Under the pieces are notes generated by a model, which was given only the letters and a program-made list of their open reading frames with translations, did no database searches and was not told the DNA's origin. The translations under genes were made by a program, and so were the position numbers. Shown here in pieces: positions 1 to 64,000 of a stretch of 64,000 nucleotides of DNA. Numbering within the stretch: position 1 is the stretch's first letter; each line of letters opens with the position of its first letter. This DNA is from Massilia litorea (GTDB taxonomy: Bacteria > Pseudomonadota > Gammaproteobacteria > Burkholderiales > Burkholderiaceae_D). The stretch is taken from NCBI RefSeq assembly GCF_015101885.1, contig NZ_CP062941.1, positions 3,534,001 through 3,598,000 on the forward strand, in the 5' to 3' direction.

Positions 1-535
1 TGTCGACCAGGGTGACCAGGTTGCCGAGCCGATGGTGGGCAGCCGACAACGCCGCTTCCCAGGTCGAACCTTCGTCCAGTTCGCCGTCCGACATCGAGTT
101 GTAGACGAAGGCGGGATTGCCCTTCTGGCGCAGGCCGAGCGCCATGCCGACCGCGATGCTCAGGCCCTGGCCGAGCGAGCCGCCCGAGATCTCCATTCCG
201 GGGGTGTAGGTTGCCATGCCCGACATCGGCAGGCGGCTGTCGTCGCTGCCGTAGGTCTCCAGTTCGGACTCGGGAATGATGCCCGCCTCCAGCAGGGCGG
301 CATAGAGGGCGATGGCGTAATGGCCGTGCGAGAGCAGGAAGCGGTCGCGGCCTTCCCATTCGGGCGCATCCGGCCGATAATTCAGCGCATGGCGGTAGGA
401 TACGGCGAGGATATCGGCCATGCCCAGGGCCTGGCCGACATAGCCCTGGCCCTGGACTTCGCCCATGCGCAGGGCGTAGCGGCGGATGCGGTAGGCTGCG
501 CCGCGCAGGGCGGCCAGGCTGTCTTGTTGCTCCAT
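1..535 (-). CDS. Transketolase, N-terminal (thiamine-binding) subunit, partial
   Basis: The reading frame runs off the left edge, so only about 178 N-terminal residues are visible. It starts MEQQDSLAALRGAAYRIRRY and contains the SHGHYAIALYAALLEAG stretch and the GSLGQGLSIAVGMALG motif typical of the TPP-binding half of split transketolases. Such enzymes move two-carbon units between sugar phosphates, or act in related catabolic pathways; the partner C-terminal subunit should lie outside the window. It is divergent from a LysR regulator that may control it. The family is clear, the substrate is not. Confidence 0.85.
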   Translation of the reverse strand, partial: MEQQDSLAALRGAAYRIRRYALRMGEVQGQGYVGQALGMADILAVSYRHALNYRPDAPEWEGRDRFLLSHGHYAIALYAALLEAGIIPESELETYGSDDSRLPMSGMATYTPGMEISGGSLGQGLSIAVGMALGLRQKGNPAFVYNSMSDGELDEGSTWEAALSAAHHRLGNLVTLVD

Positions 536-561
536 GTTGGGTCTCCAGTGGTTGAATGGAT

Positions 562-578
562 CGCTGTCTGAGGCAGCG
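562..578. promoter_or_regulatory. Inverted repeat between transketolase and LysR gene
   Basis: CGCTG-N7-CAGCG lies in the 106-bp gap between the divergent transketolase and LysR-type genes. A short dyad in this position is what a LysR-type operator would look like. No other evidence supports it. Confidence 0.3.
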
Positions 579-641
579 CTTGATGGAACCCAGTGTATAA
601 ATGGACCCATGAACCGTATAGCGAGTATTTTTGAGCCATAG

Positions 642-1589
642 ATGAAACCAGTTCAGCGATACCGCGCCCTGCGCAAGGCCTCCCTCAAGGGCCTGCAAGC
701 CTTCGAGGCCGCCTACATGCACCGTTCCTTCGCCAGCGCCGCCCAGGAGCTGTCGATCACGGCCTCGGCGGTGAGCCATTCGATCCAGACGCTGGAAGAG
801 GCGCTCGGCACGCTGCTGTTCGAGCGCGCGCGGCGCGGCGTGGTGCCGACCGAGGCCGGGGCGCGCCTGTTCGAGGTGATCCGGCGCTCCTTCGGCGAGA
901 TCGACGACGAGCTGCGCACCATCCTCGACCGCAGCAGCAGCCAGCAGCAGGTGGTGACGATCCAGTGCGCGCCGAGCTTCGCCGCGATCTGGCTGATGCC
1001 GCGCCTGCCGGCCTTCTTGCGCGCCCATCCGGACATGGACGTCCGCTTGTGGGCGGTGCACCAGGCGCCGGATTTTTCGAACAGCGGCGTCGACGTCGCG
1101 GTGACCTACGGCCGCCCGCCCGCGTCGGCCGGCATCCACGTCGAGCCGATCTCGCGGCGCGAGCGCTACCTGCCGGTGTGCAGCCCGGCCCTGGTCGAGG
1201 GCTGGACCTTGCCGCTGCCGGCCGCCGACATCGAGAATTTCTACCTGATCCAGAACGATGTCTCGCTGACGTCGTGGGACGAGTGGATCGCGCGCTTCGC
1301 GCCCGGTTGCCTGAACCCCGTGCGCGGGCTGCGCCTGGACCGCGCTTTCATGACGCTCAGTGCGGCCGAGAACGGACTGGGGATGTGCATCGAGTCGACC
1401 GTGCTGGTGCACGACTACCTGCGCGATGGGCGGCTGGTGTGTCCGTTCGGGGAACTGGCCATCGAGGCGACCGCGCATTACCTGGCGGTGCCCAAAAGCC
1501 GCGAGGGGCTCGGGGCGGTGCACACGGTGCTGGAGTGGATACGGGGGTTTGTGGATGGGGAGAAGAGCGACCCGAATGGGGGCGCCTGA
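642..1589 (+). CDS. LysR-family transcriptional regulator
   Basis: This 315-residue protein has an N-terminal winged HTH (about residues 15-75, with SFASAAQELSITASAVSHSI as the helix-turn-helix) and a LysR substrate-binding domain from about residue 100. The HTH motif VSHSIQTLEEALGTLLFER is close to the GcvA-like group. It is divergent from the split transketolase gene, the usual arrangement for a LysR regulator and its target. The inducer cannot be read from sequence. Confidence 0.92.
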   Translation: MKPVQRYRALRKASLKGLQAFEAAYMHRSFASAAQELSITASAVSHSIQTLEEALGTLLFERARRGVVPTEAGARLFEVIRRSFGEIDDELRTILDRSSSQQQVVTIQCAPSFAAIWLMPRLPAFLRAHPDMDVRLWAVHQAPDFSNSGVDVAVTYGRPPASAGIHVEPISRRERYLPVCSPALVEGWTLPLPAADIENFYLIQNDVSLTSWDEWIARFAPGCLNPVRGLRLDRAFMTLSAAENGLGMCIESTVLVHDYLRDGRLVCPFGELAIEATAHYLAVPKSREGLGAVHTVLEWIRGFVDGEKSDPNGGA

Positions 1590-1593
1590 GGAC

Positions 1594-1708
1594 GCGTAGG
1601 GTGGGCTCTCGAGCCCACGCGGTCGTACCTGTGCACACCGCAGTGTTCGCGAACAGCACTTTCCATATGCATGCGTGGTTCCGCGTGGGCTCGAGAGCCC
1701 ACCCTACG
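1594..1708. repeat. REP-type palindrome pair (copy 1)
   Basis: Two inverted copies of a 26-base palindromic unit (1596-1621 and 1682-1707) face each other across about 60 bases. Each holds GTGGGCTC-GAGCCCAC with a GTAGG/CCTAC end. The same unit recurs near 17.1, 22.9 and 26.5 kb, always between genes. Pairs in this form are typical of REP/BIME elements moved by RAYT transposases; no such transposase is in the window. Confidence 0.85.
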
Positions 1709-1722
1709 GGCACCTATGCCGG

Positions 1723-2472
1723 TCAGTGGATCAGCATCCCCCCATTCACATCGAGCGTGATGCCCGTGCAATAGGCCGACAAGTCGCTGGCGAGGAAGAC
1801 GACGGCGCCGGCGATGTCGTTCGCCCGTCCCAGGCGCGCCAGCGGAATGTCCCGGGCGATCTCGCCTTTTCTCTCCTCGGTCAGCTTGCCCTTGATGATG
1901 TCGGTCGCGATCAGGCCGGGCGTGATGGCGTTGACGCGGATGTTGTCCGGGCCGAACTCGCGCGCCATCGCCCGCGTCAGCCCCAGCACGCCGGCCTTGG
2001 CCGCCGAGTAGTGCGGTCCGCCCAGGATCCCGCCGCCGCGCTGGGCCGACACCGACGAGGTCGAGATGATGCTGCCGCTGCCCTGGCGCTGCATGGCCGG
2101 CAGCACCGCCTGCGACATCAACAGCGTGCCGCGCAGGCTGACGTCGAGCACGGCGTCGTAGTCGGCCGCCGAGATATCGAGCGTCTTGCGCGCCTGGGTG
2201 ATGCCGGCGTTGTTGAACAGGATGTCGATGCGGCCGTATTTCTCCACGGCGGCCGCGGCGGCGGCTTCGCATTGCTCCTTGCTGGTGACGTCGGCCACCA
2301 CCCCGAGGTGCCCCGTGCCCAGTTCGGCGGCGGCCGCGGCCGGATTGGCGGCGGCCAGGTCGAGGATCACGACTTGCGCGCCGTGCGCGGCCAGCATGCG
2401 GGCGGTGGCGAAGCCCAGGCCGTTGGTGCCGGCGCCGCCGGTTACGATTGCCACGCGTTCCTTGAGTAACAT
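1723..2472 (-). CDS. SDR-family NAD(P)-dependent oxidoreductase
   Basis: This 249-residue classical short-chain dehydrogenase has an N-terminal cofactor motif (TGGAGTNGLGFATA), NNAG near residue 90, a catalytic Ser in the STSSVSAQRG region, YSAAK (Tyr/Lys), and a C-terminal DVNGGMLIH end as in FabG-like enzymes. It probably oxidises or reduces a sugar- or polyol-like hydroxyl, but the substrate is not evident. It is divergent from the histidine kinase gene. Confidence 0.9.
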   Translation of the reverse strand: MLLKERVAIVTGGAGTNGLGFATARMLAAHGAQVVILDLAAANPAAAAAELGTGHLGVVADVTSKEQCEAAAAAAVEKYGRIDILFNNAGITQARKTLDISAADYDAVLDVSLRGTLLMSQAVLPAMQRQGSGSIISTSSVSAQRGGGILGGPHYSAAKAGVLGLTRAMAREFGPDNIRVNAITPGLIATDIIKGKLTEERKGEIARDIPLARLGRANDIAGAVVFLASDLSAYCTGITLDVNGGMLIH

Positions 2473-2657
2473 GTTGTGTCTCCATGGGTGTTGGTTGTAA
2501 GCCCATGTTCGCGGACCGTGGCCGCGCGCGCAAACGAGGAAAACTCAGGGCGGGGCGAATTGGATTCATGCCAGGTCACCAGCCGATAGCCTCAAGCGCG
2601 GCTGTCCGGTATGGCGGCGCTTAGGCGTGCACGGGCATCCATGCGACAATTCCGCGC

Positions 2658-5075
2658 ATGATGACCTTATCGGATTTCCAGGCGCTGTTTCGCGTCACTC
2701 CTTATCCCTATCTCGTGATGACGCCCGACCTGACCATCGTCGGCGCCAGCGGGGCCTACCTGCGCTCGGTCCAGCGCACCGAGGAAGACATCGTCGGGCG
2801 CAACGTGTTCGAGGCCTTTCCGGCCGAGGAAAGCAATGCCGAGGCCACCAACATCACCGAAGTAAAAGCCTCGATGCTGCGCGCGCTGGCCAAGGGGCAG
2901 CCGGACACCAGCGCTTTCGTGCGCTACGCGGTCGAGGTCAATACGCCGGAAGGGAAGAAGTACGAGGAACGCTACTGGAGCACCGTGCACACGCCGGTGC
3001 TGGGCGAGGATGGGCAGCCCGTTCTTCTGTTCCAGAATGCGGTCGACGTCACCGAGCTGTATCGCTACGACCAGCAGTCCGAGGTCGCGACCCTGCAGCT
3101 GACGCCGCCGAGCGACAGCCATGCCGAAAACTTCAACCGCGCCCAGATGCACGAGGCGCTCTCGCGCATCCTGAACAACGAGCGCGAGCACCTGCGCAGC
3201 CTGTTCAACCAGGCGCCCGGTTTCGTCGCGGTGCTGATGGGACCCAAGCACGTGTTCGAGATGGTCAACGAAGCCTATTACCAGCTGGTCGGGCATCGCG
3301 AACTGATCGGCAAGGCGGTGTGGGAGGCGCTGCCCGAGGTGGCGGGGCAGGGCTACGAAGAATTCCTCGACCAGGTGTACCGCACCGGCGAGGCCTGGAC
3401 CACGCGCGCGATGCCGATCTCGGTCCAGCGCGAGCGCAACGGCCCGATCAGCCAGCGCTACATCGACCTGGTGTACGAGCCCTACAAGGACCAGTACGGC
3501 ACCACGATCGGCATCTTCGCGCAAGGCTACGACGTCACCGACGCGGTCGAGGCGCAGGCGGCCAAGCGCGAGAGCGACGAGCGCCTGCGCGACGGCATGG
3601 ATGCGGCCAGGATGGCGGTCTGGGACTGGGATTTCGCGAGCGGCGAGCTGGCCTATTCGGACAACATCGGCCTCGTGCTCGGCTTCACACCGGGCGGCAT
3701 GAACGTCGTCGGCGCGCATATCCATCCGGACGACCGCGAAACGATAGACCGCGCCCACGAGGAGGCGATTGCCGGCGCCGGCAGCTACCAGGAAGTGCTG
3801 CGCTTCATCCGGCCCGACAACGGCAGGCAGGTGTGGCTCGACAGCCGCGGCAAGGTCCGCTTCGACGACGAAGGCCGGGCGGTCAGCATGCGCGGCGTGA
3901 CGGTCGACGTGACCGAGCGCTACCAGGCCGAATTCGAGCTGCGCGAATCGAACCGCAAGAAGGACGAGTTCCTCGCCATGCTGGCGCACGAGCTGCGCAA
4001 CCCGCTGGCGCCGATCAGCACCGCAGCCGAGATGCTGCGCCTGGCAAATGCCACCGACCCACGCACCAGGAAGGCAAGTGAGGTCATCAGCCACCAGGTG
4101 AAGCACATGACGGCGCTGGTGGACGACCTGCTGGATGTCTCGCGCGTCACACGCGGGCTGGTCGAGCTGGAACGCGAGCTGGTCGACATCAAGGCGGCCG
4201 TGGCCAACGCCGTCGAGCAGGCGCGGCCCCTGATCGAGGCGCGCCGCCACGCGCTCACGGTGCGCACCGACGCCAGCCAGGCGACCGTGCTGGGCGACCG
4301 CACGCGCCTGGTGCAGGTGATCGCCAACCTCCTGAACAACGCGGCCAAGTACACGCCCCAGGGCGGCGAGATCACGCTCGCGGTGCACGCCCAGGCCGAC
4401 CAGGGTTGGGTCGACATCGGCGTGATCGACAACGGCATCGGTATCGACGCCAGGCTGCTGCCGCATATCTTCGACCTCTTCACCCAGGCCGAACGCACGC
4501 CCGACCGCGCGCAGGGAGGTCTCGGGATCGGCCTGGCGCTGGTCAGGACCATGGTGGCGCTGCACGGCGGTGTCGTGACGGCCGCCAGCGACGGACCGGG
4601 CGCCGGCAGCACGTTTACAATCCGCCTGCCGGCCGTCACCCAGGGCGTGAAGGACCAGCTCGAGGGCGCGGCAAGGGAGGGCGCCCTGGCGGGTCCGGCG
4701 CCGCTGCAGATCATGATCGTCGACGACAACGTCGACGCCGCCGAATCGCTGGCCGTGCTGCTGGAAGCGCAAGGCCACCGCGTGCAGGTGGAAGCGCACC
4801 CCGTGCAGGCGCTCGCCGCCGCGCGCCAGGACCCGCCCGAGGTCTTCATCCTCGACATCGGCCTGCCGGAGATGGACGGCTACGAACTGGCGCGTCGCCT
4901 GCGCGCCGATCCGGCGACCGGTTCCGCGCTGTTCATCGCGCTCACCGGCTACGGCCAGGCCCACGACCGCATCCTGTCGAAGTCGAGCGGCTTCGAGCAT
5001 CACTTCGTGAAGCCGATGGATACGGACAGGCTGGGGCAGGTGCTGTCGACGGTGCGCGGCGCCAGGCCGGCCTGA
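2658..5075 (+). CDS. Hybrid sensor histidine kinase / response regulator with three PAS domains
   Basis: This 805-residue soluble sensor has PAS-like domains at about 10-130, 190-305 and 310-425. A HisKA box follows (FLAMLAHELRNPLAPI, phospho-acceptor His444), then an HATPase (NLLNNAAKYTP N-box, DNGIGI, GGLGIGLAL) and a C-terminal receiver (IMIVDDNVDAAESLA, phospho-acceptor Asp733 in LDIGLPEMDG). No transmembrane segment is seen, so it should sense a cytoplasmic signal. No DNA-binding output is fused or adjacent, so it may feed a phosphorelay elsewhere. Confidence 0.93.
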   Translation: MMTLSDFQALFRVTPYPYLVMTPDLTIVGASGAYLRSVQRTEEDIVGRNVFEAFPAEESNAEATNITEVKASMLRALAKGQPDTSAFVRYAVEVNTPEGKKYEERYWSTVHTPVLGEDGQPVLLFQNAVDVTELYRYDQQSEVATLQLTPPSDSHAENFNRAQMHEALSRILNNEREHLRSLFNQAPGFVAVLMGPKHVFEMVNEAYYQLVGHRELIGKAVWEALPEVAGQGYEEFLDQVYRTGEAWTTRAMPISVQRERNGPISQRYIDLVYEPYKDQYGTTIGIFAQGYDVTDAVEAQAAKRESDERLRDGMDAARMAVWDWDFASGELAYSDNIGLVLGFTPGGMNVVGAHIHPDDRETIDRAHEEAIAGAGSYQEVLRFIRPDNGRQVWLDSRGKVRFDDEGRAVSMRGVTVDVTERYQAEFELRESNRKKDEFLAMLAHELRNPLAPISTAAEMLRLANATDPRTRKASEVISHQVKHMTALVDDLLDVSRVTRGLVELERELVDIKAAVANAVEQARPLIEARRHALTVRTDASQATVLGDRTRLVQVIANLLNNAAKYTPQGGEITLAVHAQADQGWVDIGVIDNGIGIDARLLPHIFDLFTQAERTPDRAQGGLGIGLALVRTMVALHGGVVTAASDGPGAGSTFTIRLPAVTQGVKDQLEGAAREGALAGPAPLQIMIVDDNVDAAESLAVLLEAQGHRVQVEAHPVQALAAARQDPPEVFILDIGLPEMDGYELARRLRADPATGSALFIALTGYGQAHDRILSKSSGFEHHFVKPMDTDRLGQVLSTVRGARPA

Positions 5076-5143
5076 GTCGCTACCGACAGGCCGGTAACCG
5101 ATGATAAACTTTTAACTGTCAGCTTTATACACCGCGAGCACGC

Positions 5144-5596
5144 ATGCACATTACCTTCGAATCCCCTGATCAACCCGACGTGCATGCGCTGATCGCTGAG
5201 CTCGATGCCTATCTGTATTCGCTGTATCCCGCGGAGAACGTGTATGCGCTCGACATCTCCTCGCTGCAGCACCCGGGCGTGCTGTTCGCCGTCGCGCGCG
5301 ACGCCGCCGGCGCCGCACTGGGCTGCGGGGCCATCGTCCTGAAGCCGGAATACGGCGAAGTCAAGCGGATGTACGTGCGCCCGCAGGCACGCGGCCGCGG
5401 CCTCGCACGGCGGCTGATCGAAACGCTGGAAGGCAAGGCGGCGGAGCAGGGGTGCCGCAGGTTCATGCTGGAAACCGGACCCACGCAACCGGAAGCGCTG
5501 ATCGCCTACGAGCGCCTGGGTTACCGGTACCGCGGCCCGTTCGGCGATTATCCGGACGATCCGCTGTCTGTGTTCATGCAGAAGGACGCTGCCTGA
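5144..5596 (+). CDS. GNAT-family N-acetyltransferase
   Basis: This 150-residue protein carries the acetyl-CoA loop VRPQARGRGLARRLIETLE (about residues 84-102) and the C-terminal ALIAYERLGYRYRGPFGDYP strand-helix typical of GNAT enzymes. The acceptor is unknown. It follows the histidine kinase on the same strand after a 68-base gap. Confidence 0.9.
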   Translation: MHITFESPDQPDVHALIAELDAYLYSLYPAENVYALDISSLQHPGVLFAVARDAAGAALGCGAIVLKPEYGEVKRMYVRPQARGRGLARRLIETLEGKAAEQGCRRFMLETGPTQPEALIAYERLGYRYRGPFGDYPDDPLSVFMQKDAA

Positions 5597-5633
5597 GGCC
5601 GATCAGGAGGCTGGCGTCAGGTCCGTCCCGATC

Positions 5634-6401
5634 TCAGCTGGTTTCCCTTGCCATCGAACGCTCGACGAGTTCCCGGTTGATCGTCCCGGATGCGTCCAGT
5701 TCGCGTTCCGCCAGCGCGCGCACTTCCGCCGCTTCCAGGCCGTCGAGCAGGGCACGGCGCAAATCGACGGCCTCGGCTTGCTTGCCCTGTCCGCGCAGCA
5801 CGGCCATGGCGAGCTGCACGTCCCTGGTGAGGTTCATCAGCTCCGCGGCGACTCGTGGGGCCTGGCCGGAAGGCGGGAACAGCGGCATGCTGCGGGCGTT
5901 CCGGTTGACCTCACCCAGCATGGCGAGGGGATCGCGGCGGTAACGGTCCGCCAGGTTGAAGTCGCCGGCCTCGACCACCGCTGGCAGGGCAAGCCCGGCA
6001 TAGCGGCGTGCAAAGGCGGGCTGGGCAGCGTCGAGCCGGGCGAAGAGCTCGTAGGTCGGCCGCGTGTCGCCCAGGATCCGGTCGATCTCGACCACGAGCG
6101 AAAATCGGGTGAGACGTGGGAAGCTGTCTTCCTTGCCGTCGCCGGCACCGCGGTACAGGTCGCCGGCCAGCGCCCGCGCCGCCTGCTCTGCGCGGATGGC
6201 GGACAGGGAGCGGCGGGCCGGCGCGTAGTCTTCGGCCAGCGCCTGGAACTCCACCATCAGGATGAAATGGCGCGACCTGGACGGTTCGGACTCGCGCTCG
6301 AACTCGGCAAATAGGTGCTCCAGCAGGGCCAGGGCTTCGTCGAACCGTTTTTGCTCGCGCAACTTGCTTATTTCATACTCACGTGAATCGAGATCGGGCA
6401 T
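5634..6401 (-). CDS. Hypothetical protein, helical repeat-like
   Basis: The 255-residue product is mostly helical and rich in Ala, Arg, Glu and Leu, without signal peptide or membrane segments. The N-terminal REYEISKLREQKRFDEALALLE looks like a TPR-type helical hairpin; the rest is unassigned. A GGAAAG ribosome-binding site precedes the ATG. Its 3' end converges on the GNAT gene, and ppsR lies upstream on the same strand. Function unknown. Confidence 0.75.
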   Translation of the reverse strand: MPDLDSREYEISKLREQKRFDEALALLEHLFAEFERESEPSRSRHFILMVEFQALAEDYAPARRSLSAIRAEQAARALAGDLYRGAGDGKEDSFPRLTRFSLVVEIDRILGDTRPTYELFARLDAAQPAFARRYAGLALPAVVEAGDFNLADRYRRDPLAMLGEVNRNARSMPLFPPSGQAPRVAAELMNLTRDVQLAMAVLRGQGKQAEAVDLRRALLDGLEAAEVRALAERELDASGTINRELVERSMARETS

Positions 6402-6455
6402 GCCGTATCTTTCCAGGTCGGTTCAAGATGGTGAGGTTACAAACGGAAGCGCCGA

Positions 6456-7304
6456 TCAATACTCGCGCCGGTCCGGCTTAATTTCCTGCAGGATCGTGGT
6501 CGAGATCTCCTCGATCGACTTGGTGGTCGACGACAGCCAGCGGATCCCTTCGCGCTTCATCATCATCTCCGCCTCGTTCACCTCATAGCGGCAGTTCTCG
6601 ATCGACGCATACTTGCTGCCGGCGCGGCGCTCTTCGCGGATCTGGGCCAGGCGCTCGGGCGTGATCGTCAGGCCGAACAGCTTGTGCTTGAACGGCGGCA
6701 AGGACGAAGGCAGCTTGCCGCGCTCGAAGTCGTCGGGAATGAGCGGATAGTTGGCCGCCTTGATGCCGTACTGCATTGCAAGATACAGGCTGGTCGGCGT
6801 CTTGCCGGAGCGCGAGACGCCCACCAGGATGACGTCGGCCTCGGCCAGGTTCTTGTGCGACTGGCCATCGTCATGTGCCAACGAGAAATTGATTGCCTCG
6901 ATGCGGTTCTTGTATTCCTCGGAATCGACGACGTTGTGGATGCGGCCGATCGTGTGCGTGGATTTCACGCCGAGTTCCATCTCGAGCGGGGCGACGAAGG
7001 TCTGGAACAGGTCCATGTGCATGCCGTTCGACGCGCGGATCACGCCCGACAGGTCGTGCTTCACCAGGGTCGAGAAGACGATCGGGCGCTGGTTGTCGGC
7101 GGCATAGTGTTCGTTGATACGGCGCGCGGCGTCCCTGGCCTTGTCGAGCGTGTCGATGAAGGGGATGCGGATCTGGCGGAAACGCATCTCGAACTGGCTC
7201 AGCACCGCGTGGCCGAAGGTCTCCGCGGTGATGCCGGTACCGTCGGAAACGAAGAACACGGTGCGGGTCGGCGGGGGAAGCGAAGGGCGGGCGTCGAGCG
7301 TCAT
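6456..7304 (-). CDS. ppsR: PEP synthase regulatory protein (bifunctional kinase/phosphorylase)
   Basis: This 282-residue DUF299 protein opens with [20 protein letters not shown] and has the P-loop-like [15 protein letters not shown]. The family inactivates PEP synthase by ADP-dependent Thr phosphorylation and reactivates it by Pi-dependent dephosphorylation. It is divergent from ppsA, its known target, which supports the call. Confidence 0.95.
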
Positions 7305-7479
7305 GGTATTTTTTTATTAATACTGTCGGGTTTGCAGTGTTGTGCGATGTGAATCCGGGGCACACGGGGTAGAATGCTCGGCAACGGATTTTGCATTGTG
7401 CTGCACCGCGCCAAGAATAACAAGAACACGCATCCGCAGCCGCACCAAAGGTTTCCATCATCAAGTAAGGTGTATTACC

Positions 7480-9915
7480 ATGACTAACCTGTCTAATGCA
7501 GTATTGAAAGAACCCGAGCAAGGGGCGAGTGTCTACGTTGCCCCGTTCGAAAACCTGCGCATGACCGATGTCGAATCGGTCGGCGGCAAGAACGCCTCGC
7601 TCGGGGAAATGATCAGCCAGCTCGCGGAAGCCGGCGTGCGCGTGCCGACCGGCTTCGCTACCACGGCCCAGGCCTTCCGCGACTTCCTCGAGCATTCGAT
7701 CAACGGTGGTCCTTCGCTCGCCGACCGCATCGCCACCCGCCTCGAAGGCCTCGACATCGACGACGTGCGCTCGCTCGCCGCCGCCGGCGCCGAGATCCGC
7801 CAGTGGATCGTCGAAACCCCGTTCCAGCCGCGCCTGGAAAACGAAATCCGCAGCTATTACGAGCGCCTGGTCGCCGATTCCACCGCCGAGATGTCCTTCG
7901 CCGTGCGTTCCTCGGCCACCGCCGAAGACTTGCCGGACGCCTCGTTCGCAGGCCAGCAGGAGACCTTCCTGAACGTGGTCGGCATCGACAACGTGCTGGA
8001 AGCGATGAAGCACGTCTTCGCCTCGCTCTACAACGACCGCGCGATCTCGTACCGCGTGCATAAGGGCTTCACCCACGCCGAAGTCGCCCTGTCGGCCGGC
8101 GTGCAGCGCATGGTGCGCTCGGACCTGGGCGCCGCCGGCGTCATGTTCACCATCGACACCGAATCGGGTTTCAAGGACGTCGTCTTCATCACCTCGAGCT
8201 ACGGCCTGGGCGAGACCGTCGTGCAGGGCGCGGTCAACCCTGACGAGTTCTATGTCCACAAGCCGATGCTGGCCCAGGGCAAGAAGCCTGTCATCCGCCG
8301 CAACATCGGCTCGAAGCTGATCAAGATGGAATTCACCAGCGAGGCGAAAGCCGGCCGTTCCGTGAAAACCGTCGACGTGCCGATCGAGATGCGCAACCGT
8401 TATTCGCTGACCGACGAGGAAGTCGTCGAGCTGGCCAAGTATGCCGTCATCATCGAAAACCACTACGGCCGTCCGATGGACATCGAGTGGGGCAAGGACG
8501 GCCGCGACGGCAAGCTGTTCATCCTGCAGGCGCGTCCGGAAACCGTGAAGTCGCAGCAGAAGGCGACCGACGCCCAGCAGCGTTTCAGCCTGAAGGGCAG
8601 CGGCACGGTGTTGACGCAGGGCCGGGCGATCGGCCAGAAGATCGGCGCCGGTCCGGTGCGCGTGATTACCGACCCGTCGGAAATGGAACGCGTGCAGCCG
8701 GGCGACGTGCTGGTGGCCGACATGACCGACCCGAACTGGGAACCGGTCATGAAGCGCGCCTCGGCGATCGTCACCAACCGCGGCGGCCGCACCTGCCACG
8801 CGGCCATCATCGCCCGTGAACTGGGCGTGCCGGCAGTCGTCGGCTGCGGCGACGCGACCGAAGTGCTGAAGGACGGCACCTTCGTCACCGTCTCCTGCGC
8901 CGAAGGCGACGAAGGCAAGATCTACGACGGCCTGCTGGAAACGGAAATCACGGAAGTCTCGCGCGGCGAACTGCCGCCGATCGCGACCAAGATCATGCTC
9001 AACGTCGGCAACCCGCAGCTGGCCTTCGACTTCCAGTCGGTGCCGAACAACGGCGTCGGCCTAGCGCGTCTCGAGTTCATCATCAACAACAACATCGGCG
9101 TGCACCCGAAGGCCATCCTCGAGTACCCGAACATCGACGCCGACCTGAAGAAGGCGGTGGAGTCGGTCGCCCGCGGCCACGCTTCGCCGAAAGCCTTCTA
9201 CGTCGACAAGCTGGCCGAAGGCGTGGCGACCATCGCCGCCGCCTTCTGGCCGAAGCCGGTCATCGTGCGCCTGTCCGACTTCAAGTCGAACGAGTACAAG
9301 AAGCTGATCGGCGGTTCGCGCTACGAGCCGGACGAAGAAAACCCGATGCTGGGCTTCCGCGGCGCCGCGCGCTACCTGGCCGAAGACTTCGCCGAAGCCT
9401 TCGAGATGGAATGCATCGCGATGAAGCGCGTGCGCGAAGAGATGGGCCTGACCAACGTCGAGCTGATGATCCCGTTCGTGCGCACCCTGGGCCAGGCCGA
9501 GAAGGTCATCGCCCTGCTGGCCAAATATGGCCTGAAGCGCGGCGAAAACGGCCTGCGCGTCATCATGATGTGCGAAGTGCCGTCGAACGCCATCCTGGCC
9601 GAGCGCTTCCTCGAACACTTCGACGGCTTCTCGATCGGTTCGAACGACCTGACCCAGCTGACCCTGGGCCTGGACCGCGATTCCGGCATGCCGCTGCTGG
9701 CCGCCGATTTCGACGAGCGCGACCCGGCCGTGAAGGCAATGCTGTCGCTGGCCATCAAGGCCTGCCGCGCGCAGGGCAAGTACATCGGCATCTGCGGCCA
9801 GGGTCCTTCGGACAATCCTGATTTCGCGCAGTGGCTGGTGGAAGAGGGCATCGAGTCGATGTCGCTGAACCCGGACTCGGTGATCGAGACCTGGCAGAAG
9901 CTGGCGAAGATGTAA
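7480..9915 (+). CDS. ppsA: Phosphoenolpyruvate synthase (pyruvate, water dikinase)
   Basis: This enzyme makes PEP from pyruvate and ATP for gluconeogenesis. I start it at ATG 7480 ([15 protein letters not shown]), 811 residues, the normal family length; the frame is open further upstream but without a family-like sequence. It has the N-terminal ATP-binding domain ([15 protein letters not shown]), the phosphohistidine swivel motif [17 protein letters not shown] (His near residue 440) and the C-terminal PEP-binding barrel ([28 protein letters not shown]). The last 96 bases are duplicated at 13353-13448, on the other side of an AT-rich insertion. Confidence 0.97.
9820..9915 (+). repeat. Direct repeat, left copy (3' end of ppsA)
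   Basis: This 96-base segment, from GATTTCGCGCAGTGG to the ppsA stop codon, is repeated at 13353-13448 with two mismatches (G/A and G/T). It is the left boundary of the AT-rich island and keeps ppsA intact. Confidence 0.9.
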
Positions 9916-9945
9916 CGGACTATAACCCTAATCTGTATGCTTGCT

Positions 9946-9981
9946 AGGCCCTCGGCGTTCGGCTACCGAGGGCCTTTTTTT
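9946..9981 (+). terminator. Rho-independent terminator after ppsA (island side)
   Basis: AGGCCCTCGG and CCGAGGGCCT pair around a 10-base loop and are followed by a run of T. It ends ppsA transcription and insulates the island genes from it. Confidence 0.9.
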
Positions 9982-9988
9982 GTCTTGC

Positions 9989-10070
9989 ACTAGTATCACT
10001 CCTACCTTTACTCCTAATATCTAGTTGTTGTACTAGTTGCTGCCTTTGAAAAAGGACTAGGTGGACTAGT
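9989..10070. promoter_or_regulatory. Cluster of ACTAGT motifs upstream of the island genes
   Basis: ACTAGT occurs at 9989, 10032 and 10065, with near copies TCTAGT at about 10020 and ACTAGG at about 10056, within an 82-base AT-rich stretch. CTCCTA is also repeated around 9999-10016. ACTAGT is a palindrome, so this could be an operator array for the island genes or recombinase arm sites. There is no direct evidence for either. Confidence 0.4.
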
Positions 10071-10144
10071 TTTAGGGGCACTCCAGTAGTACTATTGCAC
10101 GTTAGGAAATCCTTTTGTTGAGACCTGAATAGAGAGCTGCAGCT

Positions 10145-11323
10145 GTGCTACACACCAAAGTTAAGGAAGAGCTTGTCGAAGAAGGAGTAACTTCTGGCGT
10201 CGAGCAAGAGGAAGAAACGTTTAAGAGTCATGAGCCATTCGATCCCGCATCAATCTCGTTGTCTTCAAAGGTTGTCGCCCTTGATACAGTGCTTCGTAGG
10301 ATTAGAAATGGAACTATCGTTCTGAACCCAGATTTTCAACGCAATTATGTATGGGATTCAGAGCGTAAAAGCCTCTTAATAGAGTCCATGATGTTGCGTA
10401 TTCCGCTTCCGATGTTCTATGTGTCCGAAGATAAAGATGGGATATGGGAGGTCGTGGATGGCCTGCAGCGCCTCACGACTATACGAGATTTCATTTTAGG
10501 TCCAGACGGAGACGGCAAAGGGTTCTCATTGCGTGGTCTTGAGTTTTGGGGGGATATTTTCGATGGGAATAACTTCTTCACGATTGAAAAACGGGCAAAA
10601 ATGCCTAGGATTATCAATAATATAATGGAGGCAGAACTTTCGTTTACCATTATCAATCCCGACACCCCTGAAAAAGTTAAGCGAAATATCTTTAAACGGA
10701 TTAATACGGGTGGTATGCGATTGTCGTCACAAGAGATTCGCCATGCGTTATACCAAGGTGAGGCGACTGAATTATTGAAGGAAATGGTATCTACAACCGC
10801 GTACAAAAAGTTTGTAGGAAAAACGGTAAAAGATGGAAGGATGGCCGGGCGTGAATTGGTTCTGCGTTTTCTTTCATTTTACCTGCGGGAACGTAAAAGC
10901 TATAAAGGCGATATGGACGCCTTCCTTTCGGATACTATGAGATTTGTTAACGGTGATCTAAAGTTTGAAGACGTGCGTAGGATTCCAAATGTAAAGGTTT
11001 TGGCAGACTTCGACCGGGCTCTTGAAAGGGCAAATATTCTGTTTGGGGAACATGCTTTCAGACGATCAAAAGGGCGTGAGAGAAAGACTCCCATTAATAA
11101 ATCATTATTCGATGTATGGACGTATTGCCTTGCAAAAATAAACGTTGAGTGGTTTAATAAGATAATTGAGCGTCAGGGCGCGTTTGAAGCCGCTTATTAT
11201 GCATTGCTTGAGAACGATAGCGACTTTAGCGATTCAATTGGTCGGTACGGGGGCGACTTGGCGGGAGTTCGGTATCGTTTTGATCGTATAATTAGTCTTC
11301 TAAGAAGTATTAAAAATGATTAA
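10145..11323 (+). CDS. DUF262 (ParB-like fold) domain protein, island gene 1
   Basis: 392 residues from a GTG start with a weak AGAGAG site upstream. The DUF262 core is clear: NPDFQRNYVW (about 61-70), DGLQRLTTIRDF (105-116, the D-G-x-Q-R signature) and FKRINTGGMRLSSQEIRHAL near residue 190. DUF262 forms the GmrS part of GmrSD-type modification-dependent restriction enzymes, where it hydrolyses nucleotides, but there is no DUF1524/HNH nuclease domain here. The gene overlaps the ATPase gene by 8 bases. It looks like the first part of a defence-type system; the activity is not known. Confidence 0.85.
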   Translation: MLHTKVKEELVEEGVTSGVEQEEETFKSHEPFDPASISLSSKVVALDTVLRRIRNGTIVLNPDFQRNYVWDSERKSLLIESMMLRIPLPMFYVSEDKDGIWEVVDGLQRLTTIRDFILGPDGDGKGFSLRGLEFWGDIFDGNNFFTIEKRAKMPRIINNIMEAELSFTIINPDTPEKVKRNIFKRINTGGMRLSSQEIRHALYQGEATELLKEMVSTTAYKKFVGKTVKDGRMAGRELVLRFLSFYLRERKSYKGDMDAFLSDTMRFVNGDLKFEDVRRIPNVKVLADFDRALERANILFGEHAFRRSKGRERKTPINKSLFDVWTYCLAKINVEWFNKIIERQGAFEAAYYALLENDSDFSDSIGRYGGDLAGVRYRFDRIISLLRSIKND

Positions 11324-12392
11324 TAAGATAAAAATAAATGGTTTCAAGTCTTTTCGATCAGAAGAGGTAGATCTTGGCAAGCTAACGGTCTTGACTGGAC
11401 TTAATAATTCAGGAAAGAGTAGCGTTATTCAAGCGCTTCGAATGTGCTCTGCTGTATCGAATGGTAAATCCCCTTATATAGACGGCTATGGCGGCTTTAG
11501 CGAGTTGAGGTCAAGGCTGGTTGATATTAATGCACACATCGAATTGTCTATTGGCACCGATGATGCTAAAAATTATACTTTAAACATTGGCGGCTTAAAT
11601 TACGAGGTAACTGCCGACTTAGATCTCCCATTCTGTCAGTATATCTCCGCAGATCGATACGGTCCTAGAGTTGCGCTTCCATTGCTGAGTGATGACATGA
11701 ATGATTTGACGGTGGGATCGCTTGGGCAGTATGCGGCGCACTACGCGACAATATTTGAAAATACCATCGTGGCTTCTCTGCTGCGTCATACTGATTCAGC
11801 GAGTAACACGCTTAAACACCAAGTTGTGAGATGGATTAGCGAAATCTCTCCAGGGGTTCGACTTGAATTTGACGTTCTCCGTAAATATGATTCTTCGACG
11901 CTAGCAGTGGACGGAAACCGTGCAACGAACTCAGGCTTCGGAATTAGTTATACGCTACCCATTATATTGTGTTTGCTTACAATGACCGGAAATATTGGCA
12001 CTGATGATTCTGATCAAAGATTGACTCAGTGGTTTGGAACGTTAGCAAACAAGGGAGGTTTGTTGCTAATCGAGAATCCGGAAGCTCACTTGCATCCACG
12101 GGGGCAAACGAGGATGGGCAATTTAATTGCTTGTGCTGCTGCGCTGGGGTTACAGGTAGTTGTGGAGACTCACAGCGACCATTTATTAGATGGAATTCGT
12201 CTCGCGGTCAAAAACAACTGTGGGCTAAAAGGCGACGAAGTGAAGATAGGATTTTTTGAGAAACCGGAAGATGGTGCGAGCATTCTGACAAAAATTCAGC
12301 TTCGTGATGATGGTAAGTTAGAGCGTTGGCCTAAAGGGTTCTTTGACCAGTTTTCAATAAATTTGCGTGAGCTGAGTAAGAAGAATGCCTGA
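11316..12392 (+). CDS. ABC/SMC-type AAA ATPase with DUF3696-like C-terminus, island gene 2
   Basis: This 358-residue ATPase has Walker A GLNNSGKS (28-35), a signature-like GFGISYTLPI (207-216), Walker B LLLIENPEAHLHP (249-261) and a switch motif ETHSDHLLDGIR (284-295). It ends in WPKGFFDQF, typical of DUF3696 proteins. It resembles the ATPase half of OLD/Gabija-type proteins but has no TOPRIM nuclease domain, so any nuclease must be elsewhere. The start overlaps gene 1 by 8 bases and the end overlaps gene 3 by 8, so the three are translationally coupled. Confidence 0.85.
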   Translation: MINKIKINGFKSFRSEEVDLGKLTVLTGLNNSGKSSVIQALRMCSAVSNGKSPYIDGYGGFSELRSRLVDINAHIELSIGTDDAKNYTLNIGGLNYEVTADLDLPFCQYISADRYGPRVALPLLSDDMNDLTVGSLGQYAAHYATIFENTIVASLLRHTDSASNTLKHQVVRWISEISPGVRLEFDVLRKYDSSTLAVDGNRATNSGFGISYTLPIILCLLTMTGNIGTDDSDQRLTQWFGTLANKGGLLLIENPEAHLHPRGQTRMGNLIACAAALGLQVVVETHSDHLLDGIRLAVKNNCGLKGDEVKIGFFEKPEDGASILTKIQLRDDGKLERWPKGFFDQFSINLRELSKKNA

Positions 12393-13284
12393 CATACATT
12401 TTTTCGTTGATGAAGAGGTACTTCTCAATGCTCTAGCCTGTATTCATCGTGATTGTGAACCATTAGACAAATTTGTACAGGTGATCGATGCTGCACTTGA
12501 CATTGATTCTAACTTGGCAACCGTTTGTTGCTATTCCGACGTTTATTCGCTTGAGGTCAACGGAAGTGATGTAGCTCAGTTGGTATTTGAAGGTAACGAA
12601 GAAGGGAGTGTGCGTGATTCGATAGTGAAATTCCAGATTGCACATTCCCGAACCGTGGCATGCGATTCGAATAATGGAAGCGGATTTGCAAACACTGCTT
12701 TATTGGACGCGGGTGCTGGTGCTCTCATCTCGACTAACGGACGGCAGCACGAGTCTTGGTGGGATGAGAACGCGATGACTCTTGTAGCTGACGTGGCGCA
12801 CGTTCCCCCTGCACTCCGAAGCTTATTTCTACATTACAAGATGTCGCTTGATCTATTGGTGTTATACGCGCCAATAATGTATGAAAATATATATTTTTAT
12901 GCCGAAGTCGCTGAGTTGAAGAGCACGGGAGTAGATTTTGACAGTGGCCGTGCCGAAATTCTAAGTCATTTGACATACCTTAATGACGTTGCGCCTGTTG
13001 ATTTTCGCTCAGGTATCTCGGCAAAGGAGATTATTGGGAACGCAAGGGCGTATGGAGTCGAAATTTCGCCTGAGAGTCCTAGTACTCACAAAAATAAGGC
13101 TGCAATGAAAGAAAGAGAAATAAATATTGCCGGAGAGAAGATTCTATGTGAGTGGCATACTAAGCTGCAGCCAACGTATGGCCGTATTCATTTTTATGCG
13201 CGCAGTTACGCAAACGAAAAGGTCGCAAAAGCGGTCAATAAGAAGGTTATTGTTGGTGTCATCGCAGCCCATCTAACGACGTAA
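12385..13284 (+). CDS. Unknown protein with C-terminal CEWHTKL motif, island gene 3
   Basis: 299 residues, no signal peptide or membrane segment, unknown family. The start (MPDIHFFVDEEVLLNAL) suggests a compact alpha/beta domain. The C-terminus holds CEWHTKL (255-261), then GRIHFYARS (266-274) and a closing VIVGVIAAHL strand; clustered Cys, Glu, His and Arg could form an active site. As the only member of the operon without an assignable ATPase or DUF262 role, it is a candidate effector. That is inference only. Confidence 0.7.
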   Translation: MPDIHFFVDEEVLLNALACIHRDCEPLDKFVQVIDAALDIDSNLATVCCYSDVYSLEVNGSDVAQLVFEGNEEGSVRDSIVKFQIAHSRTVACDSNNGSGFANTALLDAGAGALISTNGRQHESWWDENAMTLVADVAHVPPALRSLFLHYKMSLDLLVLYAPIMYENIYFYAEVAELKSTGVDFDSGRAEILSHLTYLNDVAPVDFRSGISAKEIIGNARAYGVEISPESPSTHKNKAAMKEREINIAGEKILCEWHTKLQPTYGRIHFYARSYANEKVAKAVNKKVIVGVIAAHLTT

Positions 13285-13322
13285 ACTTTTGGATAGCAAT
13301 GAGATCGTACTCTGCGAAAGCC

Positions 13323-13448
13323 ATCTACGAGCAGGGTCTCAGCACCGTCCCCGATTTCACGCAGTGGCTGGTGGAAGAGGGCATCGAGTCGATGTCGCTT
13401 AACCCGGACTCGGTGATCGAGACCTGGCAGAAGCTGGCGAAGATGTAA
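13323..13448 (+). pseudogene. Displaced 3' end of ppsA (right island boundary)
   Basis: The last 32 codons match PpsA almost exactly ([18 protein letters not shown]...KLAKM then stop), and the preceding ten codons (IYEQGLSTVP against [10 protein letters not shown]) still align but have diverged. This is what remains of the original gene end, or of an incoming ppsA end. It is followed by a strong terminator that would be the native ppsA terminator. The near-identical 96 bases at 13353-13448 form the right direct repeat. Confidence 0.85.
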
Positions 13449-13463
13449 GCTTCGCTGGACCGG

Positions 13464-13504
13464 AAAAACCCTCGCTCACCTTGCTGGTGGCGAGGGTTTT
13501 TTTT
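13464..13504 (+). terminator. Rho-independent terminator, probably the native ppsA terminator
   Basis: AAAAACCCTCGC and GCGAGGGTTTTT pair across a 14-base loop that can itself pair, followed by a run of T. It lies 16 bases after the displaced ppsA stop codon. Confidence 0.9.
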
Positions 13505-13572
13505 CGCACCGGCGATGCGCCAAAAAGAAACGCCAACCGAATGGTTGGCGTGTGCGTCGTACCTTGCCGGCT

Positions 13573-13674
13573 CTAGTTGCAGCCGCCGGCTGCCTGTCGT
13601 TGCATGAACCGCTCGGCGCGGTGGCGGGACATGCGCATCAAGAGGCGCGTGACAGTTCTGACCAATCGTTTCAT
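13573..13674 (-). CDS. Small basic protein (33 aa)
   Basis: The frame MKRLVRTVTRLLMRMSRHRA...CN has an AGGAG ribosome-binding site 6 bases before its ATG. A good promoter lies upstream on the same strand (see 13727-13756). The product is strongly cationic (eight Arg, one Lys) and could form an amphipathic helix, with a C-terminal GGCN. There is no known family. A signal-poor, membrane- or RNA-binding micro-protein is one possibility. Confidence 0.5.
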   Translation of the reverse strand: MKRLVRTVTRLLMRMSRHRAERFMQRQAAGGCN

Positions 13675-13726
13675 TTCCATCTCCTGGGATTGCATTGCGG
13701 TAGATCCTGCGATCACCGATACTCCC

Positions 13727-13756
13727 TTTATAGGCCGGTTCCGGCCCTTGCGCCAA
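13727..13756 (-). promoter_or_regulatory. Sigma-70 type promoter for the 33-aa gene
   Basis: On the minus strand TTGGCG, an 18-base spacer and TATAAA are in good arrangement. They would start transcription about 46 bases before the start codon of the small basic protein gene. Confidence 0.55.
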
Positions 13757-13911
13757 TTCTCGTTGGCAATGACAGATATTTCAGTGATGAATGAATTGTT
13801 CAAGATGCTGCTTTCGGGGCAATAGTCTCGCGGGCCGCAATTGGGAATTTATTAATAGCCTAACGGCAACAAATGTCTTGACTCATCCCGGGAACGGGTT
13901 AAACTTTTGGT

Positions 13912-13945
13912 AACCCTCGTCAGCCCTGCGGCGGCGGGGGTTTTT
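13912..13945 (+). terminator. Terminator-like hairpin before the Cys-rich secreted protein
   Basis: AACCCTCG and an imperfect GGCGGGGGTT arm are followed by TTTTT, 20 bases before the next start codon. No gene on this strand needs a terminator here, so it could be a leader attenuator or the end of a small RNA. The pairing is imperfect. Confidence 0.35.
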
Positions 13946-13965
13946 CACATTGACTGGAGAGATAC

Positions 13966-14346
13966 ATGCGCCTCGCACCCTTGCTCCTCACCCTGGCGGG
14001 TACGCTGGTCTCGCACGCCGTCCTTGCGGCCGAGCCAAGTTTCTGCCATTCCGTCTGCGACAGCGAACGCCGTGCCTGCAAGGCCGACGTGGCGCAGCTG
14101 GCGGCCGAAGACGGCGAGGGCCTGCTGGTGACGCAGGAGAAAAACCAGCTGGCGCGCACGGCTGCGAAGACTGGCGCACCTTCGCCGGAGCCGGTGCGGG
14201 CCGGCGAGCACTCGGCGGTGCAGAACCGGCGCATCGTGCGCACGGCGGCCTGCGAGAGCACCTGGCAGCGCTGCGAACGAACCTGCAAGGCGCCCGAGGC
14301 CAAGGCGCCGGTCTCGCCGATTTTCACGCCGCGCAAGAGCGGCTGA
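13966..14346 (+). CDS. Secreted/periplasmic hypothetical protein with four to five cysteines
   Basis: This 126-residue protein starts with a clear signal peptide (MRLAPLLLTLAGTLVSHAVLA, cleavage near AEP). The mature part has FCHSVCDSERRAC and a later ACESTWQRCERTC, paired CxxxC-type motifs suggesting disulphides in the periplasm. A GGAGAG ribosome-binding site precedes the ATG. It is the first gene of the run leading to nfeD. Function unknown. Confidence 0.75.
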   Translation: MRLAPLLLTLAGTLVSHAVLAAEPSFCHSVCDSERRACKADVAQLAAEDGEGLLVTQEKNQLARTAAKTGAPSPEPVRAGEHSAVQNRRIVRTAACESTWQRCERTCKAPEAKAPVSPIFTPRKSG

Positions 14347-14369
14347 GTACTGCCCGACAGGAGAACGCC

Positions 14370-14792
14370 ATGCTTGATTGGATGAACTGGCTGGTCGGTG
14401 CGGGGATCCTGGTGATCGCCGAACTGTTCACCGGCACCTTTTATCTGCTGATGATCGCCATTGGCCTGGCCTTCGGCGGCATCGCCGCGCTGCTGGGCTT
14501 GAGCGGACCGATCCAGACGCTGGTCGCGGCCGTGGTCGGCGTCGTCGCCACCAGCATCCTGCACCGCAGCCGTTTCGGCCGGCCGGCCAAGGGAAGCGCC
14601 AACCGCGACCACAACGTGAACCTCGACATCGGCGAGCGTGTCAGCGTTCCCAGCTGGCAGGGCGGCCGGGCGCGCGTGATGTACCGCGGCGCGCTGTGGG
14701 ATGTCGAACTCGGCCCGGGCGCGCTGCCCGAAGCCGGCGAATACCGCATCGTCGAAGTGCAGGGCAGCCGCCTGATCGTCGCAAATTCATAA
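14370..14792 (+). CDS. NfeD-family membrane protein
   Basis: I start it at ATG 14370 behind ACAGGAGAA; the longer open frame upstream overlaps the preceding gene. The 140 residues hold two to three transmembrane helices (about 5-65) and a C-terminal OB-fold-like domain (GERVSVPSWQGGRARVMYRG). Short NfeD proteins are encoded next to SPFH/stomatin proteins and form membrane microdomain complexes with them; a stomatin gene follows after 25 bases. Confidence 0.9.
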   Translation: MLDWMNWLVGAGILVIAELFTGTFYLLMIAIGLAFGGIAALLGLSGPIQTLVAAVVGVVATSILHRSRFGRPAKGSANRDHNVNLDIGERVSVPSWQGGRARVMYRGALWDVELGPGALPEAGEYRIVEVQGSRLIVANS

Positions 14793-14817
14793 ACAAACGA
14801 ATACTCATCTTGAAAGC

Positions 14818-15744
14818 ATGCTCATGGAATTCTCGTTCGGAACGGTAGCGCTGGTCATTTTCATCATCGCGATGGTCTTCGTCTTCAAGACGATCAACGT
14901 CGTCCCCCAGCAGCACGCCTGGGTGGTCGAGCGCCTTGGCAAGTACCACGCGACGCTGGCGCCGGGCCTGAACATCGTGATCCCCTTCATCGACCGCATC
15001 GCCTACAAGCACGTGCTCAAGGAAATCCCGCTCGACGTGCCGCCGCAAGTCTGCATCACCAAGGACAACACCCAGCTGCAGGTGGACGGCATCCTGTACT
15101 TCCAGGTGACCGACGCCATGCGCGCCTCCTACGGCGCGTCGAACTACATCCAGGCCATCACCCAGCTGGCGCAGACCACGCTGCGCTCGGTGATCGGCAA
15201 GATGGAGCTCGATAAAACCTTCGAGGAGCGCGACCACATCAACACCACCATCGTCAACGCCATCGACGAGTCGGCCGCGAACTGGGGCGTGAAGGTGCTG
15301 CGCTACGAGATCAAGGATTTGACGCCGCCGGCCGAGATCCTGCATTCGATGCAGCGCCAGATCACCGCCGAGCGCGAAAAACGGGCACTGATTGCGGCGT
15401 CCGAGGGACGGCGCCAGGAGCAGATCAACATCGCCAGCGGCGAACGCGAAGCCTCGATCGCCCGCTCCGAAGGCGAGCGCCAGGCCGCGATCAACCGCGC
15501 CCAGGGCGAGGCGAGCGCGATCGTCGCCATCGCCGAGGCCAGCGCCACGGCGCTGCGCCAGGTGGGCGCCGCGATCCGCGATCCGGGCGGCGAGGACGCG
15601 ATGAACCTGCGCGTGGCCGAACACTATGTCGACGCCTTCGGCAAACTGGCCAAGACGAATAACTCCATCATCGTGCCGGCCAACCTGGGCGAGATGAGCG
15701 GGCTGATTGCCAGCGCGCTGCAGATCGTGAAGACGCAGAAATGA
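14818..15744 (+). CDS. qmcA: SPFH/Band 7 (stomatin/QmcA-like) membrane protein
   Basis: This 308-residue protein has an N-terminal membrane anchor (ALVIFIIAMVFVFKTINVV) and a Band 7 domain (WVVERLGKYHATLAPGLNIV). A long Ala/Glu/Arg helix (ISAEREK-like ITAEREKRALIAASEG) drives oligomerisation. It probably forms a membrane scaffold with the upstream NfeD protein. The next gene overlaps it by 4 bases. The start could also be the in-frame ATG at 14824. Confidence 0.92.
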   Translation: MLMEFSFGTVALVIFIIAMVFVFKTINVVPQQHAWVVERLGKYHATLAPGLNIVIPFIDRIAYKHVLKEIPLDVPPQVCITKDNTQLQVDGILYFQVTDAMRASYGASNYIQAITQLAQTTLRSVIGKMELDKTFEERDHINTTIVNAIDESAANWGVKVLRYEIKDLTPPAEILHSMQRQITAEREKRALIAASEGRRQEQINIASGEREASIARSEGERQAAINRAQGEASAIVAIAEASATALRQVGAAIRDPGGEDAMNLRVAEHYVDAFGKLAKTNNSIIVPANLGEMSGLIASALQIVKTQK

Positions 15745-16568
15745 CCGGGGCACGAACGCCGCGGGTCATCATCATCACCGGCGCCTCCGACGGCATCGGC
15801 GCCGAGATGGCGCGCCAGCTGGCGGCGAAGGAGGGCGCGGGCCTGGCGCTGGTGCTGGCCGCCCGCAACGCCGCGCAGCTGGACGCAGTGGCGGCCGAAT
15901 GCGCCGCCTTCGGTGCACAGGTGCTCGCGGTGCCGACCGATGTGGGCGTGCAGATCCAGTGCCGCAGGCTGGTGATCACGGCCGTCGAACGCTTCGGCCG
16001 CATCGATGTCCTGGTCAACAACGCCGGGCGCTCGGCGCACGCCCTGTTCGAAGAGGTCGAGGACCTCGGCTGGTACGAAGAGCTGATGCGGGTGAACCTG
16101 TGGGGCAGCGTCTGGTGCACCCAGGCGGCGCTCCCGCATCTCAAGGATGCGCGCGGCAGCATCGTCGCCGTCTCCTCGCTGGCAGGCCTGATCGGCGTGC
16201 CGGGACGCACCGCCTACAGCGCCACCAAGTTCGCGATGACCGGCTTCTTCGAGGCGTTGCGGGCGGAAGTGAAGGGCGCCGGCGTGAGCGTGACGACGGC
16301 GTATCCGGGCGTGGTCGCAACAAAAATCCGCTATCGCGGCTTCAATGCGCAGGGCGAGGCGGCGGGAGCGAGCGGCTTGAAGGAAGAGGGCGCGATGAGC
16401 GTCGAGGAATGCGCGCGCCTGATCATCGAGGGCATGAATGCGCGCAGGCGCGAGGTGGTGATGTCGGCCAAGGGGAAGCTCGGGCGCTTCCTCAAGCTGC
16501 TGGCGCCGGGCATGGTCGAAAAAATGGCGCTGGCGGCCTTGAAGGACGAAGTCAAGCCGCATGGGTAG
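15741..16568 (+). CDS. SDR-family oxidoreductase
   Basis: 275 residues with the TGASDGIGAEMARQL cofactor motif, NNAGRS, a catalytic Ser in SSLAGLIGVPG and YSATK. The extended C-terminal region resembles membrane-associated SDRs acting on lipid-like ketones. It overlaps the stomatin gene by 4 bases (ATGA) and so is part of the nfeD-stomatin operon. Substrate unknown. Confidence 0.9.
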   Translation: MTGARTPRVIIITGASDGIGAEMARQLAAKEGAGLALVLAARNAAQLDAVAAECAAFGAQVLAVPTDVGVQIQCRRLVITAVERFGRIDVLVNNAGRSAHALFEEVEDLGWYEELMRVNLWGSVWCTQAALPHLKDARGSIVAVSSLAGLIGVPGRTAYSATKFAMTGFFEALRAEVKGAGVSVTTAYPGVVATKIRYRGFNAQGEAAGASGLKEEGAMSVEECARLIIEGMNARRREVVMSAKGKLGRFLKLLAPGMVEKMALAALKDEVKPHG

Positions 16569-16621
16569 GCAAGACCACGAACATGCATACGGCCGGCTGT
16601 CGAACGTGGTGAGGTGAAACA

Positions 16622-16981
16622 ATGCGCACGAAGCACGTACTGATTGCCATGCTGGCGCTGATGCTGGTTTCCGGACTCCTCGAGCCGCTCGAACCGACAT
16701 CCGCCATGCCGCCCGCGTGGTGGGTCCTGGTGTCGGCCTTCCTGTCGAGCTTTTTACCGTTCTACTGGTACCGGCTCGATAGCGAAGCGCGCCTGTTCCT
16801 GCCCTCGCGCTGGATGAGCACTGGCGTCGTCACGCTGACGCCGGTCGTGTTGCCGATCTACCTGCTGCGCACCCGCCCGCGCGGCGAGCGTGCCCGCGCG
16901 CTGCTTCGGTGCCTCGGATTTTTCCTTTTGATGATACTGGCGTCCGGCTTCGGGACCGCGCTTCGGTTCGCCGTCTACTGA
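16622..16981 (+). CDS. Small integral membrane protein, hypothetical
   Basis: 119 residues with about three hydrophobic segments (6-20, 31-48, 68-83) and a C-terminal one (95-112), separated by short basic loops such as RTRPRGERAR. A GTGAGG-like site precedes the ATG. No family recognised; it may belong to the upstream operon (53-base gap). Confidence 0.7.
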   Translation: MRTKHVLIAMLALMLVSGLLEPLEPTSAMPPAWWVLVSAFLSSFLPFYWYRLDSEARLFLPSRWMSTGVVTLTPVVLPIYLLRTRPRGERARALLRCLGFFLLMILASGFGTALRFAVY

Positions 16982-17102
16982 GGCGCGCAGCAGCCCATGG
17001 CCCGGGCAAATGCGCCGCCCCGACCAGCACCACTGCCGAACCCTCGTCGAGGGCCGCGCAGCGACGGCATCCATGCGACATTGCGCTCCTTCAGCATCAG
17101 CT

Positions 17103-17216
17103 CGTAGGGTGGGCACTCCGTGCCCACGCCGTCTCAGCGGTCGCGCAGTTGCGGGATAACGTGAAGTCAGTGGTGTGCAGCCGCCGCAACGCGTGGGCAC
17201 GCAGTGCCCACCCTAC
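17103..17216. repeat. REP-type palindrome pair (copy 2)
   Basis: CGTAGGGTGGGCAC-CTCC-GTGCCCACGC at 17103-17129 faces its inverted copy at 17191-17216, ending 4 bases from the receptor stop codon. The palindrome arms carry GGGCAC instead of the GGGCTC of copy 1, with compensating changes, so the hairpin is conserved rather than the sequence. Confidence 0.85.
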
Positions 17217-17220
17217 ATGC

Positions 17221-19407
17221 TCAGAAGTCGATCGACCCCGACACGCTCACCGTGCGCGGCGCACCCGCCACCAGGTAGCCGAAGCCCGGATAGCCGCCGC
17301 TCGAGGCCCAGTAGCTACGGTTGGCGACATTGTCGATGCGGGCACGCAGCGTCACGTCGCGCGCCATCACGCGCGTCATCCAGGTCGCGCCGATATCGAG
17401 GCGGGTCCAGGACGGCAGCCTTTGCAGGTTGGCCGCGTCCGCGAACTGGTCCGAGGTGTGCACGGCGCGCGCGTTCAGCGACAGGCCCTGCACGCCCGGC
17501 ACGCTCCAGTCGGCGCCGAGGTTGAACTGCATTTCCGGCACGCCGATCGCCTCGCGGCCGTCGGTGGCGCCGTTGTAGGTGTGGCGCTGCTGGGTGTCGA
17601 GCAGGGTGGCCCCGCCCAGCAGGCGCAGGCCCCTGGCCGGCGTGCCGAACACCGACAGCTCCAGCCCGCGGTTGCGCTGTTCGCCGAACAGGCCGAAGGT
17701 ATTGTTCAGGACATTCGTCTGCGGCTGGCTGGTCGTGAACAGGGCCGCGCTGGCGCCGAACTTGCCGGCGTCGACCTTCACGCCGATTTCCTTCTGGCGC
17801 GAGGTGTAGGGCGCGAGCACCTCGCCTTCGTTGGCGAAGAGATGCGCGCGGTCGAAGCTGGTGGCAACCGTGCCGGGCTGCAGCGCCTCGATATAGTTCG
17901 CGTACAGGGACACACCCTCGGCCGGCTTGTAGACCAGGCCCGCGACCGGCGTGTTGGCGCTCGATTCGTAGCGCGAGTTCTCGATGCCGGTGGCGTAGTC
18001 GTAGCCGGCATCCCTGATGCGCTGGTGGCGCAGGCCGAGCGTCAGCAGGACCTTGTCGCCGGCGAAGGAGAGGGTGTCGGCAATCGCCGCGCTCGACAGG
18101 ATGGTCTTGCGCGTCAACAGTGGATCGCTCATGTTCCCGCCGGGGTAGGCGAGGTAGCCCGGCGCGGCCGCGTCCATCGGACGGTAGATGTTCGTGTTGA
18201 TCAGCGCGTTACCGAGCGCGAAGGCATTGCGCGACTCGCTGTGGAAGCCCGAGGCCGTGGCCGACAGCGTGTGGCCGATCGCGCCGGTACGCAGGCTCGT
18301 GCGGGCGCCTAGCTCTCCGGTGCGCACCTCGTCCTCGCGCACGTTGTCGAAGCGGCTCATGGTGGCGCTGCCGTCCCGGGCGAAGACGTCGGCCGAGGCG
18401 AGCACATTCGATTCGTCGCCCTTGCGCGCGCCGAAGGCGGCCCAGGCGACCGAGTCCTTGCCGAGATCGACTTCCGCGCGCAGGGTGCCGAACACGTCGC
18501 GTTCCTTCGACACCGTCCAGGGCTGGGCCCAGTTGCTGTCGGCATCGGGCGCTTCGAGGATAGGCAAGCCGGCCGCGACGGTGACGCTCGGGCGTGCCTT
18601 GTCCAGCCGGTGGTTCTGGTAACCGGCGTCTGCCGACACCCGCCAGCCGCGTCCGCGGTAGTCGGCGCCGACCGAGAACACGGACAGTTCGCGGCCCTCG
18701 CGGTCGATGGCGGTGTCGCCGTCGCGGCGCGCGCCGTTGATGCGCAGGCCGGCGCGGCCTTCGGGACCGAAACGGCGCGCCAGGTCGAAGGCGCCGTACA
18801 GCTGGCCGCCGCTCTCGACGCCCAGCGTCACCTGGTTCAGGGGCGCGTTCGGCGCGCGTTTCGGCACCAGGTTGATCATGCCGCCGATGCCGCCGCCGCC
18901 CGGCGCCGCGCCGTTTACGAAGCTGTTCGCACCGCGGAAGACTTCGACGCGCTCGAGCAGTTCGGAGGCCACGAACTGGCGCGGCAGCAGGCCGTACAGG
19001 CCGTTATAGGCGAGGTCGTCCGAGTTGACGGCGAAGCCGCGGATCACATACAGCTCCTGGTAATTGCCGAAGCCGCGCGCCACGCGCACCGAGGGGTCGT
19101 TCTGGACCACGTCGGCGACGCTCCTGGCCTGCTGGTCCTGGATCAGCGCGTGGGTGTAGTTGGTGGTGTTGAAGGGCGTGTCCATCATGTCGACATTGCC
19201 CAGCAGGCCGATGCGGCCGCCGCGCGCTACCTGGCCGCCGGCGAAATCCTTCGGCAGGCCCTGGGCCGAGGCGTCGGCCGAGGCGGTGACGACGACGGTC
19301 TGGATCGGCTGTTCAGGGGTGTCTGGAGCGGCGGTCTGGGCGCCGGCATGGCCGGAGATGAAGACGAAAGCGCCAAAGGCGAGGGGAGTAAGGCGGAGCT
19401 GGTTCAT
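17221..19407 (-). CDS. TonB-dependent siderophore/iron receptor
   Basis: 728 residues from ATG 19407 (MNQLRLTPLAFGAFVF, signal peptide to about AQT). A TonB-box-like PIQTVVVTASAD is followed by a plug (SVADVVQNDPSVRVARGFGNYQ, LLERVEVFRGANSF) and a 22-strand barrel ending in a C-terminal Phe (SVSGSIDF). It imports a ferric siderophore across the outer membrane. Two Fur-box-like sites lie upstream, and a divergent PepSY reductase-like gene probably acts downstream in iron release. Confidence 0.95.
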   Translation of the reverse strand: MNQLRLTPLAFGAFVFISGHAGAQTAAPDTPEQPIQTVVVTASADASAQGLPKDFAGGQVARGGRIGLLGNVDMMDTPFNTTNYTHALIQDQQARSVADVVQNDPSVRVARGFGNYQELYVIRGFAVNSDDLAYNGLYGLLPRQFVASELLERVEVFRGANSFVNGAAPGGGGIGGMINLVPKRAPNAPLNQVTLGVESGGQLYGAFDLARRFGPEGRAGLRINGARRDGDTAIDREGRELSVFSVGADYRGRGWRVSADAGYQNHRLDKARPSVTVAAGLPILEAPDADSNWAQPWTVSKERDVFGTLRAEVDLGKDSVAWAAFGARKGDESNVLASADVFARDGSATMSRFDNVREDEVRTGELGARTSLRTGAIGHTLSATASGFHSESRNAFALGNALINTNIYRPMDAAAPGYLAYPGGNMSDPLLTRKTILSSAAIADTLSFAGDKVLLTLGLRHQRIRDAGYDYATGIENSRYESSANTPVAGLVYKPAEGVSLYANYIEALQPGTVATSFDRAHLFANEGEVLAPYTSRQKEIGVKVDAGKFGASAALFTTSQPQTNVLNNTFGLFGEQRNRGLELSVFGTPARGLRLLGGATLLDTQQRHTYNGATDGREAIGVPEMQFNLGADWSVPGVQGLSLNARAVHTSDQFADAANLQRLPSWTRLDIGATWMTRVMARDVTLRARIDNVANRSYWASSGGYPGFGYLVAGAPRTVSVSGSIDF

Positions 19408-19424
19408 CGGTAGTATTGTTCTTG

Positions 19425-19443
19425 AATGAGAATAGTTATCATT
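19425..19443. promoter_or_regulatory. Fur box 1
   Basis: AATGAGAATAGTTATCATT matches the Fur consensus GATAATGATAATCATTATC at most positions and lies 18 bases before the receptor start codon. It predicts iron repression of the receptor. Confidence 0.8.
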
Positions 19444-19470
19444 ATTATGCACGCGAAGCTTGCGGCTGTA

Positions 19471-19489
19471 AATGAGAACCATTATTATC
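19471..19489. promoter_or_regulatory. Fur box 2
   Basis: AATGAGAACCATTATTATC, 26 bases before the PepSY gene start codon, is a second Fur-like site starting with the same AATGAGAA as box 1. The two sites would co-regulate the divergent genes. Confidence 0.75.
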
Positions 19490-19514
19490 TGTACTCATCT
19501 TCTTCAAGCGCCAC

Positions 19515-20696
19515 ATGTCATCGCATTCCCTACGCCGCTGGTCCTGGATCCATAAATGGAGCAGCCTGGTCTGCACCATCTTCATGCTCCTGCTGTGCCT
19601 GACCGGCCTGCCGCTGATCTATCACCATGAGATCGGCCACCTGCTGGGCAACGATGTCGAGGCGCCGAAGCTGGATTCCACTCTGGCAGCCGATCCGCCG
19701 CGCGCGAATGTCGACGACGTGATCGCCGCCGCCCGCGCCCTGTATCCGAACAAGATCACGATGTACATCTCGCAGGAGACGGACGAGCCGGCGATCTGGA
19801 ACGTCACCCTGGGCGACCACCCGACCGACGAACACTACAAGCCGATCGCGGTCGACGCGCGCACGGCCAAGCTCATCACCGAGCCGGCTTTCGAGGGCGG
19901 CGCCTTCATGTCGACCATGTTCCGCCTGCACGTGGACCTGTTCGCGGGCCTGCCCGGCAAGCTGTTCCTGGGCCTGATGGGCCTGCTCCTGCTGGTGGCC
20001 ATCGTCAGCGGGGTGGTGCTGTACGCGCCCTTCATGCGCAAGCTCGACTTCGGCACCGTGCGCCACGGCCGCACCGCACGCCTGAAATGGCTCGACCTCC
20101 ATAACCTGCTCGGCATCGTCACGCTGGTGTGGGCGCTGGTCGTCGGCGCGACCGGCATGGTCAATACCTGGGCCGACGTGCTGCTGAAATACTGGCAGGC
20201 GACCGAGATCGCGGCCATGCTCGAACCCTACAAGGGCGCGCCGCCGCCGACGAAACTGGCCTCGATGGACGCGGCCGTCAAGGCAGCCGAGAAGGCGGCG
20301 CCCGGGATGCAGGTCGGTTTCGTGGCCTTCCCCGGCACGCCGTTCGCCAGCCCCCATCATTACGGCGTCTACATGCGCGGCAACGAAGCCTTTTCCTCGC
20401 GCCTGTACAAGCCGGTGCTGATCGACGCCCAGACTGGCGCCATCACCGACCACCGCGACCTGCCGTGGTATTTGACGGGCCTGCTGATCTCGCAGCCGCT
20501 GCACTTCGGCGACTACGGCGGCGGCTGGATGAAGTTCCTGTGGGCGCTGCTCGACCTCGCGACCATCGTGGTGCTGGGCAGCGGACTGTATTTGTGGTTC
20601 CAGCGTGGGCGCGCGCTCAGGCGGCATGCACAGGCCGTCGCCCGGCAAATGGGAACGCCGGCGCGGGCACTGGTGCGCAGCGGGGAAGGGCGATGA
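19515..20696 (+). CDS. PepSY-associated membrane protein, iron-uptake reductase type
   Basis: 393 residues with four transmembrane helices (about 17-37, 150-175, 195-218, 340-362) and large periplasmic loops carrying PepSY-like segments (VDARTAKLITEP, IDAQTGAITDHRDLPWY). Conserved His sit near the helix ends (HEIGH, LHNLLG). This family is encoded beside siderophore receptors and is thought to reduce iron or assist its release. A 58-residue membrane gene overlaps its stop codon. Confidence 0.88.
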   Translation: MSSHSLRRWSWIHKWSSLVCTIFMLLLCLTGLPLIYHHEIGHLLGNDVEAPKLDSTLAADPPRANVDDVIAAARALYPNKITMYISQETDEPAIWNVTLGDHPTDEHYKPIAVDARTAKLITEPAFEGGAFMSTMFRLHVDLFAGLPGKLFLGLMGLLLLVAIVSGVVLYAPFMRKLDFGTVRHGRTARLKWLDLHNLLGIVTLVWALVVGATGMVNTWADVLLKYWQATEIAAMLEPYKGAPPPTKLASMDAAVKAAEKAAPGMQVGFVAFPGTPFASPHHYGVYMRGNEAFSSRLYKPVLIDAQTGAITDHRDLPWYLTGLLISQPLHFGDYGGGWMKFLWALLDLATIVVLGSGLYLWFQRGRALRRHAQAVARQMGTPARALVRSGEGR

Positions 20697-20869
20697 ACAG
20701 CCCTTTCCTGAAACTGTGGGGCATGCCGATCCTGCTCGGCCTGCTCACCACGATCGGCCTCCTCAGCGCGCTGCTGGGCGACGGCATCTGGGACATCGTG
20801 TCCGCTTTCGCGCTCGGTATCCCGGTCATCATCGGCTTCTGGTACGGCCTGCGCGGCTGGCGCAGCTGA
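20693..20869 (+). CDS. Small membrane protein partner of the PepSY protein (58 aa)
   Basis: The start overlaps the PepSY stop codon (ATGA). The product MNSPFLKLWGMPILLGLLTT... has two hydrophobic segments and a GLRGW end. Small two-helix proteins of this kind commonly follow PepSY reductase genes in proteobacteria, so it probably sits in the same inner-membrane complex. Confidence 0.8.
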   Translation: MNSPFLKLWGMPILLGLLTTIGLLSALLGDGIWDIVSAFALGIPVIIGFWYGLRGWRS

Positions 20870-20981
20870 GCATTTCTGAAGCCTTCCTTAAGCCGCCTTT
20901 CGTTGCCTGAAGCTTAAGCTTTTCCAAAGAATTGCCCCGTATAAAGTGGAGACACCAACCACCACACATCGGGACACTCCA

Positions 20982-21653
20982 GTGAAGAACTTCATCCGCG
21001 CCAACAAGGGCTTTATCGCTTTCATGCTGCTGTTCGGCGTGTTCCGAACGGCGGTCGCGGACTGGAACCCGATTCCCTCGTCCTCGATGCGGCCGAACCT
21101 GCTCGAGGGCGACGTGGTGTTCGTCAACCGCCTGGCCTTCGATCTGAAGGTGCCGCTGACCGACACCATCGTCACCCGCACCGGCGAACCGCAGCGCGGC
21201 GACGTCGTCACCTTCAGTTCGCCGAAGGACGGCACGCGCCTGATCAAGCGCCTGGTTGCACTGCCGGGCGACGTGGTCGAGATGCGCAACGAAATGCTGA
21301 TCATCAATGGCCAGCATGCCCAGTACGACGCCGTGCAGCAGGTGATGGAGCCGGCCGGCAAGGGAGAAGTGCCGGCAATGCGCATCAGCGAGCGCCTCGA
21401 CGGCCACGCACGCCGCGTCCAGTTCTTCCCGCAGATCGATTCGCCGGCGCGCAATTTCGGACCGGTGACGGTGCCGCCGGACCAGTACATGATGCTGGGC
21501 GATAACCGCGACAACAGCGCCGACTCGCGCTACATCGGTTTCGTGCCGCGCAAGCTGCTGATCGGCCGCGCCGAGCGGGTGCTGGTCTCGGCCGATACGC
21601 TCGGTAACTGGCACCCGCGCTTCGACCGCTTCGGCATGTCCCTGCGGGATTAA
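20982..21653 (+). CDS. lepB: Signal peptidase I
   Basis: I prefer GTG 20982 (MKNFIRANKGFIAFML), 223 residues; an in-frame GTG at 20946 would add a polar 12-residue tail. One N-terminal membrane helix precedes the catalytic Ser in PSSSMRPNLLEGD (Ser35) and the general-base Lys in TRLIKRLVALPGD (Lys89). GDNRDNSADSRYIG is box E. It cleaves secretory signal peptides at the periplasmic face. A shorter S26 enzyme than E. coli LepB, so possibly a second copy specialised for certain substrates. Confidence 0.93.
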   Translation: MKNFIRANKGFIAFMLLFGVFRTAVADWNPIPSSSMRPNLLEGDVVFVNRLAFDLKVPLTDTIVTRTGEPQRGDVVTFSSPKDGTRLIKRLVALPGDVVEMRNEMLIINGQHAQYDAVQQVMEPAGKGEVPAMRISERLDGHARRVQFFPQIDSPARNFGPVTVPPDQYMMLGDNRDNSADSRYIGFVPRKLLIGRAERVLVSADTLGNWHPRFDRFGMSLRD

Positions 21654-21738
21654 GCGGCTGCCGCTCCGGGCCCGCTCCCGATGAGCTGACCTAATATTCT
21701 GTACAATCTCGGCCTTCCCGCTTCACTGAAAGTCCCTG

Positions 21739-22905
21739 ATGTACAGAATCCTGACCGTCGTCCTGGCCTGCCTCGGCATGGCCGGGGCCCTTGCGATCGA
21801 CACCTATCTGCCCTCGATGCCGGCCATCGGCCGCGATTTCGGCGTCGGCCCGGTCGCCGTCCAGCAGACCCTGTCCGTCTTCCTGTTCTGCTTTGCCTTC
21901 ATGATGCTGTTCTATGGCACGCTGTCCGATTCCTTCGGGCGGCGGCGCGTGATCCTGGTCGCGCTCGCGATCTATACGCTGGCGTCGGTCGGCGCGGCCT
22001 TTGCCCCGAGCTTCGGCTTCCTGCTGGCCTGCCGCGCGCTGCAGGGACTGTCGGCCGGCGCCGGTTCCGTCATCGGCCAGGCCATCGTGCAGGACCGCCT
22101 GAAGGGGGCCGAGGCGCAGAAGATGATGTCGAACATCATGATGGTGTTCGGCCTGGCGCCGGCCATCGCGCCGATCCTCGGCGGCTGGCTGCACGTGCAC
22201 TTCGGCTGGCGCTCGACCTTCTGGTTCCTGGCCGCCTTCGGCACCCTGCTGATCGTGCTGACGCTGCGCCTGCTGCCGGAAAGCCTGCCGGTCGAGAAGC
22301 GCCAGCCTTTTCATCCAGCGACGATCGCGGCCAACTACCTGAAGGTGCTGCGCAATCCGCAGTTCCTGCTGCTGTCGCTGTCGGTCGGCATGTCCTTCGG
22401 CGGCCTGTCGCTGTATATCGGCTCCGCCGCGAATTTCGTGATGGTCATTCTCGGGCTGCCGGAGACGGCCTTTGCCTGGATGTTCATCCCGCTGATCGGC
22501 GGCATGGTGCTCGGTTCCGCCTGGGGCGGCAAGCGCGCGGCGCACATGGCGGCCGGGCGCCTGAAGTGGATCGGTTTCGGCACCATGCTGGTGGCGGCGG
22601 TGCTGAACATCGGCTACAACGCGCTGTTCCCGGCCGCGATTCCCTGGGCGGTGCTGCCGCTGGCGATCTATACCTTCGGCCTGGCCGTGGCGATGCCGGC
22701 GGTGCAGATGACGGCGCTGGGGCTGTTTCCGGACAACCGCGGGCTGGCCTCGTCGATGCTGGGGTTTATCCAGATGATGTCGTTTGCGCTGGTGTCGGGG
22801 CTGGTGGCGCCGGTGCTGTTCGACAGCGCGTTCAAACTGGCTTGCGGGGTGGGGGTGGGGCTGGTGTTGAGTTTTGGGGCGTGGAGGGCCAGCAAGCTGG
22901 CGTGA
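21739..22905 (+). CDS. Bcr/CflA-type multidrug efflux MFS transporter
   Basis: 388 residues, about 12 transmembrane helices. MFS features include the early DTYLPSMPAIGRDF motif typical of the Bcr/CflA (DHA1) group and GTLSDSFGRRRVIL (loop 2-3 motif). It should export drugs or metabolites by proton antiport. Substrate unknown. Confidence 0.92.
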   Translation: MYRILTVVLACLGMAGALAIDTYLPSMPAIGRDFGVGPVAVQQTLSVFLFCFAFMMLFYGTLSDSFGRRRVILVALAIYTLASVGAAFAPSFGFLLACRALQGLSAGAGSVIGQAIVQDRLKGAEAQKMMSNIMMVFGLAPAIAPILGGWLHVHFGWRSTFWFLAAFGTLLIVLTLRLLPESLPVEKRQPFHPATIAANYLKVLRNPQFLLLSLSVGMSFGGLSLYIGSAANFVMVILGLPETAFAWMFIPLIGGMVLGSAWGGKRAAHMAAGRLKWIGFGTMLVAAVLNIGYNALFPAAIPWAVLPLAIYTFGLAVAMPAVQMTALGLFPDNRGLASSMLGFIQMMSFALVSGLVAPVLFDSAFKLACGVGVGLVLSFGAWRASKLA

Positions 22906-22933
22906 GCGTTGGCTGCGGGCTGCTCACCGTTTA

Positions 22934-23016
22934 CGCGTGAGCTCCGGAGCCCACGCTACGGTGCACCCCAGCCAACGACAATTGCGTAACGTAGGGTGGG
23001 CTCCCGAGCCCACGCG
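22934..23016. repeat. REP-type palindromes (copy 3)
   Basis: A diverged unit (22934-22959, GCTCCGGAGCCCACGCTAC) and a canonical unit (22991-23016, GTAGGGTGGGCTCCCGAGC...) face each other between the convergent efflux and smpB genes. Confidence 0.8.
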
Positions 23017-23046
23017 TTTACGCACATGTGGACACCGCGCCGCGAA

Positions 23047-23496
23047 TCACCGCCGGTTCGTCTTCATCGCCGACTGCACCTCGCGCTTGGCATCCCGGTC
23101 CTTCTCGGTCGCGCGCTTGTCGTGCTGCTTCTTGCCCTTGGCCAGGCCCACTTCGCACTTCACCCGCCCGCCCTTGTAATGCAGGTTCAAGGGCACCAGC
23201 GTATAGCCCGAACGCTCGACCTTGCCGCGCAGCTTGTCGATCTCGGCACGGTGCAGCAGCAGCTTGCGCGTGCGCAGGGCTTCCGGGTGGCTGAAGGAGG
23301 AGGCGGTGGTCAGCGCGCTCACGTGGCAGCCGAACAGGAACAGCTCGTCGCCGCGCACGACGACATAGGCTTCCTTGATGTTCACGCGTCCTTCGCGAAT
23401 GGCCTTGACTTCCCAGCCCTCGAGCACCAGGCCCGCTTCGTAACGGTCCTCGATGAAGTAGTCGAAAAATGCTTTTTTATTGTCAGCGATGCTCAT
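23047..23496 (-). CDS. smpB: SsrA-binding protein SmpB
   Basis: 149 residues starting [20 protein letters not shown], with the [23 protein letters not shown] core and a basic C-terminal tail ([20 protein letters not shown]). It binds tmRNA and brings it to stalled ribosomes for trans-translation. It is divergent from ratA, a common arrangement. Confidence 0.97.
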
Positions 23497-23593
23497 GAAA
23501 TAGCGAAAATCCGCGGGTCGGTTAAACTACAGCTGTCGCGGCCGAATGGCCGCGAAATGCAACTTGTCCAACATCATAACAAACGGTTGACCA

Positions 23594-24028
23594 ATGGCAG
23601 TAGTGCACAAATCAGTTTTCCTGGGCTATAGCGCTGAACAGATGTTCGATCTGGTGGCAAAGGTGGAAGATTATCCGAAGTTCCTTCCCTGGTGCAGCGG
23701 CGTCAAGCTGCTCGAACGCAGCGACGACAAGCTGGTGGCCAGCCTCGGCATCAACTTCCACGGCGTCAAGCAGAGCTTCACCACCTCGAACCACAACCAG
23801 CGTCCGACGCAGATGAAGATGCACCTGGTCGACGGCCCCTTCAAAATGCTGGAAGGCACCTGGAATTTCAAGGCCTTGCGTGAAGACGCCTGCAAGATCG
23901 ATTTCGACATGCAGTACGAGTTCTCGAGCATTATCCTCGAACAGCTCGTCGGACCCGTGTTCGGGATGATCGCCAATAACATGGTCGATTCCTTCTGCAA
24001 GCGCGCCGAGGTGGTCTATGGTGTCTGA
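23594..24028 (+). CDS. ratA: RatA/COQ10-like START-domain protein
   Basis: 144 residues of the polyketide cyclase/START fold (FLGYSAEQMFDLVAKVEDYPKFLPWCSGVKLLE). E. coli RatA was reported to block 70S ribosome association; homologues also serve as ubiquinone-binding proteins. The gene overlaps rnfH by 11 bases, the usual ratA-ratB pair next to smpB. Confidence 0.93.
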   Translation: MAVVHKSVFLGYSAEQMFDLVAKVEDYPKFLPWCSGVKLLERSDDKLVASLGINFHGVKQSFTTSNHNQRPTQMKMHLVDGPFKMLEGTWNFKALREDACKIDFDMQYEFSSIILEQLVGPVFGMIANNMVDSFCKRAEVVYGV

Positions 24029-24332
24029 TGGGGCGGCCGGCACCCTCGCGGTGGTGGTCTGCTATGCGACGCCGCAGCAGGAATTCCTGCGGCCGCTCGA
24101 CGTCGCTCCCGGCACGACGATCGGCCAGGCGATCGAGGCCAGCGGCGTGCTCGCCGCCTTCCCCGACATCAACCTGGTGACCCAGCCGGTCGGCATTTTC
24201 GCCAAGAAGAAAACCCTCGATACCGTCCTGCGCGCGCATGACCGCATCGAGATCTATCGCCCGCTGGTGGCCGACCCCAAGGATTCGCGCCGCAAGCGTG
24301 CGGCAAAGAAGGAAGCCGGCGCCCAGAAATGA
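24018..24332 (+). CDS. rnfH: RnfH-family ubiquitin-like protein (RatB)
   Basis: 104 residues with the RnfH beta-grasp pattern (VVVCYATPQQEFLRPLDVAPG, VGIFAKKKTLDTVLRAHDRIEIYRPL) and a basic C-terminus. It overlaps ratA. Function poorly known; the name follows the family. Confidence 0.9.
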   Translation: MVSDGAAGTLAVVVCYATPQQEFLRPLDVAPGTTIGQAIEASGVLAAFPDINLVTQPVGIFAKKKTLDTVLRAHDRIEIYRPLVADPKDSRRKRAAKKEAGAQK

Positions 24333-24342
24333 GGGAAGGCGC

Positions 24343-24861
24343 CTAGCGGCATTCTTTCATTTCGCTGGCGGTGCGCTCGGCCAGTGCGGCACGCTCGGCA
24401 TCGCTCACGAATCGTTTCTGGCCGTCCGCCCCGACGTCGGCGATCCGGATTCCCGAGTCGTACAGGCGCTTGTGCTTGCGCAGGTTCTCGCAATATTCGG
24501 CCTGGGCCGCCGCCTGCTGCGCTTGCGCCTGCGACTTGCGCTGCGCGTCCTCGCTCTCCTGCCTGCGTTTGCGATAGTCGGCTTCGCGCTCCGCCAGGGT
24601 CGGAGGCTTCGGCTTCGCGGGAGCAGGCGCCTTGTCTTCCTCCTTCGCTTCCTTCCCGGCCTCCAGCACCTGCGGCGGCGCCGCGCGACCCGGTCCCTTC
24701 AGGATCTTCGCGGCCGGCGTGCCGGGCGGCGGCGGCTGGTCCGAATACACGCGGGTGCCGTTCGGGCCGATCCAGACGAACTGGGCCTGCGCAAGGCCGG
24801 CGCAGCAGAACAGGAGCACGGCGGCGCAGCGGGACAGGGAGGGGCGAAGCGATCTTGGCAT
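24343..24861 (-). CDS. Exported DUF4124 domain protein
   Basis: From ATG 24861 the product begins with a good signal peptide (MPRSLRPSLSRCAAVLLFCC to AQA), then the DUF4124 hallmark FVWIGPNGTRVYSDQPPPPG (mature N-terminus). A long Ala/Lys/Glu/Gln-rich coiled region and a CENLRKHKRLYDSGIRI end follow. A more upstream ATG (24912) has a better ribosome-binding site but would put a 17-residue tail before the signal. DUF4124 proteins are periplasmic, function unknown. Confidence 0.82.
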   Translation of the reverse strand: MPRSLRPSLSRCAAVLLFCCAGLAQAQFVWIGPNGTRVYSDQPPPPGTPAAKILKGPGRAAPPQVLEAGKEAKEEDKAPAPAKPKPPTLAEREADYRKRRQESEDAQRKSQAQAQQAAAQAEYCENLRKHKRLYDSGIRIADVGADGQKRFVSDAERAALAERTASEMKECR

Positions 24862-24990
24862 GGTGGATATTTTCGTGTGGCAACTCTTTAGCAACTGAGT
24901 GCGATTCTCCATGATTCCCCGCGGCTGTCAACGAAGCCGTGCGGAAACGGTCTTTTTTACCCAACGTGCGACGACTTTCGCGGCTTTCTG

Positions 24991-24996
24991 TATAAT
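24991..24996 (+). promoter_or_regulatory. -10 element of the guaB promoter
   Basis: A perfect TATAAT lies 28 bases before the guaB start. No good -35 hexamer is seen at the right distance. Confidence 0.5.
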
Positions 24997-25014
24997 TCGC
25001 TTTTGCGCCTATAG

Positions 25015-26484
<1,470 letters not shown>

Positions 26485-26490
26485 TGCAAG

Positions 26491-26517
26491 AGCGGCCCAA
26501 TGCGGCCGCTTTTTTTG
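26491..26517 (+). terminator. Rho-independent terminator after guaB
   Basis: AGCGGCC and GGCCGCT pair around CAATGC and are followed by seven T, six bases after the guaB stop codon. Confidence 0.9.
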
Positions 26518-26537
26518 CATCTGCATCGGTCGTGCAC

Positions 26538-26565
26538 CGTAGGGTGGGCTCCCCGAGCCCACGCG
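26538..26565. repeat. REP-type palindrome, single unit (copy 4)
   Basis: CGTAGGGTGGGCTCCCCGAG... is one unit of the same palindrome, here without an inverted partner, between guaB and guaA. Confidence 0.8.
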
Positions 26566-26636
26566 TTTGCACTCGATGATCATCCGCGACGCCACGCGCT
26601 GCCCCTGAATTCGAATTACTTCTTTAAATCGGCCCA

Positions 26637-28247
26637 ATGCACTCCAAAATCCTCATCCTCGACTTCGGCTCCCAAGTCACCCAACTGATCGCCCGCCGCG
26701 TCCGCGACGCCGGCGTCTTCTCCGAAGTCTTCCCCTACGACGTCGACGACGAATTCGTGCGCAACTACGGCGCCTCCGGCGTCATCCTTTCCGGCAGCCA
26801 CAACTCCACGCTGGAAGGCGACTCCCCGCGCGCCCCGCAAGCCGTGTTCGAACTCGGCGTCCCCGTGCTCGGCATCTGCTACGGCATGCAAACCATGGCC
26901 GCCCAGCTTGGCGGCAAGGTCGAAAACGGCAAGGTCCGCGAATTCGGCTACGCCGAAGTGCGCGCCCGCGGCCACACTAAACTGCTGAACGGCATCAACG
27001 ACTTCGTCACCGACGAAGGCCACGGCATGCTGAAGGTCTGGATGAGCCACGGCGACAAGGTCCTGGAAATGCCGGAAGGCTTCAAGCTGATGGGCTCCAC
27101 CGACAGCTGCCCGGTCGCCGCCATGGCCGACGAAGACCGCCGCTTCTACGCGCTGCAATTCCACCCGGAAGTCACCCACACGACGCAAGGCGAAGCCATC
27201 ATCGGCCGCTTCGTGCACGAGATCTGCGGCTGCAAATCCGACTGGAACATGCCCGACTACATCGGCGAAGCCGTCGAAAAGATCCGCGCGCAAGTCGGCA
27301 CCGACGAAGTCATCCTGGGTCTCTCGGGCGGCGTCGACTCGAGCGTGGCCGCAGCCCTGATCCACCGCGCCATCGGCGACCAGCTGACCTGCGTCTTCGT
27401 CGACCACGGCCTGCTGCGCAAGGACGAGGGCAAGATGGTGATGGACATGTTCTCGAAGAACCTGGGCGTCAAGGTCATCCGCATCGATGCCGAAGACCAG
27501 TTCCTCGGCCACCTGGCCGGCGTGAACGACCCCGAGCAGAAGCGCAAGATCATCGGCCGCGAATTCGTCGAAGTGTTCCAGGTCGAAGCCGGCAAGCTGA
27601 CCAATGCGAAGTGGCTGGCCCAGGGCACGATCTACCCGGACGTGATCGAATCGGCAGGCAAGGGCAAGAAGGGCCAGACCATCAAGAGCCACCACAACGT
27701 GGGTGGCCTGCCGGAAACCCTGAACCTGAAACTGCTCGAACCGCTGCGCGAACTGTTCAAGGACGAAGTGCGCAAGCTCGGCGTCGCCCTCGGCCTGCCG
27801 CACAACATGGTCTACCGCCATCCGTTCCCGGGCCCCGGCCTGGGCGTGCGCATCCTGGGCGAAGTGAAGAAGGAATTCGCGGACCTGCTGCGCGAAGCTG
27901 ACGCCATCTTCATCGAAGAACTGCGCAACACCCCGTTCGAACTGCCGCCGGTCGCCGGCATCGACGCCGGCAAGGCGCCGGTGAACTGGTACGAAGCGAC
28001 CAGCCAGGCGTTTGCCGTGTTCCTGCCGGTGAAATCGGTGGGCGTGATGGGCGACGGGCGTACCTACGAATACGTGGTCGCGCTGCGCGCGGTGCAGACG
28101 CTCGACTTCATGACGGCGCAGTGGGCGCATCTGCCGCATTCGCTGCTGGGGAAGGTGTCGAACCGGATCATCAACGAAGTGCGCGGGATCAATCGCGTGG
28201 TTTATGATATTTCGGGGAAGCCGCCGGCGACGATTGAGTGGGAATAA
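26637..28247 (+). CDS. guaA: GMP synthase (glutamine-hydrolysing)
   Basis: 536 residues. The N-terminal class I glutamine amidotransferase ([15 protein letters not shown] with catalytic Cys, [11 protein letters not shown]) is followed by the ATP-PPase ([17 protein letters not shown]) and the dimerisation domain, ending KPPATIEWE. It converts XMP to GMP. The 3' end of guaA is a well-known insertion site for genomic islands, and an integrase remnant starts 75 bases downstream here. Confidence 0.98.
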
Positions 28248-28294
28248 TCAACAACTCGGCAGTAGCCCGCAAGCTCAGGCAATAGAGCACAAGG

Positions 28295-28320
28295 AAGCCC
28301 CTGATTTCAGGGGCTTTTTT
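28295..28320 (+). terminator. Rho-independent terminator after guaA
   Basis: AAGCCCCTGA and TCAGGGGCTT pair around TT and are followed by T residues, 47 bases after the guaA stop codon. Confidence 0.9.
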
Positions 28321-28321
28321 A

Positions 28322-28528
28322 TCCTTTCGTTACAACTATGCGATCAATGGGCGGCAAGAGACGCTGGTCCTCGGCAGGTACGGTCCGGACGGGATCAAAC
28401 TGGCAGAGGCAAGGGAGATGCTCAACGAGGCCAAGCGATCGCTTGCCTCTCCGACTTGCGGTGCGGGCGGGTCTTCCTTGACGGAAGGAACGGTGGCACG
28501 CAAGACGAAAGCCTTGAGCGCCAGATAA
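28322..28528 (+). pseudogene. Fragment of a phage-type tyrosine integrase (N-terminal DUF4102 region)
   Basis: The open stretch reads FRYNYAINGRQETLVLGRYG then GIKLAEAREMLNEAKRSLA before a stop. This matches the N-terminal arm-binding region of P4-type integrases (NGRxxTLxLGRYPxxSLAEARxxxxxARxxLA). There is no start codon, no preceding MPLTD-type start and no catalytic domain, so it is a remnant of an island integrated at guaA. Confidence 0.8.
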
Positions 28529-28814
28529 AACAGGGTCCACCCGGGAGGGCGGGACAAAACTTCTATTGCGGCCGAGGCCGATTCGCGTAACGAGCGCACC
28601 GCCCGCTTGAGGCATAGCCAAGGTTGCGGGGACCAGGAAACGTGCTCAGCACAGCAAAACGCCCGTGCCTGCTTGAGGAGCCCAAAAACTCTCGCTGGTG
28701 CCAATTTGGCGCTCTCAAGCCCGAAATCGAGGCGATTTTCGCTCGACGTGGCCGATGAACGAGGTACCTCTGTTTCTCAGCGGCTTTGGTTCGGGTGCTT
28801 CTCGCGGCATAGGT

Positions 28815-28925
28815 GTTGAACCGTTGTTGAACGCTTGTTGAACGGGTGTTCAACAACGAGTTTCTGCGGCTGCCGCTTCCATCCTGTTGAACGCTCGTTG
28901 AACCGTTGTGGAACGATTGTTCAAC
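28815..28925. repeat. Two blocks of GTTGAAC repeats at exact 11-bp spacing
   Basis: GTTGAAC is found at 28815, 28826 and 28837, then its inverse GTTCAAC at 28848. A second block repeats this at 28886, 28897 and 28908 (GTGGAAC, one mismatch), with GTTCAAC at 28919. Each block is three direct units and one inverted unit, one helical turn apart; the blocks are 71 bp apart. Such arrays bind proteins on one face of DNA (plasmid iterons, partition or KfrA-type operators). No replication or partition gene is intact nearby. Confidence 0.85.
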
Positions 28926-29234
28926 GACAGAGGAAAAGGCGCGACAAAATATCGCTTCACGCGTGCACAGCACGGAGAGGTAGCGCAGCAAGATGTCAGG
29001 GCGGCGAGCCAGGAAGGTGCGCCCGGCCGTAACTGGCCTGGGCGTGGCGATAGACTCGACCAGAAAATCCAGGAGCTGTCAGGCATGCTTCAGGAGGAGC
29101 AGGTAACGAGAGCGACCATTGAGCGAAAGTTTGCGGTGGCGTCGGCGCTCGGCAGCGAGCAGCTAGCGACAGAACAAAAGGGACGAAAACATGGGGGGCA
29201 CCCAGGCCAGGTCTTGGAAAGGGGAGTCGACTGA
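28908..29234 (+). CDS. Doubtful small protein with coiled-coil segment
   Basis: The 108-codon frame begins with a GTG inside the last repeat block. It contains one credible protein-like piece, LDQKIQELSGMLQEEQVTRA (residues 50-69), reminiscent of KfrA-type coiled coils on plasmids. The remainder (GRKHGGHPGQVLERG) looks like non-coding sequence. It may be a decayed gene whose product once bound the repeats. Low confidence. Confidence 0.25.
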   Translation: MERLFNDRGKGATKYRFTRAQHGEVAQQDVRAASQEGAPGRNWPGRGDRLDQKIQELSGMLQEEQVTRATIERKFAVASALGSEQLATEQKGRKHGGHPGQVLERGVD

Positions 29235-29457
29235 AGGCTTGGTATCGCCTGCTGCGTAATGTTGCCGGATGGCTTTAGGAGCACTTGCGACCGAAACAGG
29301 CTTTAGCGAAAGGGATTGCGAAAGCTAACTGGCGAGGCGGTTGCATCTGGCATCGTTCGCAACGTTTGACGGACGCGATAGCGAGTGCGGCGCCTGCGTG
29401 CTGTTTCAGCCGATTCCAAGCCGCCTTCATCTGCAGCCCGCCTTGCCGGCACGCGCC

Positions 29458-30057
29458 TCATAGCAGCGCGGCCGGCGGAAGGGTTCCTTGGACGTATCCC
29501 AATGACTCGACAGGCACAATGGTCGTTGCTCGAGGAAATGGCACGCGCAGATCGACCAACGGCAATATCATCTCCGCAGTCACTGTATTGCACTGGTCCG
29601 TTATGGCTGGGTCGCAAATTCGGACCTGAACGAAGCGGATACATGTGGGCGCACGCAAATCACTCATGCAGATCCGCCTGTTCACGGCCGCGTCGTTTGG
29701 CCACAATGCCTCGGGTATCACAGACAGGTCAAACCGCAGGTATTCCAAACGGACATGTTCGTCCGTAATGGGGTTCCCAAGCACGAGCCCACCAGGCGAG
29801 CTTCGTAGGATCCCGTATTGCCTTACCCTGGCAGTTGCGGCGGTGTCACGCGGATAGACGTTCACTGCAGCAGCGGCAGTCCTGCGCGTGACCTCATGCA
29901 GGGTGTTAATCACAAACAGGACGCGCGCCAGTTCGATGATGCCGAAAACAAACATAAAAAAGATGACGGCGAGCAGCGCAAATTCGACTGCTGCAGTACC
30001 GGCCTGTGTCTTGAGTGGGCGCCAGCCGTCGCGCCGCGACAGGTTAGTTGCCGGCAT
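29458..30057 (-). CDS. TadE/TadF-like pseudopilin
   Basis: From ATG 30057, which overlaps the end of the upstream TadE-like gene by 14 bases, 199 residues. The pilin-like segment QAGTAAVEFALLAVIFFMFV with the Glu five residues into the hydrophobic core (about 15-45) is the TadE signature; the rest is an extracytoplasmic beta-rich domain with Cys pairs (RICMSDLRAPTC, RICDPAITDQC). It should be a minor component of a Flp/Tad-type pilus machine. Confidence 0.82.
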   Translation of the reverse strand: MPATNLSRRDGWRPLKTQAGTAAVEFALLAVIFFMFVFGIIELARVLFVINTLHEVTRRTAAAAVNVYPRDTAATARVRQYGILRSSPGGLVLGNPITDEHVRLEYLRFDLSVIPEALWPNDAAVNRRICMSDLRAPTCIRFVQVRICDPAITDQCNTVTAEMILPLVDLRVPFPRATTIVPVESLGYVQGTLPPAALL

Positions 30058-30523
30058 AGCGCATGGTGTAATTGGCAGTAATCTGCAAGCCATACCACCC
30101 CGTGTCAACAAGCCCGAAAGGGTCGAACATTGAGATCAAAAAATGAACGCGGACGGTCGTAGGGAGCGTTCCCGCTGCGTTGCCGCCGCAATTCGACGTA
30201 TCACAGAACGTTTCGAGAGTACCAATTTCAGAACTCGATGAAACCTCAGCGATTTCCCGTCGAATGATCTCTTGGGCAAGGTCCCCTGCCGCTCGTGCCG
30301 AGGCAGGTGTCATCATTTCTGCTACGGGCACAGTAGACAGGTAGCGGGCGGCGTCCTGTGCCGCTTTCTGTGCCATCGTGTAATGCCAGAATATGCTTAC
30401 AGTGAAGAAACCTAGTGTAAGGAACGCTATGAGAACCGGCAGCAGGAGTGCGCACTCTACGGCAGCTACGCCGGCCTGGTATTTCGTTGATCTGCGGACT
30501 ACTGCAGGAAGGAATTTTTTCAT
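30044..30523 (-). CDS. TadE-like pseudopilin
   Basis: I start it at ATG 30523 (MKKFLPAVVRRSTKYQAG), which overlaps the preceding tadG-like stop codon by 4 bases (ATGA); the frame stays open further upstream without meaning. 159 residues with the AGVAAVECALLLPVLIAFLT TadE motif. Coupled to both neighbours by overlap. Confidence 0.85.
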   Translation of the reverse strand: MKKFLPAVVRRSTKYQAGVAAVECALLLPVLIAFLTLGFFTVSIFWHYTMAQKAAQDAARYLSTVPVAEMMTPASARAAGDLAQEIIRREIAEVSSSSEIGTLETFCDTSNCGGNAAGTLPTTVRVHFLISMFDPFGLVDTGWYGLQITANYTMRYAGN

Positions 30524-32070
30524 GGGAAGAGCTCCACGTGACCTGGCAACGATTGCAGGGGAATCAATCCGGCGAATTCGGCGATGAGACTGTTGTCGGT
30601 CGCTGGTACGGTCATAAAAAACTTCCCGATCGCGACCACTGTGGCCGGTGCGTTCGCGCCGGATGGCGCTGACGGGCTGCATGAGAGCAGCGGGATGTTC
30701 AGTACCCGCCGGTGCGGGACCGCCATGGGTCTGTTGGCCAGGCTCGGAGCCTGGTAATAGCCGCTGGCTGTGGTAGACGAAAGATAGGGCACTGGCGGCG
30801 ATGTCGGGTAATTTGAAGAAGTGGGACCCGACGGGTACAGGGTGGGCCAGTCCGTGTGAGAAAACGTCGGATAGCCGCCGGGCGGTTCGGGCGAAGTCAC
30901 AGGGGAGGGCGCCTTGGCTGCCTTTGCATATGCCCACAAAGGGCCGTACTCCCCAGGTGTTGCTGGCGGCGCCGGCAAGTCAATGACGGGCTCAATCTTG
31001 CCACGGGCTGTCGTCGTTGCCACGGCTGGTGTACCTTTGTTGGGGCTCATCCATTTGACGATACCGGCCTGGTCGTATGCATATGACTTGATATTGATGT
31101 CCGGTGAAGCGCTGCTCGGGGCGCAGGACGTGTTTGCGTAGGTGTCAAAACGCGTGTTGAGCGCAGTACTCAACGATGCAAGGGGAGATGTGTCGGGGAG
31201 TTCGGAGACGCGGATAGGGCTGCCTGTTATCCGTCTAATCCACATGGACCCGCTGCATACGAAGGGTGCCAGCGCTGGGATGTCGAAAGCTTGGCTATTT
31301 GTTCCAGGCTCGGAGACGGGGTTGATTGCAAAACGGGCTGGCGTTGTGTTATTTGGGTTGAGTTTCATCAGGTCGTAGCTGATCCCGCGACGAAACCCAT
31401 ATTGCACCAGCTCCGAGAGCGTGGCCCCGGAAGAGCTGGTGGCAGGACGCGCTGCCGCGGCATCCGGGGACATCGCGCAGACCCCGATCGGCATTGCCTT
31501 CACCGATGTGCGCCCAGCGATCGCACTATCGCTGAGCTGAACCTTCGCCAGGCTGCTGTCGAGGATCCTGATGAAAAAGGTCTCGACTTCGCTAATGGCT
31601 GGATCAAGACCTGCGGTATCGACACGTGCAAAAAAGAGTTCCGCAGCCTGGGCTGCTCCGGCCGAGGTAACCCAGGTTCCAGTACGCGATGAGGTAGTGC
31701 CGAAACTGAGGGCGTCGTCGTGCCACGTAAAGGCAGTGCCGCTACCATAGTTTCGGTAGCGGAGATTTGCTACGGCCACACTCGCTGCGTTCCTCGCCGC
31801 AACAAGTCCTGCAGGAGTGCCGTCGAGCTCCCGTGCAGCTGCGAGCGCGGCCGCCTTGGCTATTCCGTACAGGTCGACTTTGCGGTTGTAGATCTGTCCG
31901 ATATCCACGGCAAGGCTCCAGAAGCCGAGCATTACTATCAGCAATGGAACGAACATCACAGCAAAGGCACCTTGCTGCCTGGGGCGCCTGTTTTTCACAG
32001 AGCGCGATATAGCCAATGGACTTGTGCAGGCGCTGCGCCTTCCACGAAATGCATTCTGCCCAGATGTCAT
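30520..32070 (-). CDS. TadG-like pilus assembly protein
   Basis: 516 residues. After a basic N-terminus comes QQGAFAVMFVPLLIVMLGFW and DIGQIYNRKVDLYGIAKAAALAAARELDG, the conserved N-terminus of TadG-related proteins with Asp/Asn and many Ala. A long extracytoplasmic part is rich in Pro, Ser and Thr near 390-450. TadG proteins anchor the Flp pilus in the envelope. No TadA ATPase, CpaC secretin or Flp pilin is in the window, so the set is orphan. Confidence 0.82.
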   Translation of the reverse strand: MTSGQNAFRGRRSACTSPLAISRSVKNRRPRQQGAFAVMFVPLLIVMLGFWSLAVDIGQIYNRKVDLYGIAKAAALAAARELDGTPAGLVAARNAASVAVANLRYRNYGSGTAFTWHDDALSFGTTSSRTGTWVTSAGAAQAAELFFARVDTAGLDPAISEVETFFIRILDSSLAKVQLSDSAIAGRTSVKAMPIGVCAMSPDAAAARPATSSSGATLSELVQYGFRRGISYDLMKLNPNNTTPARFAINPVSEPGTNSQAFDIPALAPFVCSGSMWIRRITGSPIRVSELPDTSPLASLSTALNTRFDTYANTSCAPSSASPDINIKSYAYDQAGIVKWMSPNKGTPAVATTTARGKIEPVIDLPAPPATPGEYGPLWAYAKAAKAPSPVTSPEPPGGYPTFSHTDWPTLYPSGPTSSNYPTSPPVPYLSSTTASGYYQAPSLANRPMAVPHRRVLNIPLLSCSPSAPSGANAPATVVAIGKFFMTVPATDNSLIAEFAGLIPLQSLPGHVELFP

Positions 32071-32208
32071 AATTGCCTCATATCCTCGAGACCGTTGAAA
32101 TACTCGATAGCTCTAACTTAGAAGAAATAGTTCTGGATTGGAAACTATCAAAGGCCATCGTTCTAAAACTAGCCCAACGGCCCAGGCTAGCGCTGCCGCT
32201 AATGGTCG

Positions 32209-32829
32209 CTAACCAGCGGAGTGGATCGTGCAGGGCTCTGGTTCAACAGCATTCGTTGACCCATTCTTCTCGTGCGTGATACGCCGTTGTTGCTCCCTCC
32301 TAAGCAGCAATGCACAGCATGCACACGACCAGAACGCCCAGGCGGCGAGGGGTAGAAACATCGTGTCGATAGACTTGTGTCCTATCGCAATGGCAGATCC
32401 AAATCCGCCCATTGCGCTCACGCAGGATATGGCGAGCCTGTCACGGCTGAAAGACAGGCGAGCCCACGGGGCAAAGGCGAGGGAAATAGCAGCCATTCCG
32501 AGCAGGGTAAGGCTTCCGGCGAGGAATAGGACTCCGAAAATCACACCTGAAACATAGAGCAGGGTGCATGACATTCCAGTCCGCCAGGATTCCGTCGCTG
32601 GACTCGTTCCGCGTTCAGCCACCACATTACTACGGTCGAATGCTGGACGGCGGCCAGACCATATAACAAGCGATGCCCCGGGAATTGTGGCAAACAAATG
32701 CAATGAAAATCCGGCGCCTATCAGGAATAGCCACGCGTCGAAAAGCATCCAGCCTAAAAGTGAGTAGAGAAGCGCTATGAATGACCAGTATCGACGCCGC
32801 TTCGCAGGCCGAACGTTATCCGAGTCCAT
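32209..32829 (-). CDS. Integral membrane protein, hypothetical
   Basis: I choose ATG 32829 (MDSDNVRPAKRRRYWSF), which has GGGAAG 5 bases upstream; an ATG 35 codons earlier lacks this. 206 residues with five or more hydrophobic segments (about 15-60, 85-125, 150-190) and a charged C-terminus. It is upstream of the tadG-like gene with a 138-base gap. No family recognised. Confidence 0.65.
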   Translation of the reverse strand: MDSDNVRPAKRRRYWSFIALLYSLLGWMLFDAWLFLIGAGFSLHLFATIPGASLVIWSGRRPAFDRSNVVAERGTSPATESWRTGMSCTLLYVSGVIFGVLFLAGSLTLLGMAAISLAFAPWARLSFSRDRLAISCVSAMGGFGSAIAIGHKSIDTMFLPLAAWAFWSCACCALLLRREQQRRITHEKNGSTNAVEPEPCTIHSAG

Positions 32830-33020
32830 GTCTTCCCTTGTATTTGCAGTAGTGCGGTTATTTCCTGATGAAAACTTGCTCGATCGAGTGTGGACTAAGG
32901 TCGATTCCTCTGCAATCAGAGTGTCTTGCAACATTGATTCGCATCATCGAAGGAAACAAATGCGCCTTTGTACGTTGCTGTCGTGCATACCGGCGTGGCT
33001 GCACAATCTGCTTCTCCTCA

Positions 33021-33806
33021 ATGAACACTATGCAACAGCAAGACAACAAGCACCGGGTCGCGGTCGTCGTGGGCGGCGCCATGGGCATCGGCGCCGATAT
33101 CTGCCAACGGCTTGGCGCGGCGGGCTATACGGTGATCGTCGCCGATCGCGACGTGGACGCAGCGAAGACCCGCGTCGAGGAGCTGGGCGCCGCCGGCCTG
33201 CGCGCCGAGGCCCAGCAGATCGACGCTGCCGATGCGGCATCGGTGGCACAGGCATTTGAGGAAATCGACGGCCGGCATGCCCGCTGCGACGTGCTGGTGA
33301 ACTGCGCCGGCATCGCCAAAGTGTTCCCCTTCCTCGAGTTCCCACTCGATAATTTCGTGGCGACGCTGAACGTCAACGTGGTCGGCACCCTGTTGTGCGC
33401 CCAGCATGCCGCCAGGCTGATGGTGAAGCATCGGTGGGGGCGGATCGTGAACCTGGCATCGGTTGCGGGCCAGCGCGCCGTCGGCACCGGGCGCACCGCA
33501 TACGGCACGTCGAAAGGCGCGGTCATCGCGTTGACGCGGCAGATGGCGGTGGAGCTTGCCGAGCACGGCATTACTGCGAATACGGTATCGCCCGGCCCGG
33601 TCGACACGCCGATGACGCGCACCCTCCATACGGACCAGTTCCGCAAGGAATACACGCATGCCATCCCGATGGACCGCTACGGATCGACCGCCGAGGTCGC
33701 GGCGGCCGTGATGTATTTCGTGGGGGGCGAGGCAGGGTACACCACGGGGGTCGACCTGGCGGTCGATGGCGGTTTCCTGGCCGCGGGCGCCCGCAAGCTC
33801 GCGTAA
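33021..33806 (+). CDS. SDR-family oxidoreductase
   Basis: From ATG 33021 (MNTMQQQDNKHRVAVVVGGA) 261 residues; the second ATG at 33030 is equally possible. Cofactor motif VGGAMGIGADICQRLG, NCAGIA, catalytic Ser in NLASVAGQRAV, and YGTSKGAV; C-terminal DGGFLAAGAR. FabG-like; the position before a porin suggests a role in uptake and oxidation of a small substrate. Base composition returns to host-like high GC here. Confidence 0.88.
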   Translation: MNTMQQQDNKHRVAVVVGGAMGIGADICQRLGAAGYTVIVADRDVDAAKTRVEELGAAGLRAEAQQIDAADAASVAQAFEEIDGRHARCDVLVNCAGIAKVFPFLEFPLDNFVATLNVNVVGTLLCAQHAARLMVKHRWGRIVNLASVAGQRAVGTGRTAYGTSKGAVIALTRQMAVELAEHGITANTVSPGPVDTPMTRTLHTDQFRKEYTHAIPMDRYGSTAEVAAAVMYFVGGEAGYTTGVDLAVDGGFLAAGARKLA

Positions 33807-33867
33807 GCCGGCGCGGTACGAAAACCCAACGGGCCGCAGGGCCCCACATACTTAAAGGGAGACAAAC

Positions 33868-34950
33868 ATGGACAGCCGGCGACTCTTCACCGCGCTCATT
33901 GGCGCGCTTGCGGCCGCAGGCAGCCCCCTGGCTGGTGCGCAGAGCAATCTGTCGATCTACGGCATGATCGACATGGCGGCGATACGGGAAAGCGGCGGCG
34001 CCGCCGGTTCCGTGACGAAGATAACAAGCGGTGTCAGCGCCGGATCGCGCCTCGGGTTCAAGGGAACGGAAGACCTTGGGAACGGCCTGTCCGCGCTGTT
34101 CGTGCTGGAGAGCGGCTTCCAGGGCGACACCGGCGCCATGGGGCAGGGCGGATTGCTGTTCGGCCGGCAGGCCTATGTTGGCTTGCGGGGCGGGTTCGGC
34201 ACGGTATTGGTCGGGCGCCAGTACACACCGGAATATCTGGTCGTGGTGTTCGCCGATCCGTTTGGGTCGGGCTATGTCGCCGACAGCAAGAACATCATCG
34301 CCACCAGCGGCAATTCGCTCAGCCGGATGGACAACACCGTCAAATACCTGTCGCCGACCGTCGGCGGCCTGACGCTGGAGCTGGCTGCCGCGCCCGGCGA
34401 AGTCGCGGGCGACAACGCAGCGGGCCGGCAGATCGGCGGCTCGCTTGCCTACGCCGCCGGCCGCCTGCAGGTACGCGTGGGCTATCACAACCGCAACAAC
34501 GATACCGCGACGCTGAGGAACACGGACAACGGCCGTAACAGCGTCATCGCCGCGGTGTATGACTTCGGGGTCGTCAAGGCGCATGCACTGTATGGCGTCA
34601 ACCGTGGCCTGAACAGTTCAGTCCTGCGCAACACGGCCAATCCGTACGGCCGTGCTGTCGTTCCGGTGGCCTCGACCGCCAGCCGCGACGCGCTGCTGGG
34701 CCTGACGGTGCCGTTCGGCCCGCACACATTGATGGCCTCGTATCTTCACAAGGATGACCGGACCGCGCTCGACCAGGATGCCGGACAGGTGGCGCTCGGC
34801 TATCGATACAGCTTGTCGAAGCGGACCAGCCTGTACGCGGTCTATGCCCGCATCGACAACCGGAACGGTGCCAGCTATACCGCTGGCAATGCGAGCGATC
34901 CGGGCAGTGGCAATCGCGCAGTCAGCGCTGGCATGAGCCACAGCTTCTGA
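33868..34950 (+). CDS. Gram-negative porin (Burkholderiales type)
   Basis: 360 residues with a signal peptide (cleavage near AGAQSNLSIYG). The start SNLSIYGMIDMAAIRESGG is followed by SRLGFKGTEDLGNGLSALFV and GRQAYVGLRGGFGTVLVGRQ, and the protein ends in Phe (SAGMSHSF) as outer-membrane barrels do. AAGGGAGA precedes the ATG. It forms a general or anion-type diffusion channel. Its 3' end overlaps the convergent CapA-like gene by 29 bases. Confidence 0.95.
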   Translation: MDSRRLFTALIGALAAAGSPLAGAQSNLSIYGMIDMAAIRESGGAAGSVTKITSGVSAGSRLGFKGTEDLGNGLSALFVLESGFQGDTGAMGQGGLLFGRQAYVGLRGGFGTVLVGRQYTPEYLVVVFADPFGSGYVADSKNIIATSGNSLSRMDNTVKYLSPTVGGLTLELAAAPGEVAGDNAAGRQIGGSLAYAAGRLQVRVGYHNRNNDTATLRNTDNGRNSVIAAVYDFGVVKAHALYGVNRGLNSSVLRNTANPYGRAVVPVASTASRDALLGLTVPFGPHTLMASYLHKDDRTALDQDAGQVALGYRYSLSKRTSLYAVYARIDNRNGASYTAGNASDPGSGNRAVSAGMSHSF

Positions 34951-36079
34951 CTCTCGCCGGATCACGCACCAGCAGCAGGTCAGGCCCGCCCAGCCTGTCC
35001 ACGCGCGTGCCGAACTGCCGGCACTCCCGGTTCAGCGTCTCCACCAGCCAGCGTACTCCGGACTCCGGGGCCGCGTTCACCCGAAAGTGGCGGATCTGGG
35101 TGGGCGTTATGGCAAAGCGCGTCAGCCGGCCCTCGTCCAGGGTGGGGAAATACATGAGCGCCAGGTCGCCCCGGAACTGTTCGTGACCGCGGATGCCTTC
35201 GTAGTCATTCAGGAGGTCGCCGCAGCCGTAGAGGATGGGCTTGTCGCAGTAGATCTCGATCCCCTTCACGTGGTGGGACGAATGGCCATGGACCAGGTCC
35301 ACTGCGGCCACGTCGATCAGGCCGTGGGCGAAGTCCCGCTGCTGCGGCGAGATGCCGAAGTCCCAGTTCCCGCCCCAGTGAATCGATGCCAGCACCAGGT
35401 CGCCGGCCCGCTTCGCGGCGCGCGTCTGTTGCGCAATGGACTCGAGGCTGCGCGCACCGAGGTCGGGCAGGAGGTTCACGCCAGGGCGGGACGGACCCGC
35501 ACGCCAGTCCGCGGGCACGCCGCTGTCTTCCATGGCCCACGCGAACACCCATACCCGGCCCTTGCCCGGTACGTCGAGCAGGGCCGGTGCCGCGGCGCCG
35601 GCCTCGTCGAGCCCTGCGCCGGCCGTCGCGATGCCGGCGCGGCGCAGGCTGTCGAGCGTTTCCTTCAGGCCTTGCGTGCCCCAGTCCAGCACATGGTTGT
35701 TGGCCAGTACGCAGCAGTCGATGCCGGCCGCGGCGAGGCAGGGCAGGTTAGCGGGGTGCATGCGGTAATGGATGCCTTTGCCGGGCCAGGCATCCTTGCT
35801 GGCGGTGACGGCGGTCTCCAGGTTGACGATGCGCAGGTCCGGCCCGGTACGGCGCAAGGCATCGAGGGCGTCGCCCCAGATGTAGGCAAAGTCGACCGGC
35901 CGGCCGATCGGGCCGTTGGTCTCCTCGGCCAGTTGCACATAGCCGAGTGCCGAGCGCATCCAGGGTTCGAACAGGCGCGGCTTTCCGGGGTGCGGCAGGA
36001 CCTGGTCGATGCCGCGCCCGGTCATGAGGTCGCCGCACAAGAACAGGGTGATGCCGCCCGGGCGTGCTTGCGTCGGCAT
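34922..36079 (-). CDS. CapA-family (PGA synthesis-type) metallophosphatase-like protein
   Basis: 385 residues. FLCGDLMTGRGIDQVL at the start, VNLETAVTAS, CCVLANNHVLDWGTQGL (metal-binding Asn-His) and LVHGHSSHHVKGIEIY are the CapA/calcineurin-like motifs. CapA proteins act in poly-gamma-glutamate capsule synthesis, but many homologues stand alone, as here, with unknown roles. There is no signal peptide. Confidence 0.88.
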   Translation of the reverse strand: MPTQARPGGITLFLCGDLMTGRGIDQVLPHPGKPRLFEPWMRSALGYVQLAEETNGPIGRPVDFAYIWGDALDALRRTGPDLRIVNLETAVTASKDAWPGKGIHYRMHPANLPCLAAAGIDCCVLANNHVLDWGTQGLKETLDSLRRAGIATAGAGLDEAGAAAPALLDVPGKGRVWVFAWAMEDSGVPADWRAGPSRPGVNLLPDLGARSLESIAQQTRAAKRAGDLVLASIHWGGNWDFGISPQQRDFAHGLIDVAAVDLVHGHSSHHVKGIEIYCDKPILYGCGDLLNDYEGIRGHEQFRGDLALMYFPTLDEGRLTRFAITPTQIRHFRVNAAPESGVRWLVETLNRECRQFGTRVDRLGGPDLLLVRDPARVRSCGSCQR

Positions 36080-36254
36080 GACGATGCTCCTTCATGGATA
36101 CGCCGGCCCTGGATCGGCCGTAGTGGAAGTGTGACACGAGACATCGGCACATGCTTATGTCTGAAATGCGAACCCGCCTCTGCCAACCCGGCGCCGATGA
36201 CACGCCGTCCCCTCCAAAGCTATAATCGACGCCTTCGTCGACGAGGAACGTGCC

Positions 36255-38231
36255 ATGTCTCTACTAGACCACCAGCTCGAATTGTTGTCCCCCGCCAAAA
36301 CCGCCGAGATCGGCCGCGAGGCGATCCTGCACGGCGCCGACGCCGTCTACATCGGCGGCCCGGCCTTCGGCGCCCGCCACAATGCCAGCAATTCCCTGGA
36401 AGAGATCGCCAGCCTGGTGCAGTTCGCGCACCGCTACCGCGCCCGCATCTTCGTTACGATGAACACGATCATGCACGACGCCGAGCTCGATCTGGCGCGC
36501 GAGCAGGTCTGGCAGCTGTACGAAGCGGGCGTCGATGCGCTGATCGTCCAGGACATGGGACTGCTCGAACTCGACCTGCCGCCGATCCAGCTGCACGCCA
36601 GCACGCAGTGCGACATCCGCAGCGTGGAGAAAGCGAAGTTCCTCGGCGATGTCGGCTTCTCCCAGCTGGTGCTGGCGCGCGAGCTGACCATCGAACAGAT
36701 CCGCACCATCCGCGCGCAGGTCGATACGCCGCTCGAATATTTTATTCATGGCGCCCTGTGTGTCGCGTTTTCCGGGCAGTGCTATATCTCGCATGCGGAC
36801 ACGGGACGCAGCGCCAACCGCGGCGACTGTTCCCAGGCCTGCCGGCTGCCGTACACGCTGACGGACGGGAAGGGCGGCGTGGTGGCCTACGACAAGCACC
36901 TGCTGTCGATGAAGGACAATGACCAGAGCCGCAACCTGGAAGCGCTGATCGACGCCGGCATCCGGTCGTTCAAGATCGAGGGCCGCTACAAGGACATGGG
37001 CTACGTGAAGAACATCACGGCCCACTACCGCCTGCTGCTGGACGAGATCCTGGAACGTCGCGCTGGTTTCGTGCGCGCCGCCAGCGGACACACGCAGGTC
37101 TTCTTCACGCCGGACGTCGACAAGAATTTCAATCGCGGCCACACCGACTATTTCGCCCAGGGCCGCCAGGACGACATCGGGGCCTTCGATTCTCCGAAAT
37201 ACCTGGGCGTGGAAGTAGGGACCGTTACCAGGGTGGGCATCGACGAGTTCGAGATGATGACGGACGCGCCGCTAGCCAACGGCGACGGCCTGAACTACAT
37301 GAACAAGCGCGCCAGCGTCGGCATCGGGGTCAACACGGTCCAGAAGCTGGGCGAGAGCGAGGAGGGCCAGCGCTGGCGCGTGTTCCCGAACGAGCCCGTG
37401 AGCAGTTTGCCCGGCCTGAAGCCGGGTACGCAGGTGCACCGCAACCGCGATCACCAGTGGGAAGCGGCGCTCAGCAAACGCTCGGCCGACCGCAAGGTCG
37501 CACTGCACCTGACCCTGTTGGAGCTTGATGACGGCCTGGCGCTGACCCTGCGCGACGAGGATGGCATCCAATCAATCACGCGCGCGCAGCTGCCGCTGCA
37601 GCCGGCGCACAATGCCGAGCAGGCCGATGCGGCGCTGCGCACCAGCCTGACCAAGCTGGGCAACACGATGTTCGAAGCCGACGGCATCGCCCTGGAGCTG
37701 TCGCAGCCGTGGTTCGTGCCCGCCGCCGCCATCAATGCCTTGCGACGCGATGCCGTGGCGGCACATGAGGCGGCCCGGCTGGCCGCATGGGAGCGTCCGG
37801 AGCGCAAGGCGCCGCTTGAACCGCCCGCCGTGTATCCGGCGACCCAGCTGTCCTACCTGGCCAACGTCTACAACGAGAAGGCGCGCGCCTTCTACCGCAA
37901 GCATGGTGTGGGCCTGATCGACGCGGCCTACGAAGCGCATGAAGAGGCGGGCGAGGTGTCGCTGATGATCACCAAGCACTGCCTGCGCTTCTCGTTCAAC
38001 CTGTGCCCGAAACAGGCCAAGGGCGTGCAGGGTGTGCAAGGCCAGGTGCGGGCCGAGCCGATGACCTTGAGCACGGGCGAGGACACCTACACGCTGCGCT
38101 TCGACTGCAAGCCTTGCGAGATGCACGTCGTCGGGGCGATGAAGCCCGGCATTTTGCGGATGCCGCCGCCGTCCGCCGTGCCATATGGTTCGGTGAGCCC
38201 GCTGACCTTCCATCGCCGCCGGCCGGCGTGA
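36255..38231 (+). CDS. rlhA: Peptidase U32 family protein, 23S rRNA C2501 hydroxylase (RlhA-like)
   Basis: 658 residues, matching the length of E. coli RlhA. It opens ELLSPAKTAEIGREAILHGADAVYIGGPAFGARHNA and has the U32 signature EYFIHGALCVAFSGQCYISH with the conserved Cys residues (GDCSQACRLPY), plus a C-terminal domain with NLCPKQAKG and FDCKPCEMHV. RlhA hydroxylates C2501 in the peptidyl transferase centre using prephenate. The neighbouring genes are unrelated. Confidence 0.88.
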   Translation: MSLLDHQLELLSPAKTAEIGREAILHGADAVYIGGPAFGARHNASNSLEEIASLVQFAHRYRARIFVTMNTIMHDAELDLAREQVWQLYEAGVDALIVQDMGLLELDLPPIQLHASTQCDIRSVEKAKFLGDVGFSQLVLARELTIEQIRTIRAQVDTPLEYFIHGALCVAFSGQCYISHADTGRSANRGDCSQACRLPYTLTDGKGGVVAYDKHLLSMKDNDQSRNLEALIDAGIRSFKIEGRYKDMGYVKNITAHYRLLLDEILERRAGFVRAASGHTQVFFTPDVDKNFNRGHTDYFAQGRQDDIGAFDSPKYLGVEVGTVTRVGIDEFEMMTDAPLANGDGLNYMNKRASVGIGVNTVQKLGESEEGQRWRVFPNEPVSSLPGLKPGTQVHRNRDHQWEAALSKRSADRKVALHLTLLELDDGLALTLRDEDGIQSITRAQLPLQPAHNAEQADAALRTSLTKLGNTMFEADGIALELSQPWFVPAAAINALRRDAVAAHEAARLAAWERPERKAPLEPPAVYPATQLSYLANVYNEKARAFYRKHGVGLIDAAYEAHEEAGEVSLMITKHCLRFSFNLCPKQAKGVQGVQGQVRAEPMTLSTGEDTYTLRFDCKPCEMHVVGAMKPGILRMPPPSAVPYGSVSPLTFHRRRPA

Positions 38232-38304
38232 AGTCTTGCGGACAGTGGCCGGCACGAAGCTGGTGTCCCGGCCTGGGACTGCTTGAAGCCTGCCGCCCGT
38301 CCCC

Positions 38305-39102
38305 TCATTCCAGGAACCGTTGCAGGTGTCGGGTGAACTCCGGCTCCGCCTCGACGCTGGACAGGTGCGAAGCCGGCAGCTCGACGCATTCCGCGCCGGC
38401 GATCCGCGCCTCCATCCAGCGCGCGTCGTCCACGGTGGTTACCGGATCCTCGCGGCCGGCGACCAGCAGTGTCGGCACGGAGATCGCGGCGAGCTCCGCG
38501 CGCAGGTCGGCCTCCGCCAGGGCCAGGCAGCAGGCCGCATAGCCCTGCGGATCGCAAGCCTGCAATTGGCCGACCAGCCCGTCCACGGCCGCCGGGACGC
38601 GTGCGCGGAAGTCGGGCGTGAACCACCGTTCGGCCGCGCCGGCCGCGATCGGATCCATGCCCTGCGCCAGCACCTGATCCGCGCGCGCTGTCCAGCCTTC
38701 TGCCGTCCCGATCCGGGCCGCGCTATTGGCAACGACCAGCCGTCGCAGCCTCGGACCGGCATGGACGCCCAGCCACAAGCCGGTGAGACCGCCCATCGAG
38801 ATGCCGCAGAAGTCGACGGTCTCGATGTCCAGCGCGTCCAGCAGGCGCAGCACGTCGCCGCCGAGTTGGGCGAGCGTATAGCCTCGGCCAGGGCCGTGCG
38901 CTTGCGCGCCGGCCAGGCCGCTCATCCCATGGCCGCGCGTGTCGTAGCGCAGCACCCGCAGGTGCCGCGACAGCAGGTCGGCCTGCGGCTGCCACGACGA
39001 CGCGGTAGTGCCGAGGGAGTTCGAGAACATCACGACCGGTGCGCCCTCGGGGCCTTCCAGCGTGTAGGCGAGCTGTCGCGCGCCAGGATCCAGTAGCCGC
39101 AT
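38305..39102 (-). CDS. pcaD: 3-oxoadipate enol-lactonase
   Basis: This 265-residue alpha/beta hydrolase has the oxyanion-loop FSNSLGTTASSW, RGHGMS, the nucleophile elbow GISMGG (Ser) and the late catalytic His in LPASHLSSVEAEPEF. It hydrolyses 3-oxoadipate enol-lactone to 3-oxoadipate, the last ring-cleavage step here. It is the last gene of the phenol operon, 12 bases after catA. pcaI, pcaJ and pcaF, needed to reach central metabolism, are not in the window. Confidence 0.93.
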   Translation of the reverse strand: MRLLDPGARQLAYTLEGPEGAPVVMFSNSLGTTASSWQPQADLLSRHLRVLRYDTRGHGMSGLAGAQAHGPGRGYTLAQLGGDVLRLLDALDIETVDFCGISMGGLTGLWLGVHAGPRLRRLVVANSAARIGTAEGWTARADQVLAQGMDPIAAGAAERWFTPDFRARVPAAVDGLVGQLQACDPQGYAACCLALAEADLRAELAAISVPTLLVAGREDPVTTVDDARWMEARIAGAECVELPASHLSSVEAEPEFTRHLQRFLE

Positions 39103-39114
39103 CGGTCGCTCCCT

Positions 39115-40026
39115 TCAGGCCTCGAAGTGCGCGCGCTCGATCTGGTCGGCTGGAAGGCCGTCGCGCGCCGCCTGCAGGTCGAAATCGAAGTCGATCGCAT
39201 AGTAGGGCGCGTCGACTTCCCTGGCGCGCAGCGCGGCGGCGTCGTCCACCTTGCGCATCGCCGGCACCAGGCCCTCGCGGGTGGCGAAGGCAAAGTCGTC
39301 CCACAGGTAGGGATCGCCATCGATGTTGATCTGCGTGGTCAGCTTGCGGTGGCCAGGTGCCGTCACGAAGAAATGGATGTGCGCGGGGCGGGTGCCGTGA
39401 CGGCCCAGCAGCGTCAGCAGCTTTTCGGTCGAGCCGCCTGGCGGCACGCTGTAGCCGACGGGCACCTTGCTGCGGAAGCGGTAGCGGCCGTCGGCATCCG
39501 TGCGGATCGAGCGGCGCAGGTTGTACGGGCTCTGGGTGGGATCGAAGAACGAATAGCCGCCCAGGTGGTTCGCGTGCCACACTTCCACCAATGCGCCCGC
39601 CACGGGGCTGCCGTCGGCGCCGCGGACCTGGCCTTGCATGAACAGCACCTCGCCCGGCTGCTCGTCCTGGTCCAGTCGTGCGCTGCCCACCGATTCGGGG
39701 GCGCCGGCGACGTACAGCGGCCCTTCGATCGTGCGCGGCGTCCCGCCGGAGAGGCCGGCGCGCTCTTCCGCCTCGTCCATGCGCAGGTCGAGGAAGTGCT
39801 CGAAGCCCAGTCCGGCCGCGATCAATCCCCATTCGCCGTTGCGGCCGGCTTCGGTCAGGTAGCCGACCGCGCTCCAGAATTCGTCGGGCTGGACGTCCAT
39901 CTCCTCGATCGTTGCGAACAGGTCGCGCACGATGCGGTTGACGACGGCCTGCACGCGCGGGTTGCCGCTGGCCGTTTCCGTGCTTTCGATCTTGTCCAGC
40001 AGTGCTGCGATGGCTTGCTTGTTCAT
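39115..40026 (-). CDS. catA: Catechol 1,2-dioxygenase (intradiol)
   Basis: 303 residues from ATG 40026, preceded by AAGGAGA. N-terminal linker-helix domain (about 1-100), then the intradiol core: GPLYVAGAPES, SPYNLRRSI (Tyr ligand), VGYSVPPGG (Tyr ligand) and RPAHIHFFVTAPGH (two His ligands), the 2-Tyr/2-His ferric site. It opens catechol to cis,cis-muconate, showing that the phenol operon uses ortho cleavage. Confidence 0.96.
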   Translation of the reverse strand: MNKQAIAALLDKIESTETASGNPRVQAVVNRIVRDLFATIEEMDVQPDEFWSAVGYLTEAGRNGEWGLIAAGLGFEHFLDLRMDEAEERAGLSGGTPRTIEGPLYVAGAPESVGSARLDQDEQPGEVLFMQGQVRGADGSPVAGALVEVWHANHLGGYSFFDPTQSPYNLRRSIRTDADGRYRFRSKVPVGYSVPPGGSTEKLLTLLGRHGTRPAHIHFFVTAPGHRKLTTQINIDGDPYLWDDFAFATREGLVPAMRKVDDAAALRAREVDAPYYAIDFDFDLQAARDGLPADQIERAHFEA

Positions 40027-40054
40027 GTCTGTCTCCTTGCTTGTTATGGGTGGT

Positions 40055-40345
40055 TCAGCGGTCGTCGTCATGGATCGACGAAGGATGGCGGCACAGGGCT
40101 TCCACCTCCACGTCCATATAGGGAAAAAGGGGGAGCGCGGTCAGCAGGGCGTGCAGCTCGTCCGCGCCGGACACGTCGAAGATGCTGACGTTCGCGTAGC
40201 GGCCAGCCACGCGCCACAGGTGGCGCCATTTGCCGCTGCGCTGCAGCTGCTGCGCGACGGCGCGTTCGGTGGCCTTCAGTTCGTCCGCATGCGCCTGCGG
40301 CATGTCGTGCGGCAGGCGGACCGTCATGGATACTTTGAACAGCAT
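40055..40345 (-). CDS. catC: Muconolactone delta-isomerase
   Basis: 96 residues, exactly the usual family size, starting MLFKVSMTVRLPHDMP and ending in the HDDDR tail. It moves the double bond of muconolactone to give 3-oxoadipate enol-lactone. The ATG at 40345 has a GGAGA site. It lies between catB and catA with gaps of 32 and 28 bases. Confidence 0.95.
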   Translation of the reverse strand: MLFKVSMTVRLPHDMPQAHADELKATERAVAQQLQRSGKWRHLWRVAGRYANVSIFDVSGADELHALLTALPLFPYMDVEVEALCRHPSSIHDDDR

Positions 40346-40377
40346 GGTGTCTCCTGAATCGATAAAAATGTGCGCGC

Positions 40378-41511
40378 CTACCGGTCCTTGCGGCGCAGGA
40401 AGGCGAGCTTGTCGTCGTCGAGCTCGATGCCGAGGCCCGGGCCGGTCGGCAGGCGTAGCGCGAAATCGCGGTACTCCAGCGGCGTGGTCAGGATTTCCTC
40501 GGTCAGCAGCAGGGGCCCGAAGAGTTCCGTGCCCCATGCCAGCGCCGGGAAGGTGGCAAACAGCTGGGCCGAGGCGATGGTGCCGACCGCGCCTTCGAGC
40601 ATCGTGCCGCCGTACAGCGCCACGTCGGCCGCGCGGGCGATGGCCGCGACCTCCTGCGCGCCGGTGAGGCCGCCCGACTGCGTGATCTTGACGGCGAAGA
40701 CGTCGGCCGCGCGCCGCTCCGCCAGGCGGAAGGCGTCGACCGGCCCGTGCAGCGCCTCGTCCGCCATCACCGGCACCAGGTTCATGTCGCGCAGGCGGCG
40801 CATGCCCTCGATGTTGGCGGCGGCGATGGGCTGCTCCAGCAGGTCGGCGCCGGCGTCGTGCAGCAGGCGCATGCCCAGCACGGCATCGGCCTCGCCCCAG
40901 GCCTGGTTGACGTCCACGCGGACGCTGGCGCGCTCGCCCAGGGTGCGCTTGATGGCGGCCACGTGGGCGACGTCGCTGCGCACGGAACGCTTGCCGATCT
41001 TCAGCTTGAACACGTTGTGGCGGCGCAGGTCCAGCATCCGTTCGGCTTCCTCGACGTCGCGCGCCGTGTCGCCGCTGGCCAGCGTCCAGGCGACGGGCAG
41101 GCTGTCGCGCACCCGGCCGCCGAACAGCGCGGACAGCGGTACGCCGAGACGGCGCGCCTGCGCGTCGAACAGCGCGGTTTCGATCGCGCACAGGGCGAAG
41201 CGGTTGCCCTGCAGGCGGCTGCGCAGGGCCAGCATGCGCGCGCCCGGGCTGGCGGCGTCGGCGCCGACCAGGATCGGGACCATGTAGGTCTCGATATTGG
41301 CGCGCATGCTTTCCGGGCTTTCTTCGCCGTAGGCCAGGCCGCCGATGGTGCTGGCTTCGCCCCAGCCCGTGATGCCGTCGCTGCAGCGTATGCGCACCAG
41401 CACGATGTTCTGGGTCCGCATGGTGGCCATGGACAGCTGGTGCGGGCGGATGGTCGGAACGTCGAGCAGCAGTACCTCGACGCTGTCGATGCGGTGTTCG
41501 TTGGTGCTCAT
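40378..41511 (-). CDS. catB: Muconate cycloisomerase
   Basis: 377 residues of the enolase superfamily. It has the N-terminal lid VEVLLLDVPTIRPHQLSMAT, the FKLKIGKRS motif with catalytic Lys, the VRVDVNQAW metal site and VMADEAL. It lactonises cis,cis-muconate to muconolactone. It begins 21 bases after dmpP, with no promoter or terminator visible between, which joins the cat genes to the phenol hydroxylase operon. Confidence 0.95.
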   Translation of the reverse strand: MSTNEHRIDSVEVLLLDVPTIRPHQLSMATMRTQNIVLVRIRCSDGITGWGEASTIGGLAYGEESPESMRANIETYMVPILVGADAASPGARMLALRSRLQGNRFALCAIETALFDAQARRLGVPLSALFGGRVRDSLPVAWTLASGDTARDVEEAERMLDLRRHNVFKLKIGKRSVRSDVAHVAAIKRTLGERASVRVDVNQAWGEADAVLGMRLLHDAGADLLEQPIAAANIEGMRRLRDMNLVPVMADEALHGPVDAFRLAERRAADVFAVKITQSGGLTGAQEVAAIARAADVALYGGTMLEGAVGTIASAQLFATFPALAWGTELFGPLLLTEEILTTPLEYRDFALRLPTGPGLGIELDDDKLAFLRRKDR

Positions 41512-41532
41512 GCAATCCTCATCATGCGGTTC

Positions 41533-42603
41533 TCAAAGTGAACGGAACAGCGGGCTGCGCACGGCCTGGCCGGCGTCCGCTGCGGACAGGAACTTCTCCG
41601 TGAAGATGTCCTTTTCGAACAGCCGGCCCTGCATCAGTGCCGCGATGCTCGCCTCGATCATCGGCGGCGGCCCGCACAGGTAGGCGCGCCAGCCGCGGAA
41701 GTCCTGGCCGAAGTGGCGCACGGCCAGTTCGTGCACGTAGCCGCGTTCGCCGGCCCACGCCGAATCCTGCGGCTCGCCCGACAGCACCGGCAGGTACTCG
41801 AAGTTCGGATGGCGCGCGGCCAGTTGCTCGAACTCGGCCCGGTAGTACAGCTCGTCCAGGGTGCGCGCGCCCTGGATCAGGCGGATCGGGCGGGTGTCGC
41901 CGGACTCGAGCAGGTCGAGCACCATCGAGCGCGGGCTGGACAGCCCCGAGCCGCCGGCGATGAACAGCAGCGGCCGAGGGTCGCTCTTGCGCACGAAGAA
42001 GCGGCCCAGCGGTCCCGACAGCATCACCTGCTCGCCGACCTTCAGCCCGTCGTGGACGTAGGACGTGACTTTCCCGCCCGGCACCAGCCGGATGTTCAGC
42101 TCGACCTCGCGCGACGATGGCGCGGAAGCGATGGAAAACGCGCGCGGCGCCGCTTCCCCCGCCAGCCACAGGTTCACGTACTGGCCCGGCTGGAAGCGCA
42201 GCGCGGCGTCACCGTGCTCGTGCTCGATCTCGAGGAACACGCCCTTGATGGTCGGCGTGAGGGTCTCGATGCGCGCCACGCGGGCCTGGTAGTCCATCAG
42301 CGGCAGGCATTGCGCGTCCGGATCGGGATCGATGTCGGCTTCGATGGTGATGTCCGTCTGCACGGTCGCGGTGCAGGCCAGGCATTTGCCCTCGTCGCGC
42401 TCGAAGTCCATCAGGGCGAAGGGCGAGGCCTCGCCGTGCTCCAGTTCACCGCCGCTGGCCTGCACCTTGCAGGTGCCGCACAGGCCGTGGCCGCAGGCGT
42501 GCGGCAGCCAGATGCCGGCGCGCAGGCAGGCGTCCAGGATGGTCTGGCCTTCGGCCACCTCCACGGTCTGGCCCAGCGGTTCGATCGTCAATTGGTAGCT
42601 CAT
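41533..42603 (-). CDS. dmpP: Phenol hydroxylase P5, NADH-dependent reductase component
   Basis: 356 residues. An N-terminal [2Fe-2S] plant-type ferredoxin domain (ACGHGLCGTCKVQ plus a later CLAC), an FAD-binding domain (PRAFSIASAP) and an NAD-binding domain (LFIAGGSGLSSPRSMVLDL, AYLCGPPPMIEAS). It passes electrons from NADH to the di-iron oxygenase. Length and order fit DmpP; benzoate/toluate reductases are similar but shorter and do not follow DmpO. Confidence 0.95.
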   Translation of the reverse strand: MSYQLTIEPLGQTVEVAEGQTILDACLRAGIWLPHACGHGLCGTCKVQASGGELEHGEASPFALMDFERDEGKCLACTATVQTDITIEADIDPDPDAQCLPLMDYQARVARIETLTPTIKGVFLEIEHEHGDAALRFQPGQYVNLWLAGEAAPRAFSIASAPSSREVELNIRLVPGGKVTSYVHDGLKVGEQVMLSGPLGRFFVRKSDPRPLLFIAGGSGLSSPRSMVLDLLESGDTRPIRLIQGARTLDELYYRAEFEQLAARHPNFEYLPVLSGEPQDSAWAGERGYVHELAVRHFGQDFRGWRAYLCGPPPMIEASIAALMQGRLFEKDIFTEKFLSAADAGQAVRSPLFRSL

Positions 42604-42615
42604 GGTGTCCTCCGT

Positions 42616-42978
42616 TCAGTTGCCGCTGCCGCCGACGCCGGCCGGTTGCGGGGTTTGCAGGCGCAGCACGGTTTTATGGCCCAGGCCATTGGCCACCAGG
42701 CTGGCCTCAGGCTCGGGCACGAAGGGCTGGCCGGCGCGCAGCCAGGTCGCCGTGCTCCAGTCGATGGAAGCGCCTTCGGGATGCGCGGCCAGGAGCGGCG
42801 TGAGCACGTCGCTCACCAGGGTCTTGAATGGCATGTCGGGCGGCAGCGGCAGCGTGAAGGGGCTGCAGAACAGCATCCGACGGTCCCAGCCGAAGTACAC
42901 GAGCTGGTTGCCGTGGAAGTTCTCCACGCGGTCGCGGACTTCGCCGCGGTAGTCTGGTGCTAATGCGATGACTGGCAT
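42616..42978 (-). CDS. dmpO: Phenol hydroxylase P4 subunit
   Basis: 120 residues starting MPVIALAPDYRGEVRDRVEN with YFGWDRRMLFCSPFTLPLPP, characteristic of the P4/DmpO (gamma) subunit of multicomponent phenol hydroxylases. It forms the oxygenase core with DmpL and DmpN. Confidence 0.93.
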   Translation of the reverse strand: MPVIALAPDYRGEVRDRVENFHGNQLVYFGWDRRMLFCSPFTLPLPPDMPFKTLVSDVLTPLLAAHPEGASIDWSTATWLRAGQPFVPEPEASLVANGLGHKTVLRLQTPQPAGVGGSGN

Positions 42979-42998
42979 GATGTCTCCTCGCGTGCCGC

Positions 42999-44561
42999 TC
43001 AGGCGGCTTTAGGGTTGTCGTTGGTCCAGCGCTCCCAGTTGGCGCGGTCGGCCGAGTCGGCGTAGTCGCCGGCGGCCTCGGGTTTCAGGTGGTACCAGTC
43101 GAGCACCTCGGGCAGGGTGGGGCCGCCGCAGTTGCCCTGGAAAATCTGATGCACCGGCAGCCACGCCTGTACATACTTTTCCGGTTCGTTCTTGAAGATG
43201 TCGCAGCAGCCGTCCGAGCAGAAGTGGTAGTTCTCGCCTTCGTACTTGACCTCGCGGTAGCAAACCTGGGTCGGGTCGCCTGGTTCGCGAAAGGCCATCG
43301 GGACCTGGCAGAGCTGGCACAGCATCGGCAGGCCCGGATTGGTCCATCGCTTGCCGGCCTTGTGCTGTTCCTGCCAGTAGCGCAGGTGCGGCAGGTGGTG
43401 TTCCTCGAACGTGTCCGGGTACTGCGCCTTCAGCCAATCCAGCTCGTTTTCTTCCGGCACCCAGGTGTGGATGGCGGCGGCATGGTTGAAGTTGTAGAAG
43501 ATCGACCAGGCGATGTGCGACAGGTGATCCTTTTCCTGCGCGGCCTGTTCGTGGTACTTCGGCATGCGCACGCCGTAGCGGGCCAGGTCGGCGAACAGGG
43601 CGCCGCCGTTCTGTTCGAAATACATCTCCCACGCTTCCTTCCAGCTCATCACCTTCTTGGGCAGCATGTAGTCCATCATCATGGCCACCAGCGTGAGCAG
43701 GCGGTAGCCGCGCCAGAACCACTTGTCCACCCACTTCTGGATGATCGGCAGGTTGGCCGGATCCTGCTCCAGCATGAACTTCACCACTTCGAGGCCGAGC
43801 GTCATGTGGCGCGACTCGTCGGACTGGGCCGAGAAGCCGAAGGTGACGGTGGCCATGTCGCCGTTGAAGGCGGCGCCCGACATGAAGGGCATGAACAGCA
43901 GGTTGGTCAGCACGTACTCGAACGAGAACGAGATGGCGGTGATGAATTCGAAGGGTCCCGCCGTCATCGCGTCCTCGAAGTAGGACTTGGGCACGGACAG
44001 GTACCACAGGCGGTCGTGCATGTGGGTCCAGTCCTCGAAGCCGTTGAAGAACTTGTTGTACTGGCTGATCGTGTGGACCTGGGTCTGGCAGTGGCGCAGT
44101 TCGTCCACGGACTGCATCTGGCAGGCCACGCGGGCGCCGGCGCCGCGCAGGTTGCGGCCGGCCATGGCGAAGCCGCGGTGGGCGGCGTATTCCAGCGGCG
44201 AGACGCCGGTCAGGAACAGCTTGAGGGCGTTCACGTAGCGCGCATCCGTCACGTTGAGCTGGCCGTTGTTCTGCTGGAAGGCGTCGATGATGGCGTACAG
44301 CTTGCGCTCCTTCTCCGACTGGAACTTCCAGTACGCGTCCATCGTCATGCGGAAGGGGTCTTCCCAGCCGTCCCAGTTGTGGATCACGATGCCTTCGAAT
44401 TTATCTTGAGGGAAGACGGCGTCCATCGATTGGTAGGTCGTGTCCCAGCCCAGGTCGCGGGTGAGCAGGGCGTATTTTTCCTTGATCGACATCTTCGCCG
44501 AAGTGGCCTGGGCCTTGGCCTGGCCAGCCTGGCCCTGTTCCTGCGTGCTTGCGGTATTCAT
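42999..44561 (-). CDS. dmpN: Phenol hydroxylase P3, catalytic di-iron oxygenase subunit
   Basis: 520 residues. The two E-x-x-H di-iron motifs are DELRH (Glu154, His157) and DESRH (Glu249, His252). A YHS-type domain with MLCQLCQVPMAF and YHFCSDGCCDIF is at the C-terminus (about 425-480), as in DmpN. It hydroxylates phenol to catechol using O2. Confidence 0.97.
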   Translation of the reverse strand: MNTASTQEQGQAGQAKAQATSAKMSIKEKYALLTRDLGWDTTYQSMDAVFPQDKFEGIVIHNWDGWEDPFRMTMDAYWKFQSEKERKLYAIIDAFQQNNGQLNVTDARYVNALKLFLTGVSPLEYAAHRGFAMAGRNLRGAGARVACQMQSVDELRHCQTQVHTISQYNKFFNGFEDWTHMHDRLWYLSVPKSYFEDAMTAGPFEFITAISFSFEYVLTNLLFMPFMSGAAFNGDMATVTFGFSAQSDESRHMTLGLEVVKFMLEQDPANLPIIQKWVDKWFWRGYRLLTLVAMMMDYMLPKKVMSWKEAWEMYFEQNGGALFADLARYGVRMPKYHEQAAQEKDHLSHIAWSIFYNFNHAAAIHTWVPEENELDWLKAQYPDTFEEHHLPHLRYWQEQHKAGKRWTNPGLPMLCQLCQVPMAFREPGDPTQVCYREVKYEGENYHFCSDGCCDIFKNEPEKYVQAWLPVHQIFQGNCGGPTLPEVLDWYHLKPEAAGDYADSADRANWERWTNDNPKAA

Positions 44562-44583
44562 GTTTGTCTCCTTGTCGTTGTAT

Positions 44584-44856
44584 TCAGCGCCAGGCCAGCA
44601 CGAGCTGGTCTTCGGTTTCGTCGATGTTGCCGGCCAACGAGATCAGGCCGAGCTGCAGCTCCTGCATGTCCCAGTTGCGGCCGATCAGGTCCTCGATGGT
44701 GGCGCGGTTGATCTCGAGGCGGCCCGGTGCATCGATCTTCACCATCGCGGGAAAGCGGTGCACGGTCGCGTGCGGGTTGTCGGTCTCGATGGCCTCGATT
44801 ACGGCACGCGTGTCCTCGTTGGTCTGCAGCGCGATGAAGACGAGTTGATCGCTCAC
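44584..44856 (-). CDS. dmpM: Phenol hydroxylase P2, effector (MmoB/DmpM) protein
   Basis: 90 residues: FIALQTNEDTRAVIEAIE and IGRNWDMQELQLGLISLAGN are the MmoB/DmpM fold. It binds the oxygenase and tunes its activity; it has no cofactor. It overlaps dmpL by 4 bases. Confidence 0.95.
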   Translation of the reverse strand: MSDQLVFIALQTNEDTRAVIEAIETDNPHATVHRFPAMVKIDAPGRLEINRATIEDLIGRNWDMQELQLGLISLAGNIDETEDQLVLAWR

Positions 44857-45860
44857 GATGCGGCTCCTTCACGGGACAGGCCGAGGCCGGACAGGCGTTT
44901 TTCCAGCGGCGCCGCCACGGCCGCAAGGACGTCGCCGCCATCGGGGCCGAACAGGCGCTGCGCGACCTGGGCCAGTGCCGGTTCGAAGCGGTCGAGCCAT
45001 GCGAAGGCGAAGCGCGAGATGGTGGCGGCGTTGGCAGGGCTTTCCTGGACGGCGGCTTTGACGACCGCATCGACCCAGCGTGCGGTCTCGGCATGCCAGA
45101 CGCGCATGAAGTCTGTGGCGAGCGCGCAGGCGGGACCGTGCTCGAGGGCCAGCTGCGCGTCCAGCTTCTGGTAGAACAGCGGGTAGACGAGGCCGTCCAG
45201 CACCAGGTTCTGCGCGACGAACAGTTCGAACCAGTCCTGGCACACCATCAGGTCTTCCACGGCATGGCGTACGGGTTGCCATGCCGCGTCCTGCAGCCAG
45301 GCGTCCCTGGCTGCCGCGACCGCCGGCTTGCCGCCGATGAGCAGTCCGATGCGGGTGAGGTACTGGGCCAGCGCCAGGCGGTCCATGGTGTGGAACATGG
45401 TCGCCTCCGTAATGGCGGAACCGTAGCCGTAAGCGGTGACGTAGGCGTTGTTCATGTTGGCGGCCCACTCGGTATGGCGCAGCACGACCAGGGTCGTGGC
45501 CAGCAGTTCCTTCGTCGGCTCGGGCAAGGCGGCCAGCAGTGCGCGCTGTTCGAGGAATTCGAGGTTCTTTTCCATCGACTCCTGCTGGCGCGCCCGGGTG
45601 TTCACCCAGGTGCCGTAGTAGAACTGGCGCGGGTCCTTCAACGCATACCAGTCGGCCATGACGACGGCTGTGCGGCGCTTGTCGTACAGCTCGTATTCCG
45701 GCTGCCACAGCGGGCGGTAGTGGAAGTTGGCCTCGGGCTGCAGGTCGTACATCGCTTCCTGGTAGCGGGTGGCCGGCTTGTCCGCGCCGAGGCGGCGCGC
45801 GATGTTGGCGAAGGTCTGGCGGACAGGCTTGACGCTGTCGGTCCGTATGTCGATTTGCAT
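44853..45860 (-). CDS. dmpL: Phenol hydroxylase P1, beta oxygenase subunit
   Basis: 335 residues: NFHYRPLWQPEYELYDKRRT and MADWYALKDPRQFYYGTWVN are typical of the ferritin-like beta subunit of multicomponent phenol hydroxylases. It is structural and lacks the di-iron ligands. Confidence 0.95.
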   Translation of the reverse strand: MQIDIRTDSVKPVRQTFANIARRLGADKPATRYQEAMYDLQPEANFHYRPLWQPEYELYDKRRTAVVMADWYALKDPRQFYYGTWVNTRARQQESMEKNLEFLEQRALLAALPEPTKELLATTLVVLRHTEWAANMNNAYVTAYGYGSAITEATMFHTMDRLALAQYLTRIGLLIGGKPAVAAARDAWLQDAAWQPVRHAVEDLMVCQDWFELFVAQNLVLDGLVYPLFYQKLDAQLALEHGPACALATDFMRVWHAETARWVDAVVKAAVQESPANAATISRFAFAWLDRFEPALAQVAQRLFGPDGGDVLAAVAAPLEKRLSGLGLSREGAAS

Positions 45861-45878
45861 GCTGGTCTCCTGGTTGTT

Positions 45879-46127
45879 TTAGTCGTGGGGGCAGGCGCCG
45901 GGCACGCTCTCGTGCCAATGGCGCCGTTCGTGTTCGAGCTGGGTGGCGGGAAGGTCCGGCAGCACCAGAGCACACTGCCGCCGGCGGAAGGCCTCGTACT
46001 GGGCCGGCCGCATCGTCAGCTCGACGCAAAGGTCGGGGTCGCCGATCGAGAATTCGAACTGGACCCAGTCGGCATCGCGCGACGTGACGCGCACGAAGCG
46101 GCTGGGCATGTCGGGTAACGGATTCAT
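45879..46127 (-). CDS. dmpK: Phenol hydroxylase P0, assembly subunit
   Basis: 82 residues (MNPLPDMPSRFVRVTSRDAD, EFSIGDPDLCVELTMRPAQYEAF). P0/DmpK helps to load iron into the oxygenase. It is the first gene of the operon, with a strong AGGAGGAGAC ribosome-binding site and a sigma-54 promoter 37-52 bases upstream of the ATG. Confidence 0.93.
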   Translation of the reverse strand: MNPLPDMPSRFVRVTSRDADWVQFEFSIGDPDLCVELTMRPAQYEAFRRRQCALVLPDLPATQLEHERRHWHESVPGACPHD

Positions 46128-46163
46128 GTCTCCTCCTGTTTTCTATGGCTGCACAAGAGCTAT

Positions 46164-46179
46164 AGCAACTGGTGTGCCA
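46164..46179 (-). promoter_or_regulatory. Sigma-54 promoter of the phenol operon
   Basis: On the minus strand TGGCAC-ACCAG-TTGCT is a perfect -24/-12 element (consensus TGGCAC-N5-TTGCW). It lies 37 bases before dmpK and calls for the enhancer-binding regulator encoded just upstream. Confidence 0.95.
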
Positions 46180-46243
46180 GGAGGCCAAGTGATTGAATTT
46201 AAAGGAAAGACATGTCCGCGCCGGAGCGGCGCGGCAGGTGGGG

Positions 46244-46259
46244 TTCACGATTTGATGAA
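46244..46259. promoter_or_regulatory. Candidate upstream activating sequence for the phenol operon
   Basis: TTCACGATTTGATGAA, a 16-bp imperfect palindrome (TTCA-N8-TGAA), lies about 65-80 bases upstream of the -24 element. Two closely related palindromes flank the start of the regulator gene (48120-48135 and 48141-48156), so this is likely the activator's site. A weaker half-site (TTCAGCAAATGC) begins at 46275. Confidence 0.6.
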
Positions 46260-46340
46260 GCGCCGCGGGCGGGATTCAGCAAATGCGCAGGCGGGGAGGG
46301 AGGGAGGCGCGCCGCGGCGGCGGCACCGGGCGCGGGGACG

Positions 46341-48080
46341 CTACTTGGGCAGTTTCAGCTTGTCCAGCCGGTAGGCGAGCTGAGGACGCGTGATGCCGAG
46401 CAGGCGGGCGGCCTGGGTGACGTTGCCTGCGGCCCTGGCCATGGCCGTGTGGATCAGGCGCGCTTCGAACTGGTCCAGCTTGAACTCGTTATTCAGCAGT
46501 TGTTCGCACAGCGTGTCCGGGCTGGACGGGGCGCCCGGCGCGGGCGGCGTATGCAGGTGGCCGGACGGGGCGATGGCCTTCATGCCGCCGGCTTCGGCGA
46601 GGGTCGGAAACAGCGTATGGACGTCGATCATCTGGTTGCTGTCGGTGAGGATGACGCCGCGCTCCATCATGTTCTCCAGCTCGCGGATGTTGCCCGGCCA
46701 TGCATAGTGCATCAGCGCCTGCAGGGCCTTGTCCGATACGCCCAGGATGCGCTTGCCGTACACGGCGTTGTACTTTCCGACGAAGTGTTCCGTCAGCAGG
46801 GGGATATCGTCGGTGCGCTCGCGCAGGGGCGGGATGTGGACGGGATAGACGTTCAGGCGGTAGTACAGGTCCATCCTGAACTTGCCGTTGGCCACCGCCT
46901 GCTGCAGGTCCTCGTTGGTAGCGGCGACGATGCGCACGTCGATTTTCTGGCTGTGCGTGCCGCCCACGCGTTCCAGTTCTCCTTCCTGCAGCACGCGCAG
47001 CAGCGAGGCCTGGGCGCGCGCCGACAGTTCGACGACTTCGTCGAGGAAGATGGTGCCACGGTTGGCGCGCTCGAACTTGCCGGGCCGGCTGACGGTGGCG
47101 CCCGTGTACGCCCCTTTCTCCACGCCGAACAGCTCCGCTTCGATCAGGTCCGGCGGAATGCTGGCGCAGTTGACCGCGACAAAGGGCTGCTCCGCGCGCG
47201 GCGAACCCGCGTGCAGGGCGCGCGCGAACACTTCCTTGCCCACGCCGGTTTCGCCCAGCAGCAGCACATTGGCCTTGCTTGCCGCCGCGCGCCGGATCAG
47301 CTGGCTCGCTTCGCGGAAGGCGCGCGAGCGCCCCACGGAATTGGCCGGGGTGTCCTGCTCGCTGGCCCGCACGGCTTCCCGCAGTTCGCTCAGCTGGCTT
47401 TGCAGGGCGAACAGTTCTTCGGCCATCGAATCGCGCATCAGCAGCCGCTGCGTTTCGGCGTGGTCTTCCCATTCCTCGGCCGGTTTTCCCACGATTTCGC
47501 AATGCGTGCTGCCACAGCCGGCGCAGGCCACCTCTTTGTAGATGATGGAGCGCCCCATGAAATAGGTGGTATAGCCGCTGGCGTAGCCAAGCTGGCTCCA
47601 GCACACCGGCTCCTTGCTGGTGTCGTGGTGCTGGAGGTAGACCTGCGCCTCGAACGAATTGCGCCACTCGAAGCGCCCGAAATAGCTCCCCTTGGCGAGG
47701 TCGAACTCCAGCTCCAGCGGCGTCACGTGCACGAGGCCGCGTATGCTGTGCAGTTGCGGCCCCACCATGAAGGCTTGTTCGACCGGCAGGTCCGGCCGCA
47801 GTTTGCGGGCCAGTTCCGCATCGCGCAATCCGGTCTGGTAGCCGTAGCGCATCAGCAGGGCGCGCGCGCGCTGCATGCCCATGGTCTCTACCAGCTCGTC
47901 GCGCAGCGCGCCCCAAACGCCCGCATGGTTGAGCATCACGCGCTGCTCGGACAGCCAGATGGTGCCCTGGTCTGGATCGAAACGTATCTGCGCGAGCAGG
48001 TCCTCATTGGAAGGTAACTGCGGGTTTCCCACTACTGCGCCTCCAGCGTGTTCATCGATGTTATCGGCGCATAGTGCCAC
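46341..48080 (-). CDS. dmpR: Sigma-54-dependent phenol-responsive activator (DmpR/XylR/PoxR type)
   Basis: 579 residues. XylR_N/V4R sensor domain (about 25-215) with the zinc-type cysteines around 160-194 (CAGCGSTHC); AAA+ domain with Walker A GETGVGKE (276-283), GAYTGA loop (323-328; Tyr replaces the usual Phe), and FLDEV; Fis-type HTH at the end ([17 protein letters not shown]). The sensor directly binds phenols and releases ATPase activity. It is upstream of dmpK on the same strand. Confidence 0.95.
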
Positions 48081-48119
48081 AGATGCCCAGCCTCGTCAGC
48101 GATGTTCCGGAATCCGGAC

Positions 48120-48156
48120 GTCACGATTTCATGAGGCCGGTTCACCGAATGATGAA
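48120..48156. promoter_or_regulatory. Two tandem palindromes upstream of dmpR (candidate autoregulatory sites)
   Basis: GTCACGATTTCATGAG (48120-48135) and TTCACCGAATGATGAA (48141-48156) match the motif upstream of dmpK. Their centres are 21 bases apart, two helical turns, so a hexamerising activator could bind both on one face. XylR-type regulators often repress their own gene through such sites. Confidence 0.55.
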
Positions 48157-48222
48157 GTGCCATGCCGGCAGCCTGCGCTACCACTTGGTGCGTGACGGCG
48201 CCGCGCTGCAGCGCGATGCCGC

Positions 48223-48537
48223 TCAGTAAGCGAAGGTCCCGGCCTGGGTGCAATCAAGATAGGCCATGCGCGTGCGCAACGACCAGATTTCATTGGCAAT
48301 ATTATGCAATGCCAGCGTTTTGTCGTGGACACGTTGACGCACGGCTGCAGGGGCCGACGGAATAATGTCGGTCAGGTCCGGCGCAGCGTCGGCGACTTTC
48401 ACGAAGAGGGCGCTCCGGGCAGCGATGTCCGAAGAGAGCTGCGTGCAGGCGGCGTCGCCATTGTTTGCGGCCTGGGCTGCGGAGCCGGCACCGGTGCAGA
48501 GGGCGAAGCAGATAAGTGCGATCGATTTCTTCATCAT
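48223..48537 (-). CDS. Small secreted hypothetical protein
   Basis: 104 residues with a signal peptide (MMKKSIALICFALCTGAGSA, cleavage near AQAAN). The mature part is helical with one pair of Cys (ACTQ and DCTQ) and ends GTFAY. The second Met may be the start. No family recognised; possibly unrelated to phenol catabolism although it precedes dmpR on the same strand. Confidence 0.7.
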   Translation of the reverse strand: MMKKSIALICFALCTGAGSAAQAANNGDAACTQLSSDIAARSALFVKVADAAPDLTDIIPSAPAAVRQRVHDKTLALHNIANEIWSLRTRMAYLDCTQAGTFAY

Positions 48538-48874
48538 CAGTTCTTTAATTTTAGAGTGGAGAAGCCCGCCAGCGAACTCGCGGGCTGAGTCTATTTCCTG
48601 GAGGAGAATAGGGCAGACTGATCAATTATTGTGCAGCGCACCATCGGACGCCAATTCTTTATGGTGATGTGGGATATTTCCCTAAGGCATAGGAGATGGC
48701 CTGATCCCCGACGGCGAACGACAGTGCCGGTGACAGGGACATTGACTCGCATGATGCGTTAGCGCCACGGGACTAGCTGCATCTGATGCCCAAACAATAA
48801 TATTTGCTAGCATGGCAATAGCTGAATGTTATGATTCGCACATCTTCTATCGCCGATCTCCGTGAAGGCAGGCC
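48538..48874. other. Intergenic region of 337 bases between divergent genes
   Basis: It separates the small secreted protein and the CxxCH/HAMP protein gene. Several AT-rich stretches (for example 48788-48842, with AATAATATTTG and ATGTTATGATT) could be promoters for either side. No coding sequence or clear operator is seen. Confidence 0.6.
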
Positions 48875-49744
48875 ATGCACCTCCTACTGAAAGTCAATCT
48901 TTCCCTGGCTGCGGTGTTTTGTGCCGGCTTGACGGTAACCGGCCTGATCAGCAAAAACGTATTGCAAGAAAACGCGAAGCGTGAAGTGATGAGCCACGCC
49001 AGCCTGATGATGGAAGCGGCATTGGCGGCGCGCAGCTACACCAGTGCGGAGATCAAGCCCCTCCTGGAAGCGCGGCTCCACAAGGAATTCCTGCCCCAGA
49101 CGGTGCCCTCGTATGCCGCGACGCAGAGTTTCTCCAGGATGCAGGCGGCATTCAAGGAGTACAGCTACAAGGAGGCGACGCTGAACCCGACCAATCCGCG
49201 CGACCGCGTGGTGGAGTGGGAGGCCGACGTCGTGCGTAACCTGCGCGATCATCCCGACCTGAAGGAAGTGGTGGGCGAGCGCGCGACGCCGACCGGTCAA
49301 TCGCTGTTCCTCGCGCGGCCGATCCGGATCAGGGACGCCCAGTGCCTGGCCTGCCATAGCGTGCCATCCGCCGCGCCAACGTCCATGCGCGCCCTGTATG
49401 GCGACGCCAATGGATTTGGCTGGAAACTCGGCGAAACAGTCGGGAGCCAGATCGTGTCGGTGCCGCTGGCTGTGCCCATGGCGCAGGCTGACCGCGTGTT
49501 CAATGTGATCATGACAGGGATGGTGGCGACCTTCGCCGGACTGCTGCTGGTCGTCAATCTGGTCATCTATCGCTTTATCCTGCGCCCCATGCGCAGGATC
49601 ACCCGGATCGCCGACGCAGTCAGCGCGGGGAAGGCGGAGGTGGAACCGTTCGACATCCGGGGCAACGACGACATCGCGGTGCTCGGCAACGCCTTCAACC
49701 GCATGCGCCGCAGCCTTGAAAAAGCCATGGCGATGCTGGGCTGA
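48875..49744 (+). CDS. Membrane sensor with DUF3365-like heme-binding domain and HAMP
   Basis: 289 residues. TM1 at about 5-27, a periplasmic domain with a c-type heme motif CLACH (157-161) as in Tll0287/DUF3365 proteins, TM2 at about 209-234, and a HAMP domain (FILRPMRRITRIADAVSAGK to AFNRMRRSLEKA) that ends the protein. No kinase, cyclase or methyl-accepting domain follows, so signalling must go to a partner. The next gene, a TIR protein, begins 11 bases later on the same strand. Confidence 0.85.
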   Translation: MHLLLKVNLSLAAVFCAGLTVTGLISKNVLQENAKREVMSHASLMMEAALAARSYTSAEIKPLLEARLHKEFLPQTVPSYAATQSFSRMQAAFKEYSYKEATLNPTNPRDRVVEWEADVVRNLRDHPDLKEVVGERATPTGQSLFLARPIRIRDAQCLACHSVPSAAPTSMRALYGDANGFGWKLGETVGSQIVSVPLAVPMAQADRVFNVIMTGMVATFAGLLLVVNLVIYRFILRPMRRITRIADAVSAGKAEVEPFDIRGNDDIAVLGNAFNRMRRSLEKAMAMLG

Positions 49745-49755
49745 GCGGGGACAGG

Positions 49756-50445
49756 ATGGCACACGACGTCTTTCTCAGTCACTCGCACTTCGACAAGGTA
49801 TTCGCCGACGCGATTTGCCACAGCCTGGAAGCGCACGGCATCCGATGCTGGGTGGCGCCGCGCGATATCCGGCCCAGCGAGGACTGGGCCGAAGCCATCA
49901 TCGACGCCCTCGATACGGCGCGCGTGCTGGTGCTGGTGTTTTCGTCGAATTCGAACAGCTCTCCGCAGGTGCGCCGGGAAGTCGAGCGGGCCGTGAACAA
50001 GGGCCTGCATATACTTCCGCTGCGTATCGAGGACGTGCCCCTGTCCAAGAGCCTGGAATATTTCATCAGCACCCAGCACTGGCTCGACGCGATCGATGGT
50101 GAGTTCGGCTTCCATCTGGGTCAGTTGCGCGACTGCCTGTCCGTGCTTCTCGGGCGTCCGCCAACGGGGCCGGACACGTCGGCGGACCTGACGTCCGCTG
50201 CGCCAAGGCCACCGCAGCGCCCGCCGGCGCCCGTGCCGGCTACCGCCGCCATCGACAGCGCCGTGCTCGAAAGGATCGAGGGCCACCTGGCCAGGCTGAT
50301 CGGTCCGATTGCGAAGGTGCTGGTGCGGCGCATGGCGCCCGCGGCGGCCGGGCCGGCGGAACTCATTGCCAGGCTGGCCGATGAAATCGACGATGCGGCT
50401 GAGCGCAAGTCCTTCATCGTGCGCTGCCAGGGCAGATATGAGTGA
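49756..50445 (+). CDS. TIR-domain protein with C-terminal signalling-associated domain
   Basis: 229 residues. TIR at 1-130: HDVFLSHSHFDKVFADAI, BB-loop-like CWVAPRDIRPSEDW, and SSNSNSSPQVRREVERAV with Glu75 or Glu77 as candidate catalytic Glu for NAD hydrolysis. A Pro-rich linker (about 133-165) leads to HLARLIGPIAKVLVRRMAP (about 175-225), a segment also found at the ends of bacterial Ser/Thr kinases. TIR domains in bacterial immune systems degrade NAD or make signal nucleotides; that role is inferred here. Confidence 0.85.
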   Translation: MAHDVFLSHSHFDKVFADAICHSLEAHGIRCWVAPRDIRPSEDWAEAIIDALDTARVLVLVFSSNSNSSPQVRREVERAVNKGLHILPLRIEDVPLSKSLEYFISTQHWLDAIDGEFGFHLGQLRDCLSVLLGRPPTGPDTSADLTSAAPRPPQRPPAPVPATAAIDSAVLERIEGHLARLIGPIAKVLVRRMAPAAAGPAELIARLADEIDDAAERKSFIVRCQGRYE

Positions 50446-50500
50446 GCGCAGGCGCTGCGTCAGCACATCTGCGGGTCGGGCGCCACGGCAAGCAGGGGGA

Positions 50501-50947
50501 ATGCAGATGCGCGAATTTCATTCGGCCGGAGCGGGCGGCGGTGCGCCTGCGCTGCTCGGCGAACCCGGCGTTGTGCGCGTCCAGAAGCGTGCCATGCGCG
50601 TCATGGTCCGTTTCGCCACGCAGCCGGAAACGATCCACACCCGCGAGGGCCCGGTCCGCGCCCGCGCCGGCGACGCCGTCGTGAGCGCGCCGACCGGCGA
50701 GCAGTGGCCGATCGAGCGCGCAGCCTTCGAGCAGCGTTACCGGCCGGCGGGCCCGCCTGGCGCCTACTACAGCGTGCCGCGCCCATCGCTGGCAGTCCGG
50801 ATGACCGATCCGTTCGCGGTCGTGCTTGGCGACGGGGTGTCGCGCCTGTCCGGCCAGCCGGGCGACTGGCTCCTCGACTATGGCGACGGCCACTTCGGTA
50901 TCGTCGGTGCCGAGATCTTTGCCGCGACCTACACCATGCTCGACTAG
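50501..50947 (+). CDS. PGDYG-type protein
   Basis: 148 residues from ATG 50501 behind AGGGGG (a second ATG is 6 bases on). A small beta-rich domain ending in SGQPGDWLLDYGDGHFGIVG, a variant of the PGDYG motif. The family has no known activity but recurs in gene sets with TIR and nucleotide-signalling proteins. It lies between the TIR gene and the four-TM gene. Confidence 0.75.
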   Translation: MQMREFHSAGAGGGAPALLGEPGVVRVQKRAMRVMVRFATQPETIHTREGPVRARAGDAVVSAPTGEQWPIERAAFEQRYRPAGPPGAYYSVPRPSLAVRMTDPFAVVLGDGVSRLSGQPGDWLLDYGDGHFGIVGAEIFAATYTMLD

Positions 50948-50953
50948 GGATTT

Positions 50954-51979
50954 ATGGCATTTCATCAGCGTATCCAGGCACTGCTGCTCCTCGGCGTGCG
51001 CTTTCCTGCGGCGGCTGAACTGCCGGCCGTGGCTCCGCCAGCGGCCATCGCCGACCTGGTGAGCGCGATCGCGCCTGCGCAGGAAGCCAGCAACAACCGT
51101 GCGATCAGGTCCGGCAACCGCTATCGCAGCGCATTCTGGGGGCTGTATCTGCTGAGCGCCATGGCGGTGCTGTGCGCCGTGATGCCCCTGGCCCTCGGCT
51201 GGGACAACGGACGGCATGCCATGCATGCCTGGGCACCGTACTGGGCGGTGCTGGAAGTGGTCCTGATTGCCGTGCTGGGATTGCTGTATCGGCGCGGGCA
51301 CCGCCAGGACTGGCAAGGACAGTGGCTGGCCAGCCGCACCGAGGCCGAACTGGCACGCTACCTGCCGCTGGTGGCGCCGCTGGCCGTCCCTGCGCATGCA
51401 GGCACCTCGCCCAGCTGGTATGCCCGGCTGGGAGCAGGCGCGCTGCATGTTTCCGACAGCCCGGCGATCAACGCATTGTGCGCCCGCCACGAGCCCGCCG
51501 TCGCCGCCACGCTGCGCGGCGCATGGTCGAGTCCCGCTTTTGTCGGGCAGTACGTGGACTGGGCCGTCGCCCAGTTCGACGCCCAGCGCGGTTACCACGA
51601 CCACCTGGCGCTACGCAGCGAGGCCCTGATGCACCGCGTTCACAAGATCAATGCCTGCCTGTTCGTCCTGACGCTGGGGGGCGCGCTTGCCCACCTCGCC
51701 GTCCATTCGATGTGGCTGTCCTTCGTCACCATCTTCTTCCCCTCGCTCGGGGCGTCGCTGCATGGCGCGCTGGCGCAGACCGAGTCCTACCGCCTGGCCG
51801 CGACGGCGCGCCGGCTCTCCGCCGAGCTGGGGCAGCGCAGGGCGGCCATCATGGCCGCCCATGCCGAAGGCGACGAGGCCAGGGTACGCGCGGGCATCGA
51901 GGGCGGCTTGGGCCTGATTCTCGGTGAGCACCGCGACTGGCATATGCTCGTGCGTCCGCACCATCTGCCGCTGGGCTGA
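50954..51979 (+). CDS. Four-TM protein, possible membrane effector of the TIR cluster
   Basis: 341 residues with two pairs of transmembrane helices (about 60-82 and 93-113; 232-250 and 252-273), a soluble domain between the pairs, and a C-terminal helical region ending GLGLILGEHRDWHMLVRPHH. Paired helices with this kind of tail recall SLATT-type 2TM effectors of nucleotide-based conflict systems, but I cannot confirm membership. It starts 6 bases after the PGDYG gene. Confidence 0.7.
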   Translation: MAFHQRIQALLLLGVRFPAAAELPAVAPPAAIADLVSAIAPAQEASNNRAIRSGNRYRSAFWGLYLLSAMAVLCAVMPLALGWDNGRHAMHAWAPYWAVLEVVLIAVLGLLYRRGHRQDWQGQWLASRTEAELARYLPLVAPLAVPAHAGTSPSWYARLGAGALHVSDSPAINALCARHEPAVAATLRGAWSSPAFVGQYVDWAVAQFDAQRGYHDHLALRSEALMHRVHKINACLFVLTLGGALAHLAVHSMWLSFVTIFFPSLGASLHGALAQTESYRLAATARRLSAELGQRRAAIMAAHAEGDEARVRAGIEGGLGLILGEHRDWHMLVRPHHLPLG

Positions 51980-52005
51980 AGCCCCGGGTATGCTGCCAGG
52001 CGGCC

Positions 52006-53124
52006 TTACCGGGTATCCTCATCGGTCCGTTCAGCGGACTGGCGCGACATCGATCCAGTCTGCTGGGCCGACGCCAGCCGGACCGGCGCGTGCACCGCGT
52101 TCTGGCGCAGGACCGAATGCGGCTGGGTGCCCGGGCGCGCAATCGATGGCCGTCTCGTTCCCGGCGCCAGGTCGCTGGGCCGGTTCAGGCCCGTGGCCAC
52201 CACCGTCACGCGCATTGCGTCGCCCAGCGTGTCGTCGAAGACCGCGCCGAACTTGATGATGGCGTCCTCGTTGGTCTGGGCGCAGATCGTGTTCATCACG
52301 AGCTTGGTTTCACGCAGCATCAAGGTTTCCTCGGAAGCGGCGATGTTGACCAGCACCCCGCGCGCGGCGCGCAGGTTGGCGCCGTCGAGCAGCGGACAGG
52401 CGATGGCCTCTTCGGCCGCCCTGGCGGCGCGGTCGTCGCCGGCGTGCTGGGCAGTGCCCATCATTGCCATGCCGGTCTGGCGCATCACCGTGCGGACGTC
52501 CTCGAAATCGACGTTGATCATCCCCGGCACGGCGATGATGTCCGCGATGCCGGTCACTGCCTTGCTGAGCACCTCGTCGGCGGCGGCGAAGGCCTGTTTT
52601 TGCGTGACGTCCTCACCCAGCACTTCCTCGAGCCGGCTGTTGAGGACGATGATGAGCGAGTCGACGCAGCGTGCCAGCGCCGCGATGCCTTCCTCGGCCA
52701 CGCGCATGCGCCGCGGGCCTTCGAATTCGAAGGGCTTCGACACGACGGCGACGGTCAGGATGCCCAGCTCGCGCGCCACTTCGGCGACCACGGGAGCGGC
52801 GCCGGTGCCGGTGCCGCCGCCCATGCCGGCGGTGATGAAGACCATGTCGGCGCCCTTGAGCGCCTCGGCGATATGGTTGCGTTCGCGGGTGGCGCTTTCG
52901 CGTCCGACCATCGGGTCGCTGCCGGCGCCCAGGCCGCTCTCGCCGAGCTGGATGCGTTGTTCGGTGCGGGTATTCGACAGGGCTTGCGCGTCCGTATTCG
53001 CGCAAATGAATTCGAAGGTGGACAGTCCGGAGGATGCCATATGGTTGACGGCGTTACCGCCGGCACCGCCGACACCGATGATTTTGATGACCGTCGCCGG
53101 GGTGGGAATTATAGATTCGGACAA
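52006..53124 (-). CDS. FtsZ paralogue lacking the conserved C-terminal peptide
   Basis: I place the start at TTG 53124 (SESIIPTPATVIKIIGVGGA) because GGAGT lies 5 bases upstream; no ATG fits the family N-terminus. 372 residues. The GTPase is intact: GGGTGTG (102-108), GLGAGSDPMVGRESA, NVDFEDVRTVM (T7 loop, 204-214). The tail after about 315 (to ERTDEDTR) lacks the D-I-P-x-F-L-R peptide that binds FtsA or ZipA. It is not in a dcw cluster, so the main FtsZ should be elsewhere. Confidence 0.88.
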   Translation of the reverse strand: MSESIIPTPATVIKIIGVGGAGGNAVNHMASSGLSTFEFICANTDAQALSNTRTEQRIQLGESGLGAGSDPMVGRESATRERNHIAEALKGADMVFITAGMGGGTGTGAAPVVAEVARELGILTVAVVSKPFEFEGPRRMRVAEEGIAALARCVDSLIIVLNSRLEEVLGEDVTQKQAFAAADEVLSKAVTGIADIIAVPGMINVDFEDVRTVMRQTGMAMMGTAQHAGDDRAARAAEEAIACPLLDGANLRAARGVLVNIAASEETLMLRETKLVMNTICAQTNEDAIIKFGAVFDDTLGDAMRVTVVATGLNRPSDLAPGTRRPSIARPGTQPHSVLRQNAVHAPVRLASAQQTGSMSRQSAERTDEDTR

Positions 53125-53359
53125 GGAAGACTCCGTTTGAAGAAATAGCGTTCGGCCGGCCGCGCACCTGCCGCGCACCAGCTGCGGCACGAGGTGACGC
53201 ATGCCGAGCCCGTTAGACTACTTGCTGAGGCGCGCACGATAAAGCCTGTAAACGATTCAATCGAAACCATTTGTAAGAGCCCGTGCAATCATCGCGAAAG
53301 GCTGGCAGGCCAGCGGGGCAACCGCATTGCTTGACAATTCGATCATCCCTGACCACAAT

Positions 53360-53373
53360 CGAACGACCGTTCG
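53360..53373. promoter_or_regulatory. TetR-type operator upstream of the molybdopterin oxidoreductase
   Basis: CGAACG-AC-CGTTCG, a clean inverted repeat, is 23 bases before the start codon. It resembles operators of TetR-family repressors (ACGAACG...CGTTCG type). No TetR gene is in the window. Confidence 0.55.
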
Positions 53374-53396
53374 GTTTTCCTTCTTAAAGGGTCGCC

Positions 53397-55613
53397 ATGA
53401 CAAGTTCGACCGCAGTCGCCCACCGCATCTGCCCCTTCTGCGAGGCCAGTTGCGGCCTCGAACTGGACCTGGAGGAGGGCCGCGTCGTCCGCATTCGCGG
53501 CGACCGGAATGACGTGTTCTCGAAGGGCTTCCTCTGCCCCAAGGCCATCGGCCTGAAGGACCTGCACGACGACCCCGACCGCTTGCGCCTGCCCCTCATC
53601 AAGCGCGACGGCAAGTTCGTCGAAGCCAGCTGGATGGAGGCCTATGCGGAAATCGAGCGGCGCCTGCCGCCCATCATCGCGGCGGGAGGACCGGACGCGG
53701 TGGCGACCGTGCTGGGCAACCCGGTCTCGCACAAGATGAGCCTGATGCTCTACTTCCCGCGCCTGGCCAGGGCGCTCGGCACCCGCAACATGTTCTCGGC
53801 GTCGAGCGTGGACCAGGTGCCGAAGATGCTGTCCGTCGGTCTGATGTTCGGCAGCTGGCTGTCGGTTCCCGTCCCCGATATCGAACGTTGCGACTTCCTG
53901 CTGATCCTCGGCGCCAACCCGATGGTATCGAACGGCAGCCTGTGGACCGTGCCGGACTTCCGCGGCAAGGCCAAAGCACTGCGCGCGCGCGGCGGCAGGA
54001 TGGTCGTGGTGGACCCGCGCCGCACCGAGACCGCCGAGGTAGCCGATGCACACCATTTCATACGTCCCGGCGCCGATGTCTTCTTCCTGCTCGGCATGGT
54101 TCAGGCGCTGTTCGAGGAAGGGCTGGTGCGGCCGGGCCGGCTGGCCGCGCACTGCAACGGGTTCGAGGAACTTGCCGCGGCGGTGCGGGACTACGTGCCC
54201 GAACGCGTTGCCGCGCGCTGCGGCATCGATGCCGCCACCATCCGCGGCCTGGCCCGTACGCTCGCCGCCACGCCGCGCGCCGCCATCTACGGCCGCATCG
54301 GCACCTGCACCCAGCAGTTCGGCACCCTGTGCTCCTGGCTGATCGATGTGATCAATGTCCTGACCGGCCACCTGGACGAGGAGGGCGGCGCCATGTTTCC
54401 CAAGGCCGCGGCATTTGCCGCCAACACGCGCGGCAAGCCGGGCGCCGGTCGCGGGGTCGTCAGCGGCCGCCATCGCTCGCGAGTGTCGGGTGCCGTCGAG
54501 GTGGCGGGCGAGCTGCCGATCACCTGCCTGGCCGAGGAAATCGATACACCCGGCCCTGGACAGGTCAAGGCGCTGATTGCGATCGCCGGCAATCCGGTGC
54601 TGTCAAGCCCCAACGGCCCGCGCCTGGCCGCCGCACTGGACGGGCTCGAGTTCATGGTCAGCCTCGACATCTACCTCAACGAAACCTCGCGCCACGCCGA
54701 CGTGATCCTGCCCGGACCGTCACCGCTGGAGGACGCGCACTACGACGTCAGCTTCACCCAGTTCTCGCACCGGAATCACGCGCGCTACAGCCCGCCGGTG
54801 CTCCCGCGCCAGCCCGGCCAGCCCGACGAGTGGGAAAGCCTGCTGCGCATCGCCGCGATCGCGCAGGGGCAGGGCGCGAGTACCGACATCGAGGCGCTCG
54901 ACGCCGCCGCGCTGGAACAGGAGCTCGACAAGTTGTTCGGTCCGGCCGCCGCGCAGGTGATGGCGGCGCTGGCCCCGCAGCGCGGGCCGGAGCGCCTGCT
55001 CGACCTGGCCCTGCGCACCGGCCCTTACGGCGACGGGTTCGGCCGTATGCCCGCCGGCCTCACACTGGACAAGATCAGGCAGGCGCCGTCCGGTATCGAC
55101 CTGGGACCGATGACGCAGCGCATCCCGGAAGCCTTGCGCACGCCGTCCGGCAAGATCGAGCTGGCCCCGCCGATGCTGCTCGATGACCTGGCGCGCGTGG
55201 CGGCGGACCTCGCGGCGCCCGCACCGGATCTCGTGATCGTCGGCCGGCGCCAGCTGCGCTCCAACAACAGCTGGATGCACAACCTCCCGGCGCTGGCCAA
55301 GGGCGCCTACCGCTGCACGGCGCTGGTTCATCCGGTCGACGCCGCCCGGCTCGGCCTGTTTGACGGCGGCATGGCGCAACTGCGGAACGGCGAGCGCCGC
55401 ATCGACGTCCAGGTGGAAGTGAGCGACGAGATGATGCCCGGCGTGGTCAGCCTGCCCCATGGCTGGGGCCATGACCTGGCCGGCACCCGGCTCGGCGTGG
55501 CGGCCGGGCGGCCCGGTGTCAACCTGAACGCGCTGCTCGACGAAAACCTGCGCGACCCCTTGTCGGGTAACGCAGTCCTGTCGGGCGTGGCAGTAGAGAT
55601 GGCGCCGCTCTGA
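53397..55613 (+). CDS. Molybdopterin-dependent oxidoreductase (bis-MGD family)
   Basis: 738 residues. [4Fe-4S] site CPFCEASCG...KGFLCPKA at the N-terminus, then molybdopterin domains (DFLLILGANPMVSNGSLW, VVVDPRRTETAEVADAHHFI) and the dinucleotide-binding C-terminal domain (RRQLRSNNSWMHNLP, VSLPHGWGHDL). Formate dehydrogenase alpha chains look similar, but I do not see their diagnostic active-site Cys or Sec motif, so the substrate is open. No electron-transfer subunit adjoins it. Confidence 0.88.
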   Translation: MTSSTAVAHRICPFCEASCGLELDLEEGRVVRIRGDRNDVFSKGFLCPKAIGLKDLHDDPDRLRLPLIKRDGKFVEASWMEAYAEIERRLPPIIAAGGPDAVATVLGNPVSHKMSLMLYFPRLARALGTRNMFSASSVDQVPKMLSVGLMFGSWLSVPVPDIERCDFLLILGANPMVSNGSLWTVPDFRGKAKALRARGGRMVVVDPRRTETAEVADAHHFIRPGADVFFLLGMVQALFEEGLVRPGRLAAHCNGFEELAAAVRDYVPERVAARCGIDAATIRGLARTLAATPRAAIYGRIGTCTQQFGTLCSWLIDVINVLTGHLDEEGGAMFPKAAAFAANTRGKPGAGRGVVSGRHRSRVSGAVEVAGELPITCLAEEIDTPGPGQVKALIAIAGNPVLSSPNGPRLAAALDGLEFMVSLDIYLNETSRHADVILPGPSPLEDAHYDVSFTQFSHRNHARYSPPVLPRQPGQPDEWESLLRIAAIAQGQGASTDIEALDAAALEQELDKLFGPAAAQVMAALAPQRGPERLLDLALRTGPYGDGFGRMPAGLTLDKIRQAPSGIDLGPMTQRIPEALRTPSGKIELAPPMLLDDLARVAADLAAPAPDLVIVGRRQLRSNNSWMHNLPALAKGAYRCTALVHPVDAARLGLFDGGMAQLRNGERRIDVQVEVSDEMMPGVVSLPHGWGHDLAGTRLGVAAGRPGVNLNALLDENLRDPLSGNAVLSGVAVEMAPL

Positions 55614-55635
55614 GGCGCCATCTGCCGGAACCGAA

Positions 55636-56517
55636 TCAGGCCCGCGCTAGTACCACGGCCGGCTGCCTGCCGAGCACGAGAAAACCGAAGGCCGTCGCCA
55701 GCACGTACATGCTGGCGGAGTAGATCGCCGCCGGTACCATCAGCTTGAAGTCGCCCAGCACCGATACCGCGACAAAAATCGCCAGCGTCGAGTTGTGGAT
55801 GCCGATTTCGTAGCCGATCGCGATCGCATTCGGCTTGTCCAGCCCCATGAGGCGCGGCACGTAGTAACCCAGTCCGAGGCTGATTGCGTTGAAGGCAATG
55901 ACGGCCAGTCCGATCGAGGCGAACGAAGCGGTCAGCGAGGTCCACTCCTTGGCCATGGCGATCAGTGCCAGCGCGGCCAGGACCACTATCGAAAAAGCCT
56001 TCATGGGTTTTTCCGAGCGCGCGGCAAACGCCGGCGCCCGGCTTTTCACGAACATGCCGATCACCACCGGCACCAGCACGATGCCGATCACCTCGATCAC
56101 TTTACCGGTTTGCATGGGCACGACCTGGCCGGTCCTGGCGAAGGTATTGATCGCAAAGTTGCCGATCAGGGGCAGGCTGACGATCGACAGCACCGTATTA
56201 ATGGCCGTCAGCGAAATATTCATTGCGACGTTGCCGCCGAAAAGATGGCTGTACAGGTTTGCCGATACGCCGCCCGGTGAGGCCGCGAGCAGCATCAGGC
56301 CGACGGCGTACACCGGTGACACGTCCAGCGCCACGATCAGGCCGTAGCAGACTGCAGGCAGCACCAATGCCTGCAGCACGAGTGCCAGCACCACCGGTTT
56401 GGGATGGCCGAGCAGGCGGCGAAAGTCGGCAAGGGTGAGCGACAGGCCCAGTCCGAACATGATCAGGGCGAGTGCGCCGATCAGCAGGGTCGGTAACAGC
56501 GTGATAAAACTGCTCAT
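55636..56517 (-). CDS. Bile acid:sodium symporter (BASS) family transporter
   Basis: 293 residues, about nine to ten transmembrane helices. FGLGLSLTLADFRRLLGHPK near the start, LMLLAASPGGVSANLYSHLFGGNVAMNISLT (crossover motif) and GYEIGIHNSTLAIFVA fit the BASS family. It should import an organic anion with sodium. The aldolase gene lies 142 bases upstream on the same strand. Confidence 0.9.
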   Translation of the reverse strand: MSSFITLLPTLLIGALALIMFGLGLSLTLADFRRLLGHPKPVVLALVLQALVLPAVCYGLIVALDVSPVYAVGLMLLAASPGGVSANLYSHLFGGNVAMNISLTAINTVLSIVSLPLIGNFAINTFARTGQVVPMQTGKVIEVIGIVLVPVVIGMFVKSRAPAFAARSEKPMKAFSIVVLAALALIAMAKEWTSLTASFASIGLAVIAFNAISLGLGYYVPRLMGLDKPNAIAIGYEIGIHNSTLAIFVAVSVLGDFKLMVPAAIYSASMYVLATAFGFLVLGRQPAVVLARA

Positions 56518-56659
56518 TCATGTCTCCTTGTTGTTGGTATGGGAAAGAACAAATCACACGAACCAGTAGAGCGAGCGAGCCGGCCCGTCCCTCGGCCCGC
56601 CATCGGGGACGCAGGCGGGGTGAGGGAAGGGCCGTCGCGCGCGCCCGGGTCAGGACGGG

Positions 56660-57418
56660 TTAGGTCAGGTAGCTGTCGTCGACGCGGTCGAGCTTGCGTA
56701 GCAGCGCAGGCCAGGCGAAGGCTCCGCCCATTCCCGAGGTCTGGGCCCTGAGCGCTTCGGCGGCGCTGCCCAGGATCTCGGGTGCGATCATTCCCAGTTC
56801 GGCGCCGCCCGATTGTGCGGCCAGCTGGATCTGGCACGTGCTTTCGAAGGTGTACATCGACAGGAAGGCATCGGGGATGCTGGCGCCGACCGTCAGCAAG
56901 CCGTGGTTGCGCAACATGAGGAAATTGGCCATGCCCAGGTCGTCCTGCAGGCGCGGCTTTTCGGCATCGTGCAGCGCGACGCCTTCGTAGTCGTGATACG
57001 CGAGCGAGGCGAGAACGAACATCGATTGCTGGGATATCGGCAACACGCCATTGCGCTGGGCGCTGACGCCCACCCCGGCGCGGGTATGGGTATGAATCAC
57101 GCATTGCGCGTCGTCGCGCACGGCGTGGATGGCGCTGTGGATGACGAAACCGGCGCGGTTGACCGGCAAGGGCGACTCGGAAAGCTTGTTGCCGTCCTGG
57201 TCGACCTTGATCAGGGACGATGCGGTGATCTCGTCGAACATCATTCCGTAGGGGTTGATCAGGAAGTGGTGCTCGGGCCCGGGCACCCGGGCACTGATAT
57301 GCGTGAAGATCAGGTCGCTCCAGCCGTACATCGCAACGAGCCGGTAACAGGCGGCCAGATCGCATCGCAGTTGCCACTCGTCGGCGCTGACCTGGTCTTT
57401 AAGAGAAGGGATATGCAT
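56660..57418 (-). CDS. Class II aldolase/adducin family protein
   Basis: 252 residues with the zinc-binding pattern of the family: HISARVPG, HSAIHAVRDDAQCVIHTHTRAG (two His) and a later His in LRNHGLLTVG. Members cleave aldols or decarboxylate, and many act on sugar acids. It lies between the BASS transporter and the HD protein on the same strand, suggesting one catabolic unit. Confidence 0.9.
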   Translation of the reverse strand: MHIPSLKDQVSADEWQLRCDLAACYRLVAMYGWSDLIFTHISARVPGPEHHFLINPYGMMFDEITASSLIKVDQDGNKLSESPLPVNRAGFVIHSAIHAVRDDAQCVIHTHTRAGVGVSAQRNGVLPISQQSMFVLASLAYHDYEGVALHDAEKPRLQDDLGMANFLMLRNHGLLTVGASIPDAFLSMYTFESTCQIQLAAQSGGAELGMIAPEILGSAAEALRAQTSGMGGAFAWPALLRKLDRVDDSYLT

Positions 57419-57442
57419 GCGGGTTTCTCCGGTGATGTGGGT

Positions 57443-58033
57443 TCAGGCCGATTGTTCGGCAGGCGTATCCGTCTTATAAATACTGCGGCGCGGCTTGGCG
57501 AATACGCGGCGCAGCATCGGCTCGAATTCGGAGAGCGGCAGTGTTTCCGCCTGCCTGTCGAATGCCGGCGCGTCGTACAGGTCGCAGAATTCGGCCGTGT
57601 AGTCGTAAAACTGGTGGCCCGCGAACTGGTCGCGCATCTCGCGGTTCAAGCCCAGGTGATGGAAAAAATAATAGCCCTGGAATACGCCGTGGTTCTGCAC
57701 CATCCAGTGATTGGCGTCGGTCACAAAAGGTTTCAGGATGGCCGCCGCGATATCGGGGTGATTGAAGCTGCCCAGTGTGTCCCCGATATCGTGCAGCAGT
57801 GCGCAGACCACGTATTCCTCGTCCCGCCCATCCCGCAAGGCCCGGGTCGCGGTTTGCAGCGAGTGCGTATAGCGGTCGACCGGAAAGCCGCCGTAGTCGC
57901 CCTCGAGGATCTTCAGGTGGGCCATGATGCGGTCGGGCAGGGCTTTTGTATAGGGCACGAATTCCTGGCCGATCAGCTGCCAGTCTTCCCGGGTACTGTC
58001 CTTCATGTTGCTGAAACTTGCGCGCAAGTTCAT
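57443..58033 (-). CDS. HD-domain protein of the PhnZ/TmpB-like oxygenase type
   Basis: 196 residues with PVDRYTHSLQTATRA (His57) and VCALLHDIGD (His81, Asp82), later HWMVQNHGVFQGYYFFHHLG. The spacing and extra His/Glu residues resemble mixed-valent di-iron HD oxygenases that break C-P bonds or oxidise small diols. A phosphohydrolase role cannot be excluded. First of the HD-aldolase-BASS run. Confidence 0.8.
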   Translation of the reverse strand: MNLRASFSNMKDSTREDWQLIGQEFVPYTKALPDRIMAHLKILEGDYGGFPVDRYTHSLQTATRALRDGRDEEYVVCALLHDIGDTLGSFNHPDIAAAILKPFVTDANHWMVQNHGVFQGYYFFHHLGLNREMRDQFAGHQFYDYTAEFCDLYDAPAFDRQAETLPLSEFEPMLRRVFAKPRRSIYKTDTPAEQSA

Positions 58034-58127
58034 GGTTGTCGTCTCCTGTTTCTTGTTCTGGAAAGAACCGCTGTGGTTCTCTACCGATGGTATGACAGGT
58101 AGCGCTTTGAGGTTGTAATTTTTTTAT

Positions 58128-59165
58128 TCACGGGCGCCACGAATGCTGCGGCGTCTGGCCCGGCACCAGCACCGTACGCTTCCCATCCTCGCCGGGGGCG
58201 GACAAGATATCGCCCTCCATGCTCTCCAGTAGCCGGCACGCGTGTCCATAGCCAATGCGCAGGTGCCGCTGAACCAGCGAAATCGACGCACGCTGGCTAC
58301 GTATCACGAGCGATCGGGCGGCGCCATACAGCGGATCGCGCAACGCTTCCTTTCCTTGCCCCGGCGCCTCCGGATCGGCAGCTTGATCCGGCAGCGCATC
58401 GTCGGCGCCGGTGCCTTGCCGCGCAAGTTCGGCTGCGTCGAACTGTCCGAAGGCAAAGATGTCGACTTCGAATGCGCCGTCTTCCAGGGCACTTTCGGAT
58501 CCGATCGACATCGTGATCGCGGCGCGTGGATGGACCCGGGCACGGACCAGATGGATCGCTTCCTTGATTTCGCTGCCGCCTATCGTTGTCGAGGCAGCGC
58601 GGATGCCGACGCAGACGCCATGCGCGGCGCGCAGACCCGGGCCTCGGGAATCGGCCTGCCTGATCGCCTCCAGGGCCGCAAGCGAGGCACGCGTGCCGCC
58701 CGTAGCGTGTCCGCATCCGAAACGAACTGCAGCCCCGCGCGAAGTTCCCAGGATGTGGCTGACGTCGTCCCAGTCGCAACCGACCGGCTGGTCCTGTCCG
58801 TCGCGTCTCAGTATTGTCCGGAGCAGGCGGCTCACTAGCTGCCGGCGCCGTCCCCGCGTCACGGCCACCACGGCATCGAAGGCGGCCTCGAGTTCGCCCC
58901 GGTGCGTTTCGTCCGGCGCGACCGGCCCGTCCTCGATCTCGACGACGGCAAGGCGCAGCGCGCCGCCGGTGTGCCGCCTTGCGATGCGTACCGCCTGCGC
59001 GCTTGCCGCAGCGTACGCAAAGGGGCCAGCGGCGATCACCAGGATCGGGGTGCCGCTGCGTGCCGGCGCCTGCACGGGGATCATCTCCGGCGCGGCGGCA
59101 TGGCCATCGGCGCCGACCTCGTGGAGTTCGACGAAGCTGCCTGCAAACGGTCCGTTCCCCTTCAT
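58128..59165 (-). CDS. Degenerate FtsZ-like domain fused to an FtsK gamma winged helix
   Basis: 345 residues. Residues about 38-242 align with FtsZ: the nucleotide motif is lost (AAGPFAYAAAS in place of GGGTGTG), a T7-like loop CDWDDVSHIL (130-139) remains, and the C-terminal tubulin-like half is clear (AAHGVCVGIRA, SEIKEAIHLVRA, EVDIFAFGQF). An acidic linker leads to 277-335, DPLYGAARSLVIRSQRASIS, QRHLRIGYGHACRLLESME and GKRTVLVPG, the fold that reads KOPS in FtsK. FtsK's recognition-helix Asn-Arg is Gly-His here. The start overlaps the upstream stop (ATGA). Confidence 0.82.
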   Translation of the reverse strand: MKGNGPFAGSFVELHEVGADGHAAAPEMIPVQAPARSGTPILVIAAGPFAYAAASAQAVRIARRHTGGALRLAVVEIEDGPVAPDETHRGELEAAFDAVVAVTRGRRRQLVSRLLRTILRRDGQDQPVGCDWDDVSHILGTSRGAAVRFGCGHATGGTRASLAALEAIRQADSRGPGLRAAHGVCVGIRAASTTIGGSEIKEAIHLVRARVHPRAAITMSIGSESALEDGAFEVDIFAFGQFDAAELARQGTGADDALPDQAADPEAPGQGKEALRDPLYGAARSLVIRSQRASISLVQRHLRIGYGHACRLLESMEGDILSAPGEDGKRTVLVPGQTPQHSWRP

Positions 59166-59851
59166 ACGGATGACGGATGCAGGAGCGCTTCGAGTGAGCA
59201 GTGCGCGAGGAAACAGTCCGCCATTGCACGCGACACGCGGGCGTGCTCGTCCTCCACCCTGGCGACCGCTTGAGCCAGCAAATTGCGCGCCGCGTCGGTA
59301 CCGATGTCGAAGGTCTGGTGGACGTGGAGATTCGTTTCTCCGAGATCGTGAATCCGATCCGGCGGTTCCGGATCGGTCTTCAGGATGCTCCTTTCGAGCG
59401 TCCGGCCGTCGGCCGACACACGGCCCGGGCAGTAGTCCGAGCGGAATACCTGGTACCACTCGCTTTTCGGATGAAGGTGCGCACGCATTCGCTGCCGCAG
59501 CTGCTTGTCCTCGATGACGGTCAGCGTGTTGCGCGACATGTGCCACAACCGGCCCACGATCGATCCCTGCGCTTTGCCGAGGTCCGCAAACGCGTCGTCC
59601 ACCGCTTCGGCCTGCCCGGCGACCGGGCGCGGTCCTGCCGCGAACCCGGCAGCCTTCCCGAACAGCGGTTCGTCGGCGAACACGGTCCTTGTCCCCCGGA
59701 GACGCCAGGCCATGCGGTCCATGTCGACGTACAGCAGGTAGTACGATGGCCAGTGCCATCTTGTCTTGTCGGGACTCGCGAGCAGCGCGAGGATGAACTG
59801 GTGGAGGTCCCGTACTTCGCGGAGTATCTCGTCTGGCGCTGTGTGCATCAT
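59162..59851 (-). CDS. Unknown protein of the ankyrin/FtsZ-FtsK operon
   Basis: I start it at ATG 59851 (MMHTAPDEILREVRDLHQFI) with AGGA just upstream; a longer frame begins only with TTG inside the previous gene. 229 residues, soluble, with Trp/Tyr-rich patches (RWHWPSYYLLYVDMDRMAWR) and an acidic, helical C-terminus (ARVEDEHARVSRAMADCFL). No family recognised. The stop overlaps the start of the FtsZ/FtsK fusion gene by 4 bases. Confidence 0.72.
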   Translation of the reverse strand: MMHTAPDEILREVRDLHQFILALLASPDKTRWHWPSYYLLYVDMDRMAWRLRGTRTVFADEPLFGKAAGFAAGPRPVAGQAEAVDDAFADLGKAQGSIVGRLWHMSRNTLTVIEDKQLRQRMRAHLHPKSEWYQVFRSDYCPGRVSADGRTLERSILKTDPEPPDRIHDLGETNLHVHQTFDIGTDAARNLLAQAVARVEDEHARVSRAMADCFLAHCSLEALLHPSSV

Positions 59852-59880
59852 CGTCCTGGTCGGGAATGAGTCGATCGAAT

Positions 59881-60372
59881 TCAGTCCGGGGATTCGCCAC
59901 GCAGGCGCGGCCCCCAAAGAAAGCGGGGCAGCGACAGGCGCAATTCGTCGTCGGTCTGGTCAGGGACCCCGCGCAGGTCGAGCACCCATTCGCGTACCAC
60001 GCTGCCGGAGACGATCTCGAGATGGATTTCGTCGTCGGTGAACGTGTGGGGCGGGTAGCCGGTGCGCCGTATGGGTCCACGGGTACCCCGGAGCATCCCG
60101 CTGAACCAGGTTGCCGCCAGCGGCGTATCGGGCCGGCCGAACAGCTGCGCGAGCAGGTCCTCCACCGGCGCCTTGAGTTCGGTGAGATACAGTACGCGGC
60201 CGCTGTCCCGTTCCGCCACCTCCCAGGTGGCGCGGTAACCGTTGGAGCATCCTGGCCAGGGGCGAAAGCGGGGGCGGGGCGACAGCGACGCCAGCCAGTC
60301 GTTGAGCGGGAAGGACTGGAGCGAATAGACCGTGCCGTCGAGGTGCAGGTGCTCCGCGAAATCGTAGCTCAT
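59881..60372 (-). CDS. Unknown protein of the ankyrin/FtsZ-FtsK operon
   Basis: 163 residues, soluble, beta-rich, with a conserved-looking core (NGYRATWEVAERDSGRVLYL, EIHLEIVSGSVVREWVLDLR). Its ATG overlaps the ankyrin stop codon by 4 bases (ATGA), and its end is 29 bases before the next gene. No family recognised. Confidence 0.72.
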   Translation of the reverse strand: MSYDFAEHLHLDGTVYSLQSFPLNDWLASLSPRPRFRPWPGCSNGYRATWEVAERDSGRVLYLTELKAPVEDLLAQLFGRPDTPLAATWFSGMLRGTRGPIRRTGYPPHTFTDDEIHLEIVSGSVVREWVLDLRGVPDQTDDELRLSLPRFLWGPRLRGESPD

Positions 60373-61583
60373 CGGGCGCCCTCCGGCCCCCAGGCCAGCC
60401 CGGCCAGTGTCCGCAGCAGTTCCGCGTCGGCGGGGGTGATGCCTTCGTGCCCTGCGGCCGCCTCGGTCACGCGCCTTGCATCCAGCCTGTCCCCGGCGTC
60501 GCGCAGGTCCGCGCCGGCCGGGCGCACTCCCTGCCGGAGCAGGAAGACGAGCATGTCGGCGCGCTCTGCCACCAGGTCGGACTCGTCCGAGTAAAGATCG
60601 TGCGGCCGCGAAGCGAGCGCGGTACGGAACGCGAGGCTGCCTGCGGCCTGCAGGTCGGCGCCGGCGGCAAGCAGCATCCGGACGGTGGTGGCATCCAGCG
60701 AGGCGACACCGGCAAGCAGTGCCGCGCCACCGTCGGCATGCACGTTCGCGCCATGCCCCAGCAGCCAGGCAACTGCCTCTTGCGCCATGTTCCTGGCGGC
60801 GGCCGCGAGGGCGCGGGCGCCGTCGGCGCGGATGTCGGCCCCTTGGGCCAGCAGGAAGTCGAGCATGCCTGTGTTGTCGGCGGCAGCGGCGGCCGGCAGC
60901 GCCACCGTGAGCATGTCGGCGCACGCCAGGCCGCCTTCCAGCAACCGAAGCAGGATGTTCTGGTAGTCGTGGTTGGTGCGCCCGGGCGCGAGATGGCCCG
61001 ATTCAGGCAGGAAACGGCTGTGCACGCCCTGGGCGGGCGTCAGGATCGCTGCGTGGCCATCGGCCCGCGGGTCGGCGCCGTGCGCGAGCGCCAGTGCGAC
61101 GCCTTCGGGATCGGCGTGGCGGCACGCCATCTCCAGGTACCGGTTCCAGAACGCGGCGCGCCAGTCGTCTGCGCGTGTGCCGTCGTGGCCGAAGGTTTCG
61201 CGCAGGCCCGCGAGGCGGCCCGCGATGAAGGCGCCGAGCCAGGCATCGGATGCGGCGACCGGCAGGGCCGGGCCGTTGTCGCTAACCGCGGCGGCGACCG
61301 CCTCTGGCCAGGGCGCGTCGAGTTCGTCGATCTGCTCTTTCAGGAGGCCGACGGCGAGCCGGAAGTCGAAATCGAATGCGGAGCCGCATGCCAGCACGGC
61401 CGCCAGCTTCAGGCAGGGCGCCAATGCGCTGGTGCCGAGAAAAGACAGCATGGCATCCTCGTAGCGCGGAACGTTGTGGAACGGCGCCATCTGGCTGCGC
61501 TCGAGCAGTTCGTGCCAGTTGCCACGAATGTCGTCGAGCGTGCTGCAGTGTTCGAGGGGCAGGTACCAGCGGAGATCGGACAT
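60369..61583 (-). CDS. Ankyrin-repeat protein
   Basis: 404 residues. An N-terminal helical domain (about 1-160) is followed by ankyrin-type repeats (about 165-330): ALALAHGADPRADGHAAI, LDFLLAQGADIRADGARAL, VAWLLGHGANVHADGGAALL and VRMLLAAGADLQAAGSLAF. No signal peptide. It should be a protein-binding scaffold or sensor. It is the first gene of a four-gene coupled operon, and a 17-bp operator-like palindrome lies 79-95 bases upstream. Confidence 0.85.
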   Translation of the reverse strand: MSDLRWYLPLEHCSTLDDIRGNWHELLERSQMAPFHNVPRYEDAMLSFLGTSALAPCLKLAAVLACGSAFDFDFRLAVGLLKEQIDELDAPWPEAVAAAVSDNGPALPVAASDAWLGAFIAGRLAGLRETFGHDGTRADDWRAAFWNRYLEMACRHADPEGVALALAHGADPRADGHAAILTPAQGVHSRFLPESGHLAPGRTNHDYQNILLRLLEGGLACADMLTVALPAAAAADNTGMLDFLLAQGADIRADGARALAAAARNMAQEAVAWLLGHGANVHADGGAALLAGVASLDATTVRMLLAAGADLQAAGSLAFRTALASRPHDLYSDESDLVAERADMLVFLLRQGVRPAGADLRDAGDRLDARRVTEAAAGHEGITPADAELLRTLAGLAWGPEGAR

Positions 61584-61661
61584 GTTGTCGGGTCCTGGAA
61601 AGGGATGGCGCGGCCGCCACAGGCAGCGGCCACTGAAACGGGAACATGATAGGCCGGCGTG

Positions 61662-61678
61662 GCGACAACGGATGTCGC
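61662..61678. promoter_or_regulatory. Palindrome GCGACA-N5-TGTCGC upstream of the ankyrin operon
   Basis: A perfect 17-bp inverted repeat, found again twice (with one change each) in the promoter region of the WYL regulator gene at 62638-62654 and 62664-62680. This sharing suggests one regulator for both. The 280-base gap also has an AT-rich stretch (61730-61765) that may hold the promoter. Confidence 0.65.
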
Positions 61679-61863
61679 AGCACGGCCGGCGCGCGGGAAC
61701 TCATGGTTCGCGGCCTCGATCGATGATGGGGTATTTCATTATTATTGCCTACCTGAAACAAAATGTCATCGTATCAATTCGCCGCGCGCCGCCGTGCCGC
61801 AACGGTTGCAGCCCGTGCGGCAGGGCAGGCCGCCAGCCTGGCAGGGATTCTTCCCGGGGCGGC

Positions 61864-62376
61864 TCAGGCGGATGCGGAGCAGCGTGACAGGAAAGCGCCG
61901 AACAGTTCGCGCAGCAAGGGGATGCGGTGGTTCAGGCGATGGTCGCCCTGCACCAGGTGCAGGGTACAGCCGCGCAGGCGTGCGTAGCGGATCGCGTGCT
62001 CGCAGGGGATGAGGTCGTCGTCCCAGCCGTGCACGATCTCCGCATGGGTGGCCAGCAGGGCCGGGGCCTGGGTCGGATAATCCGGCATGTACACGGCGGG
62101 GGCGAGCAGGAACACGCCGTGCGCGTCGAGCCAGGCCGACGCTTCCGCGGCCACCCAACCGCCCATGCTCGATCCCACCAGCAGCAGCGGCCGGTCGAGG
62201 ACGCTGCAGGCCTTTCTCAACTGTTCCAGCCGCAGTGCCGGATCGGCGGTGTGCGTGTAATCGAGGCTGGCGACGTCCCAGCCCTGCTGCCATGCCACCG
62301 CCGCCAGTGCCGCGATCTTGGCGCCGGCCGGCCCGCTTTCCTTCCCGTGCACGAAGTGGATCAATCCCTTGTTCAT
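61864..62376 (-). CDS. Alpha/beta hydrolase, YqiA/RBBP9-like
   Basis: 170 residues from ATG 62376 (MNKGLIHFVHGKESGPAGAK). Nucleophile motif LLVGSSMGGWVAAE (Ser), later Asp in IVHGWDDDLIPCEHA and His in LVQGDHRLNHRI complete a serine-hydrolase triad. Small esterase of unknown substrate. It follows a 66-residue gene on the same strand after 14 bases. Confidence 0.85.
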   Translation of the reverse strand: MNKGLIHFVHGKESGPAGAKIAALAAVAWQQGWDVASLDYTHTADPALRLEQLRKACSVLDRPLLLVGSSMGGWVAAEASAWLDAHGVFLLAPAVYMPDYPTQAPALLATHAEIVHGWDDDLIPCEHAIRYARLRGCTLHLVQGDHRLNHRIPLLRELFGAFLSRCSASA

Positions 62377-62390
62377 CGGCGTGCGCGCGC

Positions 62391-62591
62391 TCACAGGCAG
62401 GCGATCAGCGAGGCCAGGATGTTGCCGTGGCCGACCGTGTGCAGGCGCGCGTCGCGCGTGCTGTCGGTACGCGGGTCGTAGTAGCCGACGATATGCAGGC
62501 GCACATCCCTGGCGGTCTGCCTGCCGTCGGCGGCGGTGTCGATGTAGCCGGCGGTGTGGTGCCGTGCATCGGTCAGTGTCTGTCTTGTCAT
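62391..62591 (-). CDS. Small internally repeated protein (66 aa)
   Basis: Three copies of a DARxHTxGY-like unit are seen: TDARHHTAGYIDT, RDVRLHIVGYYDP and RDARLHTVGHGN, about 22-24 residues apart, suggesting a beta-hairpin repeat. It ends LASLIACL. No known function. First gene on the minus strand from the operator region shared with the WYL gene. Confidence 0.65.
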   Translation of the reverse strand: MTRQTLTDARHHTAGYIDTAADGRQTARDVRLHIVGYYDPRTDSTRDARLHTVGHGNILASLIACL

Positions 62592-62637
62592 GTCGGGCTC
62601 CGTGCCGTTGATCGGGTGGCCAGTGTAGCGACGGGGG

Positions 62638-62680
62638 GCGACAGGCGACGTCGCAGCGCGCCTGCGACGGTCCTTGTCGC
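62638..62680. promoter_or_regulatory. Two operator-like palindromes in the WYL promoter region
   Basis: GCGACA-GGCGA-CGTCGC (62638-62654) and GCGACG-GTCCT-TGTCGC (62664-62680) are both 17 bp with 6-bp arms and 5-bp spacers; each differs by one base from a perfect palindrome. They sit between the divergent small-protein gene and the WYL operon, and match the site upstream of the ankyrin operon. Confidence 0.65.
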
Positions 62681-62795
62681 GCCACGCCGGCAGACTGTCG
62701 AGCTGGGAGGCAGACTACATTTCTTATTGGAAATATTTTTGCTAAGATGGCAGTTTGAACACACGCACGGCCGCCAACCGGCTGCCTGATCGCAC

Positions 62796-62975
62796 ATGCC
62801 TGCACTGATCCAACACATCGACGCGATCGCGCGCACGCAAGGGCGGGGCGCCCGCGACGTCGAATCCCTGCGTTTCGCTGCCCCGGCGCTTGCCCATGCG
62901 ACGGTCGAGGCCGCGCATGTCGAGGCCGCGCATCTCGAGGCGGCTTTGCGGGCGCGCCGGGCGGAGCTGTCCTGA
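62796..62975 (+). CDS. Small protein preceding the WYL regulator (59 aa)
   Basis: MPALIQHIDAIARTQGRGAR starts a 59-residue frame, mostly helical, with an EAAHVEAAHLEAALRARRAE end. The stop overlaps the WYL start by one base (TGATG), so the two are coupled. No family recognised; it could be a leader or a partner of the regulator. Confidence 0.55.
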   Translation: MPALIQHIDAIARTQGRGARDVESLRFAAPALAHATVEAAHVEAAHLEAALRARRAELS

Positions 62976-63982
62976 TGGCGACCAACCAGCAATCGCTGCT
63001 GCGCCAGTGGCACATGCTGCGCATGGTGCCGCGGGCGCCGCTCAAAGTGTCGGCCAGGGACCTGTGCGAGCGCCTGTGCGCGGCCGGCTTCGAGGTCGCC
63101 AAGCGCACGGTCGAGCGCGACCTGAAGGAACTGTCCGAGGTGTTTCCGATCGTGGTCGACAGCCGTGACAAACCCTATGGCTGGAGCTGGCTGCGCGAAG
63201 CATCGAGCTTCGACCTGCCCGGGCTGAGCCTGCCCGAAGCGCTGACGCTGGCCCTGGTCGAGCAGCACCTGCAACACCACCTGCCGCCGAGCGCGGTCGA
63301 TGCGCTGCGCCCGCACTTCCAGTCGGCCGCCCGCACGCTGTCGGCGGTGGACGACGCCTCGCCCCCGCGGGCCTGGCTGAACAAGGTGCGCAGCGTGCCA
63401 CCCCAGCAGCCCTTGCTGCCGCCGCGCATGGACGACGAATGCCAGCGCCTCGTGTACCTCGCCCTGATGCAGGACCGCCAGCTCAGGCTCCACTATCGCA
63501 AGCGGGATGCGGACGTGGCGACGGTGTATCCCGCGGTGCACCCGCTGGCCGTGGTGCAGCGCGGCGGCCTGGTCTACCTGGTGTGCATGTTCGGTCACTA
63601 CGACGATGTCCGTACCCTGGCGCTGCACCGGGTGCAGCAGGCCGAGGTGTCGTACGAAGCGGGGCGCCGCAAGCCCGGTTTCGACATCGACGCCTACATC
63701 GCATCCGGGCAGTTCGGGGTGATCGCGGGTGCGCCGATCACGCTGCGCGCGGTGTTCAGCCGGGCTGCCGGCGAACACCTGTTCGAAACGCCGCTCAGCG
63801 CCGACCAGGTGCTGACCGCCGACGACGCCGGATGCCTGCACCTGGCGGCCACGGTACCGAATACCCGATCGCTGGTGTGGTGGCTGCTCGGCTTCGGGGA
63901 CGGGGTGGTGATCCAGGAGCCAACGAGCCTGCGCGAGGAACTGGCCGGCATTGCGCGGCGCATGACGGCGGCCTATGCCTGA
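62975..63982 (+). CDS. WYL-domain transcriptional regulator
   Basis: 335 residues. N-terminal winged HTH (LCERLCAAGFEVAKRTVERDLKEL, about 25-50) and a WYL domain (about 140-220: LRLHYRKRDADVATVYPAVH, VVQRGGLVYLVCMF, LALHRVQQAEV), plus a C-terminal WCX-like domain. WYL regulators bind ligands such as nucleotides or ssDNA and often control phage-defence or DNA-damage genes. The 17-bp palindromes in its promoter and upstream of the ankyrin operon point to that operon as a target (inference). Confidence 0.92.
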   Translation: MATNQQSLLRQWHMLRMVPRAPLKVSARDLCERLCAAGFEVAKRTVERDLKELSEVFPIVVDSRDKPYGWSWLREASSFDLPGLSLPEALTLALVEQHLQHHLPPSAVDALRPHFQSAARTLSAVDDASPPRAWLNKVRSVPPQQPLLPPRMDDECQRLVYLALMQDRQLRLHYRKRDADVATVYPAVHPLAVVQRGGLVYLVCMFGHYDDVRTLALHRVQQAEVSYEAGRRKPGFDIDAYIASGQFGVIAGAPITLRAVFSRAAGEHLFETPLSADQVLTADDAGCLHLAATVPNTRSLVWWLLGFGDGVVIQEPTSLREELAGIARRMTAAYA

Positions 63983-64000
63983 ACCAGCGGAAAACCGCGC

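What the first reader, a model, noticed from the sequence alone, without database searches (positions are those of the whole stretch)
58128..61583. Operon encoding a tubulin/FtsZ-like pseudo-GTPase fused to an FtsK gamma DNA-reading domain, with ankyrin and two unknown proteins
Seen: four genes on one strand (60369-61583, 59881-60372, 59162-59851, 58128-59165), three of them joined by ATGA overlaps or a short gap. The last protein has an FtsZ-like C-terminal half and T7-like loop (CDWDDVSHIL), but GGGTGTG is replaced by AAGPFAYAAAS, and it ends in an FtsK-gamma winged helix with altered recognition-helix residues. Known: FtsK gamma reads KOPS and activates XerCD; FtsZ polymerises at the septum. 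Inference: a protein that could sit in, cap or sense the division apparatus and dock on DNA. I know of no described system with this fusion.
Basis: partly seen in the sequence, partly recalled or inferred. Interest (0 to 1): 0.92.

Follow-up and report, generated by a model that had tools for sequence, protein, structure and literature searches.

The report
Stripped FtsZ fused to FtsK gamma
This bacterium carries a cut-down relative of the cell-division protein FtsZ that has lost its fuel-binding site and gained the chromosome-reading tip of the DNA pump FtsK, so it may link the division ring to the chromosome end, a kind of protein I found no description of.

Summary

The operon lies in a variable locus; in related genomes it holds a stand-alone gamma-like protein beside SIR2, gene 3 or the ankyrin gene, and defence-type genes. 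The exact four-gene set was seen only here; gene 3 linkage recurs.

Most likely an adaptor that docks on FtsZ by its T7 face and on XerD or DNA by gamma (about 0.4). Binding to FtsZ, XerD or DNA is inferred, not shown.

The parts
58128..59165 (-). 345-aa FtsZ-like / FtsK-gamma fusion protein (called FtsZ-gamma here)
58434..59147 (-). FtsZ-like module, residues 7-244; lacks T1-T3 and the GGGTGTG T4 loop
58761..58784 (-). T7-like loop I-x-C-D-W-x-D-V, residues 128-135; C130 D131 W132 in 22 of 22, position 134 D in 20 and E in 2
58557..58577 (-). start of helix H10 (G-x-E-I-K-E-V), residues 197-203; K201 in 22 of 22
58344..58433 (-). variable linker, residues 245-274, mostly low model confidence; takes the place of the FtsZ linker and C-terminal peptide
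58161..58343 (-). FtsK gamma winged helix, residues 275-335
   Evidence: Pfam PF09397 E 4.7e-16; PDB FtsK gamma E 1.4e-17 with the family profile
59162..59851 (-). gene 2, 229 aa, unknown family; overlaps the fusion gene by 4 nt
   Evidence: 12 clusters, own included; no Pfam, NCBIfam, PADLOC or PHROG hit
59881..60372 (-). gene 3, 163 aa, unknown family, beta-rich model pLDDT 84.7
60369..61583 (-). gene 4, 404-aa ankyrin-repeat protein; overlaps gene 3 by 4 nt
   Evidence: Pfam Ank_2 E 1.1e-6; matches in 13 of 62 genus genomes, own included
61864..62376 (-). alpha/beta-hydrolase-like UPF0227 protein, conserved flank of the locus
   Evidence: Pfam E 9.2e-7; found in 5 of the 10 fetched loci that hold a small gamma-like ORF
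62391..62591 (-). 66-aa conserved flank ORF
   Evidence: G013; G060, G048, G045
62975..63982 (+). WYL/WCX transcription regulator, divergent flank of the locus
   Evidence: Pfam WYL E 1.2e-11; PADLOC WYL E 3.9e-27; close relative (E below 1e-150) in 6 of the 10 fetched loci with a small gamma-like ORF

Best explanation
Shown by sequence and model: a degenerate FtsZ that keeps the T7 ('bottom') face and the C-terminal subdomain, has lost the GTP-binding loops of the 'top' face, and carries an FtsK gamma domain where FtsZ has its linker and C-terminal peptide. Inferred: it docks by its T7 loop and helix H10 on the exposed GTP face of host FtsZ (free subunits or the nucleotide-exposed filament end) and cannot be extended itself; its gamma domain holds XerD (through the R1289-type contact) or chromosomal DNA. 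It would thus be a one-protein adaptor between the Z ring and the chromosome terminus, used as an accessory, probably conditional device of a locus with a WYL regulator, an ankyrin protein and two proteins of unknown families. Whether the output is a brake on division or FtsK-independent control of Xer recombination is left open.
Against: No binding shown. The T7 Asn (S. aureus N208, whose change to Leu stops assembly) is kept in 1 of 22. The XerD-contact Asn1296 is kept in 0 of 22; host XerD lacks Q123, E183 and Y187. Residues of the XerD surface also touch DNA and some may simply be structural, as may T7/H10. The best-conserved window of the FtsZ part is the last strand, not an FtsZ contact that I know of. 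The family is rare: 3 of 392 genomes of the family sample, only the own genome of 399 in the order sample; in both only up to 5 candidates a genome were scored, so some may be missed. No full-length relative in the 61 other genus genomes. Shallow alignment (22 rows), no complex prediction.
Confidence: 0.4

Rival explanations
1. Division-blocking defence effector: when a phage or other invader is sensed (ankyrin, genes 2/3, WYL), FtsZ-gamma is released or made and sequesters GTP-FtsZ subunits, stopping division; gamma brings it to DNA or XerD. In neighbours the same place is taken by a SIR2 effector.
For: Related genomes carry GmrSD and IetA-like AAA (G060), IetA-like AAA (G013), dynamin-like and NERD-UvrD proteins (G046) around these genes; a small gamma-like ORF is directly followed by SIR2 at 4 of the 10 places read (3 with 4-nt overlaps; 26-nt gap in G045; SIR2 confirmed), and a SIR2 frame beside transposases follows at a fifth (L319); patchy distribution.
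Against: No PADLOC match at E 0.01 for genes 1-3 and only a weak ankyrin hit for gene 4; none either for the SIR2s tested. Bottom-interface FtsZ mutations are reported toxic, top-interface ones not (PMC8936486 passage); a protein with only a bottom face resembles the less toxic kind. In the window only six proteins were tested against PADLOC.
Confidence: 0.25
2. DNA- or XerD-reading regulator whose FtsZ fold no longer meets FtsZ (used for self-association or ligand binding); gamma is the working part, as in the stand-alone gamma-like ORFs of the locus.
For: Small gamma-like proteins occur alone beside gene 3, ankyrin or SIR2 (gamma-like/gene 3 within 5 kb 3 pairs against 0.003 expected by random placing); gamma is the best-conserved part; T7 Asn lost; R1300/E1303/E1306 present in the window protein.
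Against: T7 and H10 stand out inside the FtsZ part; relatives that lost gamma keep the FtsZ-like part, so gamma is not the only part worth keeping.
Confidence: 0.25
3. Partner of the second FtsZ (52006-53202), 5 kb away: the fusion caps or anchors that paralogue, not the main FtsZ.
For: Physical nearness in the window; the paralogue lacks the C-terminal peptide.
Against: A second FtsZ match occurs in 20 of 62 genus genomes, the fusion family in 3; G058 has a family member and one FtsZ match only; the fusion's H10 (EIKE) resembles the main FtsZ, not the paralogue.
Confidence: 0.05
4. Decaying chimera without function.
For: Rare; two relatives have lost gamma and T7 residues.
Against: 21 other clusters at 40-79% identity to the window protein, with invariant positions in both parts.
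Confidence: 0.03

Closest known systems
FtsZ (TIGR00065; PF00091 + PF12327)
   Same: Fold over about residues 7-244, both acidic T7 positions, C-terminal subdomain
   Different: No T1-T4 nucleotide site, no C-terminal peptide, gamma domain added, core about 70 residues shorter
FtsK gamma domain (PF09397)
   Same: Complete winged helix, E 4.7e-16; XerD-contact Q1288, R1289, R1292, I1293, G1294
   Different: No FtsK motor or membrane part; Asn1296 replaced by Gly/Gln/Arg/Thr in 22 of 22; wing one residue shorter than in the host FtsK by eye
XafT, XerD-activating factor of an integrative element of Vibrio cholerae (one sentence seen, PMC9765430)
   Same: A non-FtsK protein that acts on XerD
   Different: FtsZ part not known there; its likeness to FtsK gamma is recalled, not tested
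SlmA / Noc nucleoid-occlusion proteins and MatP-ZapB-ZapA (recalled)
   Same: Couple DNA position to FtsZ
   Different: Other folds; none is an FtsZ derivative (recalled)
MciZ / SulA FtsZ inhibitors (recalled)
   Same: Bind an FtsZ interface and limit assembly
   Different: Not FtsZ-derived; no gamma domain (recalled)
RdgC-FtsK gamma fusions (P0028, P0030, P0068 and others)
   Same: FtsK gamma as a tail on another protein
   Different: Head is RdgC; Asn1296 is kept in all 8 RdgC-gamma rows that I printed

Membership tests
FtsZ | Tubulin/FtsZ fold with C-terminal subdomain | tested here: met
FtsZ | Nucleotide-binding loops T1-T4 incl. GGGTGTG | tested here: not met
   (no PF00091 at E 1)
FtsZ | T7 loop N-x-D-x-x-D | tested here: inconclusive
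   First Asp 22 of 22, second position 20 D + 2 E, Asn kept in 1 of 22
FtsZ | C-terminal peptide for FtsA/ZipA | tested here: not met
   Not seen in the alignment of 22; main FtsZ ends DIPAFLRKQAD
FtsZ | GTP-dependent polymerisation | not testable with these tools
   bench only
FtsK | Gamma winged helix | tested here: met
FtsK | RecA-type motor and membrane domain | tested here: not met
   no match; 345 aa only
FtsK gamma, KOPS reader | Residues R1300, E1303, E1306 | tested here: met
   All three in the window protein; in the family R 17/22, E or D 21/22, E 19/22 (residues from PMC2680272 passages)
FtsK gamma, KOPS reader | Binding to KOPS DNA | not testable with these tools
   bench only
FtsK gamma, XerD binder | Q1288, R1289, R1292, N1296 contacts | tested here: inconclusive
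   First three kept (22, 22, 20 of 22), Asn1296 0 of 22
Known anti-phage defence systems (PADLOC) | Match to a PADLOC model | tested here: not met
   Genes 1-3 none at E 0.01; gene 4 weak (2.8e-5) over ankyrin repeats only
SlmA/Noc type occlusion factor | TetR-type (SlmA) or ParB-type (Noc) domain (recalled) | tested here: not met
   no such match up to E 1; the model is FtsZ-like

The most novel reading that the evidence does not exclude
A new class of protein in which a dead, bottom-face-only FtsZ subunit is used as a docking plug for the Z ring and is wired by an FtsK gamma tip to XerD/dif or terminus DNA, giving an FtsK-independent link between division and chromosome end; in a hotspot of related genomes this device is interchangeable with a gamma-SIR2 pair, so that gamma serves as a shared address label for different effectors.
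Probability: 0.25. Interest if true: 0.92.

Novelty: categorically new. Interest (0 to 1): 0.74.

Why it matters
If true, evolution has built from two core division parts a ready-made bridge between ring and chromosome, which would give a simple handle on how division is tied to the terminus and would show FtsK gamma used as an address label outside FtsK. It would also add FtsZ pseudo-subunits to the small set of natural FtsZ regulators, and it puts a gamma-SIR2 gene pair on the list of defence-type modules to test.
Full report
WHAT IS THERE. The four frames are open at the stated places and begin with ATG there; for three of them the mechanical listing starts further upstream. The last gene encodes 345 aa. 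FtsK_gamma is found at E 4.7e-16; FtsZ_C only at E 0.0025, under its cut-off. In the window genome (5.35 Mb, two contigs) the protein has four matches at E 0.001: itself, a frame with gamma (taken to be FtsK), and two FtsZs, one of them in this window at 52006-53202.

A FAMILY. A search of 5.8 billion proteins, with the 8000 candidates sharing most words scored, gave 83 matches; 22, the window's own included, are full-length relatives; the other 61 cover 12-28% of the query. The 21 others align at 40-79% identity to the window protein, and the aligned rows have both parts. In genomes it is rare: 3 of 392 genomes of the family sample hold a full or partial member (own, G058, G003), and only the own genome among 399 of the order sample at E 1e-24. 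In these two searches up to 5 candidates a genome were scored, so some may be missed; the genus was also searched with up to 10, with the same three.

CONSERVATION. In an even scan of 8-residue windows the best are in gamma (292-299 at 0.03 bits, 302-309 at 0.30, 312-319 at 0.45); in the FtsZ part they are the last strand 233-240 (0.46), T7 128-135 (0.51) and the H10 start 197-204 (0.68). By chosen stretches T7 128-135 has 0.51, H10 197-203 0.52 and gamma 299-317 0.48, other regions 0.90-2.10 (these stretches were picked by eye). C130, D131, W132 and K201 are in 22 of 22; position 134 is Asp in 20 and Glu in 2. In S. aureus FtsZ the two T7 aspartates D210 and D213 hold the catalytic water on the GTP of the subunit below (PMC8936486, passages only). 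Against this, the T7 Asn (N208, needed for assembly there) is Gly 9, Ser 6, Ala 6, Asn 1 here. That H10 borders the T7 face is recalled.

THE GAMMA PART. In E. coli R1300, E1303 and E1306 serve KOPS reading (PMC2680272, passages), and Q1288, R1289, R1292, I1293, G1294 and N1296 contact XerD, the R1289-E184 pair having the greatest effect; residues 1289-1297 alone stimulate recombination when fused to XerC (PMC5052618, passages and section 5). The window protein has Q, R, R, I, G at the first five, Gly at 1296, and R, E, E at the KOPS positions. In the family: Q1288 and R1289 22 of 22, R1292 20 of 22, N1296 0 of 22, R1300 17 of 22, position 1303 D 19/E 2/V 1, E1306 19 of 22. Host FtsK and the 14 other FtsK, RdgC-gamma and unnamed gamma rows printed keep Asn. 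Host XerD keeps Glu at the positions of E119 and E184 but not Q123, E183 or Y187 (the numbers were laid on the printed alignment by my own count, part recalled). So most of the XerD surface is kept, minus one contact; the same surface also touches DNA, so DNA alone is not excluded.

GAMMA-LESS RELATIVES. G058 (L005) and G003 (L017) have the FtsZ-like part without gamma, beside a Sel1-repeat protein and a small ORF (Sel1 E 1.6e-17 in G058). In the tree (31 rows) they sit inside the family with P0022, which has gamma (100/99), so gamma was lost; the family as a whole is apart from FtsZ (100/100; midpoint root; G003 has a long branch, 1.08, and its place is less sure). Their T7 loops read CAWGD and CEWGG: the first Asp is Ala or Glu, the second is kept in one and Gly in the other. 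Loss of gamma and decay of T7 go together in this one lineage.

THE LOCUS. In 62 genus genomes, own included, gene 3 has matches in 10, gene 2 in 11, the ankyrin protein in 13 (fragments and weak matches included). Gene 3 and the ankyrin gene are neighbours in G045, G046, G037 and the window. In G013 and G045 a short ORF beside gene 3 or SIR2 is gamma-like (Pfam E 4e-6, under the cut-off). A search with these two found such ORFs at 11 places in 10 of 62 genomes, none in the own genome. I read the surroundings of 10 of the 11. At four the next gene is SIR2 on the same strand (G046, G060, G027 with 4-nt overlaps; G045 with a 26-nt gap; SIR2 likeness E 1e-120 or better, against the G045 protein, itself SIR2 by Pfam); at a fifth (L319) a SIR2 frame follows beside transposases (not examined); in G013 the ORF overlaps gene 3 and SIR2 lies 5 kb on. 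Gamma-like and gene 3 lie within 5 kb in 3 pairs (window genome left out) against 0.003 expected by random placing, gene 3 and ankyrin 3 against 0.006, gamma-like and ankyrin 2 against 0.006, genes 3 and 2 one against 0.003 (no account of islands, and one of the 3 gene-3 matches is a fragment). Of the 10 small proteins 7 keep LQRxFRxGY and all keep LQR and GY; Asn1296 is in 1, R1300 in none, E1306 in 2. The UPF0227 gene of the window's flank is in 5 of the 10 loci, a close relative of the window's WYL regulator (E below 1e-150) in 6, a remote one in 2 more. So the window's operon lies in a locus that in several relatives carries gamma-SIR2 sets. Around these genes G060 holds GmrSD (E 7e-29) and IetA-like AAA (E 1e-32), G013 IetA-like AAA (E 2e-37), G046 dynamin-like and NERD-UvrD proteins, which marks a defence-type hotspot. 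In the window itself PADLOC finds only the WYL regulator and a weak ankyrin match among the six proteins tested; the SIR2s tested have no PADLOC match.

METAGENOMIC LINKAGE. Contexts could not be fetched. The longest-contig lengths serve as fingerprints: fusion and gene 3 share 24999, 31304, 6594 and 2233, that is 4 of 21 clusters besides the window's; fusion and gene 2 share none besides the window's; genes 2 and 3 share 31347 and 16831. This undercounts, since only the longest contig of each cluster is shown.

MECHANISM. In filaments the T7 face of one subunit sits on the GTP face of the next. A protein with only the T7 face can join at the nucleotide-exposed end or hold free GTP-FtsZ. The cited paper tentatively puts growth at the T7-exposed end and notes that bottom-face mutations are toxic, as opposed to top-face ones. 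A bottom-only protein resembles the less toxic kind. This speaks for a docking adaptor rather than a strong poison, and I rank them so (0.40 against 0.25). What the adaptor carries to the ring is gamma: XerD or DNA. Steps shown: architecture, predicted fold, conservation, locus. Steps inferred: FtsZ docking, XerD/DNA contact, conditional use, output.

NOVELTY. I found no description in ten full-text searches of open-access papers (listings and a few passages seen); subscription papers and preprints were not covered. The parts are known; a nucleotide-free FtsZ wired to gamma is of no kind known to me.

Noticed in passing
window 52006-53202 (-): Second, full FtsZ (TIGR00065 373.7 bits) without the C-terminal peptide; two FtsZ matches occur in 20 of 62 genus genomes.
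   Followed up: partly
L318:5428-6548, L315:6284-7404, L316:5263-6500, L178:10896-12124: Small FtsK-gamma-like protein directly followed by a SIR2 gene in a defence-type locus; 11 gamma-like places in 10 of 62 genomes.
   Followed up: partly
P0028, P0030, P0068, P0076 and others; viral loci L215-L294: RdgC proteins with an FtsK gamma tail, and many viral contigs with gamma-like stretches; gamma looks like a mobile domain. No paper held both 'FtsK gamma domain' and RdgC.
   Followed up: no
G000:C1:3970756-3970781 (L303): Only dif-like site found (2 mismatches), lying between two other tyrosine recombinase matches at 3966908 and 3974816; perhaps a Xer-using element at dif.
   Followed up: no
L185:1462-3960 (+), G037: The second FtsZ lies in an open frame of 1287 codons that runs on into what looks like DNA polymerase II (named by eye).
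   Followed up: no
L005:1453-3182, L017:428-2277: Gamma-less FtsZ-like relatives beside a Sel1-repeat protein, with decayed T7 loops; a small ORF upstream is shared.
   Followed up: partly
L315:930-1424 (-): cpYpsA SLOG-family protein (Pfam E 1.8e-51) in the same locus as SIR2 and the gamma-like ORF.
   Followed up: no
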